A stretch of DNA of 64,000 nt. It comes from Ischnura elegans. Lineage: Eukaryota; Arthropoda; Insecta; Odonata; Coenagrionidae. Both the position numbers and the translations under genes were made by a program. The notes below the pieces were generated by a model. That model saw nothing but the letters and a program-made list of their open reading frames with translations. It searched no databases and had not been told where the DNA came from. The number at the start of each line of letters is the position of its first letter. The stretch's first letter is position 1. The DNA lies in assembly GCF_921293095.1 (NCBI RefSeq), contig NC_060259.1:44621812-44685811 (forward strand), in the 5' to 3' direction. Shown here in pieces: positions 1-64,000 of this stretch.

Positions 1-633
1 AAAAATCGGTTACACGAGGTTAATAATCAAACTGCCTGCTCCATTTAGGCGCTCCAGCCGACATTGGTATATGGCTTCGCGGTAACAAGCTGACATATTT
101 TTGCAGGAAAAATAATCACGCGATACATACACATGTCCTTTTATTCCTAAAACTGAAGTAAATGCATAGTATAATAATCCATAATTAGTAGTTTAACAAT
201 TTTAAGCCAGATTTTATAAACACACTAGAAATATAGTTGAAAATCTAAGTGAATTAGAATTCATTATGAACATTTTTTCTCACCGCAGACAATGAGAAAA
301 TTACTGAAAAATCTATGAAATACCTCCATGGAACGTTATAGCACTTCCGCTACGAGCCTATTGTTGTACTAAAGATTACCCACGTGTTCTGCATCAAATC
401 ACGGTGGTCTTGGATATACACAAACCTCAAGCCCACCTATTTTTTTTATCGTATCTGCGTAGCACCTAGAGCCTAGCAAAGGGCCTCCCAAACTCACCTA
501 CCTTCTCGAGGCTGACGGTGGAATCGAATGTGTAATCGTCGAGTTGACCAAGTGTGGCTGCGCTCCACCGCTCACTTGCTCAACGAACATTGAAAAATCC
601 AATCACTTTTCCCTTTCAGCCATGGTAAAATGC
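1..633. other. AT-rich non-coding stretch, no feature recognised
   Basis: I see no convincing exon, RNA gene or repeat boundary here. The sequence is AT-rich with scattered stops on both strands. It runs up to the edge of the first family R repeat. Confidence 0.5.
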
Positions 634-1011
634 GCGAATATAACAAAAGAGAATCCTCAAATAGTCTTCTAAATGTGTTGTCTCCACCGCGCATTTGAAT
701 GGGTTTATAAAAGTCGCCACTCGCGTCGCTGACAGACAAGGTGATCCGAGTTTCACTGGTAAAAAAGGTATAATTAGGGGTGTAAACCAAAATTTATGTA
801 CATGATTATGTGATACATAAATTTCTTAACTTATCAATGTTATTTCTCGCAATTACAAAGATTCTACGGCAGAACATTGGGAAAACATGGATCGCATTGC
901 ACACATCACCCCACCGCGGACATTTTTAAAAATCAATTTCTCACGACCGAAGTGGCAACCGGAATCACCATTGTATAGGATGGAATTAGGCCTCCTGTAT
1001 GTAGTCCCTTG
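634..1011 (-). repeat. Family R interspersed repeat, copy 1 (near full length)
   Basis: This is one of six diverged copies of the same roughly 380-bp sequence in the window. Read on the minus strand, it starts with a CAAGGGACTAC-like block, then GGAGGCC..ATTCCATCC and a TTGCCACTTC.GTCG block. A coastal core GTCAGCGACGCGAGTGGCGA follows, then TTTATAAACCCATTCAAATG, and it ends near TTGTTATATTCG. No terminal inverted repeat, target duplication or coding potential is apparent. It is probably a non-autonomous element or SINE-like family, and its class cannot be decided from the window. Confidence 0.8.
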
Positions 1012-1639
1012 GACACGAATATTACATTAGAGGATTCTCAAGTCCGCCGCTAGAATTGTTGTCGTTCCGCGCGCAATAAAAAATACATAAAAATCCCAAA
1101 TCGCGGCGTAACCAGTCACCTATATCCATTGTTCACGAAGAAATACACAGCAGCTATACGTAATTCAGTCAATAAATCATATGAACCATGCATTTAACTC
1201 ATGCGAGACGATTGACAAGTAAATTAAAAGACCACTTCCCCAACGGTTGATGGAGACAGCCCCACGGGACGAGATACCGCACCCTAGTGGCGCCGCCAAA
1301 TAAAACGCGTGCGAAACGACAACAAATATAACGCTTATCATGTTCTTGGGTCTCCTTTAATGGAGTCCTCACGATGAACGGTTTCGGGCAACTCGGTAGC
1401 TGTTTGGGCATTAACGTACAAATTTGCTTTGCTCAAATATGTAACTAGCAGGAGTGTTCTGATGAGCTGCGAAATGTGAGGCACGTTCCATCGGACGCCT
1501 GGGCGGAGTATGACTAAACTTGAAAATCATTCGTCTAGCGCAGCCATACTCGACCGTAGCATTCCGATTACTGCACCATAGTGCGGGATTTAAGGCCACT
1601 TCTCTGTCAAAAACGTGGAATGGGAAATTTTCACAAGAA
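1012..1639. other. Non-coding stretch, no feature recognised
   Basis: The short ORFs here have no recognisable domains. The stretch is unassigned. Confidence 0.4.
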
Positions 1640-2095
1640 TTTATGCCAAATGTCTTTGTGACTGCGAGGCAGGCCCAAGTTTTTGGGGTGGTGAGAGGGG
1701 AGAGCACGTGACTTCCTGCGAACCAACGACAATGCGATGGGTGGAGTTTAGCCCTCTGTTAATTGAGTCACTTTCAGACCTCGGTGGTGTACGTTAGCTG
1801 TACTGCTAAGTATGAAAACGGTTATTGAGACAGTCGCAACGCGACGCAACTCGTAGCTTAAGATTGTTTCAAATCGAGGAGTCAACAGAGGTAGAGTTCA
1901 TTTCAAATATCTTCGCGACTAAGTTTTTGGGGTGTGAGGGCAAAAGGGTACGTGACTTCCGAGTAACGAACCAAAATGCGATAGGTGGTGCCTAGCCTCC
2001 GGGAAATTCAGTCGCTTTTAGACCTCCATGGTGTACGCTTCGTAAGTAAGTTAGCTGCGTTGCCAAGTGAGAAGAGGGTTTTGGGACAGCCTTTC
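1640..2095 (+). repeat. Diverged tandem duplication (two units of about 200 bp)
   Basis: Unit 1 lies at about 1640-1845 and unit 2 at about 1900-2095. Both contain in order AAGTTTTTGGGGTG, a GTGACTTCC block, AACGAACCAA/ACCAACGACAA, ATGCGATGGGTGG or ATGCGATAGGTGG, a TCAGTCGCTTT-like block, GACCTC..TGGTGTACG and TTAGCTG..TTGCTAAG-like ends. Many substitutions and small indels separate the units, so this is an old duplication. I see no coding potential conserved between the units. Confidence 0.65.
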
Positions 2096-4292
2096 ATTTC
2101 CATTAACGGACATAGTCTTTTGAGATAACAAAACAACGCCCGCCTCTATCTCTTTCCATCCTACATCTCTAGTGTCGCAGGTTCCACCTCTTGCCGCGAC
2201 ACCGCGCGAAACATTCCGAGCTTGCACGACTGGGCCAGTCGCTAGGATTTTTGAAAAGAGGATATTTAGCAGCCGACCGATTGTGGCCGAGTACGGAGGT
2301 TGTTATGCAGGGCTCAAGCACCATCCCGATTTCGCTTGGCTTTCATTGTTCAGAGTAGGTACAGTCGGGTCACACTATCTCTTTGTACAAATCTTCATGC
2401 TATCATGTTTCGAAAAATAATGAACTGGCATAAGTATATGTATCTATTCCCAAATTTCAACGATTTACTTACTTTCTAAAACCAATTTTATCGATAGAGT
2501 GTCGGTAATATTGCATTAATCGTCAAATTTTCATTTCAGTTTTCGTGTCTCATGCGAAATGAATAGGTAGGAAATTACAAAATGATAATTTTAAGCAAAT
2601 AAATCGAATTGCACAAGTCGATTTTTTTTCAACACACCTAAAACTTCATTAGCAAATTATTATTTTTTAATCCATTAGCTTGAAATAACTGAGGTGTTAA
2701 TCATTGAAATGCCCTAAAAGGGTAAGTAAAGCACGTGAATTGGAGACGCTGCTATTCTTTAAGTTTGGATAAAGTATTTTACTAAACTCCGAATTATTGA
2801 AAGATTTAAAATTGATACAAGATGACTACCCCAGAAACAGCCGTATTCCGTACATAGCACTTTTTTCCATTAAGAACTGGAAATAATTTTCCCATGAATG
2901 GAAGTAATGATTGGAAAATGAAATCGATATATTTGGTCAGATAAATCTAACAGATATTCCTATCACACCAAAATCTTCCAATTCATCAGCATAACTTAAA
3001 CGGAAGCCATTTTCAGAGCTATGGAAATTAAAGCAAAAAACATAGGCAGCAAAAATGTTGCAATATCGCGGATAAGTACGTGCTTTAAAATATCGTTTAA
3101 AATTTTTCACTGAAATGATCAGTGGCACCCAGACCTTTTGAATATTATAAGACCTACAACGAAGAGTACGGCAATGCAAAGAAATCGTCCCATTAAGAAG
3201 TTGTCCCAAGAAACCTTAGAGAAAGAAAACTAAAGGGCAAATAAGGCCTCCTTAATAAAAATTAAATAAATAAATACTTTTCGGAATCTAATCTGTATAT
3301 AATAATTTTATACCGAAAATAAAAGATCAATGTAATTTCTTGTTGTGATTTGCAATTGGAAGCAGAATAGGGTAATTTCCTTCATCAAAGAAAACAAAAG
3401 GCATTGATTACGATTCGTTACCCACCATTAGAGTGTTCATAATATACAAATTATTTGCTTTTAGAAGTCCCACACGAAGTTTACACGAATGTTAATGGTC
3501 AATTTTAACCTCATTTGAAAAAGGCCAGATTGGGCCCCATGCGATGCCACTCCACGTGACGTCACAGGGGCCCAGATGCTATACGAAAGGTCAAGCGTTT
3601 TACATCGTCTGAGATTACCAATGTACGCATGAGGCTCAGGGCTTAGGGAAACATCTCTTAATAATCACCTACTAAAATTGCCCATGGTCGGAAAGTTTCC
3701 TTCGTTTGAAAGGGTATTAATAATCCTTATTTAAGCCAAGCGCTACCTACTAGCAGGGTACTCTACTACCTGCTAGCAGCCTGCACTGTAGCGTCGCTCA
3801 CAGTCTCGCACCAAGGCGGCCTCACACAGCGGCAGCCGGAACCAGAATGACATCACACGGGCATTTTCCAGCATTCATACTTAGCCGTCGCGTTTTTCAC
3901 TTTTCATTATATCGCGGAAAATAAATATCGTCATTTAAAAATCTAAACGCGTTAAATACGTACTCCAGGAGGCAAAAAAAAGGAAACCACCCTATTACTA
4001 CCCAAAGAATGATTTTTCAATTATTCTCTCCGTCAGCACCATAACATCATATGATAAAAAAATCTTAATCTTTATTTTAATGCTATGCAGCGTTAATTGA
4101 GGTAACGGTATTTGCCAGTAAATGGAAATTGCAGGTATAAAGATCATTATTTTCATGTAATTACCGCTCAATGCACCCCTATCATATCCCTCAAACTTTA
4201 TAGCAGTTTTATGCGTAGGTGAAGAATTTCACTCAACATATGAGATATTTGTGAAATATCCCTGAGCTATTGTATCTAACGAGCATACATCT
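2096..4292. other. Long AT-rich non-coding stretch with two short motifs
   Basis: No exon or transposon protein is recognisable. An E-box CACGTG at 3553-3558 overlaps a full CRE-type palindrome TGACGTCA at 3557-3564. An 11-bp inverted repeat (CTACTAGCAGG / CCTGCTAGCAG) occupies 3747-3779 in a slightly more GC-rich patch. None of this is strong enough to call a promoter. Confidence 0.4.
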
Positions 4293-4905
4293 ACAACATC
4301 TACAAATTACCCTGCGAGCCACCTCTAGGGTGTTTGGCAGGGGGTGATCAATCACCAGCATGCAGCATGCATTTGGACACCCACATGCACACCACACCGT
4401 CCAAGAAACGTCCCGTATAATAACAAACTATACTACTATATGCTGTTAGAAATAGAATATAGAATAGAAATTCAGAAACATGCAGTAAGTTTTACATAGG
4501 TTAGTAGGCTACACTACAAGTCATGCAATCTATTTACGCGTTCTATTGCTGCCGTTATAATCTCTTATTGATCGTGGAAAAAATGACATTCGGAATCTGT
4601 CTGTTCTGCAATCTATCTCTCTTATTTTATTTATATGATCTGATCTTCCGTAGTACGTTGGCGTCCGCAAGATATGGTTAACTTCGTCAGAAAAGACACT
4701 GCTCTTGAATTTATCTAAAAGGTTTAGTCTATTTTTCAATCTACGGTCCGACAGAGATTCCCATCCGAGTTTATGTAAGAGGTCAGTTACACTAACAAGA
4801 CTATCGTAACGACCTTTCACATACCTGGCAGCTCTTCTTTGCACGCGTTCTAATTCTGTTATTAAGCCTTTTTCATGAGGGTCCCAAACAACACACAGCA
4901 TAAAG
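4293..4905 (-). pseudogene. LINE 3' end: reverse transcriptase C-terminus plus 3' UTR (Jockey/CR1-like)
   Basis: The minus-strand frame from about 4890 down to the stop at 4530 encodes the C-terminal tail typical of Jockey/CR1-type LINE reverse transcriptases. It contains WDPHEKGLITELERVQRRAA, then ARYVKGRY, VTDLLHKLGWESLSDRRL and a run ending FFPRSIRDYN. Family members use this segment after the RT thumb, with the LERVQRRAARF motif as hallmark. Upstream of WDPH the similarity stops, so the copy is 5'-truncated, as usual for LINEs. The region 4293-4529 has a LINE-like 3' UTR (CTACAACATCTACAAATTACC, GTTTGGCAGGGGG) that resembles the ends of the copies at 11.5 and 14.7 kb. It is a dead fragment. 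Confidence 0.85.
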
Positions 4906-5095
4906 TACGAAACAGTTTCAAAAAGGCAAAACATATTACAAATTAAAATCGCATTGAAAGAACAAAAAATATTTTTTGAATTATTAAAGCAGATGAAACG
5001 CTCGTTACACCGGTTTTCGGTTGTATTGCACGATACCGCCACAATAACCAAATAGGTGGCTACACTGAGCACTACCAATGCATATATCACTCATT

Positions 5096-8000
5096 CGTAG
5101 GTATATATTTGTATTTTCCCTAGCATACTATTTATAAAAAAATACCTGTTTTTAATACAAGTGGTACGTTGGAAAGAAACGTTTTTTCCCAATTCCTGGA
5201 TGAGTTATTTTGCCACCATTACTGCACTCAGATTAAAAAATGTTCCCATAAAAAGGTGAACTCTTAGCTATTTCGCGTTCAAATCTCCGTTTCAATATTA
5301 GATAGATAAATCTAATCAGCTGACTGGATACGCGCGAGGAAGTATGTAAAGTAGAACGAAATTGGATGAAGACCAAGAAATTGCCTCGACAATGAATATA
5401 TGCGGGGCGGTGCATAATGATTAGCCTCGAGCGGCTATTCAATGTCTTCCCTTGAATGTGGAACTGGGCCCTATCGCTCGCTCGCCTCACCCTTTCTAGC
5501 TGCCAAACCTCCCGTTCCTCATCCTCTGAAGATGTCTTTCCGAACCAAGCAACCGAAGCCTTTCACGAGGCGAATGTTCTAGCGGCCCTTCACGGATACT
5601 GATGCGAGTAGCAGAAGAAAAGGCATCGCAAAGCCAAGCTTTCAGACTAATAGGATCCTCCATTTTGTCGAAGAGCAAAAAGATAAAACGGATTGCAAAA
5701 ATTGAATCGGATCAATCCCTTTTGTCACACACCGCAATGGGCGAACCGCTGCTGATTGCATTATCAGATTAGCTGCTCACGAATCGTAGTCCACCTTCTA
5801 GATGCCCATCAGCTTCTTTTCAGAAGACCCTTTCCTAGCGATAACTCCTTCCACTTAGGATTGAATTTTTAGCCGATTCCTTAATACCTTATCATGCTCA
5901 AGATATTTTTGAAAAGGATGGGAAGCGCGACCGATTGGCAGACTTTTCCCCAGACGAACGTCTTCCCAAATAGAAGTCTAGATGAGAATTCTTCGGGATC
6001 AATAAAGCACTGCCTCCAACCCTCACGGCCAACTATATTAACCAATTCGCCACCCCGCTTCTATGAAAGGGGTGAGCCGAAATTGTGCACTGTGGCAACG
6101 CGGGTGAAGAGATTAGCCTCTTTTCCGGCAAATAAGCGCCAAAGAGTCCCTTTACCCGTTTTCTTCCACTTCGGACTTCGTGAATTTCGCTATAACTTAT
6201 CACACTCGATCTTCAAGCTGATTTGATTGTTTTTATTTACCAATTCTTACGTTTAACTTTGAAATCAAACGTTATTTTAAAATTTTCAAGTGCGGATAGT
6301 CATTTTTTGCACTGTTCCCAGTAATCCCAGAGTTTTTTTTTTCATTTTTATGCAAATTATTCTACTCATCGATCGCGCAAATAACCGCATAGTAATAATA
6401 ATTTGATGTATAGAATTGCATGCACTTTAGCGAGTTCGGGGATATGCTCCTCCAAAACATGAAGATGGTGTGAAAACAGTAATCATTTGTGTTTATATCT
6501 ATCCAAGATAATAGCTACAAATGGTGAAAATGGTAAAAACCTTGAAAATGGCATAACATGTTGAAACCATGGTCGGTAGTTGAGTTTTGTAATTACCATT
6601 TGCAGTATTTATCATAGATATATCTATCACCACCAAGATAAGCCTGTAACGATTTTACACGTGTATATGTATCATATAATCTGTGCGCATGATTGAGAGC
6701 ATAGTCATTTGTATGGTTCGTGCTTTGGAATATGATAATGAGGAAAAATGTCAATTGCTCTACTTTTTTACCAGAGTTTGTCGTGGGCGATGGAAGTTTT
6801 CCGGCACAGGAACTAATTGGAACGCCCAGTGAGCGATTTTTGCTGTTTTATATCCTTGTACCCGACCCCTGGGACTGGGAGAAGCCTAACTATTTTTCAG
6901 AACTCTATTTCAGAGACAATATAGATCCTATGAAGAGCTTTGAAAAGTTTTTCACCTGATTCTGGCAGCCTACGCAAAAATGGATCTATTGTACTAGGGG
7001 ATATAAGCCGTATCTACTCTTTTTATCCGTTTGATGTCCAGTGCTCGTGCGTAATGAATTCGATATACTGCACCTCCAATTCTCAGAAGCTGTATCGCTC
7101 TCCAAACTCGATTTTCAATTATTTTGCAGGATCTTGCATTTTCTCTATTATTTTCGTACCCGATGGTTATTTACAGGTTTCGATAATTAATTTCCCGTCG
7201 TCCTTTAATTAACTTAACCCTGATGACTCTGATGGCAATGATACCTTACGTATCCAGCTCAAACGGGACTATGCTAGATGAGACTAAAACAAGCTAAAGG
7301 GCTAACATCGTGCAGATTGCCTCGAAGCCGTAATAAGGTAAATTTTGCCTCCAAGTTTTCCTGGAATGAATTTTAACGGTCAGATGGAGAGAATTAGGGT
7401 CTTCATATTCCAATGGAGTGTTTGCATCGTTAAAATTCAAATTTTTTTTAAATAAGCATATTCATGCAAATTAGCCATCAAGATCTTCCTATAATCACTC
7501 TCAACCTAGTTAGGAAATTAATTATGGGGATTTTTGTTTGCTCTAGTTTGATTACGATAACGAGGATTTAGTATGCGGGGCTCAAGGTTTAATTGCGGTG
7601 TGTTTTGCAGATACTTAGTTTACACCGGTTTTATTTATGTCAGCTCCAAAACCTTAGATAGGAAAGTGTTACTTTTCTATCCCACGGATTGATCGCTTCC
7701 GTTGGCGTAAGCTTCCACCTCATTCTTTGGCACTGAATATAGGAAAAAGTGCATGGCGAGGTCGTAAAATATTCAGGTCACTTTATAAAAAATATTTACT
7801 CCTCATACTTCCCTCTCAACCCTTTTGAAAATCAAATCAATGGTGTGTGAGTTCACTTCGTGGAATGGTGACATGATGGATTTAAAAATACACTTTGCTA
7901 TATTCACCTTGGTATACTGTGTGGAAATATATATGGAACAAAGTTTATTTTGGAATCTATATTTTTATTAAATTTTGCTGATAAAGTCTTAACTTGTCCA

Positions 8001-10732
8001 TTCAGGCATAGGCATTTAAGGCCTTTAATAACTATCGTGAAAATGAAATGAGTTGAATTTGATACCCAAATAGGTTGTTTTAGCGGCTTAAAACTAGTGA
8101 AATAGATAGGAAAAGGCATATAATAATTCCTATCCTTTTGTAGCTATTCATATTCGGTAGAAAGCGAATATTTTTTTGGTTATTTATGTTTTTTCATGCT
8201 TAAAATCATGAAACATTTTATTTAAAAGTTAAATCGATCTGATTATGCATCCGTCTTTTGCATTTGTGGTCCCTTTTGTGGCAAATGTCAGGTAAATTAA
8301 GATTATTTCGTGGGTACCTTTGCAAAGTAGTATAATGCAGCGTTATAGCCTACTAAGCTGAATATTGGCCATAAAACTTTGTAGAAAGGTGGTAGACATT
8401 GAACTCAAAGACGATCTCACCGTGGAGCGTTCGGGAGTTACGTGAACCTGCTTCGGTACTTCGTGTGGGAAGTTGTGATTGGCATTGTTTCACGTCTGCG
8501 TTTACTAGCGTAGCATCATCCTCTCTTGAAGTCACTCCATTTTGAGCGATTGTCAGACACTCGGGGCCAAAATTGTTCCGCCGTCAATCTGGGACATGAC
8601 TTCTACGGAAAGCAATGCATCGGCCAAGGTACTGGCCTCGTGAATATGAGGAGGATTGTCTTGAAGATTTCGTCAAGCGCATTCTCGAGCATCCAAGATT
8701 ATGATCAAACTTCACTCCCACTTCAGAATTAATCTAAAACCAATATAGTGCACGGTTTCATTCTTGTTGTGAGCGTTTTAATTCCTAACAATTACATCGA
8801 TCTTCTTCGGTGTACACTTACAATCTAATAGGAAATTTGGTGTCACTTTTCCACCATGGTTTTATGTATGCCCAGTATTCCGTGTGTCGCTTTACTAAAA
8901 TATCATATGGACGTGATACCATTGCTGGCGTTAGCCTTAGAATAATTTTCGTCTATAAATGATTAATTACCACCTTTTTAGTGAAATACTTAGAAAGCAA
9001 AATAGAGCATGTCAATCTCTCAAGAGTCCCATGTGAGATTTCTTATCGGGAAGGTAATTGGTACTACTGAGCTTATGTTAATCTGCGCGTGCTTAAGTGA
9101 CATGGGTAAAATAGACATGATAGACAGTGTTGATAGATTGTGTGCATGCGGCAGTTAGGCCAAAAAAGTCCCTTGTAATAACTTTGAAGGACGGAAAAAT
9201 CAAAGTAGTCTAGTACGTTGCAGTCTATTATAATAAGCGTTTTTTTAGAATAATGTTCATTGATGTAATATTGAATATTGAAATGAATCATTTAAACAGA
9301 TGGTATAGCTAGCCTCTTTCAGCATCTAAAATCGCGTTGTACACTAACGTATATTCATGAATTTACGTATATGTTTGAGGGCTTTTTGTACTTATTGTTC
9401 GTACTAATAAATTTATTCGGTAAATTAAAAGTCAGAAAAAATTGACTTGACTGAAATGGAAGAAAACTGGCTCTTTTATAAAATTCGATTTTCGTGACAT
9501 TTGGTTCTTCCCCAGCAGCTGATTGAGGCGGATATAAATGGCGTCTAACCATGTGGGGCTCATCGTTTCCGCCAATTTTGCGAATGGAGACTATTTCCGT
9601 TGGCCGAGACCGAGAACCAGGCGCAATTGAAGAGACGGGATGAGTTTGCCTGGATTTCAAATTGCGATTGCTTTGCTCCCTTGGAGAATAGAAAACGATG
9701 GACTCTCTGATTCTGATATCTGATTTGTCCAATACAGTGACCAGATTCTATCTTCACCCTCGCTTGGATGCATGATTTCAGAGAAATCTGCGGAAAGCAT
9801 CTCATGGGACAAGGTGAGAAGCTGTGCGTCTATCCATTAATTAAGTGAGGCATTAAGGGGAGTGAGGGGGTCCAGCCGATTATTACCCAATATCACGTTG
9901 GGGAAGGGGAACTGGCAAGTGTCACGTAATTTTTTCCGCAAGAAACAGTGCAGAATTGCGGGAAAACTGGGTTGAATTGAGCAAAATATTTTCTCTTTTA
10001 AAATATGACTAAATTCTACACAATTATATTTATCACGGTTATAGGAACGCCAAAAAGTAGCACAGTAACTCTTCAATTGTTTACCCACTAGCCAGCGCAA
10101 AGGTTGGTCAACATTTGTGACATTCTATTGTGACATGGTTTCGAATTATTAAATTTCAATCAATCAAATTGCTTTTTTTGTAAATCCTACTCAATGAAGC
10201 ATATTTTAGCGTATTTACCCTGGAAATACGCATTTGAACAATCTCACCTGAGATTAGAAGGAGAGGGGGATGGGTTCGAGCTAAATTTCACAATATCTCA
10301 CAAAGGGGGGGGGGTCCAAAAATCGCCAAAATCAGCTCACGTAATTAATGGACGCCCCCTCAGCCTCCATTTACCCTGAAAATCTTTAGTCTTGCGCACT
10401 TCGCTTCAAACTGATCCGTCACTCCATACCTCCTCTGTTTCCCCGCGACCGTATTAGTTTGCTGCCCTCCGTATGGAGATTAGTGTCAGGGGGAAGGGAG
10501 CACTTCAATGTGGGTGGGGAAGAAGCGGCCGGCGATCCCTGAGGGGTCAAGGGGAAGACCCAGGATCCCCTATCCGTCCATCAACCCTTCCTTTACCCCT
10601 ACATCACATCAAAAGCATAACTGACGAGTCGAGGAAAACAAGATCTGAGATTCATGCGCTCTCCACCTGTCTTGTCACGTAAGCAGCTAATATGAGGGCC
10701 TTTTTATAAAATTATGATTTCGGTTGTATTCG
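5096..10732. other. Long non-coding stretch, no feature recognised
   Basis: About 5.6 kb of AT-rich sequence. The ORFs of 60-125 codons show no motif, no splice-site framing I trust and no similarity to the transposon proteins found elsewhere in the window. Possible introns or old repeats cannot be excluded. Confidence 0.4.
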
Positions 10733-11117
10733 GGGTGGAGAAAAATTATGACAAAAATTTTAACCCTGGAGAGCTGATGCTCGTTGGAACCAAAATCACA
10801 AATGATTTTACGGCCAAAATCTCACCATTTATAAACTATGGAAATTTTACGTCAAGCGCTCCGTTTGGCCGCGAGTTTGCTCTGTTTCCGGATGCTCTCA
10901 ACAAATGGAAAGGTAAATGCAGGCAAAGCATTCGAGATACTGAGTTTTCCGGAGCATCCGGCAACAGGGCAAACTCGCGGCCAATCAAAGCGCCCGGCTC
11001 AAAGCTTCCGTTGCTTAAAAATGGTGCGCTTTCGACTGAAACATCATTAGTAATTTTGGTACCCACTGGCATCAGCTATCCAGAGTTACAATTTCGTGAC
11101 ATAACTTTTCTCCACCC
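10733..11117. mobile_element. 385-bp fold-back (full-length hairpin) element
   Basis: The two halves are reverse complements over about 190 bp each, with about 75-80% identity by eye. The left end begins GGGTGGAGAAAAATTATGAC and the right end finishes ..CATAACTTTTCTCCACCC. Paired internal blocks include TTTGGCCGCGAGTTTGCTCT with AGGGCAAACTCGCGGCCAAT. The loop is short, around 10905-10930. There is no protein of its own. The antisense ORF pair that spans it exists because of the palindrome. It is best read as a MITE or fold-back DNA transposon, and no clear target-site duplication is visible. Confidence 0.75.
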
Positions 11118-11477
11118 TATATAATACTACATCGGTTATTTCTTGATGTTTCACGGCCGTTGCTGGCCACTATCTTTGAGAAAAACGTCACCTTATCAAC
11201 AATTTATAACCGGGGTTCGGGTTGGTGCGGTTGATTAAGTATTCGTTTCCAGCACCGGGAGTCTGGGTTGAAATCCTAATGATTGCGGAGAATTTTCAGA
11301 GACTGCCCGATCCCTAATTCTGCCCTTTGTGGGGGAAGTTCGACTTACAAGCATAATTTCTAGTGAGAGAACCTTAAAGTACAGGAGATCTACTGCCTCT
11401 CTTATCGTAGCCTATGTTTTAGTCTGATTTCACATGCCTAAGTAGATAGTAAATGTTTTGGGTGAAGTATTCATCCA

Positions 11478-11882
11478 CATTTACATACTACACTGCAATC
11501 CACCTAAAAAGGCGTGTGGCAGGTAATGTTAGGACGCAAGCCGTCTACATACAAAAAGGAAATGATCAAAAAAATTGCGACTAGCATATAATAAAGTCAG
11601 TTATGTTTCGGGGGAAAATGAATTCCCATATCTATCCGTTCGATTAAATATCTTTGTTAATTTGTCGCTTTTGTCGGACCTGGAAATATAGTGGGCCTCT
11701 AAGATGATGTTTTCCGTGTCGCTCCTAAAGATATTTATTCTCTATTGTTCAAGTAATCTAAGCCTAGCACCCAGCCTGTGAGGCTCCCAGCCTAATTTTC
11801 TTAACATCTGGGTAACGATGTCTGCATGCCCGTAGCAGCTTTTGACGAATCGCGAAGCTTTCCTTTGAATTTTACAGTTTAC
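11478..11882 (-). pseudogene. LINE 3' end fragment, Jockey/CR1-like, decayed
   Basis: The minus strand reads QRKASRFVKSCYGHADIVTQ, then MLRKLGWEPHRLGARLRLLE, an in-frame stop, then IFRSDTENIILEAHYISRSD and NSFSPET. This parallels the LINE tails at 4.5 and 14.8 kb: RVQRRAARFV, LGWE.L..RR, SRSD, FFPR. The 3' UTR side carries GTGTGGCAGG and a CATTTACATACTACACTG block that matches the other copies. The internal stop and missing upstream domains mark it as a truncated pseudogene. Confidence 0.8.
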
Positions 11883-12480
11883 GCATTAAGTATTTCTGCA
11901 TCGGATCCCTTATCCTCGCCCTCCTTTTTACCTCTTCCACCTCTCTTTTACTTTTTCATTTCTAAATCTTCCCACAGGGTATTCTAGGTTTACAGTATAG
12001 CATATATTGGCTCGCGTTCATGCGACTCTGCTAACCGCTATTAAAGAATGTGACGGAGGTGTCTGTATTATTCATTCGCTTAAGTCAGTGCCTCACACCG
12101 AATTTAATATGGATAGGCGAGGGTAGACCTCCCCCCATACTAGGATGCAGCCTTGTGAATTTTTCTTATTCAGAAAAGGGAAACGGTTTCATTCCCTGTG
12201 ACAGATTTTTACTTCGAAGATCTCGGTTGGAGGTATCCAGAGACTTCGGTCGCCATTTTTCGGTTGTTAGCTGAGTGAACTATCAAATTCGGGCCCAAGC
12301 TCATAGAACTCGCAAAATTATTTAAACAACCCAACCCCAGTATAAATTAATTTTCTTCCCTAATCCTTTAATCCCAGAGGTTTCAAATTTTGCATATATT
12401 TTGAAATCAAGGAAATTTAAAAAAATGAAATGAACTAAGCTGAATCAGGAATAGGAGAATCAAAGCATAATTCCATGCAA
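11883..12480. other. Non-coding stretch, no feature recognised
   Basis: No supported feature. One 74-codon ORF at 12050-12274 shows no recognisable motif. Confidence 0.4.
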
Positions 12481-12497
12481 TAAAGTTTTCTTGACTC

Positions 12498-12527
12498 GAC
12501 CGGTTTCACTGCAGACAGCATCCCCAG
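12498..12527 (-). ncRNA. Decayed hammerhead-like motif
   Basis: On the minus strand the order is CTGGGGA, T, a small CTG/CAG stem, GAA, then ACCGGT followed by C. A minimal type I hammerhead would have CTGATGA in the first block. Here that core is degenerate, but the GAA, the ACC/GGU stem III and the cleavage-site C remain. I infer a relic of a Penelope-associated hammerhead. It is unlikely to be active. Confidence 0.35.
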
Positions 12528-12994
12528 GTGAATGCAGCCATGTGGCGAAACAGTTCCCTTCAATTTATCTTTCACCATATGAAAGTGCAAATTCATCCAT
12601 TTCTAGTATCAAGGAATTCCACTGAGAGATGTCTGGAACAATTTTCTATTCAAGGTTGAATTCATGTCATCTACTATAATTTGCATCAATTCCATCTGTT
12701 CCAAGGTGAATTAATTTCATCCGAATGACGTCTCACCAAGTTTATGTGCCAGACAGTGGGCTGAAATCGATAAAAGCAAGCCAAAACCTCGAAAACGATT
12801 TTTTCCTTCGTTATTCAAGGAGAGCAGCAGGCAATCAAGAGAAAGAGCCGTTCGGCATCACACCATAAGCACAACTAAATGTTCAAGTGTAATTTTACTA
12901 GTAAAAAAATAATATCTTTGCGAAAATATTGGCAACAAACCACTCTTTGGGGTACCGCAGTGCCATAAAACGACCCTTGTCGGCAAAATTAGAA

Positions 12995-13201
12995 GTGCTT
13001 AAACGCACTTTCCTTAATTTTTTTACAAGTGAAATATTTCTCTGTGTTTCAATTATTTCAGCAAATTTAGAATAAACAAATAGAAAAAATTGTATTGGTT
13101 ACGAATGTATATATTAGAAATTTTGAGGCACCGAAATTGATTCAAGTGTTATTTGACTATTATATCCTTTCTAAACAAGTGCTGGAACGGCGTTCCGGCA
13201 C
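12995..13201. mobile_element. Small MITE, family X copy 1
   Basis: The copy starts GTGCTTAAACGCA and ends CGGCGTTCCGGCAC. It is similar throughout to 49224-49447: TTTCCTTAA + T-run, AGTGAAATA.T.CTCTGTGTT, ATATTAGAAATTTTGAGGCA, GTGTTATTTGACTAT. The left end of the 49-kb copy (GTGCCGGAACGCAG) is the inverse of the right end, so the family has short terminal inverted repeats. It lies just upstream of the coding exon, in the presumed intron or promoter region. Confidence 0.65.
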
Positions 13202-13380
13202 CATAACACCACTGTATTTATGTGAAGTTTCAACTTCTCAGCTCAAAAAAATCGTATTTGAGATTTTGGCCAGCTTTTTTCGGTTTCAGCACACTGTGCG
13301 CCGTTGCCATCAACTCTCTCTGTTGTGGTGCTTGGTGGTGAAGGTTTCTAACCCGCTCGGGTGTGTCTGTGTGCCCACAG

Positions 13381-13702
13381 GTGCGGCGGCTGGCGATCGC
13401 CGTAGGCGGGGAGCAGCGCTGTCGCGGCGCGGGGCCTAGGCCATGATTGACCCCAGCTCGTCGGAGGAGGAGAGTGAGGAGGAGCAGCAGGGAGGCGAGG
13501 AGCACCGGCACCACCGCCGTCGGCACCACCACCATGCGGACTCGTCAGCGTCCGGCGGCGGCGGCGGAGGCGGCGGTGGCGGCGGCGGCGGAGGAGGGGG
13601 TGGGGGAGGCGCGAGCGCGGCCGCCTCCGCCGGAGGTCTCGAGGTCCCCGGGGGAGGCGGCAGCGGCAGCGGAGGGGGTGGCGCCGGGGGCAGCCTTCCC
13701 AG
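13381..13702 (+). CDS. Coding exon of an unidentified gene; CDS starts at 13443
   Basis: This is the only host coding exon I trust. A 3' splice site is plausible at 13380 (GTGTGCCCACAG|GT). The ATG at 13443 sits in a fair context (GGCCATGA) and opens 86 codons, ending two bases into codon 87 at an excellent donor, CCCAG|GTGAGT, after 13702. The protein begins MIDPSSSEEESEEEQQ. Residues 1-18 are acidic and Ser-rich, residues 20-31 are His/Arg-rich, about 19 consecutive glycines follow, and the tail is Ala/Gly/Ser-rich with no globular domain. Such N-termini are common in nuclear regulators and kinases, but I do not recognise the gene. GC content is far above the surroundings. The Gly codons are mixed GGC/GGA/GGT/GGG, consistent with a selected or old tract. 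Bases 13381-13442 would be 5' UTR. Without transcript data, the exact acceptor and the next exon are unknown. Confidence 0.65.
13551..13616 (+). repeat. GGN trinucleotide tract encoding poly-glycine
   Basis: This is an imperfect (GGC/GGA/GGT/GGG)n run of about 19 codons inside the coding exon. Interruptions break the pure GGC repeat into short runs, which should limit slippage. The antisense frames read as alanine/proline/arginine runs and are shadows of this tract. Confidence 0.85.
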
Positions 13703-13965
13703 GTGAGTGCAGACGTCTTTGGCTGCTGCGGCCCACGGCTGGGGTGGTGTGCCACCCGTCTACATCTACATATACAAACAATGTGCCCATATTCACAAGG
13801 AAGCTTTGGTCATTGTACGGGCAGTAAAAAATATGATCGCTACCTTCGAGGCAGGCATTTTACAATTGTTACTGAGAGAAAACCTTTTGCTTCCATGTTT
13901 AATTCAACTAGAGCCGCTTCTATAATTGCTGCAGCTAGTGGTTAAGTCTCATCGGGTTTGCCATC

Positions 13966-14065
13966 GGGTGAGTTGACTGTAGACCGACGTTTCGATGGCT
14001 GCCTCTGCTCCTGAAGATGATTGCAGAGTCAGCCATCGAATCGTCGGCTTGCAATTAACTCACCC
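13966..14065. repeat. 100-bp palindrome with hammerhead-like sequence
   Basis: The arms pair as GGGTGAGTT...CCGACGTTTCGATGGCTG and CAGCCATCGAATCGTCGG...AACTCACCC. The plus strand at 14011-14045 carries CTGAAGA, a stem II-like stretch ending GCCATC, then GAA and TCGTC. This resembles a minimal hammerhead with a damaged GAAAC block. The left arm in antisense keeps GAAACGTC but lacks a CUGANGA core. It looks like a decayed, inverted pair of Penelope-type terminal sequences. Confidence 0.55.
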
Positions 14066-14174
14066 TGTTGAAAACGCAAGTAGACAAGCCGGGAAAGAAC
14101 ATAATCTTATTGCTGTAGATAGGTTACAGAGAATTGTTTATTGTGATTACTTATTGATATTAAAGCTAGTTACA

Positions 14175-14337
14175 CTTTTCCACAATAATTTAATGCAAAC
14201 GACGCGTATAGGCTCACAGAGCCGCCATCGGCATCGGCAAGAGCTATCATCCGGTACAAGACCAGATGATGGCTCTGGTACCAGATGAGGCTCTGTGTGC
14301 CGAAACACGTCGTACGCATTAAATTACTGTGGAAAAG
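14175..14337. repeat. 163-bp palindrome with decayed hammerhead
   Basis: The outer arms are CTTTTCCACAATAATTTAAT and ATTAAATTACTGTGGAAAAG. The inner parts carry GGCTC..GAGCC blocks. On the plus strand at 14282-14311 the order CAGATGA, G, GGC..GCC-like stem, GAAA, CACGTC matches a hammerhead except that U4 of CUGAUGA is A. That base is essential in known hammerheads, so activity is not expected. Together with 13966-14065 and 14404-14589 it makes three palindromes in a row. Confidence 0.55.
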
Positions 14338-14403
14338 ATCTACCGATCATTTCAATACGTTGAACTTCCACAACATCATGCCTGAGTCAGTTGAACCAAC
14401 TAT

Positions 14404-14589
14404 GTGCGAAAAATCCAAAGAGAAAAAAAATCATTCTCCTTGAACAGGATCCGAACCCGGATCCCCCGATTTCCAGTCGAGAGCTTTAGCCAGTTAAGCC
14501 AAAGAGGCGTCATTCCTCACTGTGGATATTTCGTGAAAAATTGTCGAATAGATGTGGCGAATGATTTTTTCTCTGTGGATTTTTCGCAC
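14404..14589. mobile_element. Inverted-repeat element enclosing a tRNA-like sequence
   Basis: Arms of about 31-33 bp, at 14404-14436 and 14559-14589, pair with few mismatches: GTGCGAAAAATCC..GAGAAAA and its reverse complement ending GGATTTTTCGCAC. Between them, on the minus strand at about 14440-14515, is a tRNA-like run: A-box TGGCTTAACTGG, an anticodon stem CTCGA/TCGGG enclosing loop CTGGAAA, and B-box GGTTCGGATCC. The T-arm does not fold properly, so it is not a functional tRNA gene. It is either a SINE trapped between inverted repeats or a tRNA-headed palindromic element. Confidence 0.55.
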
Positions 14590-14689
14590 AATTTGAGCAT
14601 TGCAGATGACTCCCGTAAAAGTTATCTCCGTGGCTAGTCCCGGTGTACTTGGTATTTGGAACCAACTATCATTACATTGTGAAATATAA

Positions 14690-15045
14690 ACCAACACACA
14701 TGCATCTACATATTACTCCAAAAGACGCCTTAATGGGGGTACGGCGGGGGATGTTAGAAATGCCTTTTACGCATGAAAAGGAAATGCTCAAATGGAATTT
14801 CGTCAAGTGTTTATTAAAGTTTTTTATCGTGCGGGGGAAAAACGAATTCCGACAAATTTTCATTCGGCAAAATATCTCTCTTGATTTATTGTTTCTGTCG
14901 GACCTGGAAATGTGGTGGGGTTCTCGTATTATGTTCTCCGTGTCGCTCTTAAACATACCCGTTCTGAATTGCTCAAGCAATCTATGCATAGTTTGTAGCC
15001 TACGAGTCTCTAGCGGCTCCCAACCTAATTCGTTCAACATTTGTG
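14690..15045 (-). pseudogene. LINE 3' end fragment, Jockey/CR1-like
   Basis: The minus strand encodes MLNELGWEPLETRRLQTMHR, then LLEQFRTGMFKSDTENIIRE, HHISRSDRNNKSREIF and NSFFPRTIKNFNKH. This is the same RT C-terminal tail as at 4.5 and 11.6 kb. The frame is open to about 15040, where similarity ends. The 3' side carries a CATCTACATATTACTCC block like the other copies. It is 5'-truncated and therefore dead. Confidence 0.85.
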
Positions 15046-15615
15046 GAACGCTTTCTGTACGCCGTCATTGCCGATAACGGACTCTTCCATCAATTTCATT
15101 CTATTGCCGATTATGATAGAGTTTCAAGATTAAAGAGACCGGTATTTTTTCCATTTTGTAACCCGTCGCCTACTTTTATAGCCATTCTCGATGAAAAATC
15201 GATGGCCTCAACCCTATTGCAAACAATTTGATGACGTAACGAACTAACGACGAGCGTGTCGCCACTCCTGCACTACATGGACATGGATATCGTGTGAGTC
15301 ATTGTTTTTTTTTCACTCCTACGAGTGATTATTTCCCTGTTTGAAAGTTTCACCCTAAACTGGTGAACAAATCAAAACTCTAATGCCGTCTCCTTTTCAT
15401 AAAATATGGGGAAAACTTTTGCGTTTTCACTTTTTTAACGTGGGAGATAGTGGCTGAATGGGGAAGTTTTCTTTGTCAAAACTTATCTCTTCCTTTCGTC
15501 AACCGAATTCCTTTCATGAATCGCGATTCCCGGTCCGATTGAACGGCCACATTGGAACGAATTCATTTTTTTTTATTTGGTGGCTATTTTATTCTTCCGG
15601 TGTGTTTGTCGAAGT
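15046..15615. other. Non-coding stretch, no feature recognised
   Basis: No supported exon, RNA or repeat boundary is seen between the LINE fragment and the next family R copy. Confidence 0.4.
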
Positions 15616-15996
15616 CAAGGGGACTCCACAGAGAAGGCCCAATTCCATCCCACTGAAGGCTGATTTCTGTTGTCAATTCGAACGCATTTAAATCGACTTT
15701 CAAAAATGTGCGCGGCGTGGTGATGAGTGTGATTCAATCTATTTTTTTCCAATATTTTGCATTATAATCTTTGTAATTGCGAGGAATAGCATTCAAGAGA
15801 TATAAATTTGATGAATCGCGCCATCATGAATCTAAATTTCGGTTAACACCCCTAATTATATCTTATTTTTTCCGTGAAACTCGGATCACTTTGTCCGTCA
15901 GCGACGCGAGTGTTGACTTTTGTACAACCATTTAAATGCGCGGTGGGCGACAACGCATTTGAAGGCCGACTTGAGGATCCTCTTTCGTAATATTCG
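15616..15996 (+). repeat. Family R interspersed repeat, copy 2 (near full length)
   Basis: It begins CAAGGGGACTCCACAGAG, passes GGCCCAATTCCATCCC, GGCTGATTTCTGTTG, CGAGGAATAGCATT and TTTCGGTTAACACC, then the core GTCAGCGACGCGAGTG. It ends GGCCGACTTGAGGATCCTC and GTAATATTCG. A short extension CGTGGTCGTAAT is shared with copy 6. It is in plus orientation. Confidence 0.85.
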
Positions 15997-18300
15997 TTCG
16001 TGGTCGTAATTTTCATGGACACCAGGGAATTAATGGGTCGATGTAATTCATGATGATTCTATTTCCCATTAAGGCAGAAAGTTTTGCTCGCCTATACGTT
16101 CAGGTATTCTTGATTGCGTATATCATAAATATTAACCTAAATTTAATCGCCTATTTGACGAAAAATCGCCATTATATGAGGCATTGAAGTGTAGCACTAC
16201 TTCTTCACAGATGTCTGGCGGGCGTTCTATTGGACCAATCTATATCTATGTATTTTTTTCTTGCAAATCAGAGTGATATAAATTTTTCTTCTTCTATTAT
16301 GTGTTTATAAGGTATGAATTCTCGAATTTCCTGCTCTTTAATTGAAATAAGCTTGTTTCATTGCGTTATTTACGTTAAATTTAACTTTCGTTACATTCAC
16401 ATTCCTTGATCCCCTGCACTTTCTATTTTGTATTTGCCAACGAATCAAACGTTACCCTAATTTCGAAGAAGTAACTTATTTATGAGTTTTGTGTGTCTTT
16501 GCTCTTAGTAGTAATGTAGACCCTTCTGACAGCTCTTGCATGTTTGCTACTCGCGTCGAGTTCTTAGATTAACTCTTCCTGAGGAAATTATGCGTGTTAT
16601 TCACCATGCATTCGTTTTTTGCTAACGCGCGGACTTGAGGATATACTCTTGATCAAATAATTTCTCTTCATATAGTTGGCAATATAAAGTTTCATTGTGT
16701 CCCGAGATTGTATGTGCCAAATGCGTAGTAGAGAGAGATTGTATTTATTGGATGCCTTACTTTCATGGCTTTAGGCACAAGTAGAAATTCATAAAATAAA
16801 AAGTCAAATTCAAAATAAAATGTATCCTTATTCAGGTTTTCCAAAAAATAATCGAGTAAACGGTATTTTAAACTAGAAGTGTATTTTTTTATTACATCGT
16901 GGCATTTATTTGGAGTATTCTGTGTTCTTTTCCTATTTTTAGCACATTATAAAGAGCTCTATACAAACTGATTGAATATTTAATTACTTTTGTTTCATTA
17001 ATGTGGTTAAATATCAGGAAAAACTCAATTTTATTGTGAAAGTTTTTCTCCAATTTAGACGTTCAACGTTGAATAATCTTAGTTTGCGCCATTAAAAAGT
17101 AATGAATGAAACAAAGAGAGGGATTTATGAGGGTATGTAAATTCAGTACCGTAAAGTAAGGTATGCAAAATTAGAAGTGAATGTTTTTGCCGAGTGTTGA
17201 AAAATGGCGTCGTCATGATGCGTCTGAATTCCCCGCTACGGGGTCCCGATGGATGTCAAAATTGCGGCTTCGCAGCGTCCAGCCACGTGCACCTACCTGC
17301 ACAAGAACTTCGGGCCGCGGTGCGCACGTCACACCTGCACAAGACCTGCAATGCCCAAAACGTGCATCCGCAACGCTACAGGCCTCCCCCCTTCGCCGTT
17401 CAATTGCCTTTCCTCGAGCACGCTTAAAAATAATTACTGGACTTTCCCCTAGATTACTTTTGGAACTTTCACAATACCTTCGCGGAATGACTTAAAATAG
17501 AATGAAAATTATTTAACACGCAGAAAGGCATACGCAGAACGTGAGTGAATGGAAGGAGTAAAAGGAACAAGGAGAAATTACCTCTTCAGCATGTTTCTTA
17601 CGTACTTCATTTTACTAATTAAGTATTGGTCCGGTAGAGATAGTGATTTTTTACTAGATTTTCAATTGTTTTGAAACGCATTGCTTTGATGAAAATTGTA
17701 TAGAGGAATTAACTAAAAATAACTTTTTTATTAAATGTCCCCGGCGGATCCGTGGGCTTACTATTGCGTAAAATGGATTCTTAAGTGATATTCATAAAAT
17801 TCAGATTCGTCCGAGTTAATATTCTCATAATTTTTAATCGTCATTGACTTGAAAGGTACGCATTCAAGTATGCACTCATCTCCTAATCCAAGCGTTCTCC
17901 TTTTTCTAGTTCAAATGGTTTGCAGATGTTGCCAGCTTTTTTGAGTCAATTTCAGTTTTCATTGTAACTTTCATGAATATGCCGTTACATTTGCTTTTTC
18001 ATTTAATTTCATAACGCCTTCACGTAACATTATTGGGATACATCTAGGATTCCCAGTTTTTTATGGGGGTTTCCCTATGTATACTCTACCTCGCATCTGT
18101 TTTGCACCTTCGTTAAATAACATAAACTTGATTGCAATATTAATAATTAACTTCACGCTGCTTTTTTATGCTTTAATTGGCTAAAATCACTGCATATAAT
18201 ACCAATCGTAAATAAAATCATTTTTCTGGAAAGAAATGCAATGGACATCCTTTAATGGGACTTCTTGGATGGCCGTGGCATTATCTCTTATCAGTAACTT
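15997..18300. other. Non-coding stretch with one GC-rich patch
   Basis: Mostly AT-rich. A GC-rich patch at about 17210-17400 opens all three forward frames. One frame is Cys/His-rich (CTYLHKNFGPRC), but it has no recognisable domain and no convincing splice framing. I do not call a gene. Confidence 0.35.
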
Positions 18301-18307
18301 TATCTCC

Positions 18308-18354
18308 AATATTTCTCTTATACTCAGCTTAATTTGTATATTAAGAGAAATATT
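18308..18354. repeat. Short perfect hairpin and AGAGAAAT repeats
   Basis: AATATTTCTCTTA at 18308-18320 and its exact reverse complement at 18342-18354 form a 13-bp stem with a 21-nt loop. GAGAAATA-type repeats continue to about 18390. Confidence 0.6.
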
Positions 18355-18830
18355 AGAGAGATGTAGAGAAATAAGAGAAATATTCGAGATATTTAAAAAA
18401 CATTCCCAAATGAGTAAGTAAGCGTACTCATCTTCCCATACACTTTTTAAAGATATCATGACATATTTTTTCTCGGAACTTATAAGCCCTCTCGTATGCC
18501 TTTTTTTCTTTAAGTTTTCTTATATTTGGCATTGAGATTTTCGTGCATTCAGTTACTCCCCTTTTTCTTTTTTGCCATTGCGATTAATGACCTATTATTC
18601 CTTATCAGAAAATAGAGTGATATTTTACCGTATGGTGGCTAAAAATGTTGTTTTTTTTGTATTTGTATAAATGTTTGGGATCTGGTCGGAAACTAAGTGT
18701 ATTGTTGTCATTTTTATAATGTGAAACACTTTATTAGTGAAATCTATTTTTGGAAATTTTGAGGACTGACCAGGATTAGGCCTGTTTTTTGATAAAAGAA
18801 GAGGTTTTCTTAGTTAATTTTATTATTGTA

Positions 18831-19475
18831 GACGGAATGAAATATGTACTTTTACGTCCGTCCTAAAAACTCTGCCTACTCTGCGTACGATGTCAGGAAT
18901 CCAGCGTGAATCTCTATGTCTGGAATGCCGTGTGAATCTCTCCCCCTTCGCTCGGTGCCAATCGCAGGTTTCCGGAATGGAAAATGACTTCTGTAGTGGC
19001 CAGGCAACACGCCAGCGCGTTCTTTGTTGTAATCATGATTTTTTGCATACTTTCAGTCCTGCTTCAGTTTTTCATTCCCGTTTTGGGCGTTATTCCCTTT
19101 TTACCTTTGATGTTTGCAAATATTTTCAACCATGTCTGCCGATTTTGAATTTTTTGGAACCTGCTTTACAGTTAATAAACGGAATAAAATATGTAAATTG
19201 ACTTCCTTCCTTCAAACTCTGCACAGGTATATCCGGCATACAACTTGAATCTTTTTCCCCTATTCGGTGCCAATCGCAGGTTTCCGGAATGGGAAATAAA
19301 TTCTGAAGCTACCAGCCAACACGTCAACTCTCCTCCTCTATTGTAATCATTAGTTTTTTCATACATTCAATTTTGCTTCCCGTTTAAAACGTTCTTCCCT
19401 TTTTCCTTTTGATTCTCGCGTAATATATTCTATATATTCGAAATATTTTCTACGGTGTCCGTCGACCGATATCTC
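18831..19475 (+). repeat. Tandem duplication, two units of about 345 bp
   Basis: Unit 1 starts at 18831 (AGACGGAATGAAATATGTA) and unit 2 at 19176 (AAACGGAATAAAATATGTAA). Both then carry CTCTGC, an ATCCGGCAT-like or AATCCAGCGT-like block, CGGTGCCAATCGCAGGTTTC, CGGAATGG.AAAT, CCA.CCAACACG, TTGTAATCAT, TTTTCAT/CATACATT and GTTTTGGGCGTT or GTTTAAAACGTT blocks. Divergence is moderate. Neither unit has a conserved frame, so the ORF at 18890-19201 is not supported as a gene. Confidence 0.7.
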
Positions 19476-22400
19476 CTTTTAGTTAATTAATGAAGCTCTT
19501 TCTCAGCTCCTAAATATTAATATGGTGTCCTTTCATCAAATAAATCTATGAATATGAATCCATGAATTTTTTTCAGAAATCGCGACTTTGATAAACATAT
19601 CATTCGTGACAATGGAATCGACAGTCCTGGTGAAGTTTTGACCGAACTTTTTCAATGTATTAATCTCAAATTGGATTATGTAATCCAATTACAACGAAAA
19701 TATCCCTTGTCGATCACGGCAATGCTTCCATGTAATGATAGGAAATTAATTATTCCCCTTACTTAGTCATCTGTGCGTGCCTAAAGCCTTGTTATGTATG
19801 ACCTAAAAAATTGATTAAACCTTATTGAGCCACTATGACATCATATTTGAATGGTTTCTTTATCTGTGAAATAAATTTAGCAAAAACGTTTTGAGTTAAT
19901 ATATATTTCATGAGTAAATTTCCTGGTCTAATGATATTCGAGATATGTGCTCTAATAAAAAATGATGCTAACGCGTGCATGCTTGATTCTCGATCAATAT
20001 TTTTTTCTACGATACTCGCATTAATTATGGTTTTACTTTAACGAATATAATGATGAAAGAGATATGTGGGCGTAGAAAGCCATGGATGATCCTTTCAGTA
20101 AACCTCCGATGCCGACGTTTTTCATGTATTTTAGAATGAAGGTTTTTCCTTCCTCTAATCTTTGAAACAGAATTTTTGAATGCCCTCTTGGTGCTTTCTT
20201 TTTTGTAGCCCGTAATTTCCTCCCTTCTACTGATCGAGATATATCTCCTCTCCTGGCATTGATTGGTGTTCTAGAATTTTATTTTTTTCTTATTCGCTTC
20301 TCCACCGAGCAAAGAACATGGCACAATGGAGGTAAACTTAGATATGACGCAAACCCTAGCATTCAAAACTTTGGATGGAGTTATTTTTTCCACTCTTCGT
20401 TGAGGAATGTTTGTCCCAAGACCGAGTCCTAATTTCAAAGTTTTCATCTTTGCTTTAATGAAAGACGTATTGTCAACCTGTAACTATATTTTTCATGGCT
20501 TCTTACAGGTACCTTCTCTTTTGGTGGGCCTATAATGCGTATATTATGGAGAATTCGTATTGAATAATAGAAATCTTTTGATCCCACTGTATCATCACGA
20601 GCTCCATTCAGCTATAAATTATCTACAAAGGCCACAACTTGTCGATTGAATGAATCATTTTTTCGCAATTCCGATTTGTTTTATACGTTTTCGTAATTTT
20701 ACCTATCTTTGATTTCGTATAGATGAGCTGCTGATGCGCATTTATTTCAAACTTTTAATGGTTCAAAATCTTAAATGTTTCCGTATTTTTCTGTAAATGT
20801 TGTATTTGTACCTAGGGAAATTGTTTGAATTTAGATATGGGCAGGAGCTAGAAGTGAACGGGGCCGCTTGGTCATCCTTAAGTAGTATGCAACATTACTC
20901 TTGTGATAGGTATTAAGGCCATCCTGGAACAGTATGTAACCTACCAGACATATATGTTGTAATGTATTCTCTAGCCTTAAGGATATTATAAAACAACGAT
21001 TTGCAGTGGTTGCTAACCCTGTGGCGTGCCCCTCTACATACAGCACTTTTTATTTCAGCACATTCATGCTATTGGTAGTCAAATTTGATATTTATGCATG
21101 GGCTTTTAGATATGGTTTTCCGCAAGAATTTTTCGTTTCCTTTCTCTAGCAGTGACACTTTGGCGATCTTTTCACTCGGAAAATCAGATCAAGTAGGTGT
21201 TTTATAATTTGACAAAACAAAAATGAATAAAGAGGATTTGGTGCTTTTTAGAGGATACATTTGGTGAATAATGGCTCATAATTGATTACTGAGTAATAGA
21301 TCTGCGCATATCGGGATTCCCCCTTGAAATGTTGATATTTTTACACCCATTGGTTTGTGTGAATGATGTTTATTGCCTCTTGAGCCTCTGTAATAATTTT
21401 TCTTATCCTTATTCATTTATAAAATAAATTTCTTATTATCAAATATATGAGGTTGACTTTTCCATTGACATAATCGACTGGATACCTTATTCTTAATTTC
21501 CTAGCGTATAAAATGAAAAAGAAACTTTTACTGGTACCAAAAAGTACCTATCCTTGACACCTAGGCACCTTTTGGCATTAGAAACGATTTTCTTTTTCGT
21601 TTACTTAGAATGAAGTAATGCTAAGTAAACCTAAAGAAAACGGGTCATCCTCCTAGATTACCATTTCCTATTGCCTTACCTTATTATTTAATGCAAAGAG
21701 TGGATACCTGTAAAAAAAATCAATGATAGTTTAAAATTTTGCACTTCTTGCCATTCCATTTTATTATTTCGTTCACACGTAACATCTGTCTTTCGTACAT
21801 TTGTCACCTTTTCCTACTAACAGCATTTATCGTTCCTATCAATTCTTGTTTCTAAGGGAATTGAATGCATATCATCGTAAAAACATTGTTTCACATGATT
21901 ATAACCTGTCTATTGACGATTATTCCCATGCTTATCATACCTATTTTGACGCATTGATTGATCCAATCAACATTCCACCCGGGAAAAAGGATCTAATGAT
22001 GCCAGTATCATATACGAGAGTAATTCTATGGCTGACGCCATATTGGAGCGAGATCTTTTCACAATTCGAAGCCTGTATACAGAATACAAAATATTTGGCG
22101 TCTTGTAGTAACACTGGAAAGGTCAAACTATTCCCTTAAACTTGTTTCATAATATACAACTTTATTCAGCTGCACAATTATTCACGCTGAAGATGTGAAT
22201 TAAGTCTCGTGCTGCTTTTCGGGCTGAAAGCCGCCGACATTTTGAGGTGGATGGGTGAACTACGCTTTGACATTGGATAATTTTGTTTTTTTCATCTCTT
22301 GAGTTTCTAAGTATTTCTCTTAAAAATATTTTATTCATTTAAGGGTTAATCTTTAATTGGGACAATTGGCTTGTTAGGGTCATGGATTAGTGTAGCGGAG

Positions 22401-22640
22401 TTGGCGAGTTGAAAATGAGGAGAGGGATGGGAAGAAATTCTCAGAGGTTAACGGCAGAAAATACGCAGTTTTCGTCTTGTTTACAAATCCCCTTCAGCGT
22501 GCGTCATTTTTTTTCGATTCAAAAATAAGTTCCACAAATTAGCTCCGTGAATACATCGAGGAAAATGCTCGTTGGAATATGGAGGGATTATCTTTCAAAG
22601 CAGAATGACGTGATGTACCTGTGAATCTGCTCACGCAGCT
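19476..22640. other. Long AT-rich non-coding stretch
   Basis: No supported feature. A small palindrome AATTGGATTATGTAATCCAATT lies near 19670-19691. A CAGTGGTT..CTAACCCTGTGG block near 21004 resembles hAT MITE ends but has no partner that I can find. Confidence 0.35.
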
Positions 22641-22930
22641 AAAGTGAGCAGTATTATTTCACCGTGCCTTTCCGTGATTTGTGCGGGCATGTTTTTCACT
22701 GCTCTCGCGGCCAAGTGGCCCGGAGGACACGTTTCCGCCTCTCCTTCTTTTGAGCCATGTTTTAAGAGAGAGCGCGTTGGGAAGGGGGGGTGGATAATCA
22801 ATACGCGTCCTCCGGCTCCGCACTTCGGCGCGCTGCGAGTTCCGTGTGGCATGCAGCAGTCGTCGCTCGGGATATAAGGCGTCTCAAATCCCCGCTCGGA
22901 CGTAGAGTTCAATCTCAATCTACTTGAGTA
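22640..22930 (+). promoter_or_regulatory. Candidate promoter: GC-rich block with TATA box
   Basis: A CpG-containing block (about 22680-22870) leads into GGGATATAAGGC, with the TATAAGG at 22873-22879. A pyrimidine-rich TTCAATCTCAATC lies about 30-35 bases downstream (around 22908), a suitable distance for an initiator. No coding exon is recognisable immediately downstream. This is a guess from composition and spacing only. Confidence 0.3.
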
Positions 22931-24981
22931 ACTCCCTTCCTTTTTATAGATCGTGGCAAAATCCTCCGGGCTAAAATTGCTTCGAGGTGAGAAGGAATAA
23001 AACTCGGAGTGCGAATTAGATCTAAAAACAGTCCGTGTCGTGTTTGGTCTCTCCTGTGCCTCTCTGAGGAATATCAAAGTTTATAGTAAAGTTTATCATG
23101 AAATAAATTGAACAGTTCGTGTTCCATGGTTTACATTTATACCCTTTATTTTCTTTTTTGGGCTAGTACTGATTTTCAATCGACATTACGTGCTATAAAT
23201 TCAGCTTTTTCAGTGTTTAATAAATTGAATACTTATAAAAGGGTGAATATTTTCGCCAATATGCGTTAGTTATACTATTATCCATAACATTATCCTTTTG
23301 TATAAATGACATGAAATTTTGAAATTTGATCAATATTCCGAAGCACTCTATATGCTTTTCAGAGTACTTCTTTGGGCTCTCTGTGTTTTGAGTTGAAGCC
23401 TTCGAAGATTGTTGATACAAATTAAGTCCATGGGACAAGAATATTGGTCATTCTTTCTCGTATCGCAAATGCAATGCACATAGTGTATTATATTATCTCT
23501 TTTTCTGTTTAGTATTGCATTTAAGCGTTATCTTCAAGATGGCATGTTTCACGCAGTAAAGAAAATTAGTGAAATAAAGAAGTCTATCGTTGTTCTCAAG
23601 ACGAGAGGAAATAAATTTGGGAGTTAAAATTGAGTTTAAAAATCCAATATGAAATATAAGTCTGATGATTGCTTTGTACCCACTCTTAGAGTAGAAAGGT
23701 TAATTAGTCAACTAAAGTAAATATTTAGCACTTCTAATAAGGAGAATGCGTGTTAATTTTGGCTGAAGTGTTTCCAGCAATAACAAGATATTTATTCTAA
23801 GTACACGGTTCGTGATTTTTTTATTTTAGATAATTACTAATTTTTGTTTTATTAATTAGAAGTGTGATTCTAATAAATGCTTTGGTAATAAACTATTAAC
23901 TTAGGTTTTCAGTGGTGACTTGTGTACTTTACTTCGCAGAATATGCGTTTTTACCGAACACCTATGCCAAACGACCAATATTTCTCTGACCTCCGGAGAC
24001 GGAAAAATGCTTCCGACGGCTTAAAATGTATTTACAGCCCAAGGGGCACGAATGCCATGCCTCGTATCGTAAGTGCGGCGCGTAGGATACTTCCCATTAG
24101 CCTTATTTCCACTTAATTTCGTATCCGCCCCAAAATTTAATCTTAGCGTCTCTGTCAGTATCCGTCGTTCCTAACGCAATTGCCTGTTCGACTGGATCTA
24201 GTTAGGGAGGCAAAGTGCGTATTTCATCAGCCTTAGCCTCCTCTTCGTCTGCTGTTTCCGCCGGCAACATTTCCTCCTATACTGCTTATAATCTCCTTCC
24301 TGGCAACCGTTGCTAGCGAATTTTTTTTATATTGCTCAATATTCTTTTTATATGACTCTTAGGGAATACAGTTCTTTCCTTTAGTTTGAAGGCTTCAGGA
24401 ATAACAGTTATACTAGACCAGAAAATTTAGCAGTTAGATCCTTAAGGATAAAAGCTTAAGGAATTATGATTGTGTTGCGACAAAAATATAGTTGGTAAAT
24501 CCTTAAGGCTGAAGGTTTTAGGGATTATATTATTGCGCGTCCAAATATTTGCTAAATCTATTTGTGAAATGTTACGTATTCCATTTTTATTTTCTATCAG
24601 CATCAAATTTCTGTCTTGTTGTTCTTCTTATACTATTATCGCACCCGCTATGTTACAAGCGGATTTCAATAATAATAAACGGGCTGAAGTCAGGGTGGTG
24701 AGCCCACGTGCTGAAGTCGTCGATCGTGTGGCGGAGGCCTTTCAATTCTTCGGGGCCCGTTTCTTCCGATCACAATAAAGGTAGGGTCATCCATGGAAGG
24801 GCCCCAAAATGGGAAGATCCTTACCCTCGCAACCATCCCATTTGGATGCAGCTTAATCGAATTCCTCTTTACCAATCAACATTTGGCAGCCCATATACTT
24901 TTTACTATTCCTCTCCGTCGTTTTTTGCTATAATTTTTTTTAAAGGCACTTAAGGGTTAAAGGTGTTCCATTTCTGCTTCA
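22931..24981. other. Non-coding stretch, no feature recognised
   Basis: AT-rich, with short ORFs that carry no motifs. Confidence 0.4.
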
Positions 24982-25168
24982 ATTTTCTTCGTCATGATGT
25001 CTCCATGCTTCTGGATTTCACCGCGTGGATTTTCTTTGCGACGACAGTTTCTCCGGTGTTCCAACCGGCGTCTTCAGGTCGATCAAGAAGATCCACGCGG
25101 TGAAACCCAGAAGCATGGAGACATCATCAAGACAACGCCGCGGAAAACTACGCATTTTCTTCGTCATG
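24982..25168. mobile_element. Palindromic hammerhead element flanked by a 15-bp TSD
   Basis: ATTTTCTTCGTCATG occurs at 24982-24996 and again at 25154-25168, an exact 15-bp direct repeat. Inside it, 24997-25030 and 25091-25124 are inverted arms (ATGTCTCCATGCTTCTGG..GCGTGGAT) with a single mismatch. The centre holds a hammerhead motif (25043-25077, minus). A 29-nt tail (25125-25153) lies between the right arm and the right TSD. Inverted terminal repeats with a one-sided tail and TSDs of this length are typical of Penelope-like retroelements. No coding sequence remains. Confidence 0.7.
25043..25077 (-). ncRNA. Hammerhead ribozyme motif, type I minimal
   Basis: The minus strand reads CTGAAGA (fits the CUGANGA core), C, then a GCCGGT...ACCGG stem II with a small loop, A, GAA, then ACTGTC. 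That gives a tiny AC/GU stem III around one base, with C as the cleavage-site nucleotide. An extra unpaired base on each side of stem II is unusual, and activity is untested. Confidence 0.55.
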
Positions 25169-26562
25169 TCTGACGATAATACCATACAATCCCCCTAGAG
25201 GCGTCACTAATATCTATCTATATTTCAGCTAGCTCTTTTGAAATTTCATCCTTGAATCGCTAAGTAATTTCTAACTACTCTGGTAAAAATTAATTCCCGA
25301 ATCAAGTTAGCGCCACGTTTACGATGAATTCCGAGACGGAGAAAACGGTTTACCATTGGTAACCTAGCAACCGCCTTGACCTTCTCTTTTTCTTTGTTCT
25401 TGAGACGCTTTACTCCCCTCTTCTTGTCTTAATGGCCTCATTCTGTGGAATATTGTCTTTCAACTCTTTTTAATTGATTATTAATTTTGTTATGATATGT
25501 CAAATTGATCCCGAGGTTCTAGAGACCATGATGTTCCATCTCCATCTTTAAGATTTAATATCACATTTCGTCTTAGATAATGTCTTCATCTCTTCATGTT
25601 TCTTTACTATCTGTCACATTTTCCAACCTTCACTTTATAATCTGCTTATAATCGATGATGCATGAGTTATTGATAATTGGTGGGTCTTTTTCTCGTTAAT
25701 TTAATTTGCTCGGAGAGCTAAGGTCAAACTTTAGGCCTCAATAATAATGGTGACCTTTTCCAGGTTAAGATAAAAAAAATGGGGTTTTTTCCTGCGAATT
25801 GAATTCGGTCATATATTTTCCTCTTTCTCAGCGTTAATCCTTAATTTTCATCTCGAATATTAAGCCACACACAGTGGACTAAGCCATGTTTCAAATTTCC
25901 GTGTGCGCTTTCCTCATTGAAGGATATTTTCCGAGAATCAAAAGATCACAAAGTCCAACATGTCATAAGTCTTACATAGCCTTTCTGTTGAATTTTGTCG
26001 CTCCCGCTTTTCTTTGTAAGCGTTTTACTGGGAAATTTATTTCAAGTTTCAGTCAGCAGATACTCGCTCAATGGCTTTGTGAGGAGGGGATATACACAGA
26101 GGAAAACCGAAGTTACTCATTGTAATGCATCCAGTCGTTTGCAGAGTCACAGTTGACCTTGGAGAGGCAGACGATCGGTTATAGTGCAATGAATTTCCTG
26201 AAGCGCACATTTCCTGAATTTTCCTTCAAAGCGAAGTAGGAACGTGTTCTAAAGCTGGCCTGGCATCGCGCTGACGTAGCCTTATTTCCCAGGGGAGAGA
26301 GAATGAAGTCGAAGTGAGGCGACAGGCGACCCACTCGCCGCCGCAGCCCTGATGGAGCGAGGAATTTATTTCGCAAAATCTCTCGGCCGAATGTTCTCAT
26401 ATAACGGAGTGTCAAAAGTACGAGAGACTATGCTGTTTGCGGAAAGAAGGAAATCTCGGGCTATGTCACTGCCAGAAACTTAATATTCGAGTGTTCAGTG
26501 ATATGAATTTTGTGAATAAAGAGCAACGCAGCATGTTGCAACTTCCAATTTTATAGTATAAT
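25169..26562. other. Non-coding stretch, no feature recognised
   Basis: AT-rich. A moderately GC-rich patch at 26180-26420 has an open minus frame of 78 codons without recognisable motifs. Confidence 0.4.
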
Positions 26563-26934
26563 CAAGGGGACTGCAAAGAGGTGGCCAAATAGTATCCCAT
26601 AAAAAGGCTGATTTCTGTTGCCACTTCCATCGCATTTTAATCGGTTTTCAAAAATATCCGCGGCGCCGTGATGAGTGCAATATAATCCACTTTTTGCGAA
26701 AATTTTGCGGTATGGTCTTAGGAAATGCAAGAAATGGCGTAAGAGAGTTATGAATTTGATAGATTACATTAATCATCATGTATATAAATTTCGGTTAATA
26801 CCCCTAATTATACCTCATTTCTCAGTGAAACTCGGATCACTTTGACCGTCAGCGACTTTTGTAAACCCATTCAATTGCGCGGTGTGTGACAACGCATTTA
26901 GAGGCCGACTTGAGGTTCCTCTTTTGTAATATTC
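26563..26934 (+). repeat. Family R interspersed repeat, copy 3
   Basis: It begins CAAGGGGACTGCAAAGAGG and ends TTTTGTAATATTCA. It keeps AAGGCTGATTTCTGTTGCCA, ATTTTAATCGG, TTTCGGTTAATACCCCTAAT and GTCAGCGAC. It lacks the GCGAGTGGCGAC segment of the core, a small internal deletion relative to the other copies. Confidence 0.85.
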
Positions 26935-29067
26935 ATAAATATAATACTCGTAACATGTGTATTATTGATTACGAAATGCCTTAATATTCCATAAATATAT
27001 TCGTGTAAGTGTACACATTATAAGTATTCGTGTAATATATTTACGCAAGTAAGGAAATATTCCAATATCGAATACAGTTCATTATATTAATCGAAATCTG
27101 ACATTTTTTGTGGTTATCATTTTTTCTAGCCCTTAATTTTTATTCCTATTTCTATTTTTTCTATTTCTAGTTCTCAGTTTACTATACTGACGTAGACTTT
27201 GAAATGGTCTTCTAATCGAAGTTAAGGTGGTCCTCGTCTTCATTTGAGGATTGAATCTATTCATTCTTAATACTTTGTAGATAGGTTATTAAAAATACTA
27301 TGAGTGTGTTTCAAGTTTTTTTTGCCATGGCCTACTTCATGAATTTATTGTTTTTGAGGATCAAGTGGCTCAGAAAAACACTTATTAGAGGATGAAGTTA
27401 TTGACATAAGTTACCCTCTGTTTTTTTCTACGCTATTATTTTCGCGAATAGTCGTAGCGTCTTAAATACAATGGGATGCATCGCGGTACGTGTTTTTCAA
27501 TAGTATGAATGTGCTAAGGTCTGGAAGCAATACATTTCAATATTGTTGCACCAATTAACATGATAGTTTGTATACTTATGTTTCAGGGAGGAGGTTGTAT
27601 GCCATCTTTATTTTGTAACTCGCACTCAGGGCTCCACAAAGCTCTGCGTTACGGGTCTGTGAAGCGGTTACCTTTTTATATTTCATAGCGCTTGCACTCG
27701 AAATAAGAAGGATGTGATATTTTAACGGATAGCTGAGTAAAAAGAGTTTTCCATCATTTCAATTGATTTTATTTTGCGCTTGGTATCCGCCTGAAAATTA
27801 TGCATTTATCTGAAAAATCACATCTTTTTCTTTGAAATTAACTGTGACAACAAAAATGATAGTAATCGCTAGTGGCGAATGTGACTGTGATACGTAATTT
27901 TTGAGTGAATTAATAATATAAATCCAATTTTATGCGAGCGCTGGACGTTCATACAAATGACTATTCCTTTTTCAAACAGCGTTGCTGCATATGTAATGAG
28001 TTAAAGAGATATAAATGGAAGGATAAAATTTTCCTGTTTTTGCTAGTGAGTTATAAATTTTATGTCATATAAACCTTGATCTCATGGTGAATGGTCATTA
28101 AGCGATGTGGCTCTTGTAGTTGTGCTGCATGTGTAGAAAGTGCTTATTCCTTTCACAGGCTTTTGTTTTTTCTTATCATGGGAGTCAAAAGCTGAAGTGC
28201 TTCAACATCTAGAGTAAATGATTAACTGTATTTTATTAATTAGGTAGACTTTCATTAACTCAGCTCAATGTCCATCCCGAATGTTATTCTATCTGAATTT
28301 GGAATAGTATATCCATATTCCTATCTTATGCGACTCAAATCATCCATTCATATCGCTTGAATACCATATAATCGTAATATTTGACGAAAAAAGTTGCAAT
28401 GGCATACTTATCACAAAATATCCAATGATAAAGTATAAAAAAATCATATTTTGGCTATTGGAACCTCGTTAAAATCAGTGGCTCAACGACAAAGTATATT
28501 CGGAAGCTAACCCCTCTAGCCATTTGGGCATTTGGAATTTTACCTTTCACAATGGGGTTGGAGGAAGATGGATCCGGTGGTGGCTGGTGGTTGGTTCGAT
28601 AATTGCGCTTGGCCACTTAGGTATTCGGAGGGAGCACTTGAGGCACCTGTTTGTTGGGGCAACGAGAGTAAGTGAAGGGTATCACCGTGACAGCGTACGT
28701 GATGTTTCGATTATTCATTCATCTTTCGCAATGGGCCGAGGACTAAATTGGAGGCTGGCGGTAGCGGGGGCCGGTACCACCCCTACTGCGTGTAAAGGGG
28801 CGAGGATGAGAGGGGGTGGGGGCGGGTGCGCAGCTGAGATGCGCACTGCACCAATCGAAGCGCTGCACCATGTTTCCTCGGGAAGCAAAGGTATGGTGCA
28901 TCAGATAACCTATCTCTGAGTCCGCTCTGCTCCACCAGTTAAAGCTTCTGTTCTTTGAACGAGAATCAGATTCCCATGCGTACAATTTACCCATGCCGTT
29001 TGGGTTTAGAGATACGTCTTATTTTCGGCGGTTTATACTGGTGCTTGTCCAGTCAATCCTAATGATA
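26935..29067. other. Non-coding stretch with a GC-rich patch at 28.5-28.9 kb
   Basis: AT-rich to about 28500. From 28524 to 28919 a GC-rich patch has a 131-codon open frame with Trp/Gly-rich composition and no domain. I regard it as low-complexity sequence, possibly regulatory, and do not call a gene. Confidence 0.35.
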
Positions 29068-29399
29068 GGGGAGTAGCCTAATATCGGATACCTTTATTGA
29101 ATAATGGTAAAAAATATTTTAAATGATTATATTAAAATTAAATAACGCTAATAATGTAAAATATGATCTTAAGTATACGCTGTCATACCTTTAAGCAGTT
29201 ATCTTATTTGTGTGGTTTAGGTTTTTCATGCCTTTGACACTTTTCACGCTTGTTCAAAAAAGTTCCTATTATCGGATAGGTAAAATTCATGGGAAAATTA
29301 AGTCGGAAAAATGGTTTGACAGGTTTTTTGATAAAATAAATGTATTATTTATTACCAAAATACTGAAGAGAGTTTATACGCGAGTATTACTTCATAAGC

Positions 29400-29552
29400 T
29401 TAAGCCCATGTAGTACAATTATCACACACATAATTCTTCCAAATCCTTTCTTCAACAAGGGGGCACAGTTCATGGGCCCAGCAAAGACAACTGATGCACC
29501 TAATCCACTGTTCTCCTCTGGTGTCCTCCTTGAAGGCTGGAGGCAGAACCTC
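29400..29552 (-). pseudogene. pogo-like transposase C-terminus with PHD-like Cys/His finger
   Basis: In one minus frame ending at the TAA (29400-29402), the peptide runs DEVLPPAFKEDTRGEQWIRC, then ISCLCWAHELC, then a spacer and YVCDNCTTWA. The order C-x2-C, WAHE-x-C, V-C-x2-C matches the PHD/zinc-finger tail seen on many insect pogo-type transposases after an acidic linker. Just upstream, in a frame shifted by one, an acidic run TDEDDSADEEF is visible. The linker and finger are therefore separated by a frameshift. Role in the family: DNA or chromatin contact. This copy is not functional. Confidence 0.7.
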
Positions 29553-29754
29553 ATCAGAATTCCTCATCAGCACTGTCGTCTTCGTCTGTGATAACTAAGG
29601 GTATTTCTGCCTCATCAGACAATGAACTTTGATGATGTCAAATTTTCGATTTACATCTTTGATTCTTGAGTTTGGGAAAACATTTTTTGCTATATGATGG
29701 TTTTTCCTTAACTGTTTTCTTTGATTCAGTTTTTTTACGTCTTTAGATCAATGT

Positions 29755-29907
29755 TTAGCATAATTCTACAGGGGTAGATTTCGGTGCACCAAAAACATTA
29801 CATGCTTTTAAGAAGCCCATTTTCTTCTCTTGTACTGCGGTAACAGCTTGAATCATGATGTCGTGATCCCAGGATTTTCTCGTTTTGGTTCGGCCATCTT
29901 TAAACAT
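29755..29907 (-). pseudogene. pogo-like transposase N-terminus, HTH_psq DNA-binding domain
   Basis: The 50-residue frame MFKDGRTKTRKSWDHDIMIQ... continues AVTAVQEKKMGFLKACNVFG and APKSTP before a stop. It matches the psq/CENP-B N-terminal helix-turn-helix of pogo/Tigger transposases: W at the start of helix 1, M-G/S-F/Y-x-x-A before helix 2, then F-G-V/A-P-K/R-S-T. This domain binds the terminal repeats of its own element. It stops just after the KST signature, where an intact protein would continue into the CENP-B and DDE domains. A lysine-rich frame follows downstream. Confidence 0.8.
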
Positions 29908-30351
29908 ATTTTGTATTCGTAACTATAAAGGTATCATATTATCGAATATCCAATATTACGAGCGCGCAGATCTAATAACAGGCAACCACTGGCGTACCAA
30001 TTTACTTGAAGATAACCTATAACTCTCTCGCAGATCTATTTAAGTAGACACTGTACTAAATATCTACTTCTATAGACAGTGAGTTAAAATTAATAAACTT
30101 CCAAAATGCTTTACCTCTATAGCCATAATCCAATTTTGAAGTTGTGATAGCAAAATATTCGAGTCACTGAAAAAATCAGTTTGTCTAACAAACGTGTTCA
30201 CTGATGAAGGTCGGCCACACCAACTGAACTGATGACTCACTATACTGGCGGCATGTAGTTGAGGCACCAAACGACAGGCTACAGCACGTCATGGACAAGA
30301 AACGATGGTATCTGATATTAGGCAACCATCCGATATTAGGCTACTCCCCCC

Positions 30352-31250
30352 TATGTGCCGTTATATTTTATAGTATTCTTTTTGAGTTATCAAGGTACAT
30401 TGTGTCTAAATCGCTTATTTAAGTATCCAAATCTCATGCTTATCACCATTACGGTTGATTATCTTGCATAAATTAGAATTACGCAAACTCTTTGAAAATA
30501 TTATTTAATCATTTTAGACAATCGACTTTATTAACCTACATTGCCATAATGTGCTTGAATCAGAGGCGTAATTTTATAATTATTTTATCCTCTCTAGCAA
30601 TTGAACTTCTTGAAGCACATTGATAACTTACATTGCCATTATGCGCTTGATCCTCAATTATGCCTCAAGCCTTTTCCTTGTCTGATAAAAATCCTTCGTG
30701 AGGGAAGCGGAAGGTGATAGTCTTTTTATAATATCTTTTAGGTAAATAGTCCCTCTCCAGCCAGAAATGTAGGAAATTGTCCATTAGAACGTACTCGACC
30801 CCGTTTCTATGCTTTAGTCATGGGTAATTTTAAACGTAAAATTGAGGTAATAAAAATTTCCGCTTATCGACGTTATAAATCGAATATTCTCTCAAGTCAA
30901 GAACACCGAGAGGTACTTGCCGTTGAGCAGCATTTTTTAAGCTTTTTATCATTTATCCTTTTGAAATTTTGTTACTCATTGACTGCGCTGACGAGTACAT
31001 CCAGGAAAGATTTCATCTTATCCGTTTTGTGCTAACGCATTAAGACGTCCATATTATATTCTTATATTAGAAAAATATCCTATTTCCTTATTCATTTTCC
31101 TCTTCACACTCACAATCTAAAATTATAGCAACCACTTCAACGGTGTTAACTAAATCGTAAAAAAGGTTGCGAAGTGAAAAGGTTAAGCGAAGACCTGCGT
31201 TTGCTCTGCGACCTTCCGAACGTATGAAGCCCCACCACAAGTGGCATTTA
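30352..31250. other. Non-coding stretch, no feature recognised
   Basis: AT-rich sequence without supported features. Confidence 0.4.
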
Positions 31251-32040
31251 ACTAGCGCTTTTAATATACGTTAAATGATGCATTCGATAACTGGTTGCAG
31301 TATCCACAACGCATTTTATCTTTTCCTTCAGTTTAAAATAGCTTTGGCTTGATTTTAGCCACAATCGAATGCATCATGCATCAGCTCGGCTGGTTTCAAA
31401 TTATGGTAATTTAATATTTAATGTTCTCGGGAGTTATTTGCGCTAAAATTAAGAGGAACTGCAATTCTCCTCAACGCGCTTTTGTACAATCCATTAAATA
31501 CTCTCTGGTGGTATTATTCATGTCTGCGGTGTAATTTGGGCGTAACTGAATTTGTTTTCGTAGAACATGGTCGGTGTTTAGAATGTGATACAGGAAATTT
31601 TAACTATGGCCGTTGTTATTTTAGCATGAGATACTCGGGCGTATCTCGATTGATTACTGCATTCATAGAGATCGCAGTTAATGCGTGGGAACGCCACAGT
31701 ATATCTCTCAAGACGTGATGCGCTCGCTGATTAGTTCGTGCGCCCCACAGTGACCAACCGGCGAGGCCTCCAGAGCCCTCGCGTGCGGGTCGTCAAATGG
31801 GGCCGCGTGTGTGCACTTGAAGCGACCGCATATCGATCGACGTCTCGCGGCGACCTTCGGCTCGACGCGGCCGCGACCTGTCGCCGTCGCGTGGCCAACT
31901 CCACGGTCCTTGCTTCGGTCGTCCATCAAACGACTGATGCTGCTCCGAACGCCTCTAAAATACGTTCAACTGGCTAATCGATTTACCGGCTGCAATATCC
32001 ATGTCGTGCGGTGGAGAGTTGCCGCTCGGTCGGGCTGACT
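31251..32040. other. Related short blocks around a CpG-rich patch
   Basis: 31254-31318 and 31948-32015 resemble each other: TATACGTTAAA / ATACGTTCAA, CGATAACTGG / CGATTTACCGG, TTGCAGTATCCA / CTGCAATATCCA. ATGATGCATTCGAT near 31274 recurs inverted near 31366. The sequence 31740-31950 between them is CpG-rich with many CG-containing hexamers (TCGCGGCGA, GCGGCCGCGA), which could mark an unmethylated regulatory region. The three overlapping ORFs have no recognisable protein. Confidence 0.4.
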
Positions 32041-33190
32041 AAATGGAAAGTACTATGTTTATAGTAGAATACTTAAAAATAGAAATATTTGCATGAAAAG
32101 GCAAAATTTGCAAATGTTGCCGTTGTGACTATATCAAGGAACGTAAAAAGTATATACAAAAATGCTCTAACATTTAATTGGCTTATTATTCCAAAAATCT
32201 AAAATTTATGCATTTCTGAGTGAAATGCTTGACAGCCTCAATTTCTTTCGCTCCAAAATATCATGTTGTTTTTACTTTACTTCCTTTTTAAGTGATCTAA
32301 TATGAAATTAAAATCCTGCATTACACGAAGTCCAGACAAATGACTACATAAATACATACCACGCCAAAATGAGATACTGATTATTCTACGAGCACATTTA
32401 TATTAAACAATTCAATGTCCTATTTTTCACGTATTTATAACATATTGTGGAGAAAAACTTTGTTTTTCACATTGCTTCACAAAGTATTTAACACCATTTT
32501 ATAAAACAAAATGTCAACTTTAATTCTGAACGTAAAAATCCTGCACCAACCGATGAACCTCCGTAATGTGGTAAACGAAAATGATGTCGGGAGGTTCTCG
32601 CGACACGCGACCCATAATACACGGGGTAGGTTCTCGCTGTCAATGAGTAGTAAAAAGAATGCAGCTGGTCAAGCGACTTAGGTGATCGTGAGATCAGGGT
32701 TCGTATAGTGAATGAAGAGCTGTCGAAATTTACAATTAAAATAACTGATATTACCTGTACAGGGAGGCAATGAAGGTTTTTTTCTGTTTTGCACAAGGTA
32801 AGGTCCACCATATCTCCTTCTAACGTGACAAGCAACTCGCCAATCGTCTTCACGGATTCAGGAATCCAATGATTTTCATTTGATAAAAAGATTTTCTTAA
32901 TAATATTGATAATATTAAAAAAAAATTATTCATTCATAATTCATTTGATAATAATATTGAATGTTCTTCTTCTCATTTGATAAAATGGAAAATCTTCACT
33001 GCTATCGTTCGCCGGGAAAGAACCGCACATTCGATGTACGTGTGTAATAGATGTTACATGTCCAAGGTGAACCTATCTTGCAATTAGCCGGGAAACTCTG
33101 CTATTACTCATTCACCCACTATCTCAATCCAACGGTTGGTTTGAATCGGAGGAGCACATTACTGACTACATTAAAAGCGTTTAAGCAACG
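32041..33190. other. Non-coding stretch, no feature recognised
   Basis: AT-rich. Short repeats of TTGATAATAATATTGA-like sequence occur near 32895-32960. Confidence 0.4.
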
Positions 33191-33194
33191 CATT

Positions 33195-33640
33195 AAGGAT
33201 AAGGGAGCCAGTTCCTGAGTGCCAACGCTGGTTGAGGTTGGTGTAGCTCTTCCCACGTTAAGCCATAGGGTTTTAAATTACATATTCAGGATAAAGGAGC
33301 CAGGTACTTTCCGTAGGGGGTGGAGGTCGATGGTGGCAGTATCCCAAAGCTTCACCTTGTTTACCTTGGAGCCTTCGGTGAGAATCACCTTCATAATAAT
33401 TCAATCGATCAATGTTTCAACGCTGAGGTAGGTCTGGGTAGGTAGAGCTCATCCTAGATTTAGCCACAGGGATTTTAATGAGCAAATCAGGGCATGGGAG
33501 CCAGGTCCTTTCCCTTAGCGGCGAAGGCCGACTTTTTGGAGGTAACCGAAGACCTCCATGGGGATTTGAACCCGGTACTTTTCGGTGCGAACCCAAGTTT
33601 TCTGCTTACTTGACTGACTGACGTCTTGCGGAGAATACAT
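33195..33640 (-). repeat. Repetitive SINE-like region with tRNA B-box-like end
   Basis: AGGATAAGGGAGCCAGTTCC (33195), AGGATAAAGGAGCCAGGTAC (33291) and AGGGCATGGGAGCCAGGTCC (33489) are repeated blocks. Between them GTAGCTCTTCCCACGTTAAG and TAGAGCTCATCCTAGATTTAG also resemble each other. At the right end, minus strand 33550-33590, GCACCGAAAAGTACCGGGTT continues into CAAATCCCC, a good pol III B-box. I infer an imperfect tandem of a tRNA-derived short element. The A-box is unclear. Confidence 0.4.
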
Positions 33641-33680
33641 GCATGAAATATAAGAGGCATATGCCTGATGAAACTCTCTC

Positions 33681-34055
33681 TGGTGATCGCATGGAGGAGG
33701 CCCGATTCCATCCTATAGAAGCTGATTTCAGTTGCCACTTCAGTCGCATTTTAATCGGTTTTCAAATATACCAGTGCGGTGATGACTGCAATTCGATCTC
33801 ATTTTTTACAATATTTTGCGTTATAATGCTTGTAATTGCGAGGAATAACATTGAAAATTTATGAATTCGATATGTAAAATCATCATGCATATAAATTTCA
33901 GCCAACACCCCGTGATTATACCTTATAACCCCCTGAAACTCAGATCAATTTTTCCGTCCGCGAGGCGACTGGCGACTTTTGTAAACCCATTTAAATGCGT
34001 GGTGTGTGAAGACACTTTTAGAGGCCGACTTGAGAATTCTCTTTTGTGATATTCG
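33681..34055 (+). repeat. Family R interspersed repeat, copy 4
   Basis: It runs from GATCGCATGGAGGAGGCCCG to CTTTTGTGATATTCG. It keeps GATTTCAGTTGCCACTTCAG, TCGCATTTTAATCGG, TTGCGAGGAATAACATT, GCGAGGCGACTGGCGACTTT and GGCCGACTTGAGAATTCTC. It is in plus orientation. Confidence 0.85.
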
Positions 34056-34777
34056 TGAAACTCTGATTCACGAGGGTTGTGGTAAGGTCCGTGGACAAAA
34101 AAAAATGAAAAAGATGCTACTTCGCTCACGTCTGGCCACACTTTGATTACGCAGAAAGGGTTAAGGATCCAGCGCAGTGAGATTAAATCCGTGAAATGAA
34201 AAAATGCAAAGCGGTGCAATTATTCCTAAGTGCCACATGGAACAGAGAACTTTACAAAGCTTTTCGGGAGGTAGCCGCTGGAGACGCGGAGGCTACGACC
34301 TACTCTTTGAATATTGAGCAATTTTGAACAGATACATTTCAGAGTAATGCGGAGAACATCATTTGAGAATCTTGCTGTATCACCAGATCCGATTAAAACG
34401 ATAACATTAGAGAGACACTTTGCCGAACAAACAGGTATAGAAATTGTTTTCCCCTGGATAATGAAGGACTAAAATGTCTGCTTCACCATGGTCAAATCAC
34501 TTTGCTTCACGCACATGCTATTGTTTTTTAATCTCTTAAATGGCTGTAAAAAAAACCTCGACACGCACATATTGAGGCGGGGAAGTATTTAGATTTAAAT
34601 ATTAATGATTGTTGCAATCTTACTATTTCAACCTACATTTGACCATTTTGCTGATTTTCAAAAGAAAGCCGTCTCGAATCACTTGTGTGTTATCTCGCTC
34701 ACCCTATCTCCTGCCTGTTATGCTTCTTCTGTGGCGTTATCATTATGGATGGCTCTTTTCGTTCGCGTGCGCGTAAA
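34056..34777. other. Non-coding stretch, no feature recognised
   Basis: No supported feature lies between the repeat and the Helitron. Confidence 0.4.
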
Positions 34778-35264
34778 TCTATAAATGTAAAAGAGGATGA
34801 CTTTTTGTCTGTCCGCTATGTATTTCCATAGGTCTGGACGAATTGCAACCAAATTTAGAGTGTAGGTGCATCTCGTGTTCCCAAAACCCGTAGTGTTGGT
34901 TGTGTCCGATTCGTCCTTTGCGTTGTTTCCTCATTACCATTTGCTACGTTACGTCGTACAACTTCTGTGGTAGAACATCCTGCCGGTTAGGCACACCTCT
35001 TGGCACGCTCAAAGGAAAAACACAGCTCAAAGGCTGCTAAACTTAACTATTTATCCTTTCGGTACAAACCTTTACGCTGGGATATGCGATCACACGTCGT
35101 CCTTGGTCTGCGCACGTACGGACATACACAATGATCCATATTGTGGAGCGGGGTGCTTCGTTCCTTTACCTAAAAATTCTGCCATTTGACCATTAATTCC
35201 AAGCTCCAAGTTTACCACTCCTCTGGGTACTATCCATCCCAAGCAACGCCGGGTGACCTGCTAG
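34778..35264 (+). mobile_element. Non-autonomous Helitron (487 bp)
   Basis: It starts TCTATAAATGTAAAAGAGGA and ends in a short hairpin (CCC..AACGCCGGG) followed by TGACCTGCTAG. It sits between host A (34777) and T (35265), the A|T target of Helitrons, with no target duplication. Both termini are of the common arthropod Helitron type. No Rep/helicase ORF is present, so it depends on a helper. It is related along its length to the element at 45012-45900. Confidence 0.85.
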
Positions 35265-35519
35265 TTAAATTAATTTAATAGTAATCGTGCCTCCACTCGC
35301 AACCGACGTCAACGAATGCAAACCTCCCATTTTGTCCTTTTCTCATTCCCTTTCAAATTCTGTCTAAGGCTTACTGAAAGGTAGTTTAACGCACTTCAAT
35401 TTATTTCCCTTCACATGCTAATGGTCGCACCCAAGAGACTTTGTTGCTTTACTGTGTGTTTAGCATATTAAAGTCATAAATCTTTGTTTCTTACGAAAGA
35501 CATGCTGGAGTTTCACATA

Positions 35520-35805
35520 TTGACGGCTTCTAGCCGCAAAGCAGTGTCCCAAAAAAATCATCCCGTTCAGGGGTATCTTGAATTTCTAGTCCAGAAAATC
35601 GTATGTGTAAAATTTCAGTCATTTAATCGTATCTGAAATTTCGTCCATAGAATCGTACGTCAGAATAGTAGTCCATAATGGACGGAATTTCGGATACAAT
35701 TAAATGCCTTAAATTTCACTAATACGATTTTCTCGGGTAGAACTTCAAGATACACCTGAATGGAATGATATTTTGAGGGACTACTTTGCGACTAGGAGCG
35801 GTCAA
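35520..35805. mobile_element. 286-bp fold-back element
   Basis: The outer arms are TTGACGGCTTCTAGCCGCAA and its inverse ending AGGAGCGGTCAA. Inside, GGGGTATCTTGAA pairs with TTCAAGATACACC, AGAAAATCGTATG with AATACGATTTTCT, and ATTTCGTCCAT with ATGGACGGAAT. The centre is near 35663. Arms are about 130 bp with moderate divergence. There is no coding content, and no certain target-site duplication. Confidence 0.75.
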
Positions 35806-36019
35806 TGCATAAATAACTGAGTATTTTTCCCATGATGGATTCGTTCTTATTGCTAAGACATTGGTATAATCATGGCTAAGCAATTACTGGAAAAGTAAAT
35901 CACGAATTTCGCGAAGTAGCATGCTTTTTCCAAATTTCAAATATTTAATTTTTTCAGTATTTGGATAAATTCGGCCCAGTATTTCCACGTAATATTTAGC
36001 TCAGCCTTGGCGTTGAATA

Positions 36020-36277
36020 ACCTTGTTACGAATAATCAATCCTATTTGCGTTTGAATATTTGAATTCTGATGCATTATATTGAATTTTACGGTAAATTTA
36101 ATATTGCTCAAGCGGAATACGAGTTTCTGACCACGTACTTCGTACTTTGATAACTTTTTTTTTTTATGTCGTTTAAATATCCCTAGCGATGTATTGAATA
36201 TTTCCCATTGAATGTAACTTGCTAAAGAATAAATTTTATTTATTGGATTAGTTCCCTATTGAAGTATGTGGAGGGCT
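36020..36277 (+). repeat. Local duplication, unit 1
   Basis: It shares with 37158-37438 the blocks ATAACCTTG.TAC.AAT.ATCAA, TGCGTTTGAATATTTGAATT, TTGAATT.TACG.TAAATTTAA, TCCCATTGAATGT and TGGAT.AGTTCCC. Divergence is clear, including a longer spacer in unit 2. It is AT-rich and non-coding. Confidence 0.65.
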
Positions 36278-37157
36278 CTGACTTCAAATTTAAATATTAA
36301 ACTAGCCTATACCTCTATTATCAATTTTATTAAAGAACCCGGGCTCATAATTGACCTGTACTCGAAAAAATTTTCTCAATAATTGCGCTAATAAGTTTAA
36401 TATATATCCTGTTACATGATCCTTTCCCGTGTGGGTTTTCTGTTGATTTGGAGAGGTATGTGTAACCCAGATGGGAAAGCTACATTTCGCAAATACATGA
36501 TCCTACTCATTATTGCATAGTCCCGAGGGAAGACTATTATTGAGGCCAAGAGGTGCTCGCTATCCTGTATCTGGCTTACAATCAGTAATACCTCTCCACT
36601 ACCTAATCCGCGACTGTTTCTAAAATTTTTGAACCATTTTTTATTAATTATCAATCTCAATGAAGCGGCTTTTCTTCTGAATGGCAAAAGGTTCATTAGT
36701 TCTTGACACTATCGCCACAATGCGTGACTTGGTGAATTCTAAGACAGTGACAGCGTGTATTTCTTCGACAAGAATTAGGCAAAATCTTGATTAGGAATTT
36801 TTATCCCGCATATTTTGGCTATGTAATTTTTTTCATATTCTTTCCTCCATTTTCTCCATGTAAAAAAATAGTTCTCGCTGTTCAATGTGCTGCTTCATGA
36901 ATTTCCCAATGAATTTCCCAATGAATTCATATATTTCCACTTTCTATCCTTGTTATAGAAGAAATTTCGTATCCAAATATCTATTCTTACAATTGTAATG
37001 AACTTAATACGCAGCATAATCGGAGTAACTTGTAAGTGCAATTGTGCATATCATTACAGCTAATCTTTCGTCATGTGTTTATATGAAATAATTTACTTGA
37101 ATATAAATGTAATGAAAGTACTATTACTCATTAATTAGTGGAGACAAAGCGTCAGAT
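36278..37157. other. Non-coding stretch between duplicated units
   Basis: AT-rich. A short tandem GAATTTCCCAAT repeat lies at about 36898-36925. No genes are recognised. Confidence 0.4.
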
Positions 37158-37438
37158 AACCTTGCTACAAATGATCAATCTTTTTTGCGTTTGAATATTT
37201 GAATTTTGATGTATTTTATTGAATTGTACGATAAATTTAATAATGCTCCAACCAAATATGAGTTTTTGAAAACGTAAATCGTAGTTTCATAAATTGTTTT
37301 TTTATGTTATTTAATTATCTTGAGCGATGGCTCCAATTTAATTTTTTCTCTCATTAGATTTCTCCCATTGAATGTCATTCGTTAAATTAGAAATTTAACG
37401 TATTGGATGAGTTCCCAAATGAAGTATTCAGAGGGCTC
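37158..37438 (+). repeat. Local duplication, unit 2
   Basis: Second copy of the block at 36020-36277, about 1.14 kb downstream in the same orientation. It carries an extra stretch around 37330-37360 (ATGGCTCCAATTTAATTTTT). Confidence 0.65.
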
Positions 37439-37603
37439 AATATATTTCAATTACAAAAAATTCAATTGATGAAACTGCTAAGATGAATTCCTAAAAGGTA
37501 CTCCTCCTACCTTATTAAAATTTAACAATTATTGATAGAAGTTTCTGATTTTGAAGCCAGATTATTTCCCATATTATAGTTGCGTTGAAGGGCGTGGATA
37601 ATT

Positions 37604-37802
37604 ATAGGGTAACCCTGGGCGGAACGGGATAAGCGATTTTTTCAAGTGCGAAAAAAGGTGCTGCTCAAGCGGCAATAACTATATCTAGTCCAGATTGGTG
37701 TTGCTTATAAGTTTAGCAACACCAATCTGGACTAGTTATAATTATTACCGCTCTTTCCGCACTTAAAAATCGCTTACCTCGTTCCGCCCCGGGTTCCCCT
37801 AT
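37604..37802. mobile_element. 199-bp fold-back element
   Basis: The arms are ATAGGGTAACCCTGGGCGGA and the inverse ending CCGGGTTCCCCTAT. Inner pairs are GATAAGCGATTTTT / AAAAATCGCTTACC and CTAGTCCAGATTGGTGTTGC with its exact inverse GCAACACCAATCTGGACTAG around an 11-nt loop. The near-perfect central stem suggests it is younger than the other fold-backs. No coding content. Confidence 0.85.
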
Positions 37803-38631
37803 GTGTTTTTTGCATCGCTATTCATCAAGATTTTCTTATGCTGGAGACTGTGGGAACGAAACCCTTAGGACGGGCTCGCGGGATACACTCCTGAGACAGG
37901 GACTATAAGCGATCAGCTTTTCTCCTCTGCCACCAGAAGGGGAAGGACGGGAAGGAACAAGGAAAGGAGGCGCCGCCGCGATGAGAGCCCGACGACGCCT
38001 CCAGGGGAAGGACGGGGGGGAAGGGAGGGGACGAGGAATCCTGCACCGTCACAAGGCGGGCAGGTCCTACCATCAGCGAAACCAAGCTTACGCAATTAAT
38101 ATGCTACCAATTTTAGTAGATTTTCCTATGAGGAAGAAAAATCTATCGATCAAATCGGTAGATTTATGCTGGAGACTGTGCGAATGATATTCGACCGTTT
38201 ATCAGTCCTTCGGTTGTGAACAACACCTGAAGAGCTTTTCTCTCGAACTAGAATTACGGACAGCCGATTCTCACAAGAAACGCTTCGTTCGTTGAATCAG
38301 GTTACTAGCGCGAAAAACAACACACCAACGAATTCGCAAAAGTGGCGCGTCCCTCCGGGGTGGAGAGCAGTCAGCTGGGAGCGTATCGGAAAAAGCCTCG
38401 GGATGGAAAAAGCGGTCGATGCAGATGGCTGCCAAGTGATGCGCTCATTGCACCGCATGTCCATTCATGTGCGTCATTTGTGAGCGGAGGGAAGATTGGC
38501 GCGGCAAAGAGCCGAGGGAGGGAGGTGGCGTCCACGCTCACGAAGGAACGATCCTGGGTGACCCGAAGAGGATGCTGCTGTGAGGGATGGGTGGAGAGTA
38601 CTTTTGGAACCCCCTCTGGTCACTGAAGGCT
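37803..38631. other. GC- and purine-rich stretch without a recognised gene
   Basis: 37920-38040 is rich in GGAAGG/GGGGAAGG and gives overlapping ORFs on both strands. 38340-38600 is moderately GC-rich. No protein domain is recognised, and the segment runs straight into a LINE fragment. Confidence 0.35.
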
Positions 38632-38984
38632 TTCAACTATTTAGGCAGCACATTAGAGGAAAACGGATGTGGTAGTAAGGGCATAAGGAAGAGAATTACT
38701 TTTGCAAAGGAGGCTTTCTGAACATAAAGGGAGTTCTGAGAGGATCGTTATGTAAGAGTTTACAGAAAAGTTAAGTGAAGAGTCTGATCTGGAGTGTAGC
38801 TCTTTGCGGTGTGGAAACGCGGACACTTGCGAAGGAGGACGAGAAAAGACTGAAGGCATTCGAGATATGGGTGTGGCGAAGAATGGAGAAGTTGAAGTGG
38901 ACGGAGAGGAAGAGGAAAGACGAAGGGCTGGGCATGGCGGGTGATGAGAGGCAGCTTTCAGATGAGATACGGAGGAGACAGGAG
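38632..38984 (+). pseudogene. RTE-like LINE fragment (RT C-terminal region)
   Basis: Plus-strand frames give FNYLGSTLEENG, then GIRKRITFAKEAF, and after a frameshift KSLIWSVALCGVETRTLAKE followed by DEKRLKAFEIWVWRRMEKLK. This order (F-x-YLGS, WSVALYGAETW, AFEMW.WRRM) is the conserved post-RT region of RTE-like LINEs common in arthropods. The segment is frameshifted and ends abruptly at 38984, where a family X fragment begins. Confidence 0.85.
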
Positions 38985-39175
38985 GTAAAAGTTTCATTTG
39001 ACTATTTTGTCTTTTCTTAGCCAGTGACTGAACGGCGTTCCGGCACCATGATGCCTCTGGTCGGGAGTAAAAGTTTATCATCGTGGAAATTTGAAAGTGT
39101 TTCTTTCAGCATTGAATAATTGCACTTCATCAACCTTGGTTCTTCTGATTTTAATGAAGAAGAGTCCTCGTCATT
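38985..39175 (+). repeat. Family X MITE right end plus flanking block
   Basis: It matches 49395-49567: TTTGACTATTTTGTCTTTTC, AACGGCGTTCCGGCACCATG, GGTCGGGAGTAAAAGTTTAT, GGAAATTTGAAAGT and CATCAACCTTGGTTCTTCTG. The left half of the MITE is missing here. Its junction with the LINE at 38984 suggests insertion or truncation next to it. Confidence 0.7.
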
Positions 39176-41389
39176 GCTTTTCACAATTTTCCGGCTATTT
39201 TGAATCTTAAATGGTAAAGTAATAGGGTCTTGTGCTTACATTTTAACTGTCCTGAATTCAGAATACGAAAGAGAATGGTACGCGAATGGCACTATTCCGC
39301 AGTAAAAATTAAATTTTTGCGTAATTTAACATTTTCTCTTGATTTGCCGCATCATCTAGGCTACTTTCAATGATTGCCAATATAAATTCATTGTTACAAG
39401 GGGAAGAAGAAGAATTAGGTGAATACATTGGAATGAGATGGTGTCATAAGAAACCTATGTCACTGCGATTCCCACATCATCCGTTGCCTACCCTTCCTAT
39501 GAGACGATATATTCCATAATTTATCTCGTAGTTTGGCCCTGATGATGTTACAGTCCAGTGAAGCATTATGCAGACTTAATAGAAAATGAAATTAATAAGA
39601 CATCAATTACTTATGCCTACAATTCCCTGTATCAGGACGATTTCTTGATAAACTTTTAATCGTGAAATTGGCCATTGCTGTTTTTAGCTCTCGTGAACAA
39701 CACAAGAGTAACTTATTTTACATGAAGTACCTTTGCTCGATGCGATTACCCGCTCAAGGAGGAAAGCCCGTAAGCATTTCCAAGTACTAATGGCCTTCCT
39801 CTACCTGGAACCTCCGTTGCATTTCTTTAGCCTTCCAATCATCTCTTCGGCACCAGGAAATTGTTCCATTCCGACTCATTGAAATACGGTCACGTGCTTC
39901 AGCGCAATGTTTTTCCATTATTTATCTAATCAGAGTTGATAGGAACTGTAACGCGACACAATTCGAAGGCATGTTTTGAAATAATACAATAATACTTCCT
40001 TCAGCGCAAATTTTGCGTTTCTTGAGATATTTCTTTATAATTTTGTGCAAAAAACATCTAGAAATAGACACACGAAATACACAAATATGATGAACTGGAA
40101 AGGATAAATTTTTAGTGCATTGATGTTGGGACATGTAATCAGAAATATATTGGAAGACCATAGTTATAATTTAGCTCAACAGTCTACCGCACGATTGAAA
40201 GAAAAATATCAATAGTAGCAGTGGTGGTAGAAAATACATATTGAATTAGTATAATGACGACTGCGTTTTAAATGTTTGTTAAATAAGATTCATGGGAGAA
40301 TTTTATTTTGCCCTCTTTGCTAGACTACAAAAGGTGTGAGAGAGTCTCGGGTGTGGAACTACATATCTCCGGCTGAGACCGATATGGCAGTGGATCAATT
40401 GTGATGCAAAATACAAGTGGGATTTTATTAATAACAGATAGTTGCCTCGTGCCCCACTATGTTAATATTTTCCATATTCGGTAAATTATAATTCTACAGC
40501 TTCTTTTATTTTTTAGCCAACTGTCCTATTATGTGCGATGGGTTGATGAATTAAGATAACAATCGTCATCTATTACATTCACGCTAATCGATATAATTAT
40601 GGTAAAAGCGACGAAGGCTTTATAAAATATTAACTGAATTTAGATATTATGCTTCATATATGTCCCCTATCGCATGAAATGAAATATTGTGTACTGAGGC
40701 AATCCAGACTTTCCTAAAAATTCCAAGGTCTATACTTCTTCCTCTTGATAGCTGTAACCAATCCACATGCCTATTTTTAAATTTATGGAAAGGTAAATCC
40801 TACACCTTCAACATTAGCGTTTAATTTTCCAACCCGCTGGCGTATTATTGCGTAACACGGGTTCTCGACAAAATTGTCAAGGGAGAACCTAGAGAGAAAT
40901 GCGCCTATGCAATCGCAATGAAAATGCTTCACGATACAATTTTTCTAACCACTCTATGTGATTAGTACTTCATAGGAAAAACGTCAGAACCTCCACCCTC
41001 TTTGTGTTCCGCTGACCTTTTCTTTACTGCAATTTTTCCCCTCCTACCTGGGCTCGGTAAGGCTTTCACAACCTTTTTCCCCACTTTCTGCGGTCGCTCA
41101 CGCGTGGGGTGACGGGAATATATCAGGAGCAAGGGAAGGGCTGTGTGTAAAGCTGGCGTGCGTGATACTATACGTGGGTGTATCATGAAGCTCTCCGGTC
41201 GAGGTGTGCGGATCATGGAAAATCCCGCGATCAGAGGAGCCAGGCTATTGGAAGCAGAGGATTTAGTGGAGCGAATCCCTTTGAGATTATCCGGGGCCTC
41301 TGATGGAGTTCAGAAGGTAAGGAGATATGTTCACGAGTGCGAGAAATTTTCTGTGGAAATTAAAACATAATATTACCGTACTTTTTTTT
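39176..41389. other. Long non-coding stretch
   Basis: Nothing is recognised in 2.2 kb. An open frame at 41143-41370 contains a donor-like CAGAAG|GTAAGG near 41313, but its peptide has no motif and I do not call an exon. Confidence 0.35.
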
Positions 41390-41760
41390 CCTCATTAAAA
41401 ATTAGACGACAAGTTTATTTTTACTTTCCACCTCACAAAATTCATGTATATGGAAAATCTTTTGTTGTAAGTGCAATAAAATTATGGCATTCTCTGCCAA
41501 CTAACTTAACCCAAGTGAAATCAATAGAATCTTTTAAATATAAATACTGGAAATATCTTTATAAAACTTTTTCTTTGTAAAAGTCTTTCCCACCTTTGTA
41601 TATTGTATATTCTTGAACACTATTAAATAATATCATATGTAATGTAAATGTGCACATCTATAATATTATTATTTGTATTCACTAGTGCCGACTGATATAT
41701 TATAATGTAAATGCATTGTTTTTCTAAGGTGGCTTTGCCACAGAAAATAAATAAATATAT
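41390..41760 (+). pseudogene. LINE 3' end: RT C-terminal tail, 3' UTR and AATA-rich tail
   Basis: The frame ending at the TAA 41578-41580 reads RRQVYFYFPPHKIHVYGK, then SFVVSAIKLWHSLP, TNLTQVKSIESFK and YKYWKYLYKTFSL. The S-A-x-x-LW-x-SLP signature followed by S-ESFK is the C-terminus of many CR1/Rex/Jockey-type LINE reverse transcriptases. It is a different lineage from the LERVQRRAA copies. An AT-rich 3' UTR ends in AAAATAAATAAATATATA. It is 5'-truncated. Confidence 0.8.
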
Positions 41761-41890
41761 ATATTATTATTAATATATATTATATTATTATTACTTTTAA
41801 ATATCCTGGGAAACGGGCCCGAACGTGGCTCAAAAATAATTTAGTGTACGGTCGTTGGCGTATTGCTTTTTTGATTGGGAGACCAAGGGT

Positions 41891-42140
41891 CAAGAGCGTA
41901 GCCAGGATTTTGAAATGGGAGAGATGGTTTTCCGGAGATTTCGGGGCCCTTCCAAGGTGTATAAGAAACACCCCAGGGCCAGCCGGAAATTTTTTAGGCT
42001 TTTGATGATGAAAACGTGATTTTTAGGATTCAAAAACAGAAATTTTGTACAAGTATTTATTAATATAAATTAAATCACTTATTTTTGGTGCCTCTTTTAA
42101 AGGCTCAAGGGAGGGTTGTAACCCGGTAGCTCCACCACGG
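41891..42140. mobile_element. hAT-like MITE with GCGTAGCCAGG end
   Basis: The left end CAAGAGCGTAGCCAGG resembles the widespread CAGTGGCGTAGCCAGG hAT terminus. The right end (..CCGGTAGCTCCACCACG) is a damaged inverse. Flanking CCAAGGGT and CCAAGGTC could be an eroded 8-bp target duplication. No ORF. Confidence 0.4.
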
Positions 42141-43735
42141 CCAAGGTCGCTTCCAATGACCATGAGGAACACCTTAGCTTCCTGTGCATTGATGCTTTTT
42201 TACGCCACATTGTCCTCAATCTCTGCAATCATTGGAGCCATCAAGTAAAACCATTACTGTACTTACATGATGAATAAATCGTGGAAGTATTCATACGCTC
42301 TCAAATATAATATAAATAATTAGGCATGATAGAACTCAGTTACATGTGTCCGATGTGATTTAATATGAGTATGAATAGCTTTTTCATACCCGTTCCCCAT
42401 GCTTATTGACATACTCGTGGAATTTTTTCCAATTTGTTTTTGCTTCTTTGAGTGAACCTTTCGTGAAAATTGCTAAGTAGATCATACAAAAATTTTTAAT
42501 TGCTCCTTTGCTCGGAATAGGGACTACTTCGTACCCATAATCTGGTTCCGTGTAATATATAATCCGTGTGATTTAAATTCTCGTTCCATTTTGATGAGAG
42601 ATTCGTTTTAAGGTTTGCAAAATCATGAAAGAACATAAATTATTATCGGAAAGTGTGAGAAATCGAAGTAATGTTTTAACTTTTCAGTCTCTAGTTGCGC
42701 ATTATTTCTTGGTGATATTGAAATTCTCGCTTAGTTCAATTTAGTGGATAACATGAATATCCTCACCCATAAACTGAATACCCATGATTTATTCCGCTGA
42801 TGTCACGTTTCATCACATCTGGGTTTGGTTCCTGTTAGTGAAACGGATGCGTTAACCTTTTCAGTCAGACATTTTTTTCTCAACGTGGATAAAAATTATT
42901 CTTTTTGCTATTTAAATTTAATTATGGCGTCATGAACACTTCGCCAAAGTTATTGGCTATTTCATTTTCATAAATATCAAACAATTTTTTCTTCAGTGAC
43001 GTAATATTTTCTTCTTATGTTAAACGAGAGGAATATTCCTGTAGATGGAGAATATACGATTTTTCATACGCGAATATAAGATTCATCTGTTTGCAACTCT
43101 TTATTTTCTAAGATGGCCATGTTGTAAATGGAAGTCAACACTTTGTACTCATCAGATATTAGGATCTGCATTGGTAAATTATTCTCCGTACAATTTATTT
43201 GCGAAGAGTCAATACAATGCTAATGCTGTTGCTCCAAGTCTTCCCTGGGCGAAAATGAGATTGGCTAGGGTTGATGAGATAGTTGGGTCAATAGGGAAGG
43301 TGACCGAACTCGGTGGTCTTTTGAATTGAAGATGGGTTGTGACGGCAACATTATTCGGTGATGGAATTGGTGGAGGCGAAATTCCCTTCGTTTGGTGTTG
43401 TGTTGATTCAAGCGCACGAGAACAGCCTCCCACGATCCCTTGCTTGTCATCCCATATGGTCTGGAGAAGAATGGCCAATACCTACCGATGCAGGATCGAG
43501 GTCAGGGAAGTAGTAAAACTCCCCCGACTGGAAATAATTGCAATACGCAATTCAGTACTTCTCTAGTCGGATGGCTATGCAGGAAACAAACAATGATAAC
43601 GGTCATCTGAAGTTCTACGGGTTGATTGGGAGGTTCGTAAAATAATACTTATTCTTGGGTTCATTTGATTTTTAGTTTAACGTAACGTTCTCTCATCCAA
43701 CTTTTTGCGGAGAGATGTGGTGGAACAGTATATCT
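42141..43735. other. Non-coding stretch, no feature recognised
   Basis: AT-rich. The overlapping ORFs at 43.0-43.6 kb lack motifs. Confidence 0.4.
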
Positions 43736-43951
43736 AATGATCAACAAGGATATCGCATTGCCCACAATTTTTATTATTACAGCTTACTAGACGTGTTTCG
43801 ATTGTAACACAATCATCATCAGATACTTGTCCTGATTTAGATCCTGATCATCAGTACTAGTATCTAGTACCTGATGATGATTGCGTTACGATAGCGAGTA
43901 GTAAGCTGTAATAATAAAATTTGTGGGCAACACGATATCTTAGTTGATCAT
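43736..43951. mobile_element. Palindromic hammerhead element (216 bp)
   Basis: The arms begin AATGATCAACAAGGATATCG and end with the inverse ..GATATCTTAGTTGATCAT. Both contain CACAATTTTTATTATTACAG or its inverse. The left arm carries an intact-looking hammerhead core in antisense (43790-43822). The right arm retains CTGATGATGATTGCGTTACG but has lost GAAAC..GTC. TATCT flanks both ends (43731-43735, 43952-43956), possibly a short TSD. It abuts the RTE-like LINE fragment on its right. Confidence 0.65.
43790..43822 (-). ncRNA. Hammerhead ribozyme motif, type I minimal
   Basis: The minus strand gives CTGATGA, a U, GATTG-TGTTA-CAATC as a five-pair stem II with a 5-nt loop, GAA, then ACACGT and C. 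AC/GU would be stem III with a two-base loop. All core positions except the bulged U fit the hammerhead rule CUGANGA...GAA...NUH. Confidence 0.6.
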
Positions 43952-43959
43952 TATCTTCC

Positions 43960-44850
43960 TTTGCACTTTCTTCTTTATTTTACCTATGCATTTATTTCCT
44001 TTTCCTTTATTTATCCCTAGGCGTTTCTCGTGGGGCTTATCCCTCTAGTTTTCATTCAATTATATTCATCACGAATCCGTTGTGGCTCAGGGTATCACCA
44101 ATCCTTCTCGTTCTTTTTTCTAAATGGTGTTTGATAAGATTCTTCTACTCTCCTGTATACTTCTTCGTTCCTTATTTTATTCGTCGATTAAATCTTCAGC
44201 ATCTTCCTCCAGCGCCAGATTTTGAAAAATTCAAGCCTTTTTCGGTCTACTGTTCCGATGATCCATGCTTTTGATCCATAGAGTGCCATGCTTTACACAC
44301 GTGTTTTTTGCTGTTTTCTTGTCCCTAGGCCGATCTTCTTTGATCACAGCTCTTGTCCTTTCATCATGATTGCTTTCTTAGCCTAAGTTATTCTTCGCTT
44401 GATGTCCATGGTACTTCTTCCGTCCCAAATAATGGTACTTCCTAGATTGGTGAAAGAATCCACTTCCTCCAAAATTAGTCGCTCAATGTGACGTATAAGT
44501 TTAACTTTTCTATTCCACAAACTAATTTTTTTGTCTTAGCGTTATTCAACAATGTGTCTATTCTCATGTTATGCTTCTGCAGAACTTGATGCATTGCGCT
44601 TTGTGACCTTTGAAAATCGTCCCGACTTCCTGTTACGACAGAGATATCGTCGACGAAACAGAAAATGTTTATTTCACTTTCTTTGATCTTAATTCCATTT
44701 AGTCCGATAGCTCCAGTCAGTCCCGATCCAGTTAATTCCCTTACGATAGGTACTAATAAAATGAAATGATGGGCTTGAAAAGAATGTATCCATGATATTT
44801 TACTCCTTTTTTCAGCCATGTGAAATGAAGGGGTAAAAATACACTCCACT
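43960..44850 (-). pseudogene. RTE-like LINE fragment with FVDD reverse transcriptase box
   Basis: On the minus strand the frame from 44849 contains SEINIFCFVDDISVVTGSRD, then LLNNAKTKKLVCG. This is RT motif 5 (normally YADD; FVDD here) and the following K-T-K segment. Downstream frames continue LEEVDSFTNLGSTIIWDGRS, DIKRRIT, SMALYGSKAWIIGTVDRKRL, WRWRKMLKI, RNEEVYRRVEES and HNGFVMNIIE. Several in-frame stops and a frameshift are present. This is the longest RT remnant in the window and joins the RT palm to the C-terminal region also seen at 38.7, 49.8, 58.3 and 63.2 kb. Confidence 0.85.
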
Positions 44851-45011
44851 TTTCCACCGTCCCTTTTGATATTTGAATTTATAAAAATTTAAATCTTGTG
44901 CGCATTTATGACAACCTCCTTATCCTATCCATTACTATATATATATCCATACCATACGTCATTGAAACTTCCGCCGAATATTTTCTTACTCGGCAAGAAA
45001 CCCGAGAATTA

Positions 45012-45900
45012 TCTATTTTCTATGTACATGAAAGAGGATACATGTTTTTCTGTTCGCTATGCGTTTCAATGCGGATGCACGGGTCGCCACCAAAGTTAGT
45101 ACATAGGTGCAACCTCGGGCTCTCATACTGTTAATGCTAGTCCTAGTAATAATTACCGTAGTGCTACTTTCGGCTGAGTCCGACACGTCCTTTGCGTCGT
45201 TTCCTCATTACCATTTGTTACGTCACATCAAATAACTTCTGCGATTGGATATCCTTCCGAGTAGGCACACCTCTAGAGGAAAAGAGACAACATAGCTCAA
45301 AGGATTCTGCACTTAACTATTAATCCTCTTGGTGCAAACCTTTTTGCTAAGGTATGCGTTCACACGACGTTTATGGTCCACGCGATTACAGTCACTCATA
45401 ATGATCAATGTTGTATTGTGGGGCTCAGTGGCGCAGCGAGGGAGGGTTTTGAGGGATAAAACTCCCCCCAAAGCTCAGAGAAATTTTTAAGTTTAATCCA
45501 TTTTACTTAATGGATTTGTATTACGTAGGTAATTAATAGTGCTAGGACTAATAAAATATCCCTCAGAAAGCCAAAACACTCGCCATTTTGAAGCATTAAT
45601 CTTAAAATTTTTCTGATGGAGGGCCCCCGCAACTCCCACTTGCCCCGGCGGGTATGCAATACCCCCACACCCCAAAGTATTAGTTTCGCCTAAACCCCCC
45701 CCCCCCTAGCCTTCATTCTTAGCTGCGCCCCTGGTGGGGCATACGCTGATCTTTTTTTTTACATTTTTACCATTCAGCGCCTTCCGCTAACCCCTTACTT
45801 CAATTTTGAGTCAACCATGGGATACATTTGAAGGAATGAGGGTTGCAAGTTTCCCTCTTCTTTGGGTACTATCCCCGAGCAATGCCGGGTAGCCTGCTAG
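45012..45900 (+). mobile_element. Non-autonomous Helitron carrying a nested insertion (889 bp)
   Basis: It starts TCTATTTTCTATGTACATGA after a host A and ends with hairpin CCCGAGCAATGCCGGG then TAGCCTGCTAG before a host T (45901). Long stretches match the 34778-35264 element: CGTCCTTTGCGTCGTTTCCT, CATTACCATTTGTTACGTCA, TAGGCACACCTCTAG, TTGGTGCAAACCTTTTTGC. It is interrupted by a MITE at 45426-45733. No replicase gene. Confidence 0.85.
45426..45733. mobile_element. hAT-like MITE nested inside the Helitron (308 bp)
   Basis: The left end CAGTGGCGCAGCGAGG and the right end ..AGCTGCGCCCCTG are terminal inverted repeats. GTGGGGCT and GTGGGGCA flank them, an 8-bp TSD with one mismatch, as expected for hAT elements. 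The interior has G/C runs near both ends and no ORF of interest. The insertion postdates the Helitron. Confidence 0.7.
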
Positions 45901-45995
45901 TTTACTATTATAATTCGCCGAGAAAAAAACGAAATCTTATATTGTGAATAAGTTGTTTCGCCGTTTATTCATTTCACATAGACCCCGAACCGCAT

Positions 45996-46372
45996 GAATT
46001 ACAAATGAGGATTTTCAAGTCGGCCTCTACATGTTTTGTCAACCACCGCGCATTTAAGTGGGTTTACAAAAGTCGTCACTCGCGTCGCTGACGGACAAAG
46101 TGATCCGTATTTCACGGGAATATAAGGTATAATTAGCGGTTTTAACCGAAATGTATGTACATGATAATGTGATTTATCATATTCATTACTTGTCAATGCT
46201 ATTTCTCGCAGTTACAAACATTATAAGGGATAATGTTCGAAAAAACTGGATCGCAATGTACTCATCACCGCGCCGCGGACATATTTGAAATCCGATTAAA
46301 ATACGACCGAAGTATCAACCGAAATCGACCTTCTATGAGATGGAATTGGGCCTCCTCTATGCAGTCCCCTTG
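45996..46372 (-). repeat. Family R interspersed repeat, copy 5
   Basis: Minus-strand copy from CAAGGGGACTGCATAGAGGA to CTCATTTGTAATTC. It keeps GGCCCAATTCCATCTCATAG, the core GTCAGCGACGCGAGTGACGA and TTTGTAAACCCACTTAAATG, and GGCCGACTTGAAAATCC. Confidence 0.85.
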
Positions 46373-46379
46373 CCCCGAA

Positions 46380-46685
46380 CTTCTTCACTCGAGCCGACAT
46401 CTACGCTTTTTTCTCGTCCCTCGCCCCTGTGAATCGCACGTGTATCGGCGACGCTGACGTCACAAGGCCGCTTGTAGGAGATCACGTGCCCGTTAGCAGT
46501 CTGTCAAGGCGGACGTCCGGCGGAGATGGGGAAAGCACACCCTCAGGCAACCCGCTTTCAACTCCCACCCCCACTCCCGCACCCCGTATTGCTTTCGCGG
46601 CCTCAAAAGACGTTCCCCTTTTCACAAGGGCTGGGAGAGGCCCGTATACGTGCAAGGTAACAATCTACTCGGCCGAGAACTAAGA
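46380..46685 (+). promoter_or_regulatory. GC-rich candidate regulatory region or first exon
   Basis: The patch contains a perfect CRE palindrome TGACGTCA (46455-46462) and an E-box CACGTG (46483-46488) about 20 bp apart, in CpG-rich sequence. An open frame rich in Ser/Thr/Pro follows, and a donor-like TGCAAG|GTAACA lies near 46655. The peptide is not recognisable. I rate it as a possible promoter/5' exon only. Confidence 0.3.
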
Positions 46686-47019
46686 GCGCGTCATTCATGC
46701 GATGAGGGTCTGTTTATGAGCGGTCTCACTCGAGAGTTGCGATAGAGGAATTGAACTTTGGTCGGTATTTCAAAGAGAAAATCATCAGCAGCCGTTAGTT
46801 CGGAGATTGCTTGGTAAAGCTCCCCATGTCTCCTGCTGACCGTAGGGGCCTCCCTCGTATGCTCAATTAACTTCATCTTTGTAACATCAACTGCTATTTT
46901 GTCATTATAGTAAAATTGCCTCCATTTTGACGATGATCTGCATGCATGAACTTGGGTTTCATTTCGCTGGATTTCGTTCATTTAATTTGACTTTGCCTCG
47001 AACCTTTCTGCATTCTGTC

Positions 47020-47665
47020 AGGATGTTCGTACCCCCCCCTTTAGCCTCATGTGAAATCAGTATTTTTTAAGGCATTCACAAACTTTTTTTGGGACTGCCA
47101 AGTAGTGTTGGAACTCCCTTAAATTTTAAGACTGTGAGCTTTGATCGTGTGATTTTTCTTCCAAGAGAATCCTTAATGAAATGATAATTACAACTCACAT
47201 CGCACGTGACGTTTTATTTTCGTAAATTTGGCCGATATTGATAACTTTTCAATTCTTGGTACTAACACCTTACTTTATATAGCTCCTGTTCGTGTTTCTC
47301 AAAGGCCACCACACTGTAGGGGTTGAAATTTTCATTCCCACATTTGATAGAACTACAAAACTGATCGGGCATCTTCCTTTCTTCTGTCAGTCTTTCTTAT
47401 TTTCGGGCGAAAGAGTGATAGTAGTCCTTCATTAAGCTTTGCTGTGAAAGTCGAATTTACCTTTACGGCGCCAGGCCTGAGAGAATTGTCCTTGTTGACC
47501 ATGATTCATTTTATTTTTGCTTGTGTAGAACACCTTTTCACGGATATATGAGCTTTATTGCCAGGATTTTCGTACTCTTTATAGTCTCGTGTGAAGTTGG
47601 TATTTTTGTGAAAAAACCTTTTATGGGAATGCCTATTTGTTAAAAAGTATTTTTGGAACTCCCTT
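47020..47665 (+). repeat. Two direct repeats of about 110 bp, 540 bp apart
   Basis: 47020-47125 and about 47557-47665 share CAGGATGTTCGTAC / CAGGATTTTCGTAC, TAG.CTC.TGTGAA..T.GTATTTTT, GGGA.TGCC.A.TTGTT and TTGGAACTCCCTT. They are diverged and non-coding. Confidence 0.45.
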
Positions 47666-48724
47666 TCTTTTCTTTGTTATGTCGATTCCTACTAATGCAA
47701 GATGCGAGAGTTTTTTTAATTAATGTATTAAAGCTTGGGGAAAAGCATTACGATTGCCTGCTTATATCGATCGTTGACGTTATCCATGCAGCGAAGCATC
47801 CTTCACCGCGGTACTACGGCTGATATTCTTGAAACATTGGCAGATTCAGCGAATATAAATTTGTAATTCTGAAATTTTGAAATTCTGAAATTCTGGAGGT
47901 AGGCTGGAGTTTTATTAAGGACGTGGGACAAAAATGTCAATATATACTCCATGATAAATCCTTCATTTGCTTAATATGAGAAATCGTCGTTGAAAATGTG
48001 ATTTTTAAAATAATTTATCCTCCTTGTTAGACATGAGAATTATCGAAGAAGCCAACTTAATTTTACGCTCCTCTACTGATCCTGTATCTGTACGGTAAAG
48101 CATCCATTGAAGTATTTGCTCGAATTTGGGTGAATGGAAACTTAAGTCTAGAGAAACAGCTAATTACGTCAGCAATAAGGGAAATAGCGTAACGAAAAGT
48201 GCGTACTCATTTCATTAATTTTAACCAGGAAAAACTCGTTGTTGATGAGCGCTGATAGACCTCTAGATACTCCAAAATATGGTCTGATGAGCTTTTGTCC
48301 AAAATCCTCTCGTGAATCGAGAATCCATCCGCAATGTGAGAATTTTTCTCGTTAAAGCTTAAGCCGCTCTTACAAATCCTATTTTTTCACGCATACCTCT
48401 CTTGACCCTAATTATAGACCTAAATATAACTTGATTATACTCCATGCGCTGGATGAACACACATTTCACGTTTTTGCAATGCTTCTTCGTGGTTGCAGTC
48501 ATAATATTGCTCATCAGAATTTTTCGTATTCGCTCATCCGTCCCAGTACAGGAAAAATTTAACCATCTTTGAATTATTTAGTTTTTACCGTTCTAATATT
48601 TTTCAACTTCCCTGTAAATGTATAATTTCTGCGTTTATCTTTTGATTCCGATAGATTTGAATTCAACTTTGAGAAAAGGGTTTGACAAAATGTTACCCTG
48701 GCCTTGAGTTTATACAGAAACAAC
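47666..48724. other. Non-coding stretch, no feature recognised
   Basis: AT-rich. There is a short GAAATTCTGAAATTTT-type repeat near 47868-47895. Confidence 0.4.
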
Positions 48725-49567
48725 TAAAATCGATTGAAGGATTTCAATTCACCTGCATACGATGGCAAAATAAAATTTAATGACGAAGTGAAACACTTGC
48801 AATTTTGTACGATAATAAACTTTTACTCCCGACCTAAGTCTTGATGTTACTTTATCATGTTTAAGGTACAAAATAGTTCAAAATGGTGCATTGTGCATTC
48901 AATTTATCGGCACTTCACTCTCTTTGAGGCATAGTTTCGCTTGTATTGAGATGCGTTGTTAACCAAATCAGAATAACTGTTTTCATGGAAAATAACAAGT
49001 ATTTCTTTCAGTATGGAAAAATTCTGCTCCATCACGTTTAGTTTTCCTGATTTTATTCGTTACGATAGCATGGCAGTATAAGCGAAGCTATATATCACAG
49101 TGAGTGTGAAGTGCCGATAAATTGAGTGTACAACACACCATTTTGAGCTATTTTGTACCTTGAAGACGATGTAGTAACATTGAAACCTGGGCCGGGATAA
49201 GTGATGTCATTTCACAATTAGCAGTGCCGGAACGCAGTTTCCTTAACTTTTTTTATTAGTGAAATACTACTCTGTGTTCTTTATTAGAAGTTACGTCAGT
49301 TTATTTTTAAATTATTTAATCAATATTTGACAATAATTTTTTGTTACTAATGTGGATATTAGAAATTTTGAGGCATCAAAATTCATAAAAGTGTTATTTG
49401 ACTATTTTTGTCTTTTCTTAATCAGTGCCAGAACGGCGTTCCGGCACCATGATGCCACTGGTCGGGAGTAATAGTTTATTATCGTGGAAATTTGAAAGTA
49501 TTTCTTTCAACATTGAAAATTGCGCTTCATCAACCTTGGTTCTTCTGATTTTAATGAAGAAGCGTCC
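48725..49567. mobile_element. Composite nested inverted-repeat element
   Basis: Three layers are visible. The outer inverted repeat has ACGATAATAAACTTTTACTC..CGACC at 48809-48834 paired with 49460-49485 (one mismatch), with weaker similarity continuing outward to about 48725 and 49567. An inner fold-back pairs 48831-48920 with 49102-49192 (AAGGTACAAAATAG / CTATTTTGTACCTT; ATTTATCGGCACTTCA / TGAAGTGCCGATAAAT). A family X MITE lies at 49224-49447. No coding sequence is seen. Confidence 0.65.
49224..49447. mobile_element. Small MITE, family X copy 3 (full length)
   Basis: GTGCCGGAACGCAG on the left is the inverse of ..GGCGTTCCGGCAC on the right. The interior matches 12995-13201. No ORF. Confidence 0.65.
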
Positions 49568-49689
49568 TGAGATAAGTTATTTGTTAAAAGAATGAGACAA
49601 GTTTCAGGAGTGTTGTTTTGATGGTTATTCGCTGATAGTGTAAATTCAATTGAGCATATGAGCAGGTTGTAAAATGAAACCAGTTGTTT

Positions 49690-50265
49690 AGGAATTTAGG
49701 CAAAGTTAATTAGCTGAGGAGGCGTTCATGAATAGGAAGGAGCTCATGAGAGGATCGTTATGTAAGAGTTGAAGGAAAAGGTTAGTGAAGAGTTTCATCT
49801 GGAGTGTAGCCCTCTACGGTGCGGAAACGTGGACACTTAGGAAGGAGGACATGAGAAAACGGGATGCATTCGAGATGTGGGTATGGAGAAGAACGGAGAA
49901 GGTGAAATGGACGGAGAGGAGGAGGAACGACGAAGTGCTTGACATGGTGGGTGAGGAGAGGCACCTTTTAGATGAGGTACGGAGGATAAATAAATATACA
50001 TATAGTTATGTAAGGTATGGCTGGAGGGGGTACTTCGCGGGGAGGGGATACTGAAAACAGAGTTAGAGGGTAGAATGTTGGGCAAAAGAGGGAGGGGAAG
50101 GAAGAGAATAGGATTTTGAGATAGATTGAAAGGGAGTAGGCCTTACATTGAATTGAAGAGGGTAGTGCTTCAAGGAAAGGGAGGCTCCTAGAATACTTTT
50201 TTGGTACTGAATGGAAACCTACAGTTAGAATGCTATAATAATAATAATAATGATAATAATTAGAG
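49690..50265 (+). pseudogene. RTE-like LINE 3' end with ATA-rich tail
   Basis: The frame from 49785 reads KSFIWSVALYGAETWTLRKE, then AFEMWVWRRTEKVKWTER, VLDMVGEERHLLDEVR. After an indel another frame gives LLKTELEGRMLGKRGRGRKR and LKGSRPYIELKRVV. It ends at TATAATAATAATAATAATGA (about 50233-50262), the short microsatellite tail of RTE-type LINEs. It shares with 38632-38984 the block GAGAGGATCGTTATGTAAGA and the WSVAL region, and both lie next to family X sequence. Confidence 0.85.
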
Positions 50266-50673
50266 ATATGTGAAAATAGCACTTTCATTTTAATTTTATA
50301 TCACTTTCATTTACAGTTTATAGCATTTTGTAGCATCCAGTGTTTTTCTTTATTTTCATAGCTTATCATTAGTGGATGAGGACAAAGTGCGGTGAAACAC
50401 AGTTATCTGACAAAATACGAAATAGTTAAAAAAATTATGGGGTGGGACAATAATAAATTAAGGAATCATCAAACAGTTAATCAATGCATCCACGATGCTA
50501 ACTGGTGCCCAGATTGTGTAGATTTCAGAATTTCCAAATTCAGTTTTTTCCTAGCTAATGACAAGAAATTTTTGCTTAATATCGCAGAAGCTACAAGGGT
50601 TCTCTCTCGACCTCTTCAGTAGCTGCCGCTGAAAATAATTTTAACCCTCTATGAAGCAGTGAGGCTCAGCTTC
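50266..50673. other. Non-coding stretch, no feature recognised
   Basis: A 76-codon open frame at 50392-50622 has no recognisable motif. Confidence 0.35.
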
Positions 50674-50958
50674 CAGTGTCGTAGCGAGGGGGGTCCGGAC
50701 CCCCTCCCCCCACAGAAATAGAAAAATACAAATACTCTGCTTCATCATGAAAGACAACAAAATTTTGAAAAACCATGAATTTAGAAAATATTTCTTTGAA
50801 AAATGAAGTTTTTTCGATTGTGATAAGCGGTAAACTTAGTTTAAAACCCTCTGCTTAGTACCCTGTTTTTCAAAACATTTTCCCCAGACCCCCCTGGTTT
50901 TGGACTACCACTTCTCTCGCCTCTTCCCCCCCGAACGAAATTCCTAGGTACACCATTG
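50674..50958. mobile_element. hAT-like MITE (285 bp)
   Basis: The left end CAGTGTCGTAGCGAGGGGGG and the right end CCTAGGTACACCATTG are imperfect terminal inverted repeats of the CAGTGGCGTAGC type. It has the same C/G-rich borders as the elements at 45426 and 59531. The target duplication is not clear. Confidence 0.55.
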
Positions 50959-53546
50959 CCGACGTCTCACGCCGCGGCGGTACTCACGCAAGTCTCCCGC
51001 GAGACCTCCAGACTCGAGGTGAGACCCGAACAATCTCCCGGTTCACGCACAGTCGGTCACTGCCGCGCTCCACCATAGTTTCGCCAGTATCACTCTACGC
51101 CACAACGCTATTCTAAAATCGTGATACAGCAAGCTGCGCCTTAAGTAAGTCGGGTGGTGGAAGAACAGGGTGATGTGTTTTCCGATCGACAAGTTTGAGA
51201 CAAACATAAGTGCCGACGACATTTTTTCGGTGGCGGCTATTAACCCTCTTCCGACTAGGCGGCGGTGGCAAATGCGGCGGGGATCGAGTAAAATGTCTCT
51301 ACGTACTTTTCAAGAGCGAATTTTTTTATGAAGACGCAATCATTGCGTGATGACGCCCTGAAGGAACCTAGTTCAATGTCGAATGCAAATGGCAGAAAGG
51401 CAAAACACAAAATGTCATTATCGCTAGATATATGTAGATCGCTAATGATCTTTGATGGTTTTCAAATAACCGTAGTCAAGGTCATGGTTTGAGAAAAACA
51501 CCATTCCCAAGAAGAAATGGAACGAGAGGGAAGCATATCTGTCCTCCGGCAACTGTCGCACAGGTTGGTGAACTCGCCGATTTTGCGCCTTTTACGAGTT
51601 CGCAGCGGAAGCGTGCGATAATGGGCTGGTGGCGGCGGTTTAGCTTGCCCGCGCCCACGTCTATTTTGAGTCCCTGCCAATGAGCGGTGAGTGTCAGCGG
51701 AGCATTTCAAAAGCGCTCGGCAGTAAATTTACGAATTTTGCCATCGAAAAGGCAAATTCGCGGCTTTAATATCATGAAGTCCAGTCTCGCGCCTATGTCG
51801 TATTTATTCGCGTGCATCGCATCAGTATCGCATTTATCGCATATACGATTTTCACGTATCTCTAATAATGATTGAATTGAATGACTTATTAAATTGAGCC
51901 AACTCATTTAAACCGATATATTAATTGTTGTATTCAGTAGTCAAAATATCGCAATTTATATTGCTACTGGTACCTTAGTGGAAAAATATATAGTAAACAG
52001 TGAACTGTATCATTACTTCCACTTACATTTTCCCTTTTTCTTCCTTAACTATCAGTTTCTTAGAACTGAAATATGGGTGCGCCTATGCGCAAATAGATAC
52101 GTACAGTGATAAAGCTAAATCAATACTGTTTTAATTTAAGAATAATGTTCCCTTAAGTTCTCTAAATTCGTTGAATTTTTCCATGTTACGGTATTTACCG
52201 AATCACTCATAATGCGTCGAAGGCTGGGTCCAGAGCAAATTGGCGTAAGAAACTTCTTCTTTGCTGCTTACTAAACTTAGTCGGGCTAGACATGAGGTTT
52301 AGGAAAGTAGCTATTTAATGCTGAATGTTTTTTTCCTCCAAAATTGTCAATGACAGCATCTAGTATGCGCCAAGTTAATAGCGTCTTGCGAGTAAAGCAA
52401 CAGACTATTTCAGAGGCCTTCCTCATTGTTATTCAACTGCAAAGTACAGTTATTGCGTTAGTAACCGTTCCATATGGATAGGTAATATTCACACATTCAA
52501 TATAATTATTCACAATGGGTACCTACGCGCTTTTATTGCTGAAATACAAAGAATTATCTCTGAACATTATTACACTGAGCACAGGATCGTAGTAAAGCAG
52601 TAGATGCTGGTACTTCTCCTTCCTGCAGCCATGGCAATGATCCCGCGTGATGTTCTGTTCGTGCTGCACCCAAGATGCTTATACGATTTTCCAAGTACTT
52701 TGGAGAAGACGAGGTGAGAAATTCTGAGGAGATCAAGACTTGTTAGTTTGAGAGTATTTGTAGGTAAGAGAATGCTTTTACGAGAATTTATAGGTCAACT
52801 TGATGTGAGGAGCTACTAAGACATTTGAGCATTCTAGGGCCGGTATAGAATGTGAAAGAATGGTACTAAGGAATCGAGGCACCTTAGAGAGCAAGCTAGA
52901 ATAGTAACTTCCCTTCAAATTTGACGTCTCTCCGTCGATATTTAGCTTGACTGACATTTTTGAGCATACATTCTGAGAGCTAAACAGAATCGATTAACGG
53001 TAGAGAGAGAAAAATTTTGTTAGTTTCCCCGTACTCGGCGTAAGTCTCTACGAAAGTTATGGGCTGTATCCCAACCTAATATCATGCCCTTAAACCTGAT
53101 TCTGCAGTCGTCCGTTAAGCGTGCGCTTTATCTTTGACTTGCACAGGATATGAAGCCGTCCTTACGACTTCCCGGTTAGCGGGGCAGTGACTTGGCTACT
53201 TCAGTCGTCATTATGACCAGTCATAAAACTGAACTATTCAAATCTTGGAAACGAAATACGTGTTCTTGATACACAACGCGAGAATTTACCATACAAATAC
53301 TCACCCAGATTTGGCACTTAAACTGTGGTTTTTACCGTGGCATTTTATTAAGTGCGTATTGTGTCATATAGTTTTGTTTTTCGATCATAATTACCATTTA
53401 AAATCCAAATGGCAGTATTCACTCTGAATTTTACTCAGAACATCGATCTATGTGCTCCGCAGTCAACGTTTCAACAAATATTTCTAACTCTTTCTGTATC
53501 ATATGCGGATCTCGCATTGAAAACCAACGTTAATAAATTTGCTAAG
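50959..53546. other. Non-coding stretch with a GC-rich patch at 51.0-51.3 kb
   Basis: 50960-51300 and 51540-51670 are CpG-richer than the surroundings and could be regulatory. No exon is recognisable. The rest is AT-rich without features. Confidence 0.35.
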
Positions 53547-53609
53547 GTTATGTTAGTCTGAGTAAACTTCTCTCGGGTTTCCCACCGGGTTAAAGGCTTC
53601 ATAATGGCC

Positions 53610-53644
53610 GACGTTTCGAGCTCCGACTCGGCGCTCATCATCAG
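53610..53644 (-). ncRNA. Hammerhead ribozyme motif in the Penelope-like 3' region
   Basis: Minus strand: CTGATGA, U, GAGC...GCTC stem II, GAA, ACGT, C. Stem III would be two pairs with no spare loop bases, the extremely short form known from Penelope-like elements. Efficient cleavage in this form is thought to need dimeric RNA. It lies about 57 nt downstream of the ORF stop. Confidence 0.65.
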
Positions 53645-53700
53645 GGCTACTGGATGCTGTGATGCGGGAATGGGCCTGCTTATATGCTGCCCTTCTCCGG

Positions 53701-53932
53701 TCAGGTTCCTCGGGATTGGCTGGTAGTTTCCCGCCTGGTGGGGTTGACTCCGGATTGGTCTGTCCGTCGTATCGTCCTTTCCCTGTATTCGGTCAGTTTT
53801 TTCAGAACGGGTTTCCAAGTGCTGCTAAGGGAATACCCTGAATCGCGATTAAAGTTCTTCCTCTCCAGTTTAATTTCGATGGCCTCTTTGGTGAGACGGT
53901 CCCAAAAACTTTTGTGATGACAAAGTATCTCT
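53701..53932 (-). pseudogene. Penelope-like RT/endonuclease C-terminus
   Basis: Within the element the frame reads EILCHHKSFWDRLTKEAIEI, then KLERKNFNRDSGYSLSSTWK and PVLKKLTEY, and ends ETTSQSRGT. The W-D-R...EAIEI...N-x-NRD-x-G-x-x-LS-x-x-W pattern is the C-terminal end after the GIY-YIG endonuclease in Penelope-like proteins. The GIY-YIG and RT domains themselves are missing because of 5' truncation. No stop or frameshift interrupts the retained part. Confidence 0.8.
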
Positions 53933-53944
53933 GTTATGTTAGTC

Positions 53945-55259
53945 CTTTAAATTTGCACGGAGAACTAGTTTTTTTAATGGATGGCTCCCCAATTTCATTG
54001 GTCTCATTGTTTTCATGTCATCAATGTGTGGCCTGGAAATGTGTCAACTACTTTCATTTTATAAACATTTGCTTTTTACTGTGTTCTATTCTATTTTAAA
54101 TGATTTATGTCATGTCAACGAAAGAGTTATATACTCCCTATATGTCCCAAATTCTTTCCAGGTTAGGTGAAGACATTAGTACATTTTTGCTGCTACGAAA
54201 GCGATTCAAATTAGAGAATTTTAAAACTATCCATCAACATTTGTTGAGATTTTCTATTAACTAATGTGGGAATGGGCTATCCAAAAAAGTCAGGATTGTT
54301 GTGAACAAAGCATGAAAGAAAGAAGTTAGCGCCTCCAACCAATGTATCCCTGAACCAGTTGAACTTGGCTATCGATCGGTGGCATGGGAATCTCTCTTGA
54401 ATTTTATTGAATGCCGCGCCTTGTCAAGACTCCCATTCGACAGACATGCCCTTTAAAAATGTCTTGGATGATATTCAAGCATCTTTGTAACGACACACTT
54501 AACATAAAGCGGCGGAATTAAATTCTTCGGCTCGAAGGTAACGCGTTTCATATAAACAGCTTTCGGAGCTTAATATCCTTATTGCTCCTCGGAATAGGAA
54601 GGTAACCCGTTCAGTTGGAAGGAATAGTGAAAAAAGAATGAGCATCGAAATAAACTTCACCATTCATACTATGGGAATTGTTTTCTAAAAGCGTTATCTG
54701 CAAGCATGATATGCTCTCCCATAACCGCGGTGACTGTTGAAATGGAGTTCGGACTATGAAAACGAGTGAAAAATGCCGTTACATTTGCCTTCATTGTCAA
54801 TAAGTTAGGCATAATAATTATTTCGGATTCTTAGCGTAATTTTATACTGCACAGTGGAATTGTTTTCGTCTACATAGGTGTATTTCATCACTCCTTATAT
54901 TGGTTACTCTAGTGTACTGTTTCATGCTCAACGCGTATTCCTCTTTATATGACCTATATCGAGGAAGAGATCTTCTTTATCAGCAGCTCCCATCATTTCT
55001 CACATTACTTTATTTTCGTGCGGTCCATGGCAATGTGCTTTTGCAAATACAATATTGACGCCAGAAGGGACATACTTGCACACGTCACAATGTACACTCT
55101 TTGGCGATCTAGCAAATCAAAAGCTGGAAGTTTGAGTAAGGCCGTATAATAATGAAACGGAGCCGTATACTTCACGAACGTGGTTCTAAAAACGGAGAAA
55201 TATTTCAGCAGCTGGAAGGCCGTATGCCGGCCACATGCTTCTTTTCCGAATCGCTCCCA
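53945..55259. other. Non-coding stretch, no feature recognised
   Basis: AT-rich, no supported feature. Confidence 0.4.
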
Positions 55260-55465
55260 TCTCTCCGCTGCGACCTTCGTTTCCATTCCCGGCCCCCACA
55301 TCCCCTCCACCCCCAATCCCACCCCCTCCCTTCCATTATCTCCTCCTCCCTCAACCTCCCCTCTTTACCCACTCCAGCTCCCTCCCCTCAATAACGCCCT
55401 CTATGACTCTTCCCCATGCGTCAGTTCTCTACCGCCCCTACCAGCCCTCCTCCCATCGCTCAGGA
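55260..55465 (+). repeat. Pyrimidine-rich tract 1
   Basis: About 200 bases that are strongly C/T-rich on the plus strand (CCCCTCCACCCCCAATCCCA and similar). All three forward frames stay open and read as Pro/Ser/Leu runs, which are not proteins I can support. Confidence 0.6.
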
Positions 55466-57092
55466 TCGGATTTGAGAAAAAAAATTAACGATGAGGTGTC
55501 TCAAGTGCTCAAAATTAAATGAAGTGGACGTGTTGAAGCGTTTGTGGAATTACTTACCGTCGAATGGAAGTCATCATTATAAATCTCGTAGAGTCCGTGG
55601 AAGAATTTCGTGTATTCAACGCTGTTGAAAGCAAAAAGGAAATTGAAGTTCATCTGGAAACTATGTATTCCAGTTTCTGGCTGAGTAGTTTTATTTATTT
55701 GTTCTCAAACTCCTTGAAATAGTTGAATTGTGTTGTAGGAAACTACGATGAATTCGAAAGCATGCCTACTTGTGGATCTCATGTGTTCAAACTGAACGAA
55801 TTTGCAGCGATATCTTCAGGCATGTATCTACAACAATTCTGTATTAATTTATGCGGTTTGGTTCCGGCTAATAAATTTTATATTCCATCATTATTAATGG
55901 GAGTTCCCGTTTCGATTTGATATCAATTTATCAAATTCTATTTTATTGTTTGGTGCATCACAAGATTTGTAAAGAAGCTGGCATGTATGAATATGAATTT
56001 CACTAGAATGAGGAATGAATGATTGCTTGTTATGCTCTAGTCTGTAATAACTAAGAAAATAAATTACATATCATGTTCTGTTCGGTTAAAAATTATTTTT
56101 CCAACAGCGAAGCAAAATATTCAATATCAATAGTACAGACATATAAGTTTTAAGAAATCGTTACTAAAAGCTATATGGATTGAACGTTTTGATAGCACCA
56201 AAAAACATGTTGCTACACATGTTGATAATTCTTCTTAAATGTTAAAAATTACCTATTAATTAATAGTAGCGCGCGTAACTGGGTGGAAATCCATTATCGC
56301 AGAAGTTGATGGAATAAAAACTTTGCTTTTTCCACATAGTGATTAATTTTGTCTGACTATGGCTTCGTTACCGCGTAACATTAACGATATGATGAGTATT
56401 GTTAAATTAAGCTGTATGTATTGTGTTAAAAATGGAGTATTCATGTACTTAGGAATGATTCTCAGGGAGTGGCAACGACTATTGAGGAAGATATTCAATG
56501 ATGCAATATGGAGCTTAATTGTAAATTTCCTTTGGATGTTTACCCTAGTTGCGTTGCTGGTGCACTTAATATAATTAATAGTAGCGGGCGGAAATTGGTG
56601 TATGTCCTTTATCGTATCTCATTAATTTGCGACCAAAACTCTCTCCAATTGTTGAATTATTCTTGCCATTGTTTAGGTTTTGGGGAAAACCAAAGCCTTA
56701 TCTATGTATACGGTATTTTTTGGCGAAATTTTGAAAATAATCAGTTTCTATTTACTAGCAATAATAAATTGTTTAAATCCTTCTACAATCCATGGATATA
56801 AATTACAAGGAATATGCTTATCAAGAGTTCGACCGTTTCTTTCTTCGAAATAAACTCTTACATATAGTTCAGGTAACATATTAGTCAAATTAAAGCTGTA
56901 TGGTTCTCCATTTAATTGAAGCGCGGGCGTGTGATATCAGGGATGAGGCAGGGATGGCAACAGAAGCTAAAGGAAAGTCAAAACCAGTAAAATTTTTATA
57001 GTTAAGTTCTTGGCAGCGAAATGTTGAAACGAAACGAAAATGGTTCAAACCCGGGGAGCCAAACTCGGGGTTGAAACTATATCGGAGTCGAA
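55466..57092. other. Non-coding stretch, no feature recognised
   Basis: AT-rich. The ORFs at 55723, 56359 and 56508 show no motif. Confidence 0.4.
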
Positions 57093-57185
57093 ACTACTCT
57101 GGGTCGAAACTAAAGTAAAACTCTGGGTCGAAACTAAAGTAAAACTCTGGGTCGAAACTAAAGTAAAACTCTGGGACGAAACGAA
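57093..57185 (+). repeat. 24-bp tandem repeat, about 3.5 units
   Basis: The unit CTCTGGGTCGAAACTAAAGT plus AAAA repeats three times nearly perfectly, followed by a variant starting CTCTGGGACGAAACG. Related GTCGAAACTA words occur just upstream, from 57076. In antisense it reads as SFTLVSTQ repeats, which explains an apparent repetitive ORF. Confidence 0.85.
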
Positions 57186-57476
57186 ACGCAGATAACGTTT
57201 CTCGCCGGAGGGACCACGTGCTTCACCTTCGAACAGTTTAGTTTCGATCCACACGCCGAGTACAAAGTATGGTTGAATCAAGTAGAGTTTCGGCCTACTG
57301 CCATAAGATGCATGTGGCACTCATATTTTTAGCATTAACGGGAGAACGGTGAACGCAAACTGGCCATTCCATTTTTAAGCAGAATGTTTTGACCTCTCTA
57401 CACGAATGTCAAACGTAATGGATTGAAACTATTCTCTCTTATCCCCCTCCGCTCAACTTTTGGGAAGGAAACTCAA
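57186..57476. other. Short non-coding stretch
   Basis: Continues with GAAACGAAAC-type words and then unremarkable sequence. No feature. Confidence 0.4.
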
Positions 57477-57700
57477 CGAGGAATAGCATTGAAAAGTTAT
57501 GAATAGGATAGATCACAGCATGATGTGCATAAATTTCGGTTAATACCTCTAATTGTACCTTATTTCCCCATGAAAATCGGATCACTTTGTCCGTCAACGA
57601 TACGAGTGGCGACTTTTGTAAACCCATTGCGGGGTGGGTGACAACACATTTTGAGGCCGACCTGAGAATCCTCTTTTGTAATATTCGTGGCTGTCGTAAT
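57477..57700 (+). repeat. Family R interspersed repeat, copy 6 (5'-truncated)
   Basis: It starts inside the family at CGAGGAATAGCATTGAAAAG and continues ATAAATTTCGGTTAATACCT, GTCAACGATACGAGTGGCGA, CTTTTGTAAACCCATT and GAGGCCGACCTGAGAATCC. It ends GTAATATTCGTGGCTGTCGT, sharing the extension with copy 2. Confidence 0.85.
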
Positions 57701-57829
57701 GAATTACACATTTCTAAAACCAAGAGTTATAATCCGAAGTTCATCGGTGAAGGCATCGTTGAACCACATCGTAGACTCATCTCACGTTTTGAGAGTTCAT
57801 ATGTCTTGTTGTTCCTGTTCAAGAACAAA

Positions 57830-58075
57830 AATCTTCCATTGCCCTTTTCTCATCTTTCGTCGCGCCCTCGCCTTGTTCTGCCTCTCCTCCAGCAACCTCT
57901 CCGCCTCGTCCCACTCACACCTTGAGCGCCTTCCCCTCCCTTTCCCCCCACCACCTCTCAACCCTTCTTACTCTCAACCGTTTCCCCTCATACACTCCAC
58001 CTCAGAACCCCTCCCTTCCCCTCTTGCTTGCTCCCTCACCCCTATGCTTCGTCAGCCTTCTCCTGTGGACCCAAT
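57830..58075 (+). repeat. Pyrimidine-rich tract 2
   Basis: A C/T-rich run similar in style to tract 1 (CCTTCCCCTCCCTTTCCCCC). Open frames in all forward phases are compositional. It ends just upstream of a LINE 3' fragment. Confidence 0.6.
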
Positions 58076-58139
58076 ACTCTAAGGAATATGCGATTATCAT
58101 GTATTTTATTATGCGTACTTGCAGCCCTAATTCTGATAT

Positions 58140-58655
58140 TTGGAATAACTAGCGACGAGAGAAGCAAGAAAGAAATTATATGTTGAATAGCCCAAGAGAA
58201 GAGAGCTTTCCATCAAAAGAGAGACCTGCTTACAGCGGGAAACTTAAACATGGAAGTAAAGAAACAATTTATGAGAACCTACATTTGGAGTATGCTCCTA
58301 TAAGGAAGTAAGACATGGACAATGATAGCAGCGGAGAAAGCAAGGATAGAGGCCATGGATCGACCGAGTTAGTGATGAGGAAGTCCTAAGAAGAGTAGGA
58401 GAGAAGAGAAGACCCATGAAAACCTTTATAAGAAGACGGACACAAACTTAGAGGCATAATGGCCTGATGAAGACAGTTGTCGAGAGACAAGTGGAAGGCA
58501 AGAACAGAGAAGAAAGGCCTTGAACGAAAATTATTGAACGGGGAAAGAAGGATGTGGAAGAGAAGAAATAAGTATGTGTGAAAAGTTTAGCTGGTAGGAG
58601 AATTGAGTGGAGAGCTGCGTCAAATAAATCTTAGCAATTTGACCAGTGATGATGA
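58140..58655 (+). pseudogene. RTE-like LINE 3' end, copy A
   Basis: Forward frames give ITSDERSKKEI, IAQEKRAFHQKRDLLTAGNL, NMEVKKQFMRTYIWSMLL, EEVLRRVGEKRRPMKTFIRR and VERQVEGKNREERP, with several stops and frameshifts. It ends ..AAATAAATCTTAGCAATTTG then a GATGATGAC tail. It is the same subfamily as 63085-63540 and distinct from the WSVALYGAETW copies at 38.7 and 49.8 kb. Confidence 0.8.
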
Positions 58656-59530
58656 CTTGTATACCGTATAGCGAAATATGCGATTGGTTAATGCGTAAAC
58701 GAGTTTGTTCGGAAACATTGGCTCTATATTGCTCCTCTAGATCAATAAGTCAGCTATCATATTATCATTGTAACCGTATAATAAGTATTGTAAACATTTT
58801 GTTTTCATTGTCATTTCCCACCTTTTCTCCTGTCTCGTTTCTTTACTTCCGAGGCTTGTTTGTCGTCTCCAAACCTCCGATGCCTCTTTCACGACCCTGT
58901 ACTTACTCTTATCCTCAGTTCACACGTTCAGGGAAAGTATATTTCCTCCATTGTAATATGGCTGCTATGCTTTATTGAGGATATTGAGGCTTATTTGTAG
59001 ATTTGCCTATTCAAGAAAAATGCTCCTACTTGATAAAACTCCTATTCGCTCCTGTGAGCGAATGTTAGGCTACCCCGTGTATTAATGTCTTGTGTTCTAC
59101 TTCTTGGAATAGTTAAGCAAAGTTTATTTTTCCTTTGGTAATAGTTTAATGCTTACATATAACTTTCCGTTGATAACTCAGTGCTTTTTTCATTGCATAA
59201 ATTTCTCTGCCTCACGTGCAGTGCCTTCGATCTTCTGCTACAGCTCCGTATGCTAAATAAATCCTATATCACACGACAATAAATGAATCGCTAGGTTTAG
59301 AATACTCGCTGAAATGAAGATTCTCATCGTCGTTTGGACCAGAATAAGGATAACGATTAGCGCGATAACTATTATAATCTTTCAGCAAATTTATATAGCA
59401 ACAATGACATATCCGACGTTCGGTCTTCGATTTTTCTTTCCTGTATCAATCGGCATTCTACTTCCAAAAATTTCTCGTAAGCATTAGTTCAATGATTGCT
59501 TTGGAAATTCTTCGAATTCTTCAATCTCAT
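58656..59530. other. Non-coding stretch, no feature recognised
   Basis: A 110-codon frame at 58646-58978 has no recognisable motif. The rest is AT-rich. Confidence 0.35.
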
Positions 59531-59760
59531 TGGGCGTAATTGTGGGAGGGAAGAGGGGGATAGAGCCCCCAAAAATGTTTCAGAGAAATAAAAAAAGTAT
59601 ATAAAAATACTTTCTAGTTTTGTCATATCAAAACTGCATCTGCTTAAAGATAAAGGTCATATTTTAACAGTATGGCAGTGAGGCGAGTCACTGAATACCG
59701 ACCGGTGACTAACCCCCGGACCCATGCCCCCCAAAGCATAAACCTAGTTACACTACTGCC
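59531..59760. mobile_element. hAT-like MITE (about 230 bp)
   Basis: The left end TGGGCGTAATTGTGGGAGGG and the right end CCTAGTTACACTACTGCC are imperfect inverse copies of the CAGTGGCGTAACTAGG terminus. Purine/pyrimidine-rich borders (GAGGGGGATAGAGCCCCC, CCCCCGGACCCATGCCCCCC) recall the other members. Confidence 0.55.
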
Positions 59761-59924
59761 TTGGAGTCTATCTTCAGTATCAAGCATCAGTGTGTAGGCA
59801 CGCGAAAGTGCTTTATAAAGTGTCTAGTGATATGACCTTGCCTATTCTTAGACCTTTTAGTCCTTTTTGCTCTTATCGCCATTATATAGGTGCCTTGCAA
59901 GCATCTATTTCCCCTCCCACTGTC

Positions 59925-60155
59925 TTTTACTTTCTCTAGCGTCCCCCCTCCACCTCATTTCCCCTCCATCCCCGCCCGCTTCCACCTTCTCCGCCGTCCG
60001 TGCTTATCTTCCCCTCTTTCGGCACTTCATCCCCACCACTTCCTCCCTCCTTCTCTCCCCACCCTCCGCTTCCCCTCCCTCGCTTCCCCTCTGCCCTTGT
60101 TCTTTCTCTGCACCCCTTCTTTCTTCCCTTCGCTACCCTACCCTGCCTTTATCCC
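59925..60155 (+). repeat. Pyrimidine-rich tract 3
   Basis: A C/T-rich stretch (CCCCTCCACCTCATTTCCCC and similar). The overlapping ORFs of 112 and 146 codons are Ser/Pro/Leu runs produced by composition. Confidence 0.6.
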
Positions 60156-61080
60156 GGGGAAAAATGATTTTTTTCATTTCTTTGCACAGAATGATGCACC
60201 GATAGAGCTGAGGACATCTCATTTAGTCTTGGAGGTTCCGCCATCAAATGAAATTGATTTCGTTGTCGTCGTCTTAACCTTCCTCGCGAAGAATCGCCTC
60301 CGCTTCCTGATGTCATTTACAAATATTTAAATATGCTAGCCCAAAAAATAGGCTTATTGTGGATTAAGTTTGTAGAGATAAAGTGGATCGAGTTTTTCTG
60401 CAGCTCATTATTGTGGTTGGGAAAAATTGATTCGATTTCGATTATTCTGGGGGAGACATGTCCCATTGAAAAATAAAAAATGCCGGGTCGATTCAAAGGA
60501 AAACCCGAAAAGGTTTAGATGCATCGATTTTTGGGGATAAATGTTATAATAAAGAAATTTTTGAACCGACTCAAAGGGACGAAACTATTTTTTATTGAGA
60601 TCAAACGTGAACTCAGCAGGTACTGTTAAGGAAAATTGGGTTAGAAATTGGAAAATGCATGATTTTAGAGCCATTCTGTGAAAGTTTCGCCGAATTGTGG
60701 CTTTTTCGGGAAAAAATATTTCGTCCGTTTTTTTTATATCTACGACTGAAGTGTAGCCACACATTTAAGAGTGCATTACTAGAGGGCTCTAGGTAACTTC
60801 GACACAGCTCGGTGTCACGGTGCGGGGAACGGGCAGTTGGCCTGCCGCTCGCCGGGAGTGAAATAAAATTCATGCCGCACTCTCGTTAAGAATTTTATAC
60901 GAGGGAATTGCAACAAATTTCTATGGAGGGATTTAAAAAAATCGGATGCTTCCAATTTCAGAGAAGAGTTAAATAGACTGCCTCTTCTGGTATCGATATT
61001 TTTAGATCCAATTAAAGACCAAAATTTACCAAAGTGATACCCTTACGTGTAGATTATAAAGGAAAGGTTTCGAACTTTGG
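60156..61080. other. Non-coding stretch, no feature recognised
   Basis: AT-rich, no supported feature. Confidence 0.4.
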
Positions 61081-61149
61081 TAACGTTCTTCTACTGAGAG
61101 TAAAAGATTGAACACCAATGCAGCTTCCACTTAAATCTTTATTAGATAC

Positions 61150-61182
61150 GACCATGGTTTCGTAGCGATGCTACATCATCAG
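61150..61182 (-). ncRNA. Hammerhead ribozyme motif (left arm)
   Basis: Minus strand: CTGATGA, U, GTAGC-ATC-GCTAC stem II, GAA, ACC-AT-GGT stem III, C. It is an exact inverse copy of the motif at 61259-61291. Confidence 0.7.
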
Positions 61183-61258
61183 GAATGCTACATCATCAAA
61201 ATATATATGACATGGGTTTTTACGACATATATACCCATGTCGTTTACTTTTTGTCCAC

Positions 61259-61291
61259 CTGATGATGTAGCATCGCTACGAAACCATGGTC
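61259..61291 (+). ncRNA. Hammerhead ribozyme motif (right arm)
   Basis: Plus strand: CTGATGA, U, GTAGC-ATC-GCTAC stem II with a three-base loop, GAA, ACC-AT-GGT stem III, then C as the nucleotide before the cleavage site. The conserved hammerhead core bases are all present. Only the bulged U before stem II departs from the textbook form. This is the best-formed motif in the window. Confidence 0.7.
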
Positions 61292-61470
61292 GTATCTAAT
61301 AAAGATTTAAGTGGAAGCTGCATTAGTGTTCAATCTTTTACTCTCAGTATGATTGACTTCCACAGAGTATTGCCTGAGACAGTGTCGCATAACGTTCTTC
61401 TATTTAAATCATTCCTGAAAAAATCTGTTATCAAACTAATATACAGTATCTTTAACAACAACAGTTAGTC

Positions 61471-61735
61471 TGGTGGATGGCGCGTCCGATTTTCACCTGG
61501 GGGGCTCGTGTTCGATACTTCATCACGGCAGAACATTTTGCCGGCCTCGGTGGCAGCGGGGTAACGTTCTTGCCTGCCAAACAAGAGGTCGCGGGTTCAA
61601 GTCCCACCTTGGTAGGTTTCCCCGATCCAGGGCATGGTTGTTTGTGTACGTTTACTTGCTATATTTGTTGAACACCCCGGTGTAAAATGGCCAAGAAAAG
61701 CTGTATCCGGTGGTTTGAGAATAAAAATAAATAAA
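61471..61735 (+). mobile_element. tRNA-derived SINE, with a second tRNA-like head upstream
   Basis: At 61540 GCCGGCCTCGGTGGCAGCGG starts a tRNA-like head with A-box TGGCAGCGGGG and B-box GGTTCAAGTCC (61594-61604). It continues through an unrelated body to an A-rich tail AATAAAAATAAATAAAA near 61718-61735. Just upstream, 61471-61530 looks like another tRNA-like unit (GGTGGATGGCGCG..., B-box-like GTGTTCGATAC). Both could be transcribed by RNA polymerase III in principle. Overlapping ORFs here are not genes. Confidence 0.7.
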
Positions 61736-63084
61736 AGTATCATAAAAAGGACTTAGACATGAGAAAAGTCGCGAGAAAATGCTAACATTCTGTATGATGG
61801 AAAAAATATTATGAATAAGTTTATAAATCTATTAAAATTTGATTTATGAATGAATGCACATGCATTGTATTGGTTAAAGTTCCCTTGAAAAAGCGGAAAT
61901 GCAGCGAAATGCAAGTACGAGACAAGTGATGAGAGGTGTTGAAGTGGATGCCTCAGAAACTCGGAGAAGGATGAAATTCTTCAGGAGAGTCAAAAACACT
62001 CGCTCTTTCACAATAAGTGAATATCAAGGATTTTCTTTATCAAAATCCAAAGGAAATTCCACGATTATGGAATTAAATTAGTCAGATCTCAACTTTTCTC
62101 AATAGCGAAGAAGACTTTGAGTAATAATCAATCAGTGCACCTTCGTCATCGTAAGTGTGGCTTTAATTATCAATTGCGGTAAATGATTGTGCGATAACTG
62201 CCACGCCCATAGGGGCATGTTCATCATTGCATATCAAGTAGGTGCTTCACCCATAACTTGAAGGACACATCAAATAATGCGGTTCGAAATTATTTAAGGA
62301 AACAGAGCAAGACGATAACGCCGTCAGATTTATGAAGAAAGAAGGAATTAAAGAAAGATTAAAATAAATAAAGGATATGGAAGGGAAAAATTTTTATTTT
62401 AGAAATGTCGATCTTTAAAAGTGTAACAAAAAAGGGAGAGGAATCCAGAAACCCTCATCGTGGTTGACATTTCAAATTGAAAAATGCGTAACTTTTACCT
62501 CCATCTTAATTTTTTCCCTTGGTGATTGCAAATTTTTTCAATGGTAATAGCCCGGAAAAAGTTTACGTAAATGAGATCTTTCACCAATGCTTTATTGTCG
62601 TCGAATATGGTAGTTTAAAAAAATAAAGATACCCATATGTTTCCCTTTATTCAACTGTCGACTACTTCTCGAGCTATTCCCAGCGAAAACTGGATGGCCT
62701 TAGCGTTTTTTTTTTCAGATAATTTGATGACGTCACGAGCTTATTCCGTACGTGTCAACGCTTCACTGCAGCTATTTGCCGTTGTGCTCACGTTTCTTGA
62801 GGTACTTTAATTTTTAGATTCTTGTGATGGATTCACTTCCCCAATGGAAGGTTCTCCTTTGACACGAAAATGGATAATAACTCTCATGACGTCACCCATT
62901 CATGATAGATGGGAGACTACCTTCGCGTTTTGTCATTTTGATCTTACGAGAGAGGAGTAAGGAATTGTTTCTCTTTTTCACCGTAAACTTTCTTTCCTTA
63001 TACCGAATTCTTTTAAAGAATTGTGATTTCGCGTCTGAGTGAAAAACCCAAAAGTTCACCTGGTCATTCGCGCGAATATGTTTC
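61736..63084. other. Non-coding stretch, no feature recognised
   Basis: AT-rich. No exon, RNA or repeat is recognised. Confidence 0.4.
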
Positions 63085-63540
63085 AAATAAGGAAACTGTT
63101 TATGAGAACTTGCATTTAGATAATGCTTCTTTACGGAAGTGAGGCATGGACAATGACCACCTTGGAAAAATTAAGAGTAGCGGCCTTCGAAATGTAGTGC
63201 TACAGAAGGATAATGAAGATCAAATGAATCGAACGACTAAGTATTGAAGAAGTCCTAAAAAGAGTGGGAGAGAAGAGAAGCCTCATGAAAGCCTTGGCAA
63301 GAAGACGGGAAAACCTTATAGGCCATATCTTGAGACATGATGGCCTGATGAAGACAATCGTCTAGAGGCATGTGGATGGCAAGAATGGAAAAGAAGGACC
63401 TGGAATGAAATATATGGAACAGGTAAAGCAGGATGTAAAACAGAAGAAATACGTAGGTGTGAAAAGATTAGCTGCTGGGAGAATTGAGTGAAAAGCTGCG
63501 TCAAACCAATCTTAGAATTGTTAACCCGTGATGATGATGT
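63085..63540 (+). pseudogene. RTE-like LINE 3' end, copy B
   Basis: Forward translation gives RKLFMRTCIWIMLLYGSEAW, TMTTLEKLRVAAFEM, YRRIMKIK, then IEEVLKRVGEKRSLMKALAR, RRENLIGHILRHDGLMKTIV, GPGMKYMEQVKQDVKQKKYV and GVKRLAAGRIE. This is the complete C-terminal signature of an RTE-like LINE (GSEAWTM, LIGHILRHD, GR/KG-P-x-M, AA-SNQS) with only a few stops. It is better preserved than copy A, and so probably younger. The 5' end is truncated near 63085. Confidence 0.9.
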
Positions 63541-64000
63541 CTGATATATTGAAAAATATATCTTTCAAGGGCTTACCGCCTCCAAGGTACTGTGTACGTG
63601 AAACATCGAAGCTAAAATTTTAAATTTCTTTCGAGGAAATTAATTTGTATGAAGAATTTAAAATTACAGGTTTCGACAGCACCTACGTGAACGTCTTTTA
63701 GGAAGCAGCAATCATCCGCTGACTGAAACACAGCTCCAAAATCCCTCACTGTGATTCATTGAATAATTTCACTGAATGAATTAACGTTGCAGATATCGTA
63801 GAATCATCGCACTGCAGCTACCAGTAAGGCTCTGTTGTCTTTCTCCAGACCTATCAACTCCCTCTTGAGATGGTCATGTAATCGTGAAATGATATGACTG
63901 TTAGGACAGTTCAAATTAATTTACAGTTCTTTGTGTTAGACTTTGTATTGGGCTCTAATTTGCTCAGCAGTATACCATTACATTTCTTGGTCCTTGTATA
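63541..64000. other. Non-coding end of window
   Basis: AT-rich, no feature recognised. Confidence 0.4.

Follow-up and report, generated by a model that had tools for sequence, protein, structure and literature searches.

How an insertion of only 296 bp came to carry two outward-reading hammerhead motifs is the question raised by a locus in a 64,000-nucleotide stretch of the Ischnura elegans genome (the window). The insertion route of Penelope-like elements (PLEs) and the role of their ribozymes are questions on which the end points of roughly 30 insertions, all within a single genome, offer a natural record; in this record both strands seem to prime and two start sites seem to be used once each. 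From the arms, the tail, the target duplication, the hammerhead cores and the coding relatives that we observed, we infer that the focal element is, with good probability, a recent, body-less copy of an endonuclease-bearing PLE, inserted by two-strand priming at two start sites on the RNA.

Direct reading of the window together with a repeat search delimited the element to 61094-61389 (Table 1). Repeat and pattern searches confirmed what the first-pass annotation had described, namely an insertion with an exact 13-bp duplication, inverted arms that each hold a full hammerhead core, one per strand, and a 42-nt tail on one side, the right. The inverted arms match over 92 nt (61092-61183 and 61258-61349) with 1 mismatch, 2 nt of the match being common to the duplication, and sister copies of the left arm terminate within a few nt of the same outer point. 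A central palindrome (61205-61237) might be taken for the original 5' end of the repeat, a reading that was rejected because the left part of the palindrome is filler according to the sister copies. The annotation's statement that there is no ORF was nearly right, as a coding body is absent, but a frame from the ATG at 61286 is open for 39 codons, the last of which lie inside the target duplication. This frame is perhaps the truncated start of a PLE ORF, for which a single frame is weak evidence alone; the upstream ATGATG of the right arm is followed by a stop codon. The pseudo-LTRs (pLTRs) of PAc, a Poseidon element of Anolis carolinensis, and of Pen2a_Av, a Penelope element of Adineta vaga, hold or border the ORF start (PMC11167929, PMC3846280; these and the other published accounts are cited from the available parts of their text).

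Table 1. Positions of the focal insertion and of related features in the window
Feature	Position	Strand	Basis or remark
Left target site duplication copy	61081..61093		exact 13-bp repeat, TAACGTTCTTCTA
Left arm, inverted pseudo-LTR fragment without tail	61094..61183	- (sense), outward-reading	repeat search, sister copies
Type I hammerhead core, left arm, minimal helix III	61150..61182	-	pattern search and structured scan
Junction filler between arms	61184..61226		includes 14-nt re-copy of adjacent arm (ATGCTACATCATCA)
Right arm, pseudo-LTR fragment with tail	61227..61389	+ (sense), outward-reading	sister-copy mapping
Type I hammerhead core, right arm, sequence identical to left-arm core	61259..61291	+	pattern search and structured scan
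Open frame from ATG at hammerhead end	61286..61389	+	right arm
Tail, 42 nt, right arm only	61348..61389	+	one tail in 28/28 two-armed events
Right target site duplication copy	61390..61402		exact 13-bp repeat, TAACGTTCTTCTA
Third motif, same hammerhead type, single	53610..53644	-	frame open through its CTGATGATG
Second inverted hammerhead pair, older	43735..43953		tail 43696-43734, left only

The earlier reading had been staked on the presence of other copies in the source genome, and its refutation failed because copies with target duplications of their own exist. When 61094-61389 was used to query the assembly (1.72 Gb, 110 contigs), at least 107 matches were returned, falling into about 35 clusters; scoring covered 40 of the 46 candidates, so that copy numbers are lower bounds, and the two arms of the query bias the set toward two-armed copies. 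Clusters were grouped by eye, and the 34 besides the focal one were fetched and the unit was mapped onto each. The 35 clusters were reduced to 32 events, as L048, whose flanks are those of L047, was removed as a duplicate, and L053, L054 and L056 were merged into one event because they have the same flank and the same body start. Twenty-eight events are two-armed, 1 is one-armed and 3 (L038, L051 and L060) have no assigned layout. Each two-armed event with a resolved layout combines one tailed and one tail-less arm (28/28), the tail-less one reaching to within a few nt of the focal left-arm end point; the tail of L057 is partial (18 nt), and one arm of L049 consists of the tail almost alone. 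Exact target duplications of 9-14 bp, mostly 12 bp, flank 26 of the 28. Arm-length and duplication statistics were taken on 27 of these events, with L050 resolved separately: exact duplications of at least 9 bp were present in 25/27 (16 of them 12 bp), L050 adds one of 12 bp, and in L045 and L057 a duplication of 9 bp or more was not found. In 400 trials with mispaired flanks, no duplication exceeded 8 bp. The one-armed event, L053, lacks a second arm: it has one end only, without a tail, and a 12-13-bp duplication. The body of L053 starts directly at the left duplication, and a later insertion has split it. Copies of the focal family are about 98% alike.

The interiors of long copies revealed the class of the element. 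They encode an endonuclease segment of the GIY-YIG type (GVYMLQCSDCPAIYIGQTGRKF..; L036, L040, L045, L046 and L062) and a reverse transcriptase (RT) with FYGLPKIHK..MGSPLSP..HRYVDDVF (L045 and L046). Against Pfam, L046 matched RVT_1 with 38 bits (cutoff 29.6) and GIY-YIG with 20.8 bits, slightly below the cutoff of 22.6; for the L062 endonuclease fragment Pfam gave no GIY-YIG match, only a bacterial globin below cutoff. The NCBIfam matches of two L046 fragments, to a group I intron endonuclease and to RT families of bacteria, were all far below cutoff. The RT-endonuclease fragment has five database protein matches, and the relative P0003 holds RT and GIY-YIG Pfam domains together, at 55% identity over 77% of the query. 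In the assembly, an RT search gave 5289 first-look candidates, and most of the 129 scored are related RTs at 45-67% identity, several of them in open frames of 840-873 aa. Some of these related long frames stand in close pairs, e.g. at C8:5717236-5728790. Only two of the 129 scored belong to the focal family (100%, L046; 93%, the L060 locus), a list that is incomplete because L045 was missed, and no full-length intact focal-family copy was among them. Exact-pattern scans of viral contigs and of prokaryote genome contigs gave 0 matches each, as expected for a eukaryotic repeat. The resemblance to PLEs noted in the first-pass annotation is borne out by these long relatives, which have the same ends and encode an RT and a GIY-YIG-like endonuclease. 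RT and GIY-YIG domains in sister copies of the body-less focal copy, inverted head-to-head pLTRs of which one is tailed, a target site duplication (13 bp at the focal copy) with 5' truncation at variable inner ends, and a hammerhead near a putative ORF start, found by a motif scan compared with shuffles, are all features of endonuclease-bearing PLEs.

The focal element is a recent insertion of a known class and is well explained by published PLE biology. An inverted pLTR pair with one tail is already described for animal PLEs (PMC3846280, PMC11167929), and we do not claim the one-tail pattern as unpublished; what our data add is a quantitative footprint of PLE insertion, of which the useful details are the one-tail pattern, the matched arm lengths and how few arms end where the ribozyme would cut.

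Two other kinds of element were weighed against this class assignment. Long inverted repeats, short size and a target duplication are also what a MITE or other DNA transposon bounded by long terminal inverted repeats would show, the hammerhead-like letters then being due to chance. Here the inverted repeats do not form both termini, as the 42-nt tail extends beyond one arm, the duplication is mostly 12-13 bp with variable interiors, and relatives encode an RT and a GIY-YIG-like endonuclease, which contradicts such an origin; we regard it as almost certainly wrong. A non-autonomous form had been suggested in the first-pass annotation. An element specialised in this way, either retrozyme-like or a SINE derived from a PLE, that spreads as the 296-bp unit and processes its RNA by the ribozymes, would account for the many copies with both hammerheads (exact cores in 13/26 sister elements), and metazoan retrozymes that yield RNAs of about 170-400 nt do exist (PMC7229834). 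Copies, however, range from 118 to 2066 bp with interiors and truncation points that vary from one to the next, the focal junction has no second copy in any other fetched locus of the genome, and the arms are inverted where those of retrozymes are in tandem; a direct tandem of the whole unit was found in none of the mapped loci. The size range and the differing inner junctions thus point to 5'-truncated insertions and not to a separate non-autonomous design, which we consider very improbable. At the short end of the range, L063 (C2), L064 (C11) and L061 (C1) are tiny inverted PLE insertions of 118-161 bp without a hammerhead, consisting of the post-hammerhead segment and one tail between 12-13-bp duplications, and would be hard to recognise without the sister copies.

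An insertion by two-strand priming would proceed as follows. The PLE protein would nick both strands of the target about 12-13 bp apart, and each nicked 3' end would prime reverse transcription within the PLE RNA. One cDNA would begin at an inner start site and lack the tail, the other about 42 nt further 3' and include it; both would pass the uncleaved hammerhead toward the 5' end of the RNA and stop early. Joining of the two cDNA ends head to head, via short overlaps or re-copied filler, would produce mirrored arms with one tail. The one-armed L053, and L045 and L057 with no duplication of 9 bp or more, speak against this route. The ribozymes would then be passengers at the focal locus, the transcript of which would fold into a long hairpin.

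The competing account is self-priming, where a single cDNA (or an antisense template) folds back and is copied into mirrored arms; such an origin has been suggested for PLE repeats that meet head to head in a palindrome (PMC3846280). Nearly equal arms in 15/27 events agree with it, as does L063, which is an almost perfect short hairpin. A copied arm should nevertheless match the tail state of its template, yet all 28 two-armed events are mixed. One cDNA copied into both arms does not readily account for a tailed end paired with a tail-less one in every case, and two initiations per insertion is the simpler reading. Inner ends can also be widely unequal (825/414, 167/652, 120/1531 and 1531/111), as expected for two separate early-stopping cDNAs, although a hairpin loop could yield some very unequal arms. 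On balance we find self-priming unlikely.

The arm lengths are not explained in full by two independent cDNAs. They lie within 20 nt of each other in 15/27 events, as compared to 4.4 expected (15 was reached in 0 of 20,000 shuffles), and within 5 nt in 8/27, as compared to 1.85 (reached in 4 of 20,000 shuffles), both limits having been chosen by the analyst and applied to a sample biased to two-armed copies; over all events the ranks correlate weakly (Spearman 0.38, p 0.054). Lengths were entered by hand from the mapping, with the focal left arm taken at its BLAST end (89), 1531 being the reference arm length, L039 entered without its second short piece and L062 across its internal deletion. 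The match goes against independence of the two cDNAs, and we infer that a common RNA 5' end would explain it. A shared-template comparison gave 0.684 mean differences both within and between elements, the copies being too alike to discriminate. At the junctions, overlaps of a few nt were observed in L036, L040, L045 and L059, and filler re-copied from the arms in L044 (23 nt), L043 (17 nt) and the focal copy (14 nt); in several other junctions a clear re-copied source for the filler is absent.

The state of the template was visible in the inner arm ends. An RNA cut by the hammerhead would begin at position 55, and 0/54 arms end at the cut position (52-55) while 45/54 reach beyond it, which argues that the template was uncut in almost every arm extending to the site. 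L059 may be an exception with a cleaved template, its tail arm stopping at 57, 2 nt past the cleavage site and inside a 5-nt overlap; in L062 an internal deletion spans the cut site. With purified PAc protein, both strands of the target are cut and extended, reverse transcription begins at two internal RNA positions separated by the tail length, and unprocessed RNA is the main substrate; within the available text there is no start-site difference between the strands, which counts against the proposed route (PMC11167929). A tentative alternative, which we would put below even odds, is an asymmetric complex with one subunit at the inner site and its partner at the outer, copying from a common RNA 5' end with the hammerhead uncut. 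If this holds, the one-tail rule and the matched arm lengths would be built into the mechanism.

The natural record agrees with the PAc in vitro system and adds a testable quantitative pattern (PMC11167929). As in PAc, the hammerhead core lies just before the putative ORF start, the cut site being about 30 nt past the first ATG of CTGATGATG in the focal element and 26 in PAc; two internal RT start sites would be separated by the tail, and both target strands would be cut and extended. Focal arms end about 86 and 128 nt past the first ATG, and the main PAc start is at 111-118. In the genomic copies, unlike the in vitro system, every two-armed insertion combines the inner and the outer start site, each used once. 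Pen2a_Av resembles the focal family in having an inverted pLTR at one end and an optional one-sided tail; in Adineta vaga Penelope elements a 31-bp tail is optional at the 3' end of one inverted pLTR, target site duplications are 8-10 bp, head-to-head junctions are palindromic and the pLTR contains the ORF start (PMC3846280). As far as that text is available, the focal copy differs from Pen2a_Av in lacking a coding body, and its family in having duplications of mostly 12-13 bp, a tail of 42 nt and re-copied filler in several junctions. The metazoan non-LTR retrozymes are likewise short and low in G+C with type I hammerheads, but are described as direct tandem repeats with linear and circular RNA, whereas the arms of the focal element are inverted and meet at a junction specific to this copy (PMC7229834).

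What the hammerheads do at this locus is a separate matter. The same core (CTGATGATGTAGCATCGCTACGAAACCATGGTC) lies on the + strand at 61259-61291 and on the - strand at 61182-61150, both reading outward, with CTGATGA, GTAGC/GCTAC, GAA, ACC/GGT and C in each arm; judged by these letters, cleavage in the left arm is expected after the C at 61150. A structured hammerhead scan of the window gave 6 matches, of which those at 23662 and 39539 look like chance, and 100 dinucleotide shuffles gave 0 matches in 89, 1 in 10 and 2 in 1. CTGATGATG occurs 6 times in the window (0.46 expected). The description of the ribozymes as intact-looking applies to the core letters, which are complete, but not to the structure, as helix III in a single RNA has two pairs only (AC/GU, with a CAUG loop) and an extra U stands between A9 and stem II, as it also does in the motifs at 53644 and 43822. 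Moreover, the covariance search that the annotation had suggested matched no Rfam hammerhead family, neither at the gathering score in the whole window nor at E<=10 in the 701 bp around the element. Sub-threshold Rfam matches around the element, mainly to hairpin microRNA families, were rejected, as they are due to the long inverted repeat.

PLEs typically carry minimal type I motifs that lack helix III, and such motifs may function as dimers (PMC7761336). These PLE/Terminon hammerheads share with the focal motif the near lack of helix III, and the self-complementary ACCAUGGU could allow two RNA molecules to pair (predicted 8 bp, -11.2 kcal/mol). The published tandem copies may dimerise, whereas the focal copies are opposed, and as the partner motif is antisense a single RNA of the focal locus cannot hold two sense copies. 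That the antisense copy would fold over the ribozyme, as the annotation had suggested, was predicted for full transcripts: the best fold has -181.5 kcal/mol for the + transcript (-115.6 with the hammerhead imposed) and -183.9 for the - transcript (-129.2). Arms alone, however, also favour other folds (-28.3 vs -20.2 and -21.1 vs -8.2 kcal/mol for best and hammerhead folds), so that the predicted penalty is 8-13 kcal/mol in single-arm RNAs and 55-66 in full transcripts, energies that leave out tertiary contacts, co-transcriptional folding and protein. The mirrored arm is thereby predicted to sequester the motif, and self-cleavage of RNA from the focal locus appears doubtful because no covariance model matched and the arm-pairing fold is strongly preferred in the models. 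The hammerhead of PAc did not cleave without its protein (PMC11167929). The exact 33-nt core is kept in both arms of 13/26 sister elements, which cannot be interpreted as selection because these copies are too young. Most likely, the pair of ribozymes is a by-product of the two-sided insertion and not a device.

The focal pair is not unique in the window, as a second, older inverted pair is present (Table 1). Its outer arms are 91% complementary, with an intact motif in the left arm and a decayed one in the right, and a target duplication was searched for at 43735-43953 and not found, perhaps through age. Its hammerhead, layout and tail suggest that it probably belongs to another PLE family. 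The assembly search with this family gave 730 first-look candidates, and among the 40 scored the best full-length non-self matches were 72-77%. In nine copies, comprising eight fetched ones and the window copy that defined the tail, the tail was recognisable on one side in 8/9 and on both sides in 0/9; for the tail score the null 95% was 9 and the maximum 12, and the weakest copy, L073, scored 15. The remaining copy (L069) has the tail on neither side and a similar extension of another sequence on both. The third motif stands alone, in a frame of 117 codons within 53400-53824 (-), 57 of them from its CTGATGATG on. Its 266-nt unit gave 1658 first-look candidates in the assembly, and the family is very uniform, the main matches among the 40 scored being 98-100% identical; some copies have opposed partners nearby.

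Pfam searches of six ORFs in the window gave one weak RVT_1 match only, below cutoff. An RT-like ORF fragment is located at 44478-44888 (-), with RVT_1 at E 0.0002, below the curated cutoff. Beside the focal element, at 61541-61680, lies what we read as a tRNA-like SINE, with an Rfam tRNA match at 61544-61600 below threshold; the SINE and the focal target site have the 12-mer GGTAACGTTCTT in common (61560-61571 and 61079-61090), perhaps by chance.
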